Source of the DNA: Leptospirillum sp. | GTDB taxonomy: Bacteria; Nitrospirota; Leptospirillia; Leptospirillales; Leptospirillaceae | NCBI GenBank assembly: GCA_027315205.1 | Contig: DAHUYM010000014.1 | Coordinates: 1 to 38,533, forward strand | Length of the DNA: 38,533 nt | Direction of reading: 5' to 3' | Shown here: positions 1 to 38,533 of the stretch, piece by piece | Layout of the letters: each line of letters opens with the position of its first letter | Numbering within the stretch: position 1 is the first letter of the stretch | Made by a program: the position numbers and the translations under genes | Notes under the pieces: generated by a model | Seen by the model: only the letters and a program-made list of their open reading frames with translations | Database searches by the model: none | What the model was told of the DNA's origin: nothing

Positions 1-107
1 TCTGAAAACAAGCCATATTGTAACGGGGCTCATGCGTCCGATCCGAAGTTTATCGATGAATCTAATACGAATTGAAGAGAAGAAAAATATGTTGGATAGG
101 AAATAAT

Positions 108-375
108 ATGGACCGTTTAGTTACCAAGATTCTACCCGCGCGTGTCGTCATCAATGATGGCGACATGCTGCTCCGTCGCGCGCTACCAGCTACCTCAGGA
201 GGAACAGCAAATCGCGCTCGGCCCCTTCGTCTTTATCGATCATTATCGACATAAGAGCCGACGCGGCATTGGAGATAAGCCACATCCGCATGCGGGAATT
301 GAAGTCGTCCATGGCAACAACCTCGAAGCCGTTTTTCACGAAGATTTGCTCCTCCGGATCATCGTTGACGGCTGA
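108..375 (+). pseudogene. Pirin-family remnant, frameshifted and truncated
   Basis: Pirins are cupin-fold, metal-binding proteins. A plausible start is the ATG at 108 after a TAGGA-type ribosome site. The first frame reads MDRLVTKILPARVVINDGD and continues to about 190. Pirin homology then resumes in another frame, with GPFVFIDHY, GIGDKPHPHAGIEV and the two cupin histidines of the HPH motif, up to about 315. After that the similarity stops and the frame closes at 375. An intact pirin is about 230-300 aa, so this piece has only the beginning, with a frameshift near 185-205 and a lost C-terminal two thirds. It differs clearly from the intact pirin at 17738 (GIGDKPHPHAG against GAPDHPHRG), so it is not a recent copy of it. 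Confidence 0.7.
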
Positions 376-1114
376 TTTCGTTCCTGTTAGAGTCCTCGGT
401 GTGTTTCAGTCTCCCGGGAAGGAGTTGTTCGCGTGGGATACCGCTCCACGATCATTTCGGAATTTCCCTTGACGGAAGGGGGATCGTCCCATGGGTCCGG
501 ACGGGGATGGTATCTCCTGACGGCGCTTCTGGGACTGATCCTGGCTTTGTCGGTTTCCATCCCTTCTTTCGCCGCACCCTCTGCTCCGAATCTCCGTTTC
601 ACGCCCGTAAGCCTACCGGAATCGTTCCAGACAAAGCTCCCGACCGTCAGGCTCCTGTCGGATCCCCATTCGGATCTGTTCTCCCGAAATGCCCGGGATC
701 TGGACGACTGCCACCCCGCCGGATACCGTTCCGGGTCTCAGACCCTCATCACCTGCCACCATGGTTCGGCCCGCCTGCACGCGGCCCAGGACCAATGGCC
801 GTTCCTCTCCTCCGACACCCGTCCGGTACCTGTAGGCTTGCGAAACCGCTGGCACCGGGCCCCGTCCGGATTCAAGACCATCGCACTGTCCGTCCCGATC
901 CCTCCGCCCATCAGATCCTAGGTCATCCACCCCCGTAAAAACCGGTGTACGCGTTCCGCCTTGCCGTGCGGCATTCCGGAACGATCGCGGCATCGGCCGA
1001 CCCGATCGTCACCGTCCGATTGCACGACCTTCCCCTTTTCGCACCACGATTCCGGCATAACGTCCGGGGTCTCGGGAGACCGGTCTTCGGATCGTCATTT
1101 TGAGGGAAACAGAC
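376..1114. other. Poorly interpretable region, possibly a decayed secreted-protein gene
   Basis: An open frame from the ATG at 433 to 921 (162 aa) begins with a convincing export-like segment, a hydrophobic run at residues about 26-46 ending in SFAAP. After about residue 70 it turns into Arg/Ser/His/Pro-rich sequence of the kind seen when reading out of frame. A second frame downstream of about 690 looks somewhat more protein-like but is interrupted by stops. This is compatible with a frameshifted gene for an exported protein, or with no gene at all. I do not recognise a family and would not annotate a function. Confidence 0.3.
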
Positions 1115-2176
1115 ATGAAGAAGACTTTTCCGACAGGGCAAAAAGCCCGAAAAATTCGCTTCTCGATCCTTATCTCTCTTTTTTTTCTCCTCCTGGTTGC
1201 TATCCCAAAAAACGCGGATGCCTGCGTGTTCTGCCTCGAACACATGGGCATGGACGCCGCCATGTTCTGGACCAGCGACGTGATGTTTTCCTGGCGCATG
1301 AACTATTCCGACATCTGGATTGCCGGCAGCCAGGTACAGGCCGGATACTCCCATGTCGGGGGGTCCCAGGCCCTTCTGACCCAGGAAAACACCCTACAGG
1401 CCCTGGTGACAAAAAAATGGATGCTTCAAGTGACCGAACCCTTCTACTACCGCTGGAACTGGAACGCAAACGCTTCCGGTACGGGCAGTCCCGGTTATTC
1501 CGCCGGCCTTGGAAACAACAATGCAGGCTTTGTCGCAGTTCCCGGGGATCTCTGGATTGCCAATCTCCTCAACATCTACGACCGGAACACTTTTTCCGGG
1601 TCGACCCGGATTGTCCTGGTCCAGGGCGTCCATTTGCCCACCTCTCCCACCCTTCAGGCGTTCAACAACCAGAATATTACGAGTACCCTTACGGGAGCCG
1701 GAGGCTATGAGCTGACCTTCGGGATCGAAGCGATGCACACATTTTCAAACGGCCGGTGGATGACCATCGGGGATGCGCTATATTCATTCGAATTGCCCAA
1801 CAATCTTGGTACGCAACCCGGGAACGTCCTGAATACCGACTACCAGGTCGAATACCGCCTGACCGGCCTCCACAGCCACTTGCCCGAGATCTGGATCAGC
1901 GCCGGAGATTATATCCAGTACAACTCGGCCAACCTTCAGATCAATCCCTATGTTCAGGACGGCCAGACCATCCCTGCAGGACCCATCCCCGCGACCGAAA
2001 ACTTCGAAGACTCGGTGGGCATGGGATTCCAGATCATGCCGAAATCGACTCCAAACCTCATGATCTTTGCCAATGCGGACAAATTCGTTTACTGGAACCA
2101 GCCGGGATCGACTCCGTCCTCTCCGGCCCTGAATCCGGACTTCAAGGTCCTGACAGGATTCATGTGGATGTTCTGA
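1115..2176 (+). CDS. Secreted outer-membrane barrel-type protein, function unknown
   Basis: 353 aa from the ATG at 1115, which has GAGGG about 8 nt upstream. A TTG at 1100 in the same frame is less likely. The N-terminus has a basic stretch, then a strong hydrophobic core (FSILISLFFLLLVAIP) and a signal peptidase-like NADA site. The mature protein begins close to a CVFC (CxxC) motif. The rest is rich in Gly, Asn, Tyr and Trp, with alternating short hydrophobic stretches, and ends in an aromatic residue (FMWMF), as outer-membrane beta barrels do. The CxxC could bind a metal or form a disulfide. The next gene also encodes a barrel-like protein and starts 77 nt downstream, so they may be co-transcribed. 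I do not recognise a named family. Confidence 0.7.
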   Translation: MKKTFPTGQKARKIRFSILISLFFLLLVAIPKNADACVFCLEHMGMDAAMFWTSDVMFSWRMNYSDIWIAGSQVQAGYSHVGGSQALLTQENTLQALVTKKWMLQVTEPFYYRWNWNANASGTGSPGYSAGLGNNNAGFVAVPGDLWIANLLNIYDRNTFSGSTRIVLVQGVHLPTSPTLQAFNNQNITSTLTGAGGYELTFGIEAMHTFSNGRWMTIGDALYSFELPNNLGTQPGNVLNTDYQVEYRLTGLHSHLPEIWISAGDYIQYNSANLQINPYVQDGQTIPAGPIPATENFEDSVGMGFQIMPKSTPNLMIFANADKFVYWNQPGSTPSSPALNPDFKVLTGFMWMF

Positions 2177-2253
2177 CGGGAAATGGAAACGTGGTTTCAA
2201 CCTACTCGATCCATTACGTTACGTTTCATCAAGCGCGAACGAAAGGGCTCACT

Positions 2254-2964
2254 GTGAAACGATCGATTCGACGCCTTATGGCGATACTCATGCTGTCAGC
2301 GGTATTTTCATGTTCCGCCATTTTCCTGGTCCCGGAAATGGCCGTCCGGGCCGACTCCATGAACGGGTCCATGAATGCGAAGGACGAGACTCCGTCAAAA
2401 AAAACGCAGGCCGCCGAGCCCGCTTTGGAGCCTGGGATCATTCCGGCGACAGGATTTGTCATCGAAGGCTTCCTGGGGGGGGATACCTCACTTTCGGGTT
2501 CCTATGCCACGACGACCGGAGAAACCGTTCCGTATGATTTTGGAACGGCGCCGGTCTGGGGAATCCGTGCCGGAAAAATGCTTTTTCCCTCGCTTCTTGC
2601 CTACCTGACCGTACAGCAAAGCGATTTTTCGCAGAATACCCATACGATAATAGGGCTTGGTGGAAACTACTACCTTCCGCGCATTCCGGGGACGCATCTC
2701 CTGCCCTACCTCAACGCCACATTCGGGGCGTCCTATAATACTTACACCGGGGTGAATGCCCAGGCAGGCTACTCATGGATGCTGGGGACAGGAGCCCTCT
2801 TCCCCCTCTCTCCGGCGATGGGCGTATTCCTGGAAGCCGATATTTCGTACGAGACGGCTCCAACCGGCATCACAACCTCACTGGGCACCCCTCCCGGAAA
2901 TGTCTCACAGGTTTCCGATACCTGGTCGGTGCCGCTGATACTGGGAATTCGGTACGCGTTCTAA
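2254..2964 (+). CDS. Outer-membrane beta-barrel protein (OmpW/OmpA-barrel-like)
   Basis: 236 aa from a GTG at 2254 with GAAAGGG at 2241-2247. The same frame is open far upstream (to 1756), but that part overlaps the preceding gene and is not credible as coding. The N-terminus (KRSIRRLMAILMLSAVFSC) and the following hydrophobic run form a signal peptide. A low-complexity linker with Lys, Thr and Ala follows, then about 170 residues of alternating aromatic and small residues (GLGGNYYLP, YLNATFGASYNTY, VFLEADISYE), ending in Phe. That end matches the C-terminal recognition signal for outer-membrane assembly. The length and pattern fit a small eight-stranded barrel. The specific role, whether porin, adhesin or structural protein, cannot be read from the sequence. 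Confidence 0.72.
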   Translation: MKRSIRRLMAILMLSAVFSCSAIFLVPEMAVRADSMNGSMNAKDETPSKKTQAAEPALEPGIIPATGFVIEGFLGGDTSLSGSYATTTGETVPYDFGTAPVWGIRAGKMLFPSLLAYLTVQQSDFSQNTHTIIGLGGNYYLPRIPGTHLLPYLNATFGASYNTYTGVNAQAGYSWMLGTGALFPLSPAMGVFLEADISYETAPTGITTSLGTPPGNVSQVSDTWSVPLILGIRYAF

Positions 2965-3207
2965 TACACGCCACCATCCGTCTTTTTCTTAAACAGCGAA
3001 AGACCAGGCCTGGATCCTTCCCTGGCCGCCCCAAGCGCAGAACAATTCATAAATCCCGGACACCCCATCGAAACGATGGTAAAATTCGGATACCGGGTTC
3101 GATAAGGAGAAATCGCAAGATCGCGAAGCTCTTATCCGGAAACCGCCGGGGAGGAGTGTCCTCCCGGCCGGAAGATTAAGGTCCAGACGGACCGGAAAGG
3201 GGAAAGC

Positions 3208-3795
3208 GTGAGTGCCATCCTCGATGAAGTCGTAAAGGCCAACAAGGCATACGCCCGGACGTTCGGCGACAAAAAACTCCTGGCCATGCCCCCGAAACGA
3301 CAGTTTGCGATCCTGACCTGCATGGACGCGCGGATCGATCCGGCCAAGATGGCCGGTCTCTCGGAAGGCGACGCCCACGTCATCCGGAATGCCGGGGGAC
3401 GCGCAAGCGACGACGCGATCCGGAGCCTCGTGATTTCCTACAAGCTTCTGGGCACGAAGGAGTGGTTCGTCGTCCATCATTCCGATTGCGGGATGGAGAC
3501 GTTTACCGACGAGATCATGAGGAGCCTCCTCGAAAAGAGTCTCCAGACGGCAGACCTCGGGGCCAAGGGTTGGACCGACAAGGGAAAGGGTCCCGGCTCT
3601 CCCGAAGGGAAATACGTCTCTTTCCTCACGATCAGGAACCAGGCCGACAGTGTCCTCGAGGACGTCTTTCGGATCCGGAACCATCCGCTCGTCCCCGGCT
3701 CGATCCCCATCTACGGATTCATCTACGATGTGCGCTCGGGAAAGCTCGTCGCCGTTCCCAAAGCCACCGCGGCGGGAAAACCCACCCGGAAATAG
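3208..3795 (+). CDS. Beta-class carbonic anhydrase
   Basis: 195 aa from a GTG start preceded by GGAAAGGGGAAAG. It interconverts CO2 and bicarbonate, useful for an autotroph supplying its carboxylases and for pH balance. The zinc ligands of the beta class are present: Cys38 in TCMDAR, then His91 and Cys94 in HHSDCG. The Asp40-Arg42 dyad that gates the fourth zinc ligand is also there, and NAGG at 61-64 fits the family. The length matches the short bacterial type close to the Mycobacterium/Methanobacterium Cab group. It appears to be a single gene: a strong hairpin terminator follows at 3819-3858, and the aldo/keto reductase behind it has its own leader. Confidence 0.92.
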
Positions 3796-3818
3796 GACGC
3801 ATCCTTACTCCCCCGATC

Positions 3819-3872
3819 GAGACCCGGAAGGCTGTCCGGCACCGGCCTTCCGGGTCTCCGAACCTCCTTTTT
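3819..3872 (+). terminator. Rho-independent terminator after the carbonic anhydrase gene
   Basis: A perfect 14-bp inverted repeat (GAGACCCGGAAGGC at 3819-3832, GCCTTCCGGGTCTC at 3845-3858) with a 12-nt loop. It is followed, after a short pyrimidine-rich gap, by TTTTT at 3868-3872. The T run lies a little further from the stem than usual, so termination may be less than complete. Confidence 0.75.
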
Positions 3873-3896
3873 CCCCCTCTTGGGCGGACTGGTTTT

Positions 3897-3970
3897 CGAT
3901 TGGGTTCCATGGGAAAATTTTTGAGCAAGGACCAAAACCTTCTCAATCTCCTCGGAACCCAATCGGAGGG
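3897..3970 (+). promoter_or_regulatory. Nested hairpin leader that abuts the ribosome site of the aldo/keto reductase
   Basis: The outer stem is a perfect 12-bp inverted repeat, CGATTGGGTTCC (3897-3908) with GGAACCCAATCG (3954-3965). Inside it is a second stem, TTGAGCAAGG (3921-3930) with CCTTCTCAA (3938-3946), which pairs along nine bases with one bulged C and a 7-nt loop. The right arm of the outer stem ends on the first base of the GGAGGG ribosome site (3965-3970), seven nt before the ATG. The repeat is seen directly. Its role as a cis-acting RNA that controls ribosome access is inference. No run of T follows the outer stem, so it does not look like a simple terminator. Confidence 0.55.
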
Positions 3971-3976
3971 ATCGCC

Positions 3977-5068
3977 ATGTCGATCGAGGCCTATCAGACT
4001 CTGGGACGGACGGGGCTAAAGATCAGCCCCTTGGCATTGGGGACCATGACCTTCGGGACCGAATGGGGCTGGGGGTCTGAGAAAGCCACCGCGAAGGCCC
4101 TGTTCGACCGGTTCATCGATGCGGGAGGAAATGTCCTCGACACCGCCGATATGTACACGGGGGGAACGAGCGAAACCTGGATCGGGGAGTTCGTCTCCGA
4201 CCGGAAACTCCGGGACCGGACCGTGATCACCACGAAGTTCAGTTTTTCGGCGGAGCCCGGGAACCCGAACGCCGGCGGAAACGGCCGGAAAAACATCCTG
4301 AGGGCGGTCGAAGGCTCGTTGAAACGCCTCAGGACGGATTATATCGACCTGTACCTCCTCCACGCCTGGGATACGGTCACTCCGGTCGAAGAAGTCATGC
4401 GGACGTTCGACGACCTCGTCCGGTCGGGGAAGGTCCGCTACGTGGGTCTCTCCGACACCCCTTCCTGGTACGCCTCCCGCGCGCAAACCCTGGCCGAATG
4501 GCGCGGATGGGAGCCACTTTGCGCCCTTCAGCTCGAGTACTCGCTGACCGAACGGAATATCGAACGCGAGTTCACCCGGCTGGCCCAGGAGTTCGGCATG
4601 GGGATCATGGCCTGGAGCCCGCTGGCAGGGGGACTCCTGAGCGGGAAATACCGGCCGGAGCAATCCGGTCGGCCGGAACAGTCCGAAGGCCGTCTCGAGA
4701 AAACGAAAGGTTCCGGAAACCCCGCGTTCGAAAAATTCACATCCCGGAACTGGGCGATCGTGGCCGAACTTGAAAAAGTGGCCGGCGAAGTCGGCCGGAG
4801 CATGGCCCAGGTCGCGCTCAACTGGGTATCGGCCCGGCCCGGCGTAGGAACCGTCATCATCGGCGCTACGAAACCCAATCAATTGGAAGACAACCTGAAA
4901 GCCCTGGACTTCACCCTTCCCGATGACATGCGCGAACGGCTCGATTCGGTCAGTGCCATCGATCCCGGGTTCCCGTACATGTTCTACCAGCCCTTCCTCC
5001 AGTCGATGATCCACGGAGGCACCTCCGTGTCCGCGAAACCCCGGGGCTACTATCGCCCTCCGTCCTGA
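3977..5068 (+). CDS. Aldo/keto reductase
   Basis: 363 aa from the ATG at 3977 with GGAGGG seven nt upstream. An in-frame extension back to 3650 overlaps the previous gene and is not used. It is an NADP(H)-dependent reductase of carbonyl compounds with a cytoplasmic TIM barrel. The catalytic tetrad is visible: Asp55 and Tyr60 in DTADMYTGG, Lys87 in TTKFSF, and His129 in YLLHAWD. The N-terminal LGRTGLKISPLALGTM and the C-terminal VIIGATKPNQLEDNLKAL (cofactor 2'-phosphate region) are typical of the YajO/YghZ-like AKR11/12 group. The natural substrate cannot be told. It appears monocistronic, and expression may depend on the hairpin leader at 3897-3965. Confidence 0.92.
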   Translation: MSIEAYQTLGRTGLKISPLALGTMTFGTEWGWGSEKATAKALFDRFIDAGGNVLDTADMYTGGTSETWIGEFVSDRKLRDRTVITTKFSFSAEPGNPNAGGNGRKNILRAVEGSLKRLRTDYIDLYLLHAWDTVTPVEEVMRTFDDLVRSGKVRYVGLSDTPSWYASRAQTLAEWRGWEPLCALQLEYSLTERNIEREFTRLAQEFGMGIMAWSPLAGGLLSGKYRPEQSGRPEQSEGRLEKTKGSGNPAFEKFTSRNWAIVAELEKVAGEVGRSMAQVALNWVSARPGVGTVIIGATKPNQLEDNLKALDFTLPDDMRERLDSVSAIDPGFPYMFYQPFLQSMIHGGTSVSAKPRGYYRPPS

Positions 5069-5100
5069 CAGTCATTTTGGATCCTTCCCCAAAAAAAGTA

Positions 5101-5129
5101 TTGACGAGACATCTTCAAGACCGTATCCT
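5101..5129 (+). promoter_or_regulatory. Sigma70-type promoter of the DsrE/TusA operon
   Basis: TTGACG (5101-5106) and TATCCT (5124-5129) are separated by 17 nt. An AT-rich leader of about 50 nt follows, ending in the CGGAGGGG ribosome site (5171-5178) before the ATG at 5184. It is the only good promoter seen before the five-gene cluster. Confidence 0.65.
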
Positions 5130-5183
5130 AATTTTAAGGTTACTAATTTATTTACCAAATAAACATATCGCGGAGGGGAAGAG

Positions 5184-5510
5184 ATGAAGCGGTTTCTCGT
5201 CGTGGGCAGTCGGGATCTGACGGAGTACGTCAACGGGAAATACGTTCCGCTCGTTGTGGAAGAGCTGCGCGCAAAAGGTCACGATGTCACCCTCTTCCTG
5301 ATCGAGAACGGGGTAATCGCAGCCCGGGACGGATCGAAGGCCGGGAAGGTGCTGAACGGCCTTTCGGACAAGGGTGCACGAGTGTATGCCGAAGACGTCT
5401 CTTGCCGGGCCCGCGGGGTGCAGACCCTGGCGTCGGGAATCTCGTTTTCGAACCTCGACTTCCTGGCCGATTCCATCGCGGAAGGGTTCGACAACATCGT
5501 CTGGTATTGA
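5184..5510 (+). CDS. DsrE-family protein, first gene of the sulfur-carrier cluster
   Basis: 108 aa, ATG with a strong upstream CGGAGGGG. The fold signature is that of the DsrE/TusD superfamily: a beta strand RFLVVGSRD, a helix with PLVVEELRAKGHDV, then TLFLIENGV, and a single conserved-position Cys74 in DVSCRARGV. That cysteine would carry a persulfide. The C-terminus FDNIVWY resembles those of DsrF/TusC-like chains. Proteins of this family receive sulfane sulfur and hand it to partners such as TusA. Four further family genes follow closely on the same strand, so the product is probably a subunit of a small hetero-oligomer. The exact partner is not known. Confidence 0.82.
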   Translation: MKRFLVVGSRDLTEYVNGKYVPLVVEELRAKGHDVTLFLIENGVIAARDGSKAGKVLNGLSDKGARVYAEDVSCRARGVQTLASGISFSNLDFLADSIAEGFDNIVWY

Positions 5511-5536
5511 CGGCTTTCAAAGAGGAGGATCGTCCC

Positions 5537-5983
5537 ATGGGCAAAACGGAACCACCCGGCTCGAAGAAAAAAAAGACCCAAAAGGTTGCCATCATCCTGT
5601 CCACCGGCTCCTACCAGAGGGAAGCCCCGACGACGGTCTTGAGGCTTGCCGAAAAGCTTTTGGAACGGGACATCGAAGTAAATGTGTTCGCCTTCGAGGA
5701 AGCGGTAACTCTCACGAACCGGGACCAGATCGAGCACAACGAGCCTCCGTCGCTCCGGAAGGTCCTGGGTGACAGGCATGTCTATGTCGGGAAGTTCGTC
5801 GACCAGCTTCTGCGCGTGGGACTCCACGGGGCGAAGATGGATTGGGTGACCTGTGTGCTATGCGCCCAGGAGAGGGGTGTCGAGAACCATCAGATCGGCG
5901 GTTCGATCGTCGGGACACTGGGGGATCTCTGGAAATTCGTCCGGGGTGCCGACCATGTCATCGCAATCCCGACATACCGCTAG
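5537..5983 (+). CDS. DsrE-like protein with a CxxC motif
   Basis: 148 aa from the ATG at 5537 with GGAGGA upstream, 26 nt after the preceding stop. After a charged N-terminal tail (KKKKTQ) it has the DsrE-like core: VAIILSTGSYQRE, VLRLAEKLLERDIEV and NVFAFEEAV. It also carries two cysteines as CVLC (Cys106, Cys109) in the loop that holds the reactive Cys in DsrE. A paired cysteine site could exchange between persulfide and disulfide states. An in-frame start further upstream (5402) overlaps the previous gene and is rejected. Its position suggests the same complex or relay as its neighbours. The assignment to the superfamily is firm, the subtype less so. Confidence 0.78.
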   Translation: MGKTEPPGSKKKKTQKVAIILSTGSYQREAPTTVLRLAEKLLERDIEVNVFAFEEAVTLTNRDQIEHNEPPSLRKVLGDRHVYVGKFVDQLLRVGLHGAKMDWVTCVLCAQERGVENHQIGGSIVGTLGDLWKFVRGADHVIAIPTYR

Positions 5984-6022
5984 GGTCGGAGCAGAACCGA
6001 TCCACAACAGGAGGAACCGCAC

Positions 6023-6409
6023 ATGGCCGAGAAAGTCCTGGTCGTTTTCGAAAAACCGATCTATCTGAGTTTCGAGCCTGTGGATCCCCATCTCTTCGCC
6101 ACCGCTCTGGGGGTCGTGGACACTCCGCTCGAAATCAGCGTTCTCCTGAAAGACTCCGCGGTGACGTACGCCGTGGCGGACCAGACAGTTTCCGCCAAAA
6201 TTCTGGGACAGGAGATCATGGGTGAAAACACCTCCCCCTCCCGCATCGTCAGGTTCATGCTGGAACACGGGGCCACGGTCCGGGTCGTCCGGGAACATCT
6301 GGAGGAACGCGGACTGGTTCCCGAGAATCTGGTGGGCGGGGTCCGGGTCGTGGATGAAAAGGAAACGGTGGACGTGATCGAGGAGCACGACAGTGTCATC
6401 GTCTGGTAG
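6023..6409 (+). CDS. DsrF/TusC-like protein lacking cysteine
   Basis: 128 aa, ATG with CAGGAGG upstream. It starts with the superfamily strand KVLVVFEKPIY. A helical stretch and EISVLLKDSAVTYA follow, and it ends in VIEEHDSVIVW, close to the C-terminus of the first gene of the cluster and of TusC/DsrF chains. No cysteine is present anywhere, so it cannot itself carry sulfur. Like DsrF, it more likely serves as a structural partner. It overlaps the next gene by 17 nt, which points to translational coupling. Confidence 0.78.
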   Translation: MAEKVLVVFEKPIYLSFEPVDPHLFATALGVVDTPLEISVLLKDSAVTYAVADQTVSAKILGQEIMGENTSPSRIVRFMLEHGATVRVVREHLEERGLVPENLVGGVRVVDEKETVDVIEEHDSVIVW

Positions 6410-6656
6410 CGGAACAGCCCCGGCCATCCTGAACGTGACCGCGTATTTCAACCCGGTGGACTGCCGGAGCCTGGGCGTCATCCGGACGACGCTCGCTCCA
6501 ATGGAGAGCGGCGAACTCCTGGAGGTCGTCGCAAACCGTTTCCAGTCCCGGGAGATCCATTCGTGGACGCGGAAATTCCACCATGAAATCGTCTCCGTCC
6601 GGGACGTCGAAGGGCAGGTGACCCTCCTGATCAAGAAAGACGGGCTGAAACCGTGA
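6393..6656 (+). CDS. TusA-like sulfur-carrier protein with an altered CPxP motif
   Basis: 87 aa from a GTG at 6393 inside the end of the preceding gene. TusA proteins carry sulfur as a persulfide on the Cys of a CPxP motif. Here the two-layer TusA pattern is present: a start strand LNVTAYFNPVDC, a helix, ESGELLEVVAN, and the C-terminal REIHSWTRKFHHEIVSV...VTLLIKK. The Cys (Cys24) is kept, but the motif reads CRSL in place of CPxP. The distance from this Cys to the downstream GE is one residue shorter than usual. Loss of both prolines may alter Cys reactivity or partner choice. The stop overlaps the next start as GTGA. Confidence 0.72.
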   Translation: MSSSGSGTAPAILNVTAYFNPVDCRSLGVIRTTLAPMESGELLEVVANRFQSREIHSWTRKFHHEIVSVRDVEGQVTLLIKKDGLKP

Positions 6657-7063
6657 AGATGAGCATCATCGCAACCAGAGGCACCCACACGGCGCTCGTG
6701 AATCTTTTCACGACCGTGATGGCGGCCGCTCTCTCGGAAATGTCCGTGCGGGTACTGCTTCGGGACGAGGCGGTCTACCGACTGACCCGCGAACGGGTCT
6801 CGAAAATCGCCCTTCCCGAGATGTACGGGAACGACAAAGCCACCATCCTCATGCGGTTGCAGGAGACTGGACTCACCGATCTCAAGGCCCTCATCCGGGA
6901 CGCCAAGAAACAGGGGGACGTCCGGATCTTCGCTTGTACCTCTTCCATGGCGATATTGGGCACAGCGGAAGAAGACCTCATCGAAGAGATCGACGAACCC
7001 CGGGGCCTGACCTCGTTTCTCCTGGACGAAATGTCGGAGTCGGACATCGTTCTGAGCTTTTGA
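6653..7063 (+). CDS. DsrE2-like protein (DsrE/DsrF/DrsH-like family)
   Basis: 136 aa. The GTG at 6653 overlaps the stop of the TusA-like gene (GTGA), and an in-frame ATG lies at 6659. It has the DsrE2 pattern: MSIIATRGT, a helix through VNLFTTVMAAALSEMSV, RVLLRDEAVY, and the reactive site RIFACTSSMAILG with Cys95, which matches the AC-x2-S-M-x2-G block of DsrE2 proteins. DsrE2 proteins are usually paired with TusA and a rhodanese in sulfur oxidisers and are thought to store or pass persulfide sulfur. It is the last gene of the operon. No rhodanese, Hdr-like or Dsr gene follows. Confidence 0.8.
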   Translation: MKMSIIATRGTHTALVNLFTTVMAAALSEMSVRVLLRDEAVYRLTRERVSKIALPEMYGNDKATILMRLQETGLTDLKALIRDAKKQGDVRIFACTSSMAILGTAEEDLIEEIDEPRGLTSFLLDEMSESDIVLSF

Positions 7064-7245
7064 AGAACCGTTCCCGGATCATCGGACAACCCAGCCCCCC
7101 GCCCTTCTGAATCTTCGTCCACCGGATCACGGCTTCTCTGCCAGAAACCCTGTTTCACCACAGTTCCGTTTCGAAGGTTGTCCAGCGATCTGCCATCGAT
7201 CCAGGACCATGCGGCAGGGAACCAAAACGGGGCCCGGGAAGCAAA

Positions 7246-7279
7246 AAAGCCCCTTGGTGCACATGTGCCAAGGGGCTTT
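7246..7279 (-). terminator. Strong hairpin terminator of the PEBP gene, possibly bidirectional
   Basis: AAAGCCCCTTGG (7246-7257) and CCAAGGGGCTTT (7268-7279) form a perfect 12-bp stem. The loop contains the self-complementary GCACATGTGC. On the minus strand it is followed by a run of six T (7243-7248 on the opposite strand), so it ends transcription of the gene that stops at 7300. It may also stop read-through from the DsrE/TusA operon, since nothing else between 7064 and 7245 looks like a terminator. Confidence 0.88.
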
Positions 7280-7299
7280 GAACGTCAATAAAGGAGCTT

Positions 7300-7869
7300 T
7301 TACTTCTTGCGGCCATACCTTCCCACGAGCACGCCTTTTCCGATCATGTTCGCGTGGATGAAATACCCGATCAGGGCCGGAGACGCGTTTTTCGGAACGC
7401 TCAGTTTATCGGTCTTCAGGGCGTAGACGGTGAAAATGTAGTGATGCGGACGATCCCCTTTCGGAGGACAGGGGCCTCCGTATCCGGGGGAGCCAAAATC
7501 GGTGGTTCCCTGGACCGCGCCGACAGGAAGCCCTTTACCGTCCGCAGTCCCCGCACCGGCCGGAAGACTTGATACGGTCGGAGGAATGTTATAGACGACC
7601 CAGTGCCACCATCCGGAACCGGTCGGGGCGTCGGGGTCGTAGGCCGTTAGCGCCAGGCTCTTCGTTCCTTTGGGAACCCGGAACCAACGGAGTTCCGGAG
7701 ACGTGTTCTTGCCGGAGCAACCGAATCCGGAAAACACGTTTTCGTTCTTGATCGTGCCGCCATACCGGAATGCGGTGCTGGTGAGCTTGAGTTTCATCAT
7801 CCGGTGGGCATAGGCGCCGGTCGTTACCATCATCAAAAGAACACCCGCCAAAACAAGCGCTCGCCGCAT
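7300..7869 (-). CDS. Periplasmic PEBP/YbhB-family protein
   Basis: 189 aa from the ATG at 7869, preceded by AAGGAGGAAT. A longer in-frame reading to 7950 lacks such a site. Residues 1-21 are a signal peptide ([17 protein letters not shown]). The mature part has the phosphatidylethanolamine-binding/Raf-kinase-inhibitor-like fold signatures: SGKNTSPEL, the ligand-pocket DPDAP at 78-82 followed by [10 protein letters not shown], and [15 protein letters not shown]. Bacterial members are of uncertain function and may bind small anionic ligands. It lies 43 nt behind an Rrf2-type regulator on the same strand and likely shares its transcript, ending at the hairpin at 7246-7279. Confidence 0.9.
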
Positions 7870-7912
7870 ATGTATTCCTCCTTGTAAAGTCAATGAGTGC
7901 AAAGGGTTTCGT

Positions 7913-8374
7913 TCACCGGACCGCAGTGGGCTCCTCGATCTCGTGAACAAGGTCCTGGAGCGTAATGCTCTCGAGTCGATCCTGGATCCCCTCCTGAACG
8001 TAGGAGAAGACCGGTGTCAGGACATCGACCATCCTGGAACTGACGGGACAATCGGGGTTGGGTTCATTGGGGTTGAAGGCAAAGACGGGCGGACACCCCA
8101 TCGCCTGGTAGACATCGTAGAGCGTGATCTTTTCGGGATCGCGGGAAAGCTCGAGTCCTCCCCTCTTTCCCTGATGGCTCCGGATGAGCCCGGCTTTCGC
8201 AAGCTCCGAAACGATCCGGCGGACGACCACCGGGTTGGTGTTGACGCTGTCGGCGATCGTTTCGCTGCTGACCCGACCCCGGTCCCCGCGGGAATCCCCG
8301 GTCCCCAGACGCGATATATGGGTCAGGGCCGTCAGGATATGGGTCGCCACCGCGAACTGGCTGTTCGCTGCCAT
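7913..8374 (-). CDS. Rrf2-family transcriptional regulator
   Basis: 153 aa. The N-terminal winged helix-turn-helix is typical: [58 protein letters not shown]. It then has [11 protein letters not shown] and a dimerisation helix at the C-terminus. Only two cysteines occur ([16 protein letters not shown]), fewer than the three that hold the iron-sulfur cluster in IscR or NsrR. A redox-disulfide or thiol-sensing role like that of YwnA/CymR-type members is more likely than cluster binding, but this is inference. It is the first gene of a probable two-gene unit with the PEBP gene, and the promoter lies at 8460-8488. Confidence 0.9.
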
Positions 8375-8459
8375 TCACTCACCGCATCTGTCGTGTCGTT
8401 GATCTTCATTCCTCGAATGAAAGAACTCCCTGTCGGTCCCGTACATTCTGCAATGACTA

Positions 8460-8488
8460 TTGTTCTGTTTGGGATCGATCCTGTCAAG
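8460..8488 (-). promoter_or_regulatory. Promoter of the Rrf2 regulator gene
   Basis: Read on the minus strand: TTGACA (8488-8483), a 17-nt spacer, AACAAT (8465-8460). The -35 box is consensus and the spacing ideal. The start codon lies about 85 nt downstream. It sits just beyond the 3' end of the next minus-strand gene (8509). Confidence 0.65.
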
Positions 8489-8508
8489 CGGACATCGGGC
8501 AAGCGGCT

Positions 8509-9726
8509 TCAGTCGTGACAATATTTGAGGACGAACGTTTCGACGGACATCGGTACGCCGATCAGATTTTCCATCCGGGAGACAAAGGACGGCCGCACCG
8601 TGACTTCGGCATTCTCGAGGGTCGTATCCCTCAAGACCACCCAGATCTGGTGGTGTTTCTCGTCCCAGAAATACGGTTCGTCGATCCGGATTTTCAGGGC
8701 CACACTTTTCAGGTCGCGGCTCGTGGCGTAGATGGGGATGACGGACATCGGCTTTCCGTCCAGGGACATCATTTCGATGATCGACTCTGCCTGTTTGATG
8801 TCGTACCCGGCGATACCGTTCCAGAATTTTGCATAACGGTACTTCTTGGACCATGTAAAGACCCTGGCACACTCGAGAATTTTCTCGGACATCCGGGTCA
8901 GGATCTTCCGGAATGTCGTGATACCGACGCTCCTGATGATATCCGTATCGCCGGACACGATCACGACCGGATGAATCCGGCCGCATCTCAAGACGGTATG
9001 AATCCAGAAATTCCGAGGTCTGTCAGAATTCTCGACAACCGTGCCCCACCATCGGGTCAGGGCCGCCATGTCCCCGACCACATGAGGAGTCCCTGGAGCC
9101 CCGTTTTCCATCGCAAGTTTCACCGAGGATCCGGTCACGGGACGGATCAGGACGTTCGGGAGACCGGCGTCGCCGGTCTCTTGCCGAAATGCCTCGACGG
9201 CGACATCAGAGAGGGTCTCTTCGTCGACTTTTTCGAGCCATTCACTGATCATTGACATGACCTTGGATTCCTCCGAAAAGAACCCCGGGCGGAGTACGGC
9301 ATCCGCACTCGTTCCGTCTTTTTCCGGAACCAGCACCACGTGGTAGCCGTCTTCAAATTTCCGCGACGCGATGCCGATCATCAAAGGCGTGTCCTTATCC
9401 CGCCGGTTGACCCGGACGACGGTTTCGATGCGGCGGTTGGTGAAGATCTTCGACCGGAAATCGCCATAATTCTTCAAATCCTTGAACTGGATCCAATGAT
9501 CGAGTTCTTCCAGGAACCTGTCCATGGCATCGACTGTAGAAAGATTCTGGAAGAAATCCGGCATGTTGTCTGTCCGGTACAGAAGGTTCCCGGCCCGTGA
9601 GAATCCGATATGCCAGGACGCCGGGGGTAGCCCCGAAGATCCTGAAAGGAGTTTGGAGAGAGCGTCCGGAGCGGATTTGAACGGTTTTCCATCGATGAGA
9701 GGATGAACGGAGGCGATGATTTTCAT
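8509..9726 (-). CDS. Uncharacterised 405-aa protein, paralogue of the gene at 34218
   Basis: 405 aa. The start is fixed by an in-frame TGA three codons upstream and by alignment to the paralogue. No ribosome site is visible before this ATG. There is no signal peptide or membrane segment, so it is probably cytoplasmic. Blocks shared with the second copy are SWHIGFSRAG (38-46), ETVVRVNR (101-108), GIASRK (118-123), KVDEETL (166-172), RWWG (225-228), FWIHT with RCGR (240-250), RMSEKILECA (278-287), KYRYAKFW (295-302), PYFWDEK (351-357), IWVVLR with ENAE (361-374), and ETFVLKYCH at the C-terminus. Conserved Cys248, Cys286 and Cys403 and conserved His/Trp residues could form an active or metal site. 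I do not recognise the family. An AT-rich block lies immediately upstream. Confidence 0.85.
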   Translation of the reverse strand: MKIIASVHPLIDGKPFKSAPDALSKLLSGSSGLPPASWHIGFSRAGNLLYRTDNMPDFFQNLSTVDAMDRFLEELDHWIQFKDLKNYGDFRSKIFTNRRIETVVRVNRRDKDTPLMIGIASRKFEDGYHVVLVPEKDGTSADAVLRPGFFSEESKVMSMISEWLEKVDEETLSDVAVEAFRQETGDAGLPNVLIRPVTGSSVKLAMENGAPGTPHVVGDMAALTRWWGTVVENSDRPRNFWIHTVLRCGRIHPVVIVSGDTDIIRSVGITTFRKILTRMSEKILECARVFTWSKKYRYAKFWNGIAGYDIKQAESIIEMMSLDGKPMSVIPIYATSRDLKSVALKIRIDEPYFWDEKHHQIWVVLRDTTLENAEVTVRPSFVSRMENLIGVPMSVETFVLKYCHD

Positions 9727-10137
9727 GTGGAATCACAATCGGAAAAAGGTCATTTAATAAATAAATATTATCATTTAAGAATAGATTGCCATTACATAAT
9801 ATGTATACAATGATGTTGTAAAAAAATAAAGTCAATTTATCTTCATTTTTAAATTTATGAGGGAATAGGACGGAAGGAGCATGGAGTCTTCGTCGGACAG
9901 CCCTTCTCACGTATTTTCGTTTCCGGCATACTTTCTATACCCTTACCGAAATGCATCGTTCTTGTCTTAACTGAAAAAGAGCCGAGATCGAGATTTTCGG
10001 ACGTTCTGGTCATAATGGTCGAAAAATCGGTGCGAACGTGGGCAGGGCCAAAGCGACCGGCCACTCCGGGAGATCGCGGTTAGATCCTCGCCAACGATCT
10101 CCCGGGAGCACTTTTTCAACGATACAGAAGGATGGGG
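9727..10137. other. Intergenic region with an AT-rich island and a terminator-like hairpin
   Basis: 9740-9860 is strongly AT-rich and probably holds the promoter of the minus-strand 405-aa gene. ATATTATCA (9765-9773) also occurs, as its reverse complement, upstream of the paralogue at 34023-34031. From 9860 to 10060 I see no gene. The hairpin at 10064-10116 closes the region before the next gene. Confidence 0.5.
10064..10116 (+). terminator. Terminator-like hairpin with no obvious upstream gene
   Basis: CTCCGGGAGATCG (10064-10076) pairs with CGATCTCCCGGGAG (10095-10108), with one bulged G. CAC and TTTTT (10112-10116) follow. The nearest upstream plus-strand gene ends more than 3 kb away. The hairpin therefore terminates either a short non-coding transcript from the AT-rich block or acts as an attenuator before the gene at 10138. 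Confidence 0.5.
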
Positions 10138-10677
10138 ATGGGAACGGTTCGATGGGGTGCAGCGCTTCTCGGGGTCATCACGTTCGTTTTTTTGCCGGAA
10201 CGTTCCTACGCAACCCTGGGGGAAGGACTGCCCTCCCTTTCACGGGACGAGAACGCCCTGTCGGCCGGCCTCGGGACACCCAAGCCCTGCGTCACCCCGA
10301 AAGAGAACCTGACCGACCCGCCGGAGTTTTACGAAAGACAGTGCATGTACTACCGGATCACATCGATCCTCGGAGGGGTGATCGTCCGGGAGTACGTCCT
10401 GATCAACCCGCCCTTGAAGATTTTTGCGGTGTACTGGGAAGGGACGGTCCGCACGAAAATCCTGTTGGGAACGGTCTACGACAGGATGTTCCGCGAAGCG
10501 ATCCGCAAACCCGGACGCCGGATCGAAGCCGGTTCCCTCGTGATATTCCGAAGGGGAAAACGGACGTTCGTGGTCGACAAATCGCTGGTGCCGAAAGGGA
10601 TGAAGATCGAGGAGATCAGTCCGATCCGGCCCCCGAAAAAGCGGAACGCATCCCCCGAGCCTCACCGATCCCCCTGA
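10138..10677 (+). CDS. Exported DUF2844-like protein
   Basis: 179 aa from the ATG at 10138. An in-frame ATG at 10132 sits too close to the AGAAGGA ribosome site. The N-terminus is a signal peptide (GAALLGVITFVFLPERSYA) followed at once by ATLG, as in DUF2844 proteins. The family hallmark is the block LGGVIVREYV with KIFAVYWEGTV (residues about 79-104). Two cysteines (KPCVTP, RQCMYY) may form a disulfide in the periplasm. The C-terminal tail is longer and more basic than in typical members. The function of the family is unknown. It ends about 160 nt before the left boundary of the tRNA-linked island. Confidence 0.68.
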   Translation: MGTVRWGAALLGVITFVFLPERSYATLGEGLPSLSRDENALSAGLGTPKPCVTPKENLTDPPEFYERQCMYYRITSILGGVIVREYVLINPPLKIFAVYWEGTVRTKILLGTVYDRMFREAIRKPGRRIEAGSLVIFRRGKRTFVVDKSLVPKGMKIEEISPIRPPKKRNASPEPHRSP

Positions 10678-10976
10678 CGATTCTTCCCGGCCGTTCGAAC
10701 GGCGCACTCCCTTGCCTTCCGAAGATCGAAAGACGTCTCGTTACCCACACCGGTCCCGATCATCCAGGACCGGACTTCCAAAATTATTCGATCACTGATT
10801 CCTATTGATCACGAGGGAAGAAATGGGCTCGGAAATTGGAGCGGAAAACGGGATTCGAACCCGCGACCCCCACCTTGGCAATGTGATTTAGGACTTTGGT
10901 ATAGAGTGTGATCAATTAACATTTTCTTTGCGATACATGGTTAGTCATGATCCATTTTTATTGTCCCTCAGGAGCG
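10678..10976. other. Intergenic region at the left island boundary
   Basis: It holds the 14-nt palindrome GCCGTTCGAACGGC (10690-10703), the tRNA fragment (10836-10881), and about 95 nt of AT-richer sequence before the end of the minus-strand TpsB-like gene. No terminator for that gene and no integrase piece is visible. Confidence 0.5.
10836..10881 (-). repeat. Displaced tRNA-Gly 3' half (candidate attR)
   Basis: 46 bp copy of the 3' part of the tRNA-Gly(GCC) gene at 16661-16706, from the anticodon arm through the T-loop to the CCA end. Three mismatches are visible over the 46 bp. The 5' half of the tRNA is absent: the sequence after 10881 diverges at once. It is in the same orientation as the intact tRNA, on the side downstream of its 3' end. 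That is the arrangement left by elements that integrate into the 3' end of a tRNA gene. Confidence 0.85.
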
Positions 10977-13130
10977 TCAATATTTGAGTCCAAGCATAAG
11001 CCAGACCTGGAGGGGGAGGCCCCCCTGAGAGATGTTGCTTCCCGTGACGGCGGTAATACTGTTTCCAAGCGTGCTGACCGGAAGAACGCCGACAGGAATA
11101 GCCGCGTCCACTTTTGCGAAGATATGATTTTGTGTCCATGACTCTTCCACGCCTGGACCCATTGCATCAAGGTAGGTACCGATCCCCGTGATCTGAGCCG
11201 CGTCGAAGAAAACGGAGCTTTCGATAAATCCCGGGCCTGCGGAATCGGTCCGCGTGAAGGTCAACATGCCGGCATAGAGGTTGTTTCCGAACAGCGAGGC
11301 TGTAGGAAGAGCCATGACATTCGCGACTCCTCCGATCGTTGCCTGCAGCATCGGATCGAGGACTCCAGCTCCGATGGCCTGTTGATCGACCGATTCCAGC
11401 GAGACAGAATAATGGCGGGTCAGAGTTACTTGAATCTGTCCGAATCCGGTCAGGTAATTCGTAAGCCCTTGGGTATCGCTGTAGAAAGGATTCAACGGGC
11501 TGGATCCGCTCCCCTGGACAAGACTGTATTCCGTATCGGCAATATCGTATCTAAGTATCGCTGGACCCGCGATCCAGAATCCCGACAAATCCAGAGTTCC
11601 CCCGATGAGGCTTCGGTCGTTCTGAACCGTTTGGGAGTAATTGTCCTGGAACTCTTTGACCCAAACAGTCCCTTTTAGGGCAAGCATCGCATCGGGGTTC
11701 TCGACGAAGGACTTCCGCATCCAGAAATCTCCGCCATAATTGCTCCCGCCCACTCCAAGGGCCTGTAACTGAACAGTACTCGCCCCATGCCCCCAAGGAG
11801 AGAATCCGTTCCCCAGAGTGTAGTCCATGGCGATCACGTCCGCCCCGAGCCGTTCGGTGAGACCGAGCGGGAAAGAGTAGGAAAGCGTTCCGGAACTCAT
11901 TCCCCCAAAGGAAGTCGAGGCGTCGATCGCAAACAGGCCTCCGGGAATACCGGCATTGTTCGCATTCCCTGTGGCGTTCAAAAGCACAGCTCCCGTTGGG
12001 GCATAGCCGTAGTTATCGGTTTCGATCTGGGATCCCTCGAAGGTGGATTCCGGAGTGACTTTGACAAATAGGTTTTCGAGGTTCAGCGGGGATTCAGATG
12101 GTTCGGAAATGCCGTCTGTCGAGGGTCTGGTAAATTCGGTCATCCCTTTCCCGGTTGACTCCTCATTCGTGTCGATCATGAAAGGGGGGACAGGTTCCTT
12201 TTGTTCGGAAACTTTCATAAGGGCCCGTTTGATCGCGTTCAGAAGCCGAACTGGAACCGACACCCGGTATGTCCCGTCGCCGACGATTTCGACCCCGAGC
12301 GGCTTCCAGAACCGGGAATCCGGCCAGTCGACCACCTCCTCCAACGCGCGTTTGAAGGCCGATTTCGTCGTGTCCATTGACTGTTTTGCCACATAGAGAG
12401 TGACGTCCCTCCGGATCTCCCTCCTCCAGTCGTCATTCTTGGTGCGAATCAGGAAGGTCACAGGATTCTTGAAGGCGCCATTTCGCAATCTGGAAACTGG
12501 GACCACGATCGCGTCGACCCGGGCAAAACCTGGTACTCGGCTGATTTTGTAAAGAGAGTCGGACAGATCTCGAGAATCCAGGATACCTCCGGAAACTAAA
12601 GGGAGATGATCGACGACGAAACGGCCCTCTCGTTCGTTGCCCCCGATAACGGTCACGCGGTGGACTCTGTAGACGAGACGCCCGCTCTTAAGAGCTCTGC
12701 CAAGTTCTTTCGCGAGATTGTTGAGTGTTTTCGCGGATACGATGGCGATAGCCCTGGTTCCCGTCCGACGGCCCGCAATCGGAAAACCACGGATGGAAAG
12801 CGAATGAACCTCGTTTGCAAGGATGATCGATTGAAGAGAGGTGGGATGAGGGGCGACCTTCGTAGCAACCCACGCTGCAACGTTTCTCCGGACATCTTTT
12901 CTCCAGTCGGCTTCGTGAACCCGAATCTCGAAGCGCATGTCCCTTTTGAAACGGATTGTGGTATTGGGTGTGCCCTTCTCGGGCCTCCGGAAATCCGGTT
13001 TCCGGCATCCGGACATCACATTCCCCAGGGCGCCGGTCGAGGGGCAACCGTCAATTTGGGCTATGGCAGGAACCGCATCCCAGAGAACGATGCCCGGAAT
13101 CAGGATGGAAAGGATCCAGACATTCCTTAT
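10977..13130 (-). CDS. TpsB-like outer-membrane transporter with duplicated N-terminal module and ATA start
   Basis: 717 aa if read from ATA at 13130. The first standard start in frame is the GTG at 13019 (680 aa). The ATA start restores a full signal peptide (WILSILIPGIVLWDAVPAIA) and has GGGAGG seven nt upstream. TpsB proteins export a TpsA partner through a 16-stranded barrel gated by POTRA domains. A POTRA-like segment (LDSRDLSDSLYKISRVPGF, residues about 184-202) is followed by a Gly/aromatic barrel from about 365, with DNYGYAPTG, LSYSFPLG and the C-terminal LMLGLKY. Two copies of an 80-residue module (about 65-147 and 224-304; FxIR-x4-DWR-x3-RR-x-V-x3-VA) flank the POTRA-like part, which I do not know from TpsB proteins. 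It lies behind tpsA in the same operon. Confidence 0.75.
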   Translation of the reverse strand: MRNVWILSILIPGIVLWDAVPAIAQIDGCPSTGALGNVMSGCRKPDFRRPEKGTPNTTIRFKRDMRFEIRVHEADWRKDVRRNVAAWVATKVAPHPTSLQSIILANEVHSLSIRGFPIAGRRTGTRAIAIVSAKTLNNLAKELGRALKSGRLVYRVHRVTVIGGNEREGRFVVDHLPLVSGGILDSRDLSDSLYKISRVPGFARVDAIVVPVSRLRNGAFKNPVTFLIRTKNDDWRREIRRDVTLYVAKQSMDTTKSAFKRALEEVVDWPDSRFWKPLGVEIVGDGTYRVSVPVRLLNAIKRALMKVSEQKEPVPPFMIDTNEESTGKGMTEFTRPSTDGISEPSESPLNLENLFVKVTPESTFEGSQIETDNYGYAPTGAVLLNATGNANNAGIPGGLFAIDASTSFGGMSSGTLSYSFPLGLTERLGADVIAMDYTLGNGFSPWGHGASTVQLQALGVGGSNYGGDFWMRKSFVENPDAMLALKGTVWVKEFQDNYSQTVQNDRSLIGGTLDLSGFWIAGPAILRYDIADTEYSLVQGSGSSPLNPFYSDTQGLTNYLTGFGQIQVTLTRHYSVSLESVDQQAIGAGVLDPMLQATIGGVANVMALPTASLFGNNLYAGMLTFTRTDSAGPGFIESSVFFDAAQITGIGTYLDAMGPGVEESWTQNHIFAKVDAAIPVGVLPVSTLGNSITAVTGSNISQGGLPLQVWLMLGLKY

Positions 13131-13143
13131 TTTTTTACCTCCC
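13020..13143 (-). promoter_or_regulatory. tpsA stop / tpsB start junction with ribosome site, A7 tract and ATAA overlap
   Basis: On the minus strand GGGAGG (13143-13138) is followed by T, seven A (13136-13130) and TAA (13129-13127), the stop of the adhesin gene. ATA at 13130-13128 overlaps that stop as ATAA and opens the transporter frame, which runs without a stop into the transporter. The spacing is ideal for initiation. The same bases also form A AAA AAA directly before the stop, with the ribosome-site-like GGGAGG upstream, the layout of a -1 frameshift site. Confidence 0.6.
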
Positions 13144-16027
13144 GGATGTCTATAATCCCGTTGTCGGTCGGCAATACCACTTCCTGAACTTCGAAGGAAG
13201 AACCGTAAGCGCTGGAATACAAGATATCCGGGAGATTGCCACCCTCTTGGGGAGAATTCTTAAGAGTCGCAATCGGCCCGAAAGGGGGGAAGACAGTCTG
13301 GTAGACAGGAACGGACTGCAGGGTCGAATTGGTTCCGCCGCCCGATGATCCTCCGGAAATCGTCAGGAATCCCTCGACATAGGAAACGGATCCCACGCTG
13401 TCCTGCGACGTGGGGGCAGGAACGTTCAGCCCCCCGGGTACGAGCGCGTAAGTCCCGTCATTGACCGCACCCTGAGAAGAACCGGAATAGGACAGCCCCG
13501 AAATGGATAAAGCGGTCCCACCAAAAGTGAGACTTTGGGTCACCCCATTGCCGCCGGAATACGGGGTTCCGGTGTAGGACGAAACGACGTTGTTGGCTGT
13601 GACCGTATCCGCCGGCATGACCGCCAGGAGAATCGGGGCCGAGATCGTAGACCCTCCGGTGGTTACCGATCCCATGTACCATGGGTCTGTGGAGGCGCTG
13701 TATGTAAACGCCCCTCCGTTCCAGGAATTGAACCCGGCGCTATGGGCCGTCGTCCACCCTGTGAAATTCGAGGAGGTACCGAACTGGGCTGTGGAGAGCC
13801 CGGTTACGCCGGTCAGAGATCCTCCTTGTTGTGCCGTGCTCAGGCCGCTGGTCGACGTGTCCCAGAAGTCGCTCGTGTAGGTTCCCCCAATGTCTTGTCC
13901 CACAAATCCCCCGTTATAGGATCCCGCCGATGCGCTCCCGGTCGAATAGGAGTACAGGATAGCGTGTCCGTTTAACCCCACGAGTCCCCCGGAGTGTGTC
14001 GCGTTCGAAACGTCTCCGGTCGAGTAAGAAAATTGGATCGTGCCTGTGGGGGAATAACCCACAAGGCCACCGGCGGAACCTCCGGCGCCGCCGGTCACGT
14101 TCCCAGTGGCATACGAGTACTCGATCATGGCGTTGCTCTCTCCTGCTAGCCCGCCACCGTTATAATCCCCGGTTACGGTTCCGGTGGAGAAAGTGTCATC
14201 GGCCGTTCCGAGGATGACCCCGGCAAGCCCGCCATCATTCGAACCGGCTTTATTGCTTACGAAGCTGCCTCCTGAGGTTCCCACGTTTTCAATCGTGCTT
14301 GTACTTGACGTGATCCCAAAAAATCCAACGGAACTATGGATCCCGTCGTAGATCGTCAAATTGGAAAGCGTATACCCCTGTCCGTCGAAGTCTCCGGAGT
14401 AATTTGCGGACGAGCTTCCGAAACGAAGCCAGCTGGAGTTGGTCGAGGACCCTTGCGTATAGCCCGTCGTGTTCAGGTTTTTTTCCGTGGCGAAGGTGGC
14501 TTGGGCGAGATCGGTGCCGGATAGGGTTCCCGAGGTGACCGTCGGAAAAGCAATGTTAGTGTTCAAGGCGTAATTATTGGAAAGGACCTGAGTCGTCTGG
14601 TTCTGGTCGATCCAATAGAGGTCGGAACTGGAAGAGAGAAGATCGTATGCCGTCACGGTTCCAGAACCGCTGTTCGAGTAATTTCCCCCCGCCGTACCGG
14701 GATCGGTCAGAGCGACCCCGAAATTGGTCGGGTTTGTTAATATCGAAAGGGCTCCACCCGTTCCAACAGAGCCTCCGGTGTTGATTGCCACAACACCCAC
14801 GCCGGATGGGATTCCGCCTCCGGCTGTATCGGTCGCAACCCCCCCGATCGCAATGTCGTCGGCATGGAATGCGATGTTGCCCGTCCCGCTGTTGGAGATC
14901 GCATTATTGAGTTCGATATTTTTGACGGCGTTCAGAGTCAGGCTGTTCCCACTGTTCCATGAGACCGGATCGTTCACATAGATATTGCCGAGAGCCCCCT
15001 GTGCTCCCTGCGTGCTGTCGATCACGACGTTGTTTGAACCCAGATCTGTTCCCAGCGTGCTTCCCGAAATATCCTCATAACCGATGACGTTTCCCGAAGT
15101 GCTGTTCGCCGAGCCGGAATTCTTGCCGATATAAAAAGAGGAGGGGTCGAGGGTCCAGATTCCGGTGATCCCTACCCGGGACCCGGTCGTGACGACCGCG
15201 CCATCGGCAACGTCGACCCTCGATCCCGATGTCTCGATGGAACCGCCGTTCCCGCCATTCGGTGCTGACGCATCAAGAACGGCCGTCGACGCGAGATGCA
15301 TCATTCCGGAGTCCATCCCGCTCTTCAAAAGGATCGACCCGCTTCGGCTCCCGACCGTCTCTGCTGAAATGATCCCAGAATCATCGACGGTTCCGCTTCC
15401 CGTGGTCGCAACCGAAAATGAAAAACTTCCCGTGGAGGAGACTGGGACCACCGTCGTTCCCGACGCCAGCACAACCGTTCCGCCCGGGACCAGAATCGTC
15501 CCGCTGTTCACGACCGATGTCCCGACGAGGATCACGGATCCGCCCGCCTGGACTAAAATCTTCCCCAAATTCAGGATCGAGCCGGTCGGACTGCCCCAGG
15601 GCGTTTTTACCCCGAACGCCATCACTCCCGCACCGCTGACCACGCTCCCGGATCCGAAGATGAGACCGTTGGGATTCATGAAATACAGGATCCCGTTCGA
15701 CTTCACAATGCCCTGGATCGATGAGGGAGTGGCGCTCAAAATGAAATTCAAAGCCGTGGATTCGGATGTGGGAAGGGCATAATACACAAACTGTCCTGAC
15801 TTCACGTTATAGGACGTCCACTCGTAGCTCGCGTTTTTGGTGCCCTGAGCCACATAGAGCCTGTTCGTGCTGTAGGACAAGGTCGCTTTGCCTTTGATGA
15901 TCACGCCTCCATGGGGAAGGGCAATGGCCATCTCCGGCGCAGACGTCAACGGAAGAATGCCTATTAGAAATCCGAGGAGAAACGTTCGTCCCGAAGGTGA
16001 ATTCCCGAATATTGTCATTCGTCGCAT
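13127..16027 (-). CDS. TpsA-like filamentous-haemagglutinin-type adhesin
   Basis: 966 aa from the ATG at 16027, with AAGGG upstream. It is a secreted surface protein. It has a signal peptide (residues about 14-38, ending SAPEMAIA) and then the TPS recognition domain of filamentous haemagglutinins, with LNFILSATPSSIQGIV, the NPNG hallmark (118-121) followed by LIFG, and repeated Gly/Ser/Thr/Val beta-helix turns. Residues about 590-710 hold GLUG-type repeats (GGLAG, GGLVGYSP, GGLVGLNG with YSYSTG spacers). About 795-875 resembles an MBG/YDG-type repeat (ADTVTANNVVSSYTGTPYSG). The C-terminus is short with no toxin domain visible, so a role in adhesion or biofilm rather than contact-dependent killing is likely. 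The partner transporter follows immediately. Confidence 0.88.
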   Translation of the reverse strand: MRRMTIFGNSPSGRTFLLGFLIGILPLTSAPEMAIALPHGGVIIKGKATLSYSTNRLYVAQGTKNASYEWTSYNVKSGQFVYYALPTSESTALNFILSATPSSIQGIVKSNGILYFMNPNGLIFGSGSVVSGAGVMAFGVKTPWGSPTGSILNLGKILVQAGGSVILVGTSVVNSGTILVPGGTVVLASGTTVVPVSSTGSFSFSVATTGSGTVDDSGIISAETVGSRSGSILLKSGMDSGMMHLASTAVLDASAPNGGNGGSIETSGSRVDVADGAVVTTGSRVGITGIWTLDPSSFYIGKNSGSANSTSGNVIGYEDISGSTLGTDLGSNNVVIDSTQGAQGALGNIYVNDPVSWNSGNSLTLNAVKNIELNNAISNSGTGNIAFHADDIAIGGVATDTAGGGIPSGVGVVAINTGGSVGTGGALSILTNPTNFGVALTDPGTAGGNYSNSGSGTVTAYDLLSSSSDLYWIDQNQTTQVLSNNYALNTNIAFPTVTSGTLSGTDLAQATFATEKNLNTTGYTQGSSTNSSWLRFGSSSANYSGDFDGQGYTLSNLTIYDGIHSSVGFFGITSSTSTIENVGTSGGSFVSNKAGSNDGGLAGVILGTADDTFSTGTVTGDYNGGGLAGESNAMIEYSYATGNVTGGAGGSAGGLVGYSPTGTIQFSYSTGDVSNATHSGGLVGLNGHAILYSYSTGSASAGSYNGGFVGQDIGGTYTSDFWDTSTSGLSTAQQGGSLTGVTGLSTAQFGTSSNFTGWTTAHSAGFNSWNGGAFTYSASTDPWYMGSVTTGGSTISAPILLAVMPADTVTANNVVSSYTGTPYSGGNGVTQSLTFGGTALSISGLSYSGSSQGAVNDGTYALVPGGLNVPAPTSQDSVGSVSYVEGFLTISGGSSGGGTNSTLQSVPVYQTVFPPFGPIATLKNSPQEGGNLPDILYSSAYGSSFEVQEVVLPTDNGIIDIREVKK

Positions 16028-16661
16028 GATTTAACCCTTGTTGTGCACCTCATTTGAACCGAACATCCGATCCATAACGATAGGCAATGGTAACCGGGCT
16101 CACCGTATTTCTCTTATCGGCCAAATTTTTTATAAATTTCATAAATAAATCAAGAAAAACAAGTCATAATCCTATATTGAAACTGATTTTAATATTAATA
16201 ATACTATATTTAATTTTATAAAATTTAAATAATTTTACTTTTTTTACATTACAAATCTCGAATTGAGATGGCTTAAGACTTTCAAACTTTTTGCCCTGAT
16301 GGAATTGCCTAAGATATATGTTGCCGGGCGATGTTTTCAGGACGGTCATATTCACCCGGTGCAAGAAACAAACCGGATTGGACCTGGTTTTGCTGATTTC
16401 CGTTCATTCATCTATCGAATCGGCGCCGATCTATCTGGCCGACTTTTACCGCGGGGATTCGTTGTCAAATGGCGATTGTTTTTCACTAAAGACAAAGTCT
16501 CTATTTTTTTCATCAATATATACATTATTTTTAAGATACTCATTCAATAGTAAATATTGTATTTTAAAGAGAACGATAACAGGATCTAAATTGAAATAGA
16601 GAAGACTTGTCGCTTTCCGATAATTCTTGATGGATTTTTAACGGGTGGGTTTAAAAAAAAT
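16028..16661. other. AT-rich upstream region of the adhesin gene inside the island
   Basis: It contains a structured stretch at 16068-16120 (minus strand: CCGAT pairing with ATCGG, inner GGTGA with TTACC). Very AT-rich blocks lie at 16130-16260 and 16490-16660, and there is a GC-normal stretch at 16315-16475. Two overlapping plus-strand frames of 93-95 codons there have no ribosome site and no family features, and I do not call them genes. The promoter of the adhesin operon is probably in 16120-16260. Confidence 0.45.
16068..16120 (-). promoter_or_regulatory. Possible structured 5' leader of the tpsA operon
   Basis: On the minus strand CCGAT (16120-16116) can pair with ATCGG (16072-16068). 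Inside, GGTGAGCCCGGTTACC can fold as a small GGTGA/TTACC hairpin. The element lies about 40-95 nt before the ATG. The motifs of the known cyclic-di-GMP riboswitch classes are not recognisable, so I only note a possible structure. Confidence 0.25.
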
Positions 16662-16736
16662 TGGAGCGGGAAACGGGATTCGAACCCGCGACCCTCGCCT
16701 TGGCAAGGCGATGCTCTACCGCTGAGCTATTCCCGC
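16662..16736 (-). tRNA. tRNA-Gly (anticodon GCC)
   Basis: 75 nt including an encoded CCA. The acceptor stem GCGGGAA/TTCCCGC is closed. The D-arm is AGCTC..GAGC, the anticodon arm CGCCTTGCCAAGGCG has GCC in the loop, and the T-arm GCGGGTTCGAATCCCGT carries the TTCGAAT loop. It is the intact end of the candidate island. Its 3' half is repeated at 10836-10881. Confidence 0.96.
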
Positions 16737-17051
16737 ATCGTTCCGGTTTTACTACGGAAGGCCATTCGAGGGAAAGGAGTAAATGTCCTTGGCTCACCGA
16801 AAGGATTTGCGGGCTGGATGGTATCATCCGCCACGAGGATCGTCAAGACGGTCCCCACCCACTAAAACCTCCAAACTATCTTTATTGAGTACACTGGATT
16901 TTCCAAGGTCAGTCCCCATATTTTTCCCGATCCGCTATAATATCCTCCGTTTGAACGACCACGGGCAGCCAGGAACCCAAAAATTTGAACGGGTTCCGAA
17001 AGAAGAATCCATGCCCGTCCATCAAGTCCCACAAGAAAGGGAGAACCCTCA
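16737..17051. other. Intergenic region upstream of the 110-aa gene
   Basis: A TATAAT at 16936-16941 is a likely -10 box for the gene at 17052, but no good -35 box is found 16-18 nt before it. I see no gene in the rest. Confidence 0.4.
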
Positions 17052-17384
17052 ATGGATCCCGAAGAACGTTTCCGTGTCATCGACCCGTTCAACGACGACA
17101 TCAACTTCACGTTCAAGTCCCGGGCCGAAGCCGAAAACTTTGTCCGCACCGAATACCCCGACAACCGGCGTGCCATGGGGGACATCCTGACGCTGAAGGA
17201 GGTCTCGGGGGACAAGCTCTTCGCCAAGCATCACGTTGCGGACGTCCTCGAAGGTCTTCGGGAACGGGGGCTTTATATCGAAGAGTACGATCCCAAGGAT
17301 CCCGAAGCCTCGTTCACTAAAGAAGATGTCCTGGAATTCGCGGAATTTTTCGCGAAACGATTCCGTTTTTTCCGGGTCAAGTAA
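17052..17384 (+). CDS. Small hypothetical protein, charged, cytoplasmic
   Basis: 110 aa, ATG with AAGGGAG upstream. No signal peptide or membrane segment is present. It is rich in Asp, Glu, Phe and Arg, with FNDDINFTFKSRAEAENFVRTEYPD near the start and an aromatic-basic C-terminal helix, EFAEFFAKRFRFFRVK. The charge pattern and the phase of third-position G/C support real coding. I do not recognise a family. It stands alone between the tRNA-Gly and the pirin gene. Confidence 0.7.
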   Translation: MDPEERFRVIDPFNDDINFTFKSRAEAENFVRTEYPDNRRAMGDILTLKEVSGDKLFAKHHVADVLEGLRERGLYIEEYDPKDPEASFTKEDVLEFAEFFAKRFRFFRVK

Positions 17385-17737
17385 ACACGCGATTCCTCCG
17401 GTAACCCCAGCAATCCTTCCAGCGTTCCCGGGTATGGTCCTCTGCGGAAAACCTTGACATATTATAATATAATTATTATAATTACAGTATTACTTCGGGG
17501 AGAGTCGAGCGATATATATTCTCTTTTAAAAACTTTAACGTCAACCTCTTTATTTTTGTAATATATTTAGTTACCGTTACCCCATGAACCACTCTAATCT
17601 TTCCCTCGGAACCGAACGGGATCACAATGGAAAAGAACGCAATGAGTCCCCCGGATTCTTGCTCAAAGCCTTCCCGGGCCGATTTCAAATCCTGAAGGAT
17701 CCCGTGGGGACGACCCGAAAAATCAGAGGTGACCGGC
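17385..17737. other. Leader and AT-rich control region of the pirin gene
   Basis: It holds the consensus promoter and palindrome (17454-17482), an AT-rich leader to about 17575, and the candidate 53-aa ORF. Nothing else is seen. Confidence 0.6.
17454..17482 (+). promoter_or_regulatory. Consensus sigma70-type promoter with AT-rich palindromic operator
   Basis: TTGACA (17454-17459) and TATAAT (17477-17482) are separated by 17 nt, a perfect consensus. A palindrome TTATAAT (17462-17468) / ATTATAA (17475-17481), six nt apart, fills the spacer and the -10 box. A repressor binding there would block polymerase. It drives the pirin gene through a leader of about 245 nt. Confidence 0.8.
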
Positions 17738-17745
17738 ATGGATAA
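17584..17745 (+). CDS. Possible 53-aa upstream ORF overlapping the pirin start
   Basis: An open frame starts MNHSNLSLGTERDHNG and ends RKIRGDRHG, with its TAA at 17743-17745, five nt inside the pirin gene. It occupies most of the long leader between the consensus promoter and the pirin start, so it could couple translation to the pirin gene. No good ribosome site precedes the ATG, and the composition is unremarkable. I rate it as a candidate leader ORF only. Confidence 0.3.
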   Translation: MNHSNLSLGTERDHNGKERNESPGFLLKAFPGRFQILKDPVGTTRKIRGDRHG

Positions 17746-18631
17746 AACCACGGAAAAAACCCGTACCATCGAACATATCATCACCGCGACGGAAACCCGA
17801 GAAGGGGGCGGGTTCATCGTCCACCGCCCCTTCCCGACCTCATGGATTCGGGAATTCGACCCGTTCCTTCTCCTGGACGAGATGGGTCCGGTGCACTATT
17901 CTCCGGGCGAGGCGGTCGGCGCACCCGACCATCCGCACCGGGGGTTCGAGACGGTGACTTACCTTCTGGAAGGCCATATGCGCCACAAGGACTCCCGCGG
18001 ACATGCCGGTCAATTGACCCCCGGGGACGTCCAATGGATGACGGCCGGGTCGGGGGTCGTCCATTCCGAGATGCCGGATGCCGAGTTCGCCCGCGTCGGG
18101 GGTTCCGCACACGGGTTCCAGGTATGGGTCAACCTGCCCCGGAAGGACAAGATGATCCGCCCTCGCTACCAGGAACTCGAGAGCGCCCAGATACCGGTGG
18201 GAACAAATGCCGAAGGTACGGCCTCCGTCCGGGTGATCGCCGGAGAAGCGCTCGGGATAAAGGCGGTGACCGAAACACGGACCCCGATCTATTTCCTGCA
18301 TTTCACGCTCAAGCCGGGCGCCCGGGTCGTACAGTCGATTCCCGCCCGATACAACGCCTTCGCCTATGTCATCTCGGGGGAAGGGCGGTTCGGACCGGAG
18401 AGGAAACAGGCGACCGACCATCAGATGGTGATCTTCGAAAACGACGCGGACTCGGTGATCCTCGAGAATCCGGCGGAGGCCAGGGCTCCTTTGAATTTTC
18501 TCCTTCTGGCCGGCATTCCGCTGAACGAACCGGTCGTCCGCTATGGCCCGTTCGTCATGAACACGGAAGACGAGATTCGCCAGGCCATTGCCGACTTCCA
18601 GAACGGCAAGATGGGTGCCATCGACTTCTGA
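17738..18631 (+). CDS. Pirin-family protein (YhhW/YhaK-like bicupin)
   Basis: 297 aa. The ATG at 17738 is chosen over the GTG at 17729 because AGAGG (17725-17729) then has an 8-nt spacing. The N-terminal cupin has the pirin metal site: His65 and His67 in PDHPHRGFETVTY, and His109 and Glu111 in GSGVVHSEMP. The C-terminal cupin follows from about residue 165 with YFLHFTLKPGA and AFAYVISGEG. Some bacterial pirins have quercetin 2,3-dioxygenase activity and others regulate metabolic enzymes. The substrate here is not known. It is driven by the consensus promoter with a palindrome, which suggests on/off control. A hairpin at 18654-18678 follows. Confidence 0.92.
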   Translation: MDKTTEKTRTIEHIITATETREGGGFIVHRPFPTSWIREFDPFLLLDEMGPVHYSPGEAVGAPDHPHRGFETVTYLLEGHMRHKDSRGHAGQLTPGDVQWMTAGSGVVHSEMPDAEFARVGGSAHGFQVWVNLPRKDKMIRPRYQELESAQIPVGTNAEGTASVRVIAGEALGIKAVTETRTPIYFLHFTLKPGARVVQSIPARYNAFAYVISGEGRFGPERKQATDHQMVIFENDADSVILENPAEARAPLNFLLLAGIPLNEPVVRYGPFVMNTEDEIRQAIADFQNGKMGAIDF

Positions 18632-18653
18632 GGCCCCCCTATAAACCGCCGAC

Positions 18654-18678
18654 AGGGTCCGGGCAACGCCGGGACCCT
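18654..18678 (+). terminator. Hairpin after the pirin gene
   Basis: AGGGTCC (18654-18660) pairs with GGACCCT (18672-18678) around a GC-rich 11-nt loop that can pair further. A TTTTT tract occurs about 12 nt later. It is probably the pirin terminator, though the T run is not directly adjacent. Confidence 0.5.
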
Positions 18679-18881
18679 TCCCGGCCAGCCTTTTTCCCGA
18701 GCCGCCTTTTTCCCGCCGGATGCTTCAAGCGCATCCTCCGGAACCTGCCGTTCCCCTCCCCCGAAACGGGGGTATAGTGAATCATCGGGTTTTTCCGTAT
18801 CGCTCTCAATCGCAGGACATGCACAGCCTTGTCACGGAAGGGCTTTTCCCGTATCCAGGGAGCCTTTCAAGGAGCCGTTCT

Positions 18882-19187
18882 ATGAAAAAGCATCGTTTTC
18901 TTTCGCTGGCCTTCCTGGCCGCCGTCGTTTTCTCCCCCGCCCCGGTCCTGTTCGCCGCCGACAATACGGGGTCGGGCGACATGTACGACAACGGATCTTC
19001 GAACGGATCGAACCAGAACGCCACCCCCTCTCCTTCCCAGAACCAGAATATGTCTCCCTCCCAACAATCCTCCCCTCCCCCCTCGTCCGACGAGAAAAAA
19101 AACGGATCTTCGCAATCGCCTTCGGGGGGGTCGGGCTCATCGGACGATTCGGACGACGGGGGTTACGGCGGCGGGACAGGGTATTGA
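18882..19187 (+). CDS. Small secreted Ser/Asn/Gly-rich protein
   Basis: 101 aa, ATG with AAGGAG (18869-18874) at a 7-nt spacing. Residues 1-25 are a clear signal peptide (FLSLAFLAAVVFSPAPVLFA). The mature part is low-complexity, with Ser, Asn, Gln and Pro first, then SSDDSDDGGYGGGTGY at the end. Such a disordered acidic, glycine-tyrosine-ended chain could be a surface or matrix protein. I recognise no family. A TATAGT at 18773-18778 may be its -10 box. Confidence 0.72.
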   Translation: MKKHRFLSLAFLAAVVFSPAPVLFAADNTGSGDMYDNGSSNGSNQNATPSPSQNQNMSPSQQSSPPPSSDEKKNGSSQSPSGGSGSSDDSDDGGYGGGTGY

Positions 19188-19298
19188 ATTAAACAGGGGT
19201 CCGGGCCCGACCCGGGAAGGAAAGACGAACGGGAAAACCTTTGGGCTTGGGGGACGAGTGCCTATCCTTCCTTCGCGTTTCGATGAGACCCCGACACC

Positions 19299-19745
19299 GT
19301 GAAACCGGCGTTTCTCCCGTCCCGCAAAGTGGGAAAGGGCCCGTTTCTTCTCGTTATTCTCGTATTGGCCGTAATTTTGGTCTTCGTCAGCTATCCCGTT
19401 CAAAACATTTTCATGGGGGGAAGCCTGACCCCCGTCCGATCGAAGCCCGACCCACCTCGAAAAGGGACTGTCGGCTACCTCCACGTGGACGAGGGATACG
19501 GTATTTTTGCTTCAAGCGACCCCGGCACGATGCACCTCTGGGAACTCACGGTCTCGGATCCGTCCGGACTGATGAAAGCGAGGGAAATGATCCAGAGCGG
19601 CCAAATCATCACCCTTACGCCCAACACGTCGGCAATGTCGGTCGACCCCGTCCTCGGGACAATGAAAATCCTCTCCGGCGCCGAATTCGGCAAGACTCTT
19701 TACGTCTCCCTCAGACACGTCCGCTTCGTGCCCCTTCGCCCCTGA
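19299..19745 (+). CDS. Membrane-anchored hypothetical protein
   Basis: 148 aa from a GTG at 19299. One transmembrane segment lies at residues about 14-32 (GPFLLVILVLAVILVFVSY), followed by a linker. A small domain outside the membrane (GYLHVDEGYGIFASSDPG, MHLWELTVSD, ITLTPNTSAMSVDPVLGTMKIL, LYVSLRHVRFVPL) looks like an OB- or beta-barrel-like fold. No ribosome site is obvious. The 3' end overlaps the 3' end of the convergent P-type ATPase gene by 35 nt. Function unknown. Confidence 0.65.
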   Translation: MKPAFLPSRKVGKGPFLLVILVLAVILVFVSYPVQNIFMGGSLTPVRSKPDPPRKGTVGYLHVDEGYGIFASSDPGTMHLWELTVSDPSGLMKAREMIQSGQIITLTPNTSAMSVDPVLGTMKILSGAEFGKTLYVSLRHVRFVPLRP

Positions 19746-22254
19746 TCGCCCGTATCCCCCAGAGCGCGAGACCCACCATAAGGACAAGCCCGAGAACCGG
19801 TGCGAGGATCGATAGAAGGGAAGCCGGTGGCAGGGCTCCCCATCCCATCCGGTTCCTGAGGAAGGGAATCGTGTAAAAAAGGGCCAAAAACAGGGGAACG
19901 GCGATGAAGAGGCGGATAGTAACCGGGTTTTCCGGGGGTTTTCCTTTCCCTTTGGGCGCCCCCGGCGTCCTGTTGGCCAGGATGAGGAGAAGGACCGTCA
20001 GGACGAGCGCCAGGAACAGCACGGCACGGACTCTGTCCAACGGCCACCCCAGGGCATGGAAAAGAACGAACCCTCCCAGAAGGATCCCGGTGACTCCAAG
20101 TCCCTGCCACAGTGCGACTTCAAGCGATCGCCATCCGAACGGCGTCCTGTCCGGAGATCTCGGAGGGTCTTTCATGAGGTCCCGCCGGGCGGGCTCCGAT
20201 TCGAAAAGAAGCGAACAGGCGGGATCGATGATCAGCTGGAGAAGAACGATGTGGAGAGGGGCGAGAATCAGGGTCCCCTTGTACAACAAGGGAAACAGGC
20301 TGAGCCCGACCAGGGGAATATGAACGGCCAGGGCGAACCGGAGCGCGCTCGAAAGATTTTCGAAGATCAGTCGTCCCAGCCGGATCCCGCCCACCAGACT
20401 CCTGAAGCTGTCGTTCAAGAGAACCAGCGCCGCAGACTGCCGGGCGACATCGGTTCCCCTCCCTCCCATCGCGATGCCGATCTGGGCGGCCTTCAGCGCC
20501 GGGGCGTCGTTCACCCCGTCCCCCGTCACGGCGACGATCTCGCCGTTCTCTCTCAACAGACGGACAAGCCTGAGCTTTTGCTCGGGCAGGAGCCGGGCGC
20601 ACACCGATGTTCGGACCAGGCGGGCCTTCAAGACCGGATCGGACAGGGAATCGATTTCCGTACCCGTGACGACGTCGGAGTCCGGGATCCCGACGTCTCG
20701 GGCGATGGCCCGGGCGGTCTCGGGGTAGTCCCCGGTCATCATGACGACTCGGATTCCCGCCCCGACGCACTCCCTCACCGCCTCGCCCGCGTCTTTTCTC
20801 GGTGGGTCGCAAAACCCCAGAAGCCCCAGGAAGGCGAAGGGAACGTCGTGGAGAATTTCCGGCAACGCAAGCGATGGCCAGGTCCCCCGGGCAACTCCCA
20901 GGACCCGGTACCCCTGCCGGGCCATCCTGTCGACCTGGGACATCACCTCCCCGAACTCTGCCTGCGGGACGTGGCACAGGTCGAGGACCGATTCCGGGGA
21001 TCCCTTGGTGGCGAAGAGGACCTTTTCAGGAGATTCCGCGGGATAGGCCCGCGCCATCGCGAGGACCGGAGGCTCGAGGCCATAGACCCTCACGGCTTTC
21101 CATGTCTCGTGGAGATGTTCCGTCCCCACGAGATACGATTGTCCGAACCCGACAAGCGCCTGTTCCATCGGATCCGAGGGAAAACGCGGAGTGGCGAGGA
21201 CCGCGAACTCGACCGTCTCGTGAAACTCTTCCGGAAACGCCTCCCCTTCTCCCGGTCGGTACTCCCGCCCCCGGACGGCGATCTCCGACAGGACCATCCG
21301 GTTCTGGGTCAAGGTTCCGGTCTTGTCCACGGCCAGGACCGTGATCGATCCCAGCGTCTCGACCGCGGAGAACCGGCGGCTCAGCACATGGGTCCTGGAA
21401 AGCCTCCAGGACCCCAGGGCCAGGAAAATCGTCAGAATGACCGGAATCTCCTCCGGGAGCACCGCCATCGCGAGGGCCAATCCGGCGAGAAGACTCTCGA
21501 GAATCCCTTTGCCGGCCCAGAACCGGCTCAAAAGGAAATCCCCCACAGCCAGGCAGACCCCCACTACGGAAAAAATCCGTACGAACCGGAGCGAAGAAGC
21601 CTCCAGAAGGGACTTCCCGGCCTCGAGCCGGGCCAGGCTCCGCCCGATGGCACCGACGGCCGTCCGCTCCCCCGTGGCTTCGACCCTCGAGATGGCCTCG
21701 CCGCTGGTCACGGTCGTCCCGGCATAGACGAAGGGAATCGTGTTCTCGCCCGGCCGGCCGAACGGCAGCGTATCCTGACCGGGGACCTTGGCGACCGGAG
21801 CCGACTCTCCGGTCAGGAGCGATTCGTCGACTTCGAGCCGGCCCTCGAGAAGGCGCGCATCGGCCGGGACCCGGACCCCTTCTTCGAGGACAAGGATATC
21901 TCCCCGCACGACGTCCTTCGAAGGGATCATGATCCGTATCCCCCCACGGACGACCATCGCCTGCGGAGACGATAAGTTGCGCAGGGCTTCCAGGGCGCGC
22001 TCGGTTTTCTGTTCCTGAACGAAGGTCATGAGGATCACGACGATGACGAACGACAGGAGGAAGAACCCTTCGGATGGGTCTCCCAGAAGAAGATAGAGCC
22101 CGCCCCCTCCCAAAAGGAGAAGAAACATCGGCTCAGAAAGGATCTTCATCGCACGGGAAAAGACGGAGGGAGGACGGTCCTGGGGGAGGAGGTTTTCCCC
22201 GTCCTCGGCGAGGAGGCGGAGGGCGTCGGCCTTTTCCAGCCCTTTCCATTCCAT
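19711..22254 (-). CDS. Cation-transporting P-type ATPase (P2-type)
   Basis: 847 aa, a membrane ATPase that moves cations at the cost of ATP. All signature motifs are present: TGES at 148-151 (actuator), PEEIP at 267-271 in membrane helix 4, DKTGTLT at 310-316 with the phosphorylated Asp310, KGSPE at 417-421 (nucleotide site), MMTGD around 505-509 and TGDGVND at 577-583. The N-terminal cation-ATPase domain (GLEKADALRLLAEDGENLLP) and the C-terminal six-helix block place it with Ca/H-type P2 pumps rather than heavy-metal P1B pumps: there is no N-terminal metal-binding domain and no CPC motif. The ion cannot be decided from sequence. In an acidophile, calcium, manganese or proton transport are options. 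It diverges from the DNA-repair operon at 22457. Confidence 0.92.
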   Translation of the reverse strand: MEWKGLEKADALRLLAEDGENLLPQDRPPSVFSRAMKILSEPMFLLLLGGGGLYLLLGDPSEGFFLLSFVIVVILMTFVQEQKTERALEALRNLSSPQAMVVRGGIRIMIPSKDVVRGDILVLEEGVRVPADARLLEGRLEVDESLLTGESAPVAKVPGQDTLPFGRPGENTIPFVYAGTTVTSGEAISRVEATGERTAVGAIGRSLARLEAGKSLLEASSLRFVRIFSVVGVCLAVGDFLLSRFWAGKGILESLLAGLALAMAVLPEEIPVILTIFLALGSWRLSRTHVLSRRFSAVETLGSITVLAVDKTGTLTQNRMVLSEIAVRGREYRPGEGEAFPEEFHETVEFAVLATPRFPSDPMEQALVGFGQSYLVGTEHLHETWKAVRVYGLEPPVLAMARAYPAESPEKVLFATKGSPESVLDLCHVPQAEFGEVMSQVDRMARQGYRVLGVARGTWPSLALPEILHDVPFAFLGLLGFCDPPRKDAGEAVRECVGAGIRVVMMTGDYPETARAIARDVGIPDSDVVTGTEIDSLSDPVLKARLVRTSVCARLLPEQKLRLVRLLRENGEIVAVTGDGVNDAPALKAAQIGIAMGGRGTDVARQSAALVLLNDSFRSLVGGIRLGRLIFENLSSALRFALAVHIPLVGLSLFPLLYKGTLILAPLHIVLLQLIIDPACSLLFESEPARRDLMKDPPRSPDRTPFGWRSLEVALWQGLGVTGILLGGFVLFHALGWPLDRVRAVLFLALVLTVLLLILANRTPGAPKGKGKPPENPVTIRLFIAVPLFLALFYTIPFLRNRMGWGALPPASLLSILAPVLGLVLMVGLALWGIRAIRGEGARSGRV

Positions 22255-22456
22255 GGCGTGTCTCCGGCTCAGATCTCTAAGGAAGGCAGGGGAATGTCTC
22301 GCGAAGGTTCCGTTTTGATAGCATAAATGTACTTGAGCCTTCGCCCGATGGGAACTCCGGTCTTCGGACAGTCACGGGACCGGGATTCCGGGATGGGGAA
22401 TTCCATGTCCGAAAACCGCGTGAAACGCGCCGCGAATCGCGTTATCCTTAGTCCCC

Positions 22457-23896
22457 ATGACACCCGACCGCGATACCTCCTATTCGGCGCTTCTTTCCCG
22501 GGACCCCCGCTTCGACGGAAGGATCTTCGTCGGCGTCTCGACGACAGGGATATACTGCCGGCCCGTCTGCCCCGTCCGAAAGCCGAAAAAGGAGAATTGC
22601 CGTTTTTTCCCGAGTGCGGCCGCGGCCGAGACGGACGGATTCAGACCCTGCCTCAGGTGCCGTCCGGAAGAAGCTCCGGGCAATGCATCCGTCGACCGGG
22701 TCGCACGTCTGGCCTCGATCGCAGCCCACGCGATCGAGGAAGAGGGGACGGTCGATCGGTCCATGGAACGGCTCGCCGGAAGCCTTGGCGTGTCCGACCG
22801 GCATCTGCGGCGCGTTTTTTCCAAAACGTTCGGTGTATCCCCGGGCCGGTACGCCCAGACGCAAAAACTTCTGCTCGCCCGGCGACTGCTGGCGGGAAGC
22901 GATCTTTCCGTCCTCGACGTGGCCATGACGGCGGGATTCGGGAGCGTCCGCCGCTTGAACGAACTCTTCCGCGACCGGTACAAGACGACTCCGACCGCGA
23001 TACGCCGTTCGTCGGGAAACCCGCACCCGGTCGCGCTCGTCTTCGAACTCGGGTTTCGTCCCCCCTACGCGTGGGAAGCGATCCTCGATTTCCTCGGGAA
23101 CAGGGCCCTGAAGGGGGTCGAGGACGTCGCCGGCAACGCGTACCGTCGCTCCGTTCTCGTTCCGAACGAACGGATTCTCCATTCGGGCTGGCTTTCCGTC
23201 GAACGCCCGGCAGGCAAAAACGTCCTCCGTCTCACCCTGTCCGGGTCACTCGCTCCGGTCGTTTCCCGTGTTCTCGGACGTGTGCGCCGCCTCTTCGACA
23301 TCGAATGCCGTCCCGACGTGGTCCGGATCGCTCTGGGTCCGCTGGGGGACCGTGAACCGGGCCTTCGTGTTCCCGGGGTCTTCGACGGATTCGAGATGGC
23401 CGTCCGGGCGGTCTTGGGCCAGCAGATTTCCGTCCGGGGAGCGCGCACGCTCGCCGGACGACTGATCGAAGCGTTCGGGGAACCCGTCGACACCCCGTAT
23501 CCGGAGATCTCCCGGACGTTCCCCCGGCCGGAGCGGATCGCGGCGCTGGATCCCCGGGACCTGGCCGGGATTGGAATCTTCGGATCGCGGGTCCGGGCGA
23601 TCCTGGGCTTGGCCTCCGCCCGCGCCTGCGGAACGATCGCGCTCTCTCCCGTTCCGGACGTGGATAAAGAGATGCAAACCCTCAGGTCCCTTCACGGGAT
23701 CGGGGAATGGACCGCTCAGTATATCGCCATGCGGGCGATGGCCTGGCCGGACGCGTTTCCTCACACCGACCACGGAATCATGAAAGCCTTGAACGAGCGT
23801 TCTCCGCGCCGCGTGCTGGAGATCGCGGAACATTGGCGCCCCTGGAGGGCCTACGCCGCGATGGCCCTCTGGCGATCGCTCGAGGAGACGACATGA
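22457..23896 (+). CDS. Ada-type regulator fused to AlkA (DNA-3-methyladenine glycosylase II)
   Basis: 479 aa. Residues about 10-75 are the Ada zinc domain that repairs methylphosphotriesters, with Cys34, Cys38, Cys65 and Cys68 (YCRPVC, FRPCLRC), Cys34 being the methyl acceptor. Residues about 85-175 are an AraC-type helix-turn-helix (FGVSPGRYAQTQKLLLARRLL). From about 185 it is AlkA, with LGQQISVRGARTLAGRLIEAFG, the helix-hairpin-helix LHGIGEWTAQYIAMRAM, and catalytic Asp438 in FPHTDHGI. One protein thus senses alkylation, activates genes and excises alkylated bases. The stop overlaps the next start as ATGA. This AdaA/AlkA fusion is known in other bacteria. Confidence 0.95.
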   Translation: MTPDRDTSYSALLSRDPRFDGRIFVGVSTTGIYCRPVCPVRKPKKENCRFFPSAAAAETDGFRPCLRCRPEEAPGNASVDRVARLASIAAHAIEEEGTVDRSMERLAGSLGVSDRHLRRVFSKTFGVSPGRYAQTQKLLLARRLLAGSDLSVLDVAMTAGFGSVRRLNELFRDRYKTTPTAIRRSSGNPHPVALVFELGFRPPYAWEAILDFLGNRALKGVEDVAGNAYRRSVLVPNERILHSGWLSVERPAGKNVLRLTLSGSLAPVVSRVLGRVRRLFDIECRPDVVRIALGPLGDREPGLRVPGVFDGFEMAVRAVLGQQISVRGARTLAGRLIEAFGEPVDTPYPEISRTFPRPERIAALDPRDLAGIGIFGSRVRAILGLASARACGTIALSPVPDVDKEMQTLRSLHGIGEWTAQYIAMRAMAWPDAFPHTDHGIMKALNERSPRRVLEIAEHWRPWRAYAAMALWRSLEETT

Positions 23897-24390
23897 GTAT
23901 TCTCTACGGACAGTTCGGTACGCCTCTCGGATCGATCCTCGTCGTTGCGGAAAACGACCACGTCACCCGGGTCTCGTTTTCCGGCGGCAAGAATTTCCCC
24001 TCCATCGGCCCCGACTGGACCCTTGCGCCCGAGAATCCTTTCCTTGCCTTGGCCCAGCACCAGATCGGAGAGTACCTGTCCGGACGACGCCGCATCTTCA
24101 CCGTTCCCGTCGCCCCCTCCGGAACCCCGTTTCAGAAACGGGTCTGGGAAATCCTCCAGGGAATCCCCTACGGGAATACGGTTTCCTACCGGGAGATGGC
24201 CCATCTCATGGGAAAAAACGATCGTTTCACCCGGGCCGTGGCATCGGCCGTCGCAAGGAATCCTGTCATGCTGCTCGTTCCCTGTCACCGGGTCATCGGG
24301 TCGAACGGATCCCTGGTGGGATACGCGGGGGGGCTGGACAGGAAAAATGCATTACTTGAGATTGAAAGGACTGTTCCCCCGACTCCATGA
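23893..24390 (+). CDS. ogt: Methylated-DNA--protein-cysteine S-methyltransferase
   Basis: 165 aa. The start overlaps the stop of the Ada-AlkA gene by ATGA, so the two are translationally coupled. It removes methyl groups from O6-methylguanine by irreversible transfer to its own cysteine. The active site PCHRVIG with Cys131 is present. So are the helix-turn-helix GIPYGNTVSYREMAHLMG, which contacts DNA, and the Asn hinge region (ARNPVMLLVPCHR). It completes a compact adaptive-response operon. It corresponds to the C-terminal function of E. coli Ada, here on a separate chain. Confidence 0.95.
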   Translation: MSILYGQFGTPLGSILVVAENDHVTRVSFSGGKNFPSIGPDWTLAPENPFLALAQHQIGEYLSGRRRIFTVPVAPSGTPFQKRVWEILQGIPYGNTVSYREMAHLMGKNDRFTRAVASAVARNPVMLLVPCHRVIGSNGSLVGYAGGLDRKNALLEIERTVPPTP

Positions 24391-24525
24391 TCCTCCAAGG
24401 TTCAGACCGGGGAAGTGCGTTTCAACTCAAAAGGATCCCCTTTTCCGTTTATGATAACCTCCGGATGATCGGTTGGTATGGCGCCGGACCCGCATCCGGG
24501 CGCCGGTCAAAAAACGGAGGATGCG

Positions 24526-25038
24526 ATGCACACTGTACTGGGAGCGGGAGGCGCAATCGGGGACGAACTGTTGGGGGAACTCTCCAAAAAAGGGGAGCAA
24601 ATCCGTCTGGTGAGCCGGAGGGTTCAGAATGTTCCCGCCCCTGTCCAGAGCGTTTTCCCCGATCTTTTGGACCTTGCCCAAACGACGGAAGCCGTCCCGG
24701 GGTCGACGATCGTCTATCTTCTTGTCGGGTTAGAGTACAACGCGGAGATCTGGAAAGACGAATGGCCACGCATCATGCACAACGCGATCGAGTCGTGCAA
24801 AAGGGCCCGTGCGAAGCTGATCTTTTTCGATAACGTGTATGTGTACGGGAAAATCGGTGGACGCATGACAGAGGAGACCCCTTTCAAACCCCGCAGCCGG
24901 AAAGGAGAGGTCCGGGCCGGAATCGCGACGGCCCCGATGAAAGAGACAAAGTCGGGAAACGTCGACGCGCTGTCGAACAGAAAAAGTCCCCCGATCCGAT
25001 TCCGGAGTTGTATGGGCCTTATACCGAGGGATTTTTAG
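24526..25038 (+). pseudogene. Truncated NAD(P)-dependent epimerase/SDR next to tRNA-Lys
   Basis: 170 aa from the ATG at 24526, with GGAGG just upstream. The Rossmann start is good: HTVLGAGGAIGDELLGELSKKGE, VYLLVGLEYNAEIWKDEWPRIM, and AKLIFFDNVYVYGKIGG with the Tyr of the extended-SDR motif. It runs to KGEVRAGIATAPMKETKSGNVDAL, the point where intact relatives continue into a substrate-binding half. Here it breaks into unrelated sequence (SNRKSPPIRFRSC) and stops 33 nt before the 3' end of tRNA-Lys. Intact family members are about 300 aa, so the C-terminal half is missing. It is probably inactive. Confidence 0.75.
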
Positions 25039-25070
25039 AGTCGGGAGGGAATTTAAGTCATAGAGGAATA

Positions 25071-25146
<76 letters not shown>

Positions 25147-25189
25147 GCAAGAGTGATACCAGAATCCACGGCCCAATTCAAGGGAAGGG

Positions 25190-27055
25190 TCAGGGTTTCG
25201 CGACATTCAGGAGGGGAACGCCTCCCAGGAAACCTCGCGACCTCCTCGGTGGAAACATGAGCGGCGCCCTGTCCATCGGGCAGACATTCAGGGCGCAACG
25301 ATGGTTGATGATATGCTCGTGCCATTCCTCTTCAAAAAACGCGATCGATGAGAGGGGAATGTTCGGGGCCGTCGTCCCCAGTCCGCAGATCGACGCTTCC
25401 CGCATGTAGCCCCCGATGTTCTTGATCAGGTCCAGATATTCGGGCTTGCCTTCCCCCTGCAGGATCTTGATGAGGATCTCGTACACGTTCTCCGTACCGT
25501 CCCGGCAAGGCGTGCATTGGCCGCACGACTCGTGGTGCGAGAACGCGGCGATCCAGTAGGCCAGATCCACCATGCACACCGAATCGTCGATCACGATCAC
25601 CGACGCCGATCCCAGGAACGCACCCACCTTGGCGATGGAGGGATAGTCAAGGGACAGGTCGAGATGTTCCGGCAAAAGGAGCTTGCTCGCCGATCCGGCC
25701 GGAAGGAGCGCCTTGAGCGTCCTTCCGTTCGGGATCCCCCCGCCCAGGTCATAGATCAGGTCCCTGAGGGAAAGCCCAAGCGGGACCTCGTAGAGTCCGG
25801 GTTTCTGGATATGGCCCGACAGGCAGAAAAGCTTGGACCCCGGGCTTTTGGGGTTTCCCAGGTTGTAATACCATTCCCCGCCTTTACGGATGATCTCGGG
25901 GATATTCGCCAGCGTCTCGACGTTCTGGACCTCGCTCGGCTTGTCCCAGAGACCGACGTCGGAGATCCTTGGGGGTTTGTTCCGGGGATACCCCCGTTTT
26001 CCCTCCAGGCTGTTGATCATGGAAGTCTCTTCGCCGCAGATATAGGCCCCGGCGCCCCGGTAAACCCGCATCGTGTGGGAGAAGCCGGCTCCCAGGATGT
26101 TATCCCCCATGAAATTGTGCTCTTCCGCTTCCCGGATGGCCTTTTCGAGTATCCGGAATGCGTGGGGATACTCCGCCCGGATATAGATGTAGCTCAATGG
26201 GGCGTCGATGGTGTACGCGGCGATCAGCATCCCCTCGATCAGGCTGTGGGGATCCCGTTCCATGATGTACCGGTCCTTGAACGTGCCCGGTTCGCCCTCG
26301 TCGGCGTTACAGGCCAGATAATGGGGCCGGTTGGGATGGTTCATGACCGCCTCGATCTTGCGGTAGGTCGGGAAGTCTCCACCGCCTCGACCGGCAAGTC
26401 CCGATTTCTTGATCTCCTCCCGGACCTCTTCGCGCGTCATCGACTTCACGACTTTTTCGAATGCCTGGTAGCCTCCGCGTTTTCGGTACGCGTCGAAGTC
26501 CAGGGTAACATCGGACGCGAGCCCTCCGAATGCCATGGTCTCCCCTTTGATGGGGGGACCCGCGGGATAGATCGACTGGACTGTGCGGTCGTGCCGGTAC
26601 TCGTCCAGAACCCGGGAAATGTCGTCCAAAGCCACGTCGGTGTGGACGTCCTCGTCCACCATGAAGCAGGGAGGTCCCGCGCAATGCCCAAGACACTGGG
26701 CGGGACGGATCGTGAACTGCCCGTCCGGTGTGGTTTCCTCGAGACCGATGCCGAGCTCCCGTGAGAACCTTTCGAGCAGTTGGGTCCCTCCCTGGAAGAG
26801 GCACGGGGTGGTCAGGCAAACCCAGATGACGTGCTTTCCCATCGGACTAAAGGAAAAATGCTGGTAGAACGTTCCGATGCCCAGCACCTCGGAGGTCGAA
26901 AGCCCCGTGGCCCGGGCCACGTGTTCGATATCCCTGTCCGAAATGTAATGCTTCCCTTCCATGCAGTGATGGAGAAGAGGGATGACGGCCTGTTCGGGCT
27001 TCTCCCACTTCCGGACGATTTCGTCGAAAACGTCGGCGTCGGGCGCAATGCTCAT
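25190..27055 (-). CDS. NuoE-NuoF fusion, NADH-oxidising diaphorase subunit
   Basis: 621 aa from the ATG at 27055, with AGGAGG upstream. A longer in-frame reading to 27724 overlaps another gene and is rejected. Residues about 1-160 are NuoE-like (thioredoxin-fold [2Fe-2S]) with Cys80, Cys85, Cys121 and Cys125 (CLTTPC, CLGHC). Residues about 175-610 are NuoF-like, with AGRGGGDFPTYRK (FMN/NADH), NADEGEPGTFKDR, YICGEETSMINSLEG, and the [4Fe-4S] ligands ESCGQCTPCRDG and SICG. Such fusions occur in HoxF and FdsB diaphorases and in some complex I clusters. No other nuo, hox or fds gene is in the window, so the partner complex cannot be assigned. Confidence 0.92.
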   Translation of the reverse strand: MSIAPDADVFDEIVRKWEKPEQAVIPLLHHCMEGKHYISDRDIEHVARATGLSTSEVLGIGTFYQHFSFSPMGKHVIWVCLTTPCLFQGGTQLLERFSRELGIGLEETTPDGQFTIRPAQCLGHCAGPPCFMVDEDVHTDVALDDISRVLDEYRHDRTVQSIYPAGPPIKGETMAFGGLASDVTLDFDAYRKRGGYQAFEKVVKSMTREEVREEIKKSGLAGRGGGDFPTYRKIEAVMNHPNRPHYLACNADEGEPGTFKDRYIMERDPHSLIEGMLIAAYTIDAPLSYIYIRAEYPHAFRILEKAIREAEEHNFMGDNILGAGFSHTMRVYRGAGAYICGEETSMINSLEGKRGYPRNKPPRISDVGLWDKPSEVQNVETLANIPEIIRKGGEWYYNLGNPKSPGSKLFCLSGHIQKPGLYEVPLGLSLRDLIYDLGGGIPNGRTLKALLPAGSASKLLLPEHLDLSLDYPSIAKVGAFLGSASVIVIDDSVCMVDLAYWIAAFSHHESCGQCTPCRDGTENVYEILIKILQGEGKPEYLDLIKNIGGYMREASICGLGTTAPNIPLSSIAFFEEEWHEHIINHRCALNVCPMDRAPLMFPPRRSRGFLGGVPLLNVAKP

Positions 27056-27223
27056 TGAAACCTCCTCCCCGGATCCCGGATCCGGTTGCCTTTCAAGCGT
27101 TGTTCGGTTACAAAAGAGACCAGTGAGAAAGTGTTTCCATGGGCCGAAACCCGGATTTGGGGCGGTTTCGAAGGCTAAAAACGTCGGGGAATTCGATGTC
27201 CCCGTAAAAGACGAAGGTCGACG

Positions 27224-27850
27224 ATGATTGCAGGACATGGGAGGACGTTGGGTTTTCGTCTCCCTTTCATGCTCGCCCTTTTCCTCGCGGCTTCTTGCGC
27301 CACCATCGCGCCGGAGAAGCCTTACTCGGAAACCGGAACGGTTCCCACGGACCCCGAGGAGACGCGGACGATTCTTATGGGCCTCCAGAAAACCCATCCG
27401 GGCATCCATATCGAAGCGGAGCTCGCGCCGGTGAAAAAGGGGACCGAAACGCGCCTGACGGTGCGCACCCGGAAAACGGTGCACATGATCAATTCGGGGT
27501 TCCTGGAGTACAACGGGGTCGAACGCCGGTACCCCAAATGCTACCACTGGTTCTATATCACCCGCTCTTTCGACACGGCGTGCGGCGACAGCCCGATCAA
27601 GGGTTCGGTGACGGCCCTCTTCGGTGACGGCGTCGGTCTTGGTGCCCTCTTCGACATCGTTCAGCTCGCCCGATATCCGTTCACCTACGTCAACGTCGAT
27701 CGCCCCGATCCTGCCAAAACCCACCTGATCATGGAAAAGATGAAACGGGAGGCCGCACGCCGTCGGGTCAAGGCCCAGGGGGTTTCAGGGAAAAAGTCCC
27801 CACCTTCCCTTCACTATCCCGAGTCTCAGGTTGTTGGACTGCGCGAGTAA
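27224..27850 (+). CDS. Lipoprotein, function unknown
   Basis: 208 aa, ATG with GAAGG upstream. The signal sequence LPFMLALFLAASC ends in a lipobox LAASC, so the mature chain is probably lipid-anchored at the Cys. It is a basic protein with two further cysteines (PKCYHW, DTACGDS) that may pair. It also has a hydrophobic patch GSVTALFGDGVGLGALFDIVQ near residue 130-150, which could insert in or touch the membrane. No family is recognised. It diverges from the NuoEF gene. Confidence 0.75.
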   Translation: MIAGHGRTLGFRLPFMLALFLAASCATIAPEKPYSETGTVPTDPEETRTILMGLQKTHPGIHIEAELAPVKKGTETRLTVRTRKTVHMINSGFLEYNGVERRYPKCYHWFYITRSFDTACGDSPIKGSVTALFGDGVGLGALFDIVQLARYPFTYVNVDRPDPAKTHLIMEKMKREAARRRVKAQGVSGKKSPPSLHYPESQVVGLRE

Positions 27851-28297
27851 CGAGGGCCGGATCGGAGAAGAGCCGGATCAGCCTGTCGGACGCCGACGTC
27901 CGGACCGGCGGAGGGGTCTCGGAACCGCGGGGACACGGACGGCAGCCCTTCGGGGTATCAGGACCAAAGCCAGGGCGAAGAAAAGAGCGAAGACCAGAAA
28001 TGTGCTGCCAAGAGCGGACGTCATGATCGATCTCTCTTTCCACGGAAAGAGCCCGTCTGGTTCGAAACGGTTCCTTTCCGGAAAGGGTTCCGGATGCCGG
28101 GAGAAAGCGGGTCGCTTCCTTCTCCGAAACGATTCAAAAGTCCCGTTCGGTGCCGATCTTGAACACGTCCGGGTCCATGTTTCGACTATATCTCCCGCCT
28201 CTCGGGACTGTCAACCTTTTTCTGAACCCCCTGCCATTCGCGAGTCGGGAACCGGCGCGGCCGGATGGGGCTCCTGAATATGGGGGACAGGGGTGAC
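27851..28297. other. Intergenic region before the methyltransferase gene
   Basis: Apart from the candidate 48-aa minus-strand ORF, I see no gene. Longer frames on both strands are Arg/Pro-rich shadows without ribosome sites. Confidence 0.5.
27878..28024 (-). CDS. Possible 48-aa single-span membrane protein
   Basis: ATG at 28024 with AAAGAGAGA upstream. Residues about 5-22 (LGSTFLVFALFFALALVL) form one clear transmembrane segment, followed by a very basic tail (RRAAVRV, PLRRSGRRRPTG). The inside-positive arrangement and an otherwise empty intergenic stretch make it plausible. It is too short for homology reasoning. Confidence 0.35.
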   Translation of the reverse strand: MTSALGSTFLVFALFFALALVLIPRRAAVRVPAVPRPLRRSGRRRPTG

Positions 28298-29647
28298 ATG
28301 GATCGGGCTCCCGACCGTTTCTCCCTGACCTGGAAAGGGAAAGAGGACGCGCTCCGGATCCTGGCCGAAACGGCCCCGGAATCCCCCGAACCCGTCAAGG
28401 CCCAGTCCGTTGCGTTCGAACGGGCACCCCACCTCTTCTTCGAAGGGGACAACATCTCGGTCCTGAAGTTCCTCCACAAGGAATTCCGGGACACCGTATC
28501 GGCGATCTATATCGATCCCCCCTACAACACGGGACAGATGATCGCCTTCGAAGACCGATATTTCGAACGGGTCCGGGCTTCCCGTCCGGAAGGTCTGGAA
28601 GGAACGCCCTACACCGGCGACGCCGCACGGAGCGACCGCGACCCTTCGCCCTGGCTCTCCCTCATGTATCCCCGGCTCATCCTGGCGCACCGTCTCCTGG
28701 GGCCGGAAGGCGCCCTCTTCGTCAGCATCGACGACCGGTCGGTCCACCATCTCCGGATCCTTCTGGACGAGATTTTCGGTCCCCACAACCACGTGTCGAC
28801 CGTCGTGTGGAGAAAAAAAGTCGTCCGGGGCCGGGGCCATCGGCATGTCATCCCCCAGACCGAATACGTCGTGATCTATGCGCGGAACATCCGGACGCTC
28901 CCCCCGTTTTCCGAACCCCTCACCTCCGAAATGGTGGAGGAGTATCTTCTGAAGGACGAATTCGGTCCGTACAAACTTATCCCCCTCGCCAAATCCGGGA
29001 CGGGCCATTCTCCCCGACCGAACCTCGCCTACCGGATCGAGGCGCCGGACGGGACATGGATCCCCTGTCCCACCCACCAATGGCGATGGAGCGAAAGCAC
29101 TCTGAAGAAACGAAAAGACGAAATCGTCTTCCGTAAAAATCGCCGGGGGGAATGGACGATCCACACGAAACAGCGATTGATCCTGGACGGCCGGCAGCGG
29201 CGGAAAACCCCGGTGTCCTACTACGACCGGGTGACGACCTCCGAAGGAACGCGGGAACTGAAAAAGCTGTTCGGCGCGGCGGTCTTCGACTTCCCAAAGC
29301 CCACGCGGCTCGTAAAGGACCTCATCTCCTGGATGTCCCCCCCGGGGGAACCCGGGGAAAGGATCGTCCTCGATTTTTTCGGGGGAACCTGCACAACCGC
29401 CCAGGCAGTTCTGGAACTGAACGAGGAAGACGGCGGGCGACGGCGCTTCATCGTGATCCAGGACCCCGGGCAGGGGCCGGAAAACCGTCCGAATGTGGCG
29501 GAATTCGGGAAGGAACGCATCCGCAAGACCATAGAAAACCTTCGGGAATCCCGTGCCGACAAACATACGGAAAACGGTTTCCATAACCTCGGCTTCAGGG
29601 TCTATCGCCTGTTCCACGGCCCGGAGACGTCTTCCGGGCTTCGCTAG
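28298..29647 (+). CDS. Orphan DNA adenine methyltransferase, type III Mod-like
   Basis: 449 aa from the ATG at 28298 with AGGGGTGAC upstream. The in-frame ATGs at 28265 and 28280 are alternatives. It transfers a methyl group from S-adenosylmethionine to adenine N6 in DNA. It is of beta class: the catalytic DPPYNTG (about residue 73-79) comes first. The SAM-binding FxGxxT block (VLDFFGGTCTTAQAVLEL) is near the C-terminus, with SPWLSLMYPRLILAHRLLGPEGALFVSIDD in between. No restriction subunit follows: the neighbour is a convergent comEC. It may therefore be a solitary epigenetic or anti-restriction enzyme. The central target-recognition part is short. Confidence 0.9.
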   Translation: MDRAPDRFSLTWKGKEDALRILAETAPESPEPVKAQSVAFERAPHLFFEGDNISVLKFLHKEFRDTVSAIYIDPPYNTGQMIAFEDRYFERVRASRPEGLEGTPYTGDAARSDRDPSPWLSLMYPRLILAHRLLGPEGALFVSIDDRSVHHLRILLDEIFGPHNHVSTVVWRKKVVRGRGHRHVIPQTEYVVIYARNIRTLPPFSEPLTSEMVEEYLLKDEFGPYKLIPLAKSGTGHSPRPNLAYRIEAPDGTWIPCPTHQWRWSESTLKKRKDEIVFRKNRRGEWTIHTKQRLILDGRQRRKTPVSYYDRVTTSEGTRELKKLFGAAVFDFPKPTRLVKDLISWMSPPGEPGERIVLDFFGGTCTTAQAVLELNEEDGGRRRFIVIQDPGQGPENRPNVAEFGKERIRKTIENLRESRADKHTENGFHNLGFRVYRLFHGPETSSGLR

Positions 29648-31248
29648 ATCCCCAACATCCATTTCACATTATTCGCTTCCGTCCGGACGTCATATGAGGG
29701 AATCCATTTGGCCTGTACCCCCGGCCCCAGGGCCCGGTCCGGGACGAGGGATTTCGGCTGCCCCTCGGTCAAGGCGACCAGAACCAGAATCGCGGTCGCA
29801 GAAAGCAGGACCGTCCCTTGTTTTACGCTCGCATTCCTCCCCAGAAGGGATCCGATCGCCCCCCACAGGGTGATGAAGGCGGCCGGGGAAAGGGCCGGCA
29901 TGGGGATCTGCCCGTGAGGAAGCCGTGAAAAGAAGGTCACCAACCCCAGGACGGAACGCCCGAGCGCTTCGAGAATCTCCGTCGGAAGGATCCATCCGTG
30001 GGGAAAGAACCCCAGGATCCCCGCATACACGAACCCCGCCGGAAGAAGAATGTCACCCGCCAACGGGACCACGATCCCGTTCGACACGATTCCCACCCAG
30101 TCGAACTGCCGGAAGCAAAGCCACAAGAGCGGGCTCGTCGTTGCGGTGATGAAGACTCCCGCCCTGAAGGCCTCCCGAAACCGCTCCCGGTTCCCTTGAT
30201 ATTCCTCACCGCCGGACTCGGCCTTGGCGCGCGACGTCCGGTCCAGGTAGAACACGAGGCCCATGAGGGCCGAGAGTGAGAGATCGAAGGACAAAGACAG
30301 GGGCGCCAGGGGATCCGCGCACATCAGGACGAGCACTGAAAGGCCGAACACATCGTTCCAGGACCAGGCGGGCCGAACCGTCCGGGCAACGAAAAAGAGC
30401 GCCAGCCCGAGAAAGGCCCTCTGGGCGGGCAGGGGTGCTCCGATGAGACCCAGGTAGAGCCCCATGACCAAGAGGACCAGTATGCCCAAAATCCCTCCGA
30501 CAGGGACCCGGACGTATACCTGCCTGAGCGTCACGTCGGGAACCAACCCGAGCAGAAGAAAAACGACTCCCGTGACAAACGTTCCCAGGAGAGCCATATG
30601 CTCTCCGGAGACCGAGAGGAGGTGGAAGACCCCGCTGGACCGGAACGTCTGGGTCAGTTCGGGGGAAAGACGGGACGTGTCGGAAAGGACCATGGCGGAA
30701 AGGGTGCCCGCGACGTCCGGGGAAAACAGGCGTTCGAAACGCCCGGAAAGGGTCTTGCGGGCGCCGGAAAACAGGCGATCCATCGTGATTCCGGACGTCC
30801 GGGCCTTCGAAACCGACAACCGGTCCCACGGGCGGAGAATCCCTTCGAGGTCGATCGGGAGGAACCCGTTTCCGAACATGTGGACGGAGGATTCTCCGGG
30901 GTACGGTCCGAGGGTCGCCGTCACCGTCAGGCAATCTCCCTGACCGAGACTCTCCGCAAGGCGAGACCCGGGAATTCCGATACGGACGGTCCCGTGCGAA
31001 CTGCCGTCGATTTCGGCCGCCAGGACGACCCATTCCATCCTCGGGCCTTGCTCGGCGTCCTGGGTCAGGCATCCGCGGACGACCCGTTCACCGCTTCCGG
31101 TCGCGAGGGAAGGGTTCGGGAAACCCACCCAAAAAAATGTCCAGGCAAAACCCGCCGACACCCACCACAAAGGCTCCGGAAGACCCAGTATCCGCCGGGA
31201 TTTCCGGGTCGCTGCAAGGAACGGGACAAGGAACAGGGAAAGGCACAT
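29644..31248 (-). CDS. comEC: ComEC/Rec2-type DNA-uptake channel, short form
   Basis: 534 aa. ComEC forms the inner-membrane channel for single-stranded DNA in natural transformation. Present are the N-terminal OB-like DUF4131 region (WVVLAAEIDGSSHGTVRIGIPG) and the competence domain with its hallmark FRSSGVFHLLSVSGEHMALLG, followed by many membrane helices. The C-terminal metallo-beta-lactamase-like nuclease domain of full ComEC (total 700-800 aa) is absent. Short forms occur in other bacteria. The first membrane helix seems cut by the ATG at 31248. In-frame sequence upstream (FAFLGSLLFLFFPYFP) reads as the rest of it, with only a CTG at 31335 as possible start. The gene follows glmM closely. 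Confidence 0.88.
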   Translation of the reverse strand: MCLSLFLVPFLAATRKSRRILGLPEPLWWVSAGFAWTFFWVGFPNPSLATGSGERVVRGCLTQDAEQGPRMEWVVLAAEIDGSSHGTVRIGIPGSRLAESLGQGDCLTVTATLGPYPGESSVHMFGNGFLPIDLEGILRPWDRLSVSKARTSGITMDRLFSGARKTLSGRFERLFSPDVAGTLSAMVLSDTSRLSPELTQTFRSSGVFHLLSVSGEHMALLGTFVTGVVFLLLGLVPDVTLRQVYVRVPVGGILGILVLLVMGLYLGLIGAPLPAQRAFLGLALFFVARTVRPAWSWNDVFGLSVLVLMCADPLAPLSLSFDLSLSALMGLVFYLDRTSRAKAESGGEEYQGNRERFREAFRAGVFITATTSPLLWLCFRQFDWVGIVSNGIVVPLAGDILLPAGFVYAGILGFFPHGWILPTEILEALGRSVLGLVTFFSRLPHGQIPMPALSPAAFITLWGAIGSLLGRNASVKQGTVLLSATAILVLVALTEGQPKSLVPDRALGPGVQAKWIPSYDVRTEANNVKWMLGI

Positions 31249-31331
31249 GGGAAAATATGGGAAAAACAGGAAGAGGAGCGAACCCAGGAACGCGAAGGCG
31301 CTTTTTTCGAGAATCCTGGGCGATCCGTCCG

Positions 31332-32699
31332 TCAGCGGGACATCTCGTCGAAATCCTCCGAGACCGCCGCGATAAGTTCGTCGGTGTACTGTTCGATCTG
31401 GCGGGCATCGGGACCCTCGATCATGATCCTGAGAGCCGTTTCCGTACCCGAATATCGAAGGAGCACCCGCCCGCGGACGGGAAGCAGGTCCTTCTCGATC
31501 CGCCGGGAAACCTTCTCCACGCGCTTCAGTTCTTCCAGGGGAACTTTGCGGGCGACCCGAACGGTCTTAAGGATCTGGGGGAAAGGGACATAGTGGGAAG
31601 CCGCCTCGTCCAGCGACCTCCCGTCCTCGGCCAGGATCGAGAGAAGCTGGACGGTGGTCATGAGACCGTCCCCCGTCGTGTGGAAGTCCCGGAAGATCAG
31701 GTGGCCCGACTGCTCCCCTCCGAAGGAGAGGTTGTGGACCTCAAGTTCCTCCAGTACGTACCGGTCCCCCACCTTGGTCTTCCGGACCCTGATTCCTTCC
31801 TTTTCCATGGCCAGGTCGAGCCCCTGGTTGCTCATCACGGTCGTCACGAGGGTGTCGTCCTTCAGGTGGTCCTTTTTCTTCAGGTGGCGCGCGACGATCG
31901 CCATGATCGTGTCCCCGTCAAGCACGCGCCCGGAACCGGTGACAAAGACGGCTCGGTCGGCGTCGCCGTCGAGCCCCACCCCGAGGTGGGCCCCCGATTC
32001 CACGACTTTACGGGCGAGCTCCTCCGGATGGAGCGCCCCGCAGTTCTCGTTGATGTTGGTTCCGTTCGGTGTATTCCCGATGGCCGTCACCTGGGCCCCG
32101 AGTTCCCGCAGCGCCATGGGAGCGACCCGGTAGCCCCCTCCGTTCGCGAGGTCCATGACGATGTGCATGCCGTCGAATTTTTGTTTCCTGGGGATCGTGT
32201 TTTTGATGAATTCGATATAGCGCCCCTCGGCCCCAGACAGGCGCTCGACCTTTCCGATCTGGTCCCCGGTCGGGCGGATACCGTCGATTTCGCTTCCCAG
32301 GACCAGCTCCTCGATCCGGAATTCAATCTCGTCCGGAAGCTTGGACCCCTCGGAGGAAAAGAACTTGATTCCGTTGTCCATATAGGGGTTGTGGCTGGCC
32401 GAGATCATGATCCCCGCATCGGTCCGGAGCGCCCGGGTCAAAAACGCGATTCCCGGCGTGGTGAACGGGCCGACCAGGATCACGTTAACCCCCATCGAGC
32501 AGATTCCGGAGGTCAGCGCATGTTCGAGCATGTACCCCGAAATCCGGGTGTCCTTCCCGATCACGACGGTATGCTCTCCCTTGTAACGCTTGAAGAGATA
32601 CGCCGCGGCACGGCCGAGCCGGAACGCCGTCTCCCCCGTTATGGGCTCGGCGTTGGCCATGCCGCGAATTCCATCGGTTCCGAAGAGGGATCTTTTCAT
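31332..32699 (-). CDS. glmM: Phosphoglucosamine mutase
   Basis: 455 aa, the standard length. It converts glucosamine-6-phosphate to glucosamine-1-phosphate for peptidoglycan and lipopolysaccharide precursors in the cytoplasm. All four domains are visible: the start FGTDGIRGMAN; the phosphoserine loop ISASHNPYMDNG with Ser102; the metal loop GLDGDADRAVF; the sugar loop FGGEQSGHLIF; and the phosphate-binding RYSGTETALRIM near the C-terminus. It heads a minus-strand unit with comEC, whose frame follows immediately. Confidence 0.97.
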   Translation of the reverse strand: MKRSLFGTDGIRGMANAEPITGETAFRLGRAAAYLFKRYKGEHTVVIGKDTRISGYMLEHALTSGICSMGVNVILVGPFTTPGIAFLTRALRTDAGIMISASHNPYMDNGIKFFSSEGSKLPDEIEFRIEELVLGSEIDGIRPTGDQIGKVERLSGAEGRYIEFIKNTIPRKQKFDGMHIVMDLANGGGYRVAPMALRELGAQVTAIGNTPNGTNINENCGALHPEELARKVVESGAHLGVGLDGDADRAVFVTGSGRVLDGDTIMAIVARHLKKKDHLKDDTLVTTVMSNQGLDLAMEKEGIRVRKTKVGDRYVLEELEVHNLSFGGEQSGHLIFRDFHTTGDGLMTTVQLLSILAEDGRSLDEAASHYVPFPQILKTVRVARKVPLEELKRVEKVSRRIEKDLLPVRGRVLLRYSGTETALRIMIEGPDARQIEQYTDELIAAVSEDFDEMSR

Positions 32700-32977
32700 T
32701 TTTTCCGGTTCTCCCTGTATCGATCGAATAGTGAATATCCCTGAACCTCGAAGCCCATTTTACCAAAAAAGACGGTGAATGCGACCGCTTCCCGTCAGAA
32801 CCTTCGTTTGTCGCATCATCTGAAGGTCTCTTCGGAACGACCCGCCCCGGTCAAAAGTCCGGTCCGAACATGGCATACTATCAAAAGATCCGAACACGGA
32901 CGGACACGACACGGGATTACCGTCGCCCGGACCACGTCTCATAACCATGAACCTGTCACGCACCAGGGAGGAGCGCC

Positions 32978-33913
32978 ATGACCGCATCCGGCAAAAACAC
33001 CTTCAGGAAACATTCGAGGCTTCTGGGCACGGGAGTCCTTCTGGGCTCGCTCATCATCGCAACCTCCGCCGGAGCGGCCTCGCGGACTCCGGAAGGGGTG
33101 GCCTACGACGCCATGGACGTCCGGTCCCTGACCACCTGGGTCGTTCCGGCCCAAACAAAGGGCTGGATCGGTGTCCAGGGCAAGGAACGCTCCAAACGAC
33201 TGGCCGTCACCCCCGGAAACCGATTCCTGCGGGTTATGAAATGCCACGCGGAACTCTACTTCGACCGTAAAACCGGACTGAACCTGTCGGTCGCCCAGAA
33301 GGCGAAGCTGAAGGAGATCCTGACCCGAACGCGGGATCGCCTGATTCCGATGGACGCCAGAGACCTTTTCCTCGTCCAGCATTTCGAGGCGATGGTCGCC
33401 TCCCCGAGCGTCGACATCGCACGGCTCTCACGCCTGAACGAACTCATCGGTTCGCTGGAAGGCGACGAGGCCGGCACCTTTGTAGAGGGATTGAAGTCCT
33501 TGCAGGGCGTGCTGACGGCACGTCAAAGAAAAACGCTCCGGGCCAAAAACGGGGATGTTCTCCCGGACACGACCGTGGACCTGTCGGGGGCCGTGTTCCT
33601 TGCGGACCGGATCCTGGCGATCCGGTGGAACGTCCTGGAAAGGAACGCCGCCTTTTCGAGCGACGCGGAACGGAACGCATGGCTCTCGAATTACCTCAAG
33701 GGCCGGCGGGAGATCCAGGAACTGGGCATCGAGAAGACCGTCTGGGACAAGAAATCCGGCGATATCCTCGAGGCCCCCTATATGGACTTCCGGGCTCTGG
33801 GGGAGATCGAAGCCAAAGCCGGACCCGTCGAAGCCCGGTTCTGGGAGACTCTTATAAAAACGGTCGGTTCTCTCAATCCGCCCTCCGCAACCCAGGGGAG
33901 CTCCCGGCCATAA
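32978..33913 (+). CDS. Secreted helical protein with LTxxQ-like motifs
   Basis: 311 aa, ATG with GGAGGAG upstream. Residues 1-34 form a signal peptide (LLGTGVLLGSLIIATSAGA). The mature part is mainly helical. Two stretches recall the LTxxQ pattern of Spy/CpxP-like periplasmic proteins: LSVAQKAKLKEILTRTRDRL around 105-124, and LTARQRKTLRAK near residue 180. That family protects envelope proteins or senses metals. The similarity is weak and the protein is about twice as long as Spy, so I give no function. One cysteine (KCHAEL) is present. It sits alone before the AT-rich island and the second 405-aa paralogue. Confidence 0.72.
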   Translation: MTASGKNTFRKHSRLLGTGVLLGSLIIATSAGAASRTPEGVAYDAMDVRSLTTWVVPAQTKGWIGVQGKERSKRLAVTPGNRFLRVMKCHAELYFDRKTGLNLSVAQKAKLKEILTRTRDRLIPMDARDLFLVQHFEAMVASPSVDIARLSRLNELIGSLEGDEAGTFVEGLKSLQGVLTARQRKTLRAKNGDVLPDTTVDLSGAVFLADRILAIRWNVLERNAAFSSDAERNAWLSNYLKGRREIQELGIEKTVWDKKSGDILEAPYMDFRALGEIEAKAGPVEARFWETLIKTVGSLNPPSATQGSSRP

Positions 33914-34217
33914 GTGGCTCGCATCTCCATTTTCAGGGTCCGGGCGTTTCGCCGGACAGCCAGGAAGGATAGGAATCGGAACGTACGTGATCGAATTTTA
34001 TTTAGATTTTAATCTTATGTCTTGATAATATATGCTATAGTCTAAAAATAAATTTCCAAAAAAATAAAATATAATTTGTTCAAAAAATAAAATTTATTTA
34101 TGATCACGGACTCAGGGGGCGGGGGAGGCCGGTGCAGGGCGTCCTCGGTTCCCGACATCCCGGTCCGGTTCGGGACGTTCAGACTCGGGGATTCCCGCGA
34201 ATTTTAAAGGAGCCAGG
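33914..34217. other. AT-rich control region of the second 405-aa-type paralogue
   Basis: A GC-rich hairpin without T run lies at 33938-33957. From 33995 to 34100 the sequence is strongly AT-rich and carries an extended -10 box TGCTATAGT (34033-34041). TGATAATAT (34023-34031) is shared with the upstream block of the first paralogue. The last 100 nt form a GC-rich leader with short inverted repeats before AAAGGAG. Confidence 0.5.
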
Positions 34218-35447
34218 ATGGACCTCCTCGCCGCCTGCCACCCGTTCGTCGAAAGGGAAAAACCCCGCGTCTCTCCGCCCGGCATTTCGGACGCCCTATC
34301 GACCCCCGCGTCGGAAATCCCTTCCGATTCCTGGCACATCGGATTTTCGAGAGCCGGGGACCTTCTCTATTACTCGGACAACGCCCCGGATTTCTTCCGG
34401 AACGTTCCGACCCTGAAGGGTCTGGACACGTTCATTGACGAACTTGGGCATTGGGTCAACTACAAGGACTTCCGGAATTTCGAAACCTTCCGGACAACGC
34501 TTTTCAGCAACGCGCGTGCCGAAACGGTCGTCCGGGTCAACCGGGTCGAGCTGACCCGCCCGCAGATGCTCGGAATCGCGTCCCGGAAACATCCGGACGG
34601 ATACCACCTGGTTTTCGTGCCGGGTCATGAAGGTGGAGTCAACCCCGACATCGTGCTGAAGCCGGGATTCTTCCAGAACGAAGCGGCTTTCCTGAAAGAA
34701 GCGAAGGACTGGCTGGAAAGGGTCGATGAAGAAACCCTGGCCGTGACGGCCATCGAAACGTTCAAGACCGAGACGGCTGCATCCCCGATTCCGACGGTTG
34801 CGATCCGCTCCATCAAGGGGGATCCCCTGAAACTGCCGGCCAATGCGGAAATCCAACAGCTTCCCCAGCTCTCCGAAGCCCTTCTGGCCTCCGGGAGATG
34901 GTGGGGAAGCGTCATCGAGGACACGGCCAATCGTCCGAGGGACTACTGGATCCACACGTCGGTGCGATGCGGCAGGGTCCTTCCCGTCCTTACCCTTTCC
35001 GTGAACACCGGATCGATCAAGAAGGTCGGGGTGTCTTTTTTTTCAAGTGTCCTGTCCCAGATGTCCGAGAAAATCCTGGACTGCGCGAAGAGCTACACCG
35101 GCTCGTCCAAATACCGGTATGCCAGATACTGGAAGGGATACGAAGGATACGATTTCCAGAAGGCCGAAACGATCATCGAACTGGTATCCCGGGATTCGAT
35201 CGTGGTCTCGCTCATTCCGGTCCACACGACGACTCAGGACCTTCTCAGGGTCTCCCGGAAGATCCGTCTGGACGAACCCTACTTCTGGGACGAAAAGAGG
35301 GGCCAGATCTGGATCGTATTAAGGAATACGTCTGTCGAGAATGCCGAGCTGATGGCACGACCCTCCCTCACCGCCAGGATGGACGGGCCCCTCGTCGGCG
35401 CTCCCCAGACCGTCGAGACCTTTATCCTCAAATACTGTCACTCGTGA
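34218..35447 (+). CDS. Uncharacterised 409-aa protein, paralogue of the gene at 8509
   Basis: 409 aa, ATG with AAAGGAG upstream, a better ribosome site than its paralogue has. It aligns with the 405-aa protein over the whole length: SWHIGFSRAG, ETVVRVNR, GIASRK, RVDEETL, RWWG, YWIHT with RCGR, QMSEKILDCA, KYRYARYW, PYFWDEK, IWIVLR with ENAE, and ETFILKYCH at the end. The N-terminal 35 residues and a stretch around 185-220 differ. No signal peptide, membrane segment or known motif is seen. The two copies lie about 25 kb apart in opposite orientation and each sits behind an AT-rich block, which suggests a duplicated, individually regulated unit. I do not recognise the family. Confidence 0.87.
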   Translation: MDLLAACHPFVEREKPRVSPPGISDALSTPASEIPSDSWHIGFSRAGDLLYYSDNAPDFFRNVPTLKGLDTFIDELGHWVNYKDFRNFETFRTTLFSNARAETVVRVNRVELTRPQMLGIASRKHPDGYHLVFVPGHEGGVNPDIVLKPGFFQNEAAFLKEAKDWLERVDEETLAVTAIETFKTETAASPIPTVAIRSIKGDPLKLPANAEIQQLPQLSEALLASGRWWGSVIEDTANRPRDYWIHTSVRCGRVLPVLTLSVNTGSIKKVGVSFFSSVLSQMSEKILDCAKSYTGSSKYRYARYWKGYEGYDFQKAETIIELVSRDSIVVSLIPVHTTTQDLLRVSRKIRLDEPYFWDEKRGQIWIVLRNTSVENAELMARPSLTARMDGPLVGAPQTVETFILKYCHS

Positions 35448-35915
35448 ACCGTGCGTCGTACGCTTTCATTCTTCGTTCACGGGAGCGTGTCCGGACCGTT
35501 CATCGCTTTCCTTTAGATATACCTTCTCTCTCTCTTTATCCCTTCGGGACAAGCGCGATTTCATCGGGGCACCCGGAGGAATGGGAGGCCTTCTCCCCCC
35601 GGGACCCGTTGGCCGGAGCGGACCCTTGTTTCCCTTGACCTTCGAACCCGATGCCATGACCGTTTCCTTTGAATGCAATGAGTCCGGCGGCGGATCTTTT
35701 TCCCGGATCCGGAAGATTCTGCCTGAAGGTTCGATTCAGACAAGATTTGAAACAGGAAAAGTCCATTACATTGCTATGATATTCCTGTGTTCGGATAAGG
35801 TATAATGCCAACTTTATAGATGGAAGACATTCAGAGGGTATTGGGGTGGATTCCGGCAGGGGCGCAAAGGCCTCATCAAGATATCGGGGATCTTTAGACG
35901 GACAAAGGAATCAGT
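35448..35915. other. Intergenic region upstream of the membrane protein
   Basis: Besides the candidate small basic ORF on the minus strand, it holds a 7-bp inverted repeat (CGTGAAC 35443-35449, GTTCACG 35474-35480) across the stop of the preceding gene. A TATAAT at 35801-35806 lies about 110 nt before the next start. No good -35 box accompanies it. Confidence 0.4.
35466..35657 (-). CDS. Possible small basic protein
   Basis: 63 aa if read from the ATG at 35657, with AAGGA upstream. An in-frame start seven codons earlier is also possible. It is basic and proline-rich (RPTGPGGRRPPIPPGAP) with a charged helical end (RRDKEREKVYLKES). There is no clear promoter and no family. Third positions are not strongly biased, so it may be a chance frame in an otherwise empty intergenic region. 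Confidence 0.3.
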   Translation of the reverse strand: MASGSKVKGNKGPLRPTGPGGRRPPIPPGAPMKSRLSRRDKEREKVYLKESDERSGHAPVNEE

Positions 35916-37166
35916 TTGCCTCTTGACGACGAAATCCAAACGATCAGGGGTTCGACTCCCTCTCTTTTCCGCTCCTCCATTTCGTCCGATGATTTGTCCC
36001 TCATCCTGAAAAAAATCCTCGGTCCCGGCCTGGGGATCCTTCTTGTCGCGATCGCCATCGGCGGGTGGCACCAGATCGGATTCCATGAAGGCTTCAATAT
36101 CGGGGACTGGCTCATCAACTACCAGGGTGGGTTCGTAAGGCGCGGGTTCATCGGAGAAATCCTCTACGGGGTCTCCCGCGTGACCCACGTCAGCCCCGCC
36201 GTTTTGTTGGTCGCCCTTCAGGCCATCATCTTTGCGATCTATTTTTATTTTTCCTGCCGTATCCTTCAGACCAAATACAACCTCGTAAAATACGCTTTCC
36301 TCCTGTTTTCCCCGTTCCTGTTCGCCTTCGCCATCACATCACAGGCGGGGGGCTATCGAAAGGAAATCCTTTACTTTGCGGTCCTGGCGTTTGTCACGTA
36401 CGCCCAATACGCCTATACCCCCAAACGATTCCAGCGCGCCTTCTATTGGGTCCTTTTCCTCTACCCCATGGTCCTGCTCACCGATGAACTGGGTCTCGTG
36501 ATCCTCCCCCTCCTGATCGGCATCTTCTGGAACAGGATGCGTCCCCTGTCCCTCGGGACCCTTCTCTATCTGACGTTTTTTATCGCCGAGAATGCGGCCG
36601 TTTTCCTTGCGGTCCTTTTCCGCCACAGGATCCCGTCCCGTCAGGTGGACGCGATCGTATCGTCATTGATTCGGGCGGGGTACGATCCAAAAGGCTCCGG
36701 CGGGGCGATCGGGGCGTTGAGCCAGACGACCTGGGCCAACACGAGGGACACGTTGTCCTCGATCGTGAACGCCCATTATTTCTTGATATACCCGTTGGCA
36801 CTCTTGCTCTGCTCGGTCGCTTATTTCCCCCTTTTAAAGGAGATCAAGAACATCTTCAGGAAACCGGGCCTGGTCCTTGGACTCGCCGGTTCGGCGGCCG
36901 TCCTGTTGCCTGTCTTCATCATCGCGAACGATTGGGGACGTTGGATCTATATATTTCTGGTCGAGCTCTTCATGGCGATTCTCGTCGTCGACAATGAAAC
37001 GACGGACAATCCCGTGGCGCCGGGAAAGGAGTACCCCGCCAAGAAGGTCTTCGCGGGGAGTGTGCTCCTGATATTGTATGCGATCTTCTGGCACGTCCCT
37101 CATGTCCTTGAAAGGGGAAGCGATTGGCGGGCCGTCTTTCACAATGTTCCCTTTAACGGGTTCTGA
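35916..37166 (+). CDS. Polytopic membrane protein, possibly a polysaccharide polymerase-like protein
   Basis: 416 aa from a TTG at 35916 with AAAGGAA about 6 nt upstream. About nine to ten hydrophobic segments follow a short charged N-terminus: GPGLGILLVAIAIGGW, VLLVALQAIIFAIYFYFSC, FLLFSPFLFAFAI, LVILPLLIGIFW, YLTFFIAENAAVFLAVLF, and YPLALLLCSVAYF. Between helices 1 and 2 is FNIGDWLINYQGGFVRRGFIGE, a motif seen in putative membrane proteins of polysaccharide loci. DWGRWIY occurs near the C-terminus. Next to it is a GtrB-type glycosyltransferase, so a role in surface glycan or lipid glycosylation is likely, but polymerase or flippase activity is a guess. Confidence 0.72.
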   Translation: MPLDDEIQTIRGSTPSLFRSSISSDDLSLILKKILGPGLGILLVAIAIGGWHQIGFHEGFNIGDWLINYQGGFVRRGFIGEILYGVSRVTHVSPAVLLVALQAIIFAIYFYFSCRILQTKYNLVKYAFLLFSPFLFAFAITSQAGGYRKEILYFAVLAFVTYAQYAYTPKRFQRAFYWVLFLYPMVLLTDELGLVILPLLIGIFWNRMRPLSLGTLLYLTFFIAENAAVFLAVLFRHRIPSRQVDAIVSSLIRAGYDPKGSGGAIGALSQTTWANTRDTLSSIVNAHYFLIYPLALLLCSVAYFPLLKEIKNIFRKPGLVLGLAGSAAVLLPVFIIANDWGRWIYIFLVELFMAILVVDNETTDNPVAPGKEYPAKKVFAGSVLLILYAIFWHVPHVLERGSDWRAVFHNVPFNGF

Positions 37167-37302
37167 CCGGAACCGGAACGTGTCCGACAAAACCCCGGGA
37201 CCGGGCAGAAGGGGGAGGCGTGCGTCGGCGGATCCCCTTTGCCGGAAACACGTTCCGAAAGCGGATTGAACCGGTCCGTTCCCGTCCGATCCCAGGAGAG
37301 AC
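37167..37302. other. Structured spacer before the glycosyltransferase gene
   Basis: GGAACGTGT (37175-37183) and ACACGTTCC (37248-37256) form a 9-bp inverted repeat around a GC-rich loop that can pair further. It lies between two genes that otherwise look co-directional and could be a leader structure or a weak terminator without a T run. Confidence 0.3.
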
Positions 37303-38247
37303 ATGATCTCGATCATCGTTCCTTTTTACAACGAAACAGAGAGCGTCGAGTCCTTGTACCTCCGCGTTTGCCCGGTCATGGACAGCCTCGGGGAACCATG
37401 GGAGATGGTGTGCGTCAATGACGGAAGCCAAGACACCACTCTGGAAAAACTCATAACGCTCCACCGGAAAGATTCCCGCATACAGGTGATCGATCTCTCG
37501 CGCAATTTCGGGAAGGAAGCCGCCCTTACCGCGGGTCTGGACCACGCGATGGGAGATGCGATCATCCCGCTGGATGCCGATCTCCAGGATCCACCGGAAG
37601 TGATTCCGCGGATGGTCGCCAAGTGGCGCGAAGGGTATGAGGTGGTGAACGCTGTGCGGGCCGTACGCGGAGGGGAACCCTTCCTCAAGCGTTTTACCTC
37701 CTTCGGGTTTTATCGCGTCATCAACAAAATCAGCCCCGTCGCCATTCCTTCGGATACCGGAGATTTCCGGCTCATTTCAAAACCGGTTCTGGAAGCGCTC
37801 AAGCAACTCCCCGAACGAAGGCGTTTCATGAAAGGCCTTTTCGCCTGGGTCGGATTCCGGACGGCGACAGTGGCCTACAACCGCGACCCAAGATTCTCGG
37901 GAAAAACCAAATGGAACTACTGGAAACTCTGGAACTTCGCCATGGAAGGCATCACATCCTTCAGCCATATTCCCCTCCAGTGGGCTTCCTACCTCGGGTT
38001 TTTTGTTTCGTTGCTGGCTTTCCTCTATGCGATCGTCTTGATATTCCGGACAATGATCTACGGTAATCCCGTCAAGGGATACCCCTCTCTCATGGTGACA
38101 TTGCTCTTCCTGGGCGGGGTCCAGCTGATGGCGCTGGGCGTCATCGGGGAATACATGGGAAGAACCTATGAAGAAAGCAAGCAAAGGCCGATCTACCTGA
38201 TCCGGAAAAAGTGGGGCTTTTCCGGAAGTCTCCGGCTCCCTCGATGA
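37303..38247 (+). CDS. GtrB/DPM1-type family 2 glycosyltransferase
   Basis: 314 aa, ATG with AGGAGAG upstream. It transfers a sugar from a nucleotide sugar to an undecaprenyl (or similar) phosphate on the cytoplasmic face. Motifs present are IIVPFYNE at the N-terminus, NDGS (39-42), the metal-binding DAD at 91-93 in PLDADLQDPPE, DTGDFRL, and the acceptor-region RDPRFSGKTKWN. Two C-terminal membrane helices (about 225-250 and 262-285) match GtrB. The likely product is a lipid-linked sugar used by a membrane glycosyltransferase. The membrane protein just upstream is a candidate partner. Confidence 0.93.
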   Translation: MISIIVPFYNETESVESLYLRVCPVMDSLGEPWEMVCVNDGSQDTTLEKLITLHRKDSRIQVIDLSRNFGKEAALTAGLDHAMGDAIIPLDADLQDPPEVIPRMVAKWREGYEVVNAVRAVRGGEPFLKRFTSFGFYRVINKISPVAIPSDTGDFRLISKPVLEALKQLPERRRFMKGLFAWVGFRTATVAYNRDPRFSGKTKWNYWKLWNFAMEGITSFSHIPLQWASYLGFFVSLLAFLYAIVLIFRTMIYGNPVKGYPSLMVTLLFLGGVQLMALGVIGEYMGRTYEESKQRPIYLIRKKWGFSGSLRLPR

Positions 38248-38342
38248 AGCCGAAAACAGGCCGGTCCTGTGACAGGGCCCTCTCGGCTCAATACGGAGTT
38301 CGCAGGTAGACGGCCCTTGGGCGGTTCGTCGAGCAGAACGGG

Positions 38343-38513
38343 ATGATCATCGCCGACATGGACGAGAAGACCGACACCCTGCTGATGCTGACCAGTTTCG
38401 AATCCTTCGACACCCTGGCCCGGAACGGGACGTCCATCCCGAAGATCGTCGAACGGATCCAGTCCCTGGTGCACGCAACGCTCGGGGAAGAACGCGAGGG
38501 ACGCGTACGGTGA
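38343..38513 (+). CDS. Small ORF or gene fragment upstream of a CxxC protein
   Basis: 56 aa from the only in-frame start (ATG 38343). An in-frame stop lies at 38307-38309, and the codons between (ALGRFVEQNG) also read like protein. The chain MIIADMDEKTDTLLMLTSFE...IPKIVERIQSLV has an alternating hydrophobic pattern like the end of a small alpha/beta domain. This suggests the 3' part of a longer gene whose front was lost. The stop overlaps the next start as GTGA, so it is or was translated. Family not recognised. Confidence 0.45.
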   Translation: MIIADMDEKTDTLLMLTSFESFDTLARNGTSIPKIVERIQSLVHATLGEEREGRVR

Positions 38514-38533
38514 GCCCGCACTGCCCCGTCTGC
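38510..38533 (+). CDS. Start of a gene cut by the window end, MSPHCPVC
   Basis: The GTG at 38510 overlaps the preceding stop (GTGA). Eight residues are visible, with a CPVC (CxxC) that could be the first half of a zinc ribbon or a redox site. Nothing more can be said. Confidence 0.45.

Follow-up and report, generated by a model that had tools for sequence, protein, structure and literature searches.

A candidate AUA start codon within the tpsA stop overlap of a Leptospirillum two-partner secretion locus, and a conserved counterpart at hisG

The tpsA-tpsB cassette and its surroundings

The window (the whole 38,533-nt stretch of Leptospirillum sp. DNA that was analysed) carries on its minus strand a cassette of two genes, tpsA and tpsB, whose features are listed in Table 1. 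The tpsA product is an exoprotein with an N-terminal TPS secretion domain, as expected of a TpsA protein, that is matched by PF05860 (E 6e-12; 46.4 bits, cut-off 33.5) and TIGR01901 (adhes_NPXG; E 4e-13) and is the only such domain in the 2.0-Mb genome, of which the analysis covered 1.998 Mb of sequence. The C-terminus of the protein, which ends in DNGIIDIREVKK before the stop, resembles a C-terminal motif in TpsA proteins of relatives and therefore looks native. The tpsB product has no Pfam match, and POTRA_2 was not detected in it by sequence profile. Its C-terminal half aligns with a POTRA_2 plus ShlB protein of a relative (hhalign, 99.7%), and its structural model, which is of moderate confidence (pLDDT 64), matches CdiB (8e-7), FhaC (4e-5) and also BamA in Foldseek. 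Based on the alignment and the model, we therefore regard the downstream protein as a transporter of the TpsB/Omp85 type whose N-terminal half has diverged. Both support homology to barrels of the ShlB/FhaC type, for which 16 strands would be expected here, and residues 65 to 309, in which strands and helices alternate in the model, could be POTRA-like.

Table 1. Features of the tpsA-tpsB cassette and the hisG gene of the same genome (positions in the window unless a contig is named)
Feature	Position	Strand	Basis or remark
tRNA-Gly(GCC), bounding the tpsAB cassette	16662..16736	-	tRNA call
55-nt copy (91% identical) of the 3' segment of this tRNA-Gly region; putative att repeat	10833..10887		opposite end of the cassette
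tpsA, TPS-domain exoprotein of 966 aa, starting at ATG	13127..16027	-	PF05860, TIGR01901
tpsB, transporter of the Omp85/TpsB type, 717 codons counted from ATA (stop within coordinates)	10977..13130	-	homology, fold
Shine-Dalgarno (SD) GGGAGG (with T 13137: GGAGGT)	13138..13143	-	within the 3' end of tpsA, 7 nt ahead of ATA
A7 tract, read as A AAA AAA in frame with tpsA; SD spacer, also a candidate slippery site	13130..13136	-	sequence
ATA, inferred tpsB start codon	13128..13130	-	open frame, alignment, codon usage, SD energy
ATAA, 4-nt overlap of tpsB start with tpsA stop	13127..13130	-	sequence
Signal peptide coding region, IRNVWILSILIPGIVLWDAVPAIA then Q	13059..13130	-	signal peptides of relatives begin correspondingly; cleavage site by inspection
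Codon of invariant Cys29, which precedes all standard starts	13044..13046	-	alignments of 12 and 14 family members
GTG 13019 and ATG 13016, the earliest standard start codons; rejected	13014..13019	-	weak SDs; N-terminus lost
hisG, putative ATA start	this genome (G000), contig C11 42038-41358 (L123:1358-2038)	-	ATAA overlap with the murA-like stop, strong SD

At the junction of the two genes, the minus strand reads GGGAGG, a single T, seven A, ATA and TAA (13129-13127), where the tract and the ATA have one A (13130) in common and the TAA is the tpsA stop. A preliminary description of this DNA had placed the GGGAGG seven nucleotides before an ATA that overlaps the tpsA stop as ATAA, the tpsB frame at exactly -1 relative to that of tpsA, a complete signal peptide in the transporter frame beginning at the ATA, and no standard start in this frame before 13019. 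All of this, coordinates included, is borne out by the letters of the minus strand and their translation, in which the tpsB frame is open from 13259 and first offers the GTG and the ATG listed in the table.

Of the 20 other family genomes examined, 13 have relatives of the tpsB product, as do none of 40 other genomes of the phylum, and the named matches are Leptospirillum or Nitrospirae metagenome-assembled genomes. A scan of genome contigs with the single protein as query found no relatives, and a contig scan with the alignment as query found homologues of only ca. 40% to 54% identity, the nearest at about 50%. Among relatives, tpsB precedes tpsA in all nine intact adjacent pairs, and the order of tpsA before tpsB is otherwise seen only in a degraded remnant (genome G002) and in a genome with another gene between the two (G004). 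The cassette is flanked by a 55-nt direct repeat (91%; 10833-10887 and 16658-16712) and includes an AT-rich stretch at 16028-16657 with 33.5% GC. Judged by these sequence features, the region looks like an integrated island without an integrase, and the cassette may be an acquired or rearranged one. We note that a tRNA-Gly(GCC) gene also lies near tpsB paralogues in two relatives, G006 (L042 16528-16602) and G015 (L043 4390-4464).

The tpsA and tpsB genes are accompanied by a gene for a 351-aa protein that has a signal peptide and no Pfam match (L046 14890-15945; L047 about 7275-8327). In G002, the collapsed remnant (L014 about 2050-100, minus strand) is composed of a TpsA N-terminus and a TpsB C-terminus followed by the gene of this protein, the ATG of which overlaps the tpsA stop as ATGA in relative G001, while its start in G004 may be CTG. 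In connection with the G001 overlap, some likeness of first codons was noticed between ATGAGGCTCTGGAT and ATAAGGAATGTCTGGAT, but it is too short to claim a hybrid.

The start of tpsB

The duplex with the anti-SD sequence at the ATA site has an energy of -11.7 kcal/mol. An equally strong duplex is found for 7.5% of 510 genes, for ca. 1% of positions drawn at random and for 0.9% of 12,193 ATA triplets. The energy is -2.0 kcal/mol for GTG 13019 and -5.5 kcal/mol for ATG 13016. In a sample of 0.92 Mb with 716 ORFs, tpsB is the only case of an ATA with an SD of at least 5 nt and a first standard start at least 15 codons away. Genome-wide, there is no enrichment of ATA, ATT or ATC behind strong SDs among the codons upstream of the first standard start (strong SD upstream of 13/394 ATA codons versus 1565/47596 other codons), so that the SD alone is no proof of the tpsB start, and it is the conservation of the N-terminus that carries our sequence-based argument for a start at ATA. 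The alignments of family members show no variation at P21, C29 and C42, of which P21 and C29 are encoded upstream of GTG 13019, and the signal peptides of relatives start at about the position that matches the tpsB ATA. The locus hence combines a conserved N-terminus that has no usable AUG, GUG or UUG with a strong and properly spaced SD. Codon usage switches frames at the junction, from that of tpsA, favoured until the tpsA stop is reached, to that of tpsB after the ATA (+5.5 bits versus -5.4 for the other frames of the strand), a modest signal given that 11% of open wrong-frame stretches score equally high.

With both standard starts unfit and with the signal peptide, P21 and C29 all upstream of them, the ATA is therefore the remaining candidate start, and we put the probability that tpsB is translated from AUA at 13130 at about 0.73. 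The ATA is not kept at tpsB of relatives, which mostly start with ATG and have the other gene order. The AUA start of citZ in Staphylococcus aureus is lineage-specific, and conservation of an AUA is a supporting rather than a defining criterion for such starts.

Putative non-AUG starts at hisG and elsewhere in Leptospirillaceae

A survey of every 4-nt stop-start geometry in roughly half of the genome brought up a second ATAA with a strong SD at hisG (PF01634), which lies behind a murA-like gene of the EPSP-synthase family. An ATA start of hisG in overlap with the murA-like stop is seen in 18 of 21 Leptospirillaceae genomes, i.e., in this one and 17 of 20 relatives (L225-L227, L231-L244), as ATAA in 15 and as ATAG in three of them; these 18 genomes are related and do not stand for 18 independent events. 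Wherever this design is found, the SD energy lies between -10.3 and -12.9 kcal/mol, and none of the standard starts would both have an SD and leave the LVLALPKG motif intact. The start triplet is ATA in 18/18 cases compared to 6/273 ATA among the isoleucine codons of hisG bodies, and the residue that follows it varies (K, S, N, D, E or T). The overlap is never ATGA in any of the 18 genomes, though a single base change from ATAA to ATGA would give an AUG and keep the stop. In the three genomes of genus g4, hisG has no overlap and has upstream standard starts.

Further candidates are found in two other genes. The infC gene starts with ATC behind AGGAGG in this genome (L141 about 1480) and with ATC or ATT in the genomes of 19 relatives (L142-L161), with an SD in 20/20 cases where it was found, and a gene for an NAD-dependent epimerase has an ATT behind a strong SD both here (contig C41 48666, plus strand; L197:8666) and in genera g2 and g5 (L245-L247). 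Given the lack of enrichment in the genome-wide count, AUH starts are a small gene set and not a genome-wide habit. Because the hisG design is conserved and infC has ATC or ATT, it is very probable that initiation at AUA is functional in these bacteria. The conserved hisG layout shows that an ATA in a stop overlap can be kept over time and need not be a new mutation, and this putative AUA start in an AUAA or AUAG overlap is, as a wider result, more interesting than that of tpsB.

Alternative readings and possible translational coupling

Recent mutation of an ATG or a sequence error is an unlikely origin of the tpsB ATA, leaving the gene silenced or crippled in this isolate in one case or normal in reality in the other. 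A single G-to-A change from ATGA would suffice, ATGA geometries number 31 in the sampled 0.92 Mb, the ATA at tpsB is known from one assembly only, and the prevalent ATG of relatives points the same way. However, neither the 717-codon ORF nor the signal peptide shows any other lesion, the SD and its spacing before the ATA are excellent, the ATA layout of hisG is stable over the family, and an error in homopolymer length would be unable to create the missing ATG. The odd start of tpsB is probably real rather than a defect.

The preliminary description had left two readings open, an AUA start with low expression and a -1 slippage of the dnaX type. In the latter, ribosomes would slip by -1 on the A AAA AAA before the tpsA stop, or RNA polymerase would add an A, either of which would create a TpsA-TpsB fusion. 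The heptamer itself is of the right kind, lies in frame directly before the stop as in only one of 716 ORFs of the 0.92-Mb sample, and both the -1 relation of the frames and a single extra A would join the two genes. The SD is 1 nt away from this heptamer and not 8 to 11 nt, though, and an internal SD stimulates -1 slippage at 8 to 11 nt upstream but attenuates it and favours +1 slippage when located next to the E site (PMC6321510), which would not lead into tpsB. Folding downstream of the heptamer is not significant in a model without pseudoknots (z -0.56 and -1.48), the fusion would leave a complete signal peptide in mid-protein, the native-looking C-terminus of TpsA speaks against it, and the SD suits initiation better than slippage. 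A frameshift at this junction is thus highly improbable, and we rejected it on SD spacing and the lack of significant structure; the A7 tract is more simply explained as an SD spacer plus two lysine codons. It is still less credible that translation starts at GTG 13019 or ATG 13016, which as the first standard starts would be picked by automatic annotation, but which have weak or absent SDs, would yield a protein without signal peptide although an outer-membrane barrel requires export, and lie downstream of part of the coding signal and of the invariant Pro21 and Cys29.

The AUA start with low expression is hence the better supported of the two earlier readings owing to the N-terminus, the SD and the hisG parallel, with low yield as a prediction. 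Ribosomes that end tpsA, or that are recruited by the SD, would place fMet-tRNA on the AUA and initiate there at a fraction of AUG efficiency, so that TpsB would be made together with TpsA but in smaller amount, with its translation coupled to tpsA termination. Low TpsB levels would fit an outer-membrane pore that is needed in lesser amount than its substrate, and, with the transporter gene following that of the substrate, weak initiation would bring TpsA back into excess over TpsB. The AUA of tpsB, like the AUC of infC here, should face discrimination by IF3, in which case TpsB output should follow IF3 activity. More speculatively, AUA embedded in AUAA or AUAG might be a maintained and tunable form of IF3-controlled coupling in Leptospirillaceae, with hisG and tpsB as members that could form an IF3-responsive set with infC and the AUU epimerase gene.

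Several known systems resemble this arrangement in part. AUA starts have been described for infC, ccpN and citZ of S. aureus, with extended SDs for infC and ccpN, and AUA reporters yield ca. 10% of AUG and, for ccpN, up to 30% in rich medium (PMC13009471). The tpsB gene shares with these an AUA behind an extended SD, but they were detected by initiation profiling, with reporters for ccpN and citZ staying below AUG, whereas the start of tpsB has been read from sequence alone. Starts with AUU, AUC or AUA are discriminated by IF3 (PMC4611024), and tpsB and hisG resemble the infC genes that use them for IF3 autoregulation in having such an AUN start and a strong SD. Unlike infC, they do not encode IF3, and IF3 control is something that we infer here. 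Overlaps of stop and start couple translation (PMC6728339), and the junction resembles the ATGA overlaps of termination-reinitiation in its length of 4 nt and in having its SD within the upstream gene, though AUAA or AUAG here combines a weak start with a UAA or UAG stop. As in FhaC/FhaB, CdiB/CdiA and ShlB/ShlA, a TPS-domain exoprotein adjoins an Omp85/TpsB barrel, but the two genes overlap in the order tpsA-tpsB rather than the tpsB-tpsA order of other two-partner operons, and the transporter is below Pfam detection with a divergent N-terminal half.

The persistence of a conserved AUA start in 18 genomes, with AUGA close at hand, argues in a testable way for selection on weak initiation, and these loci, above all hisG, are natural sites for testing termination-reinitiation and IF3 action on a non-AUG codon. 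Since gene finders are usually restricted to ATG, GTG and TTG, genes with AUA starts would be annotated without their signal peptide or N-terminus or be missed altogether.

As a separate observation, an RND-type efflux protein (assigned by eye) of 1002 codons on contig C3 of this genome (6697-3692, minus strand) has a possible ATC start behind GGAGG, with its first standard start 50 codons after this ATC.
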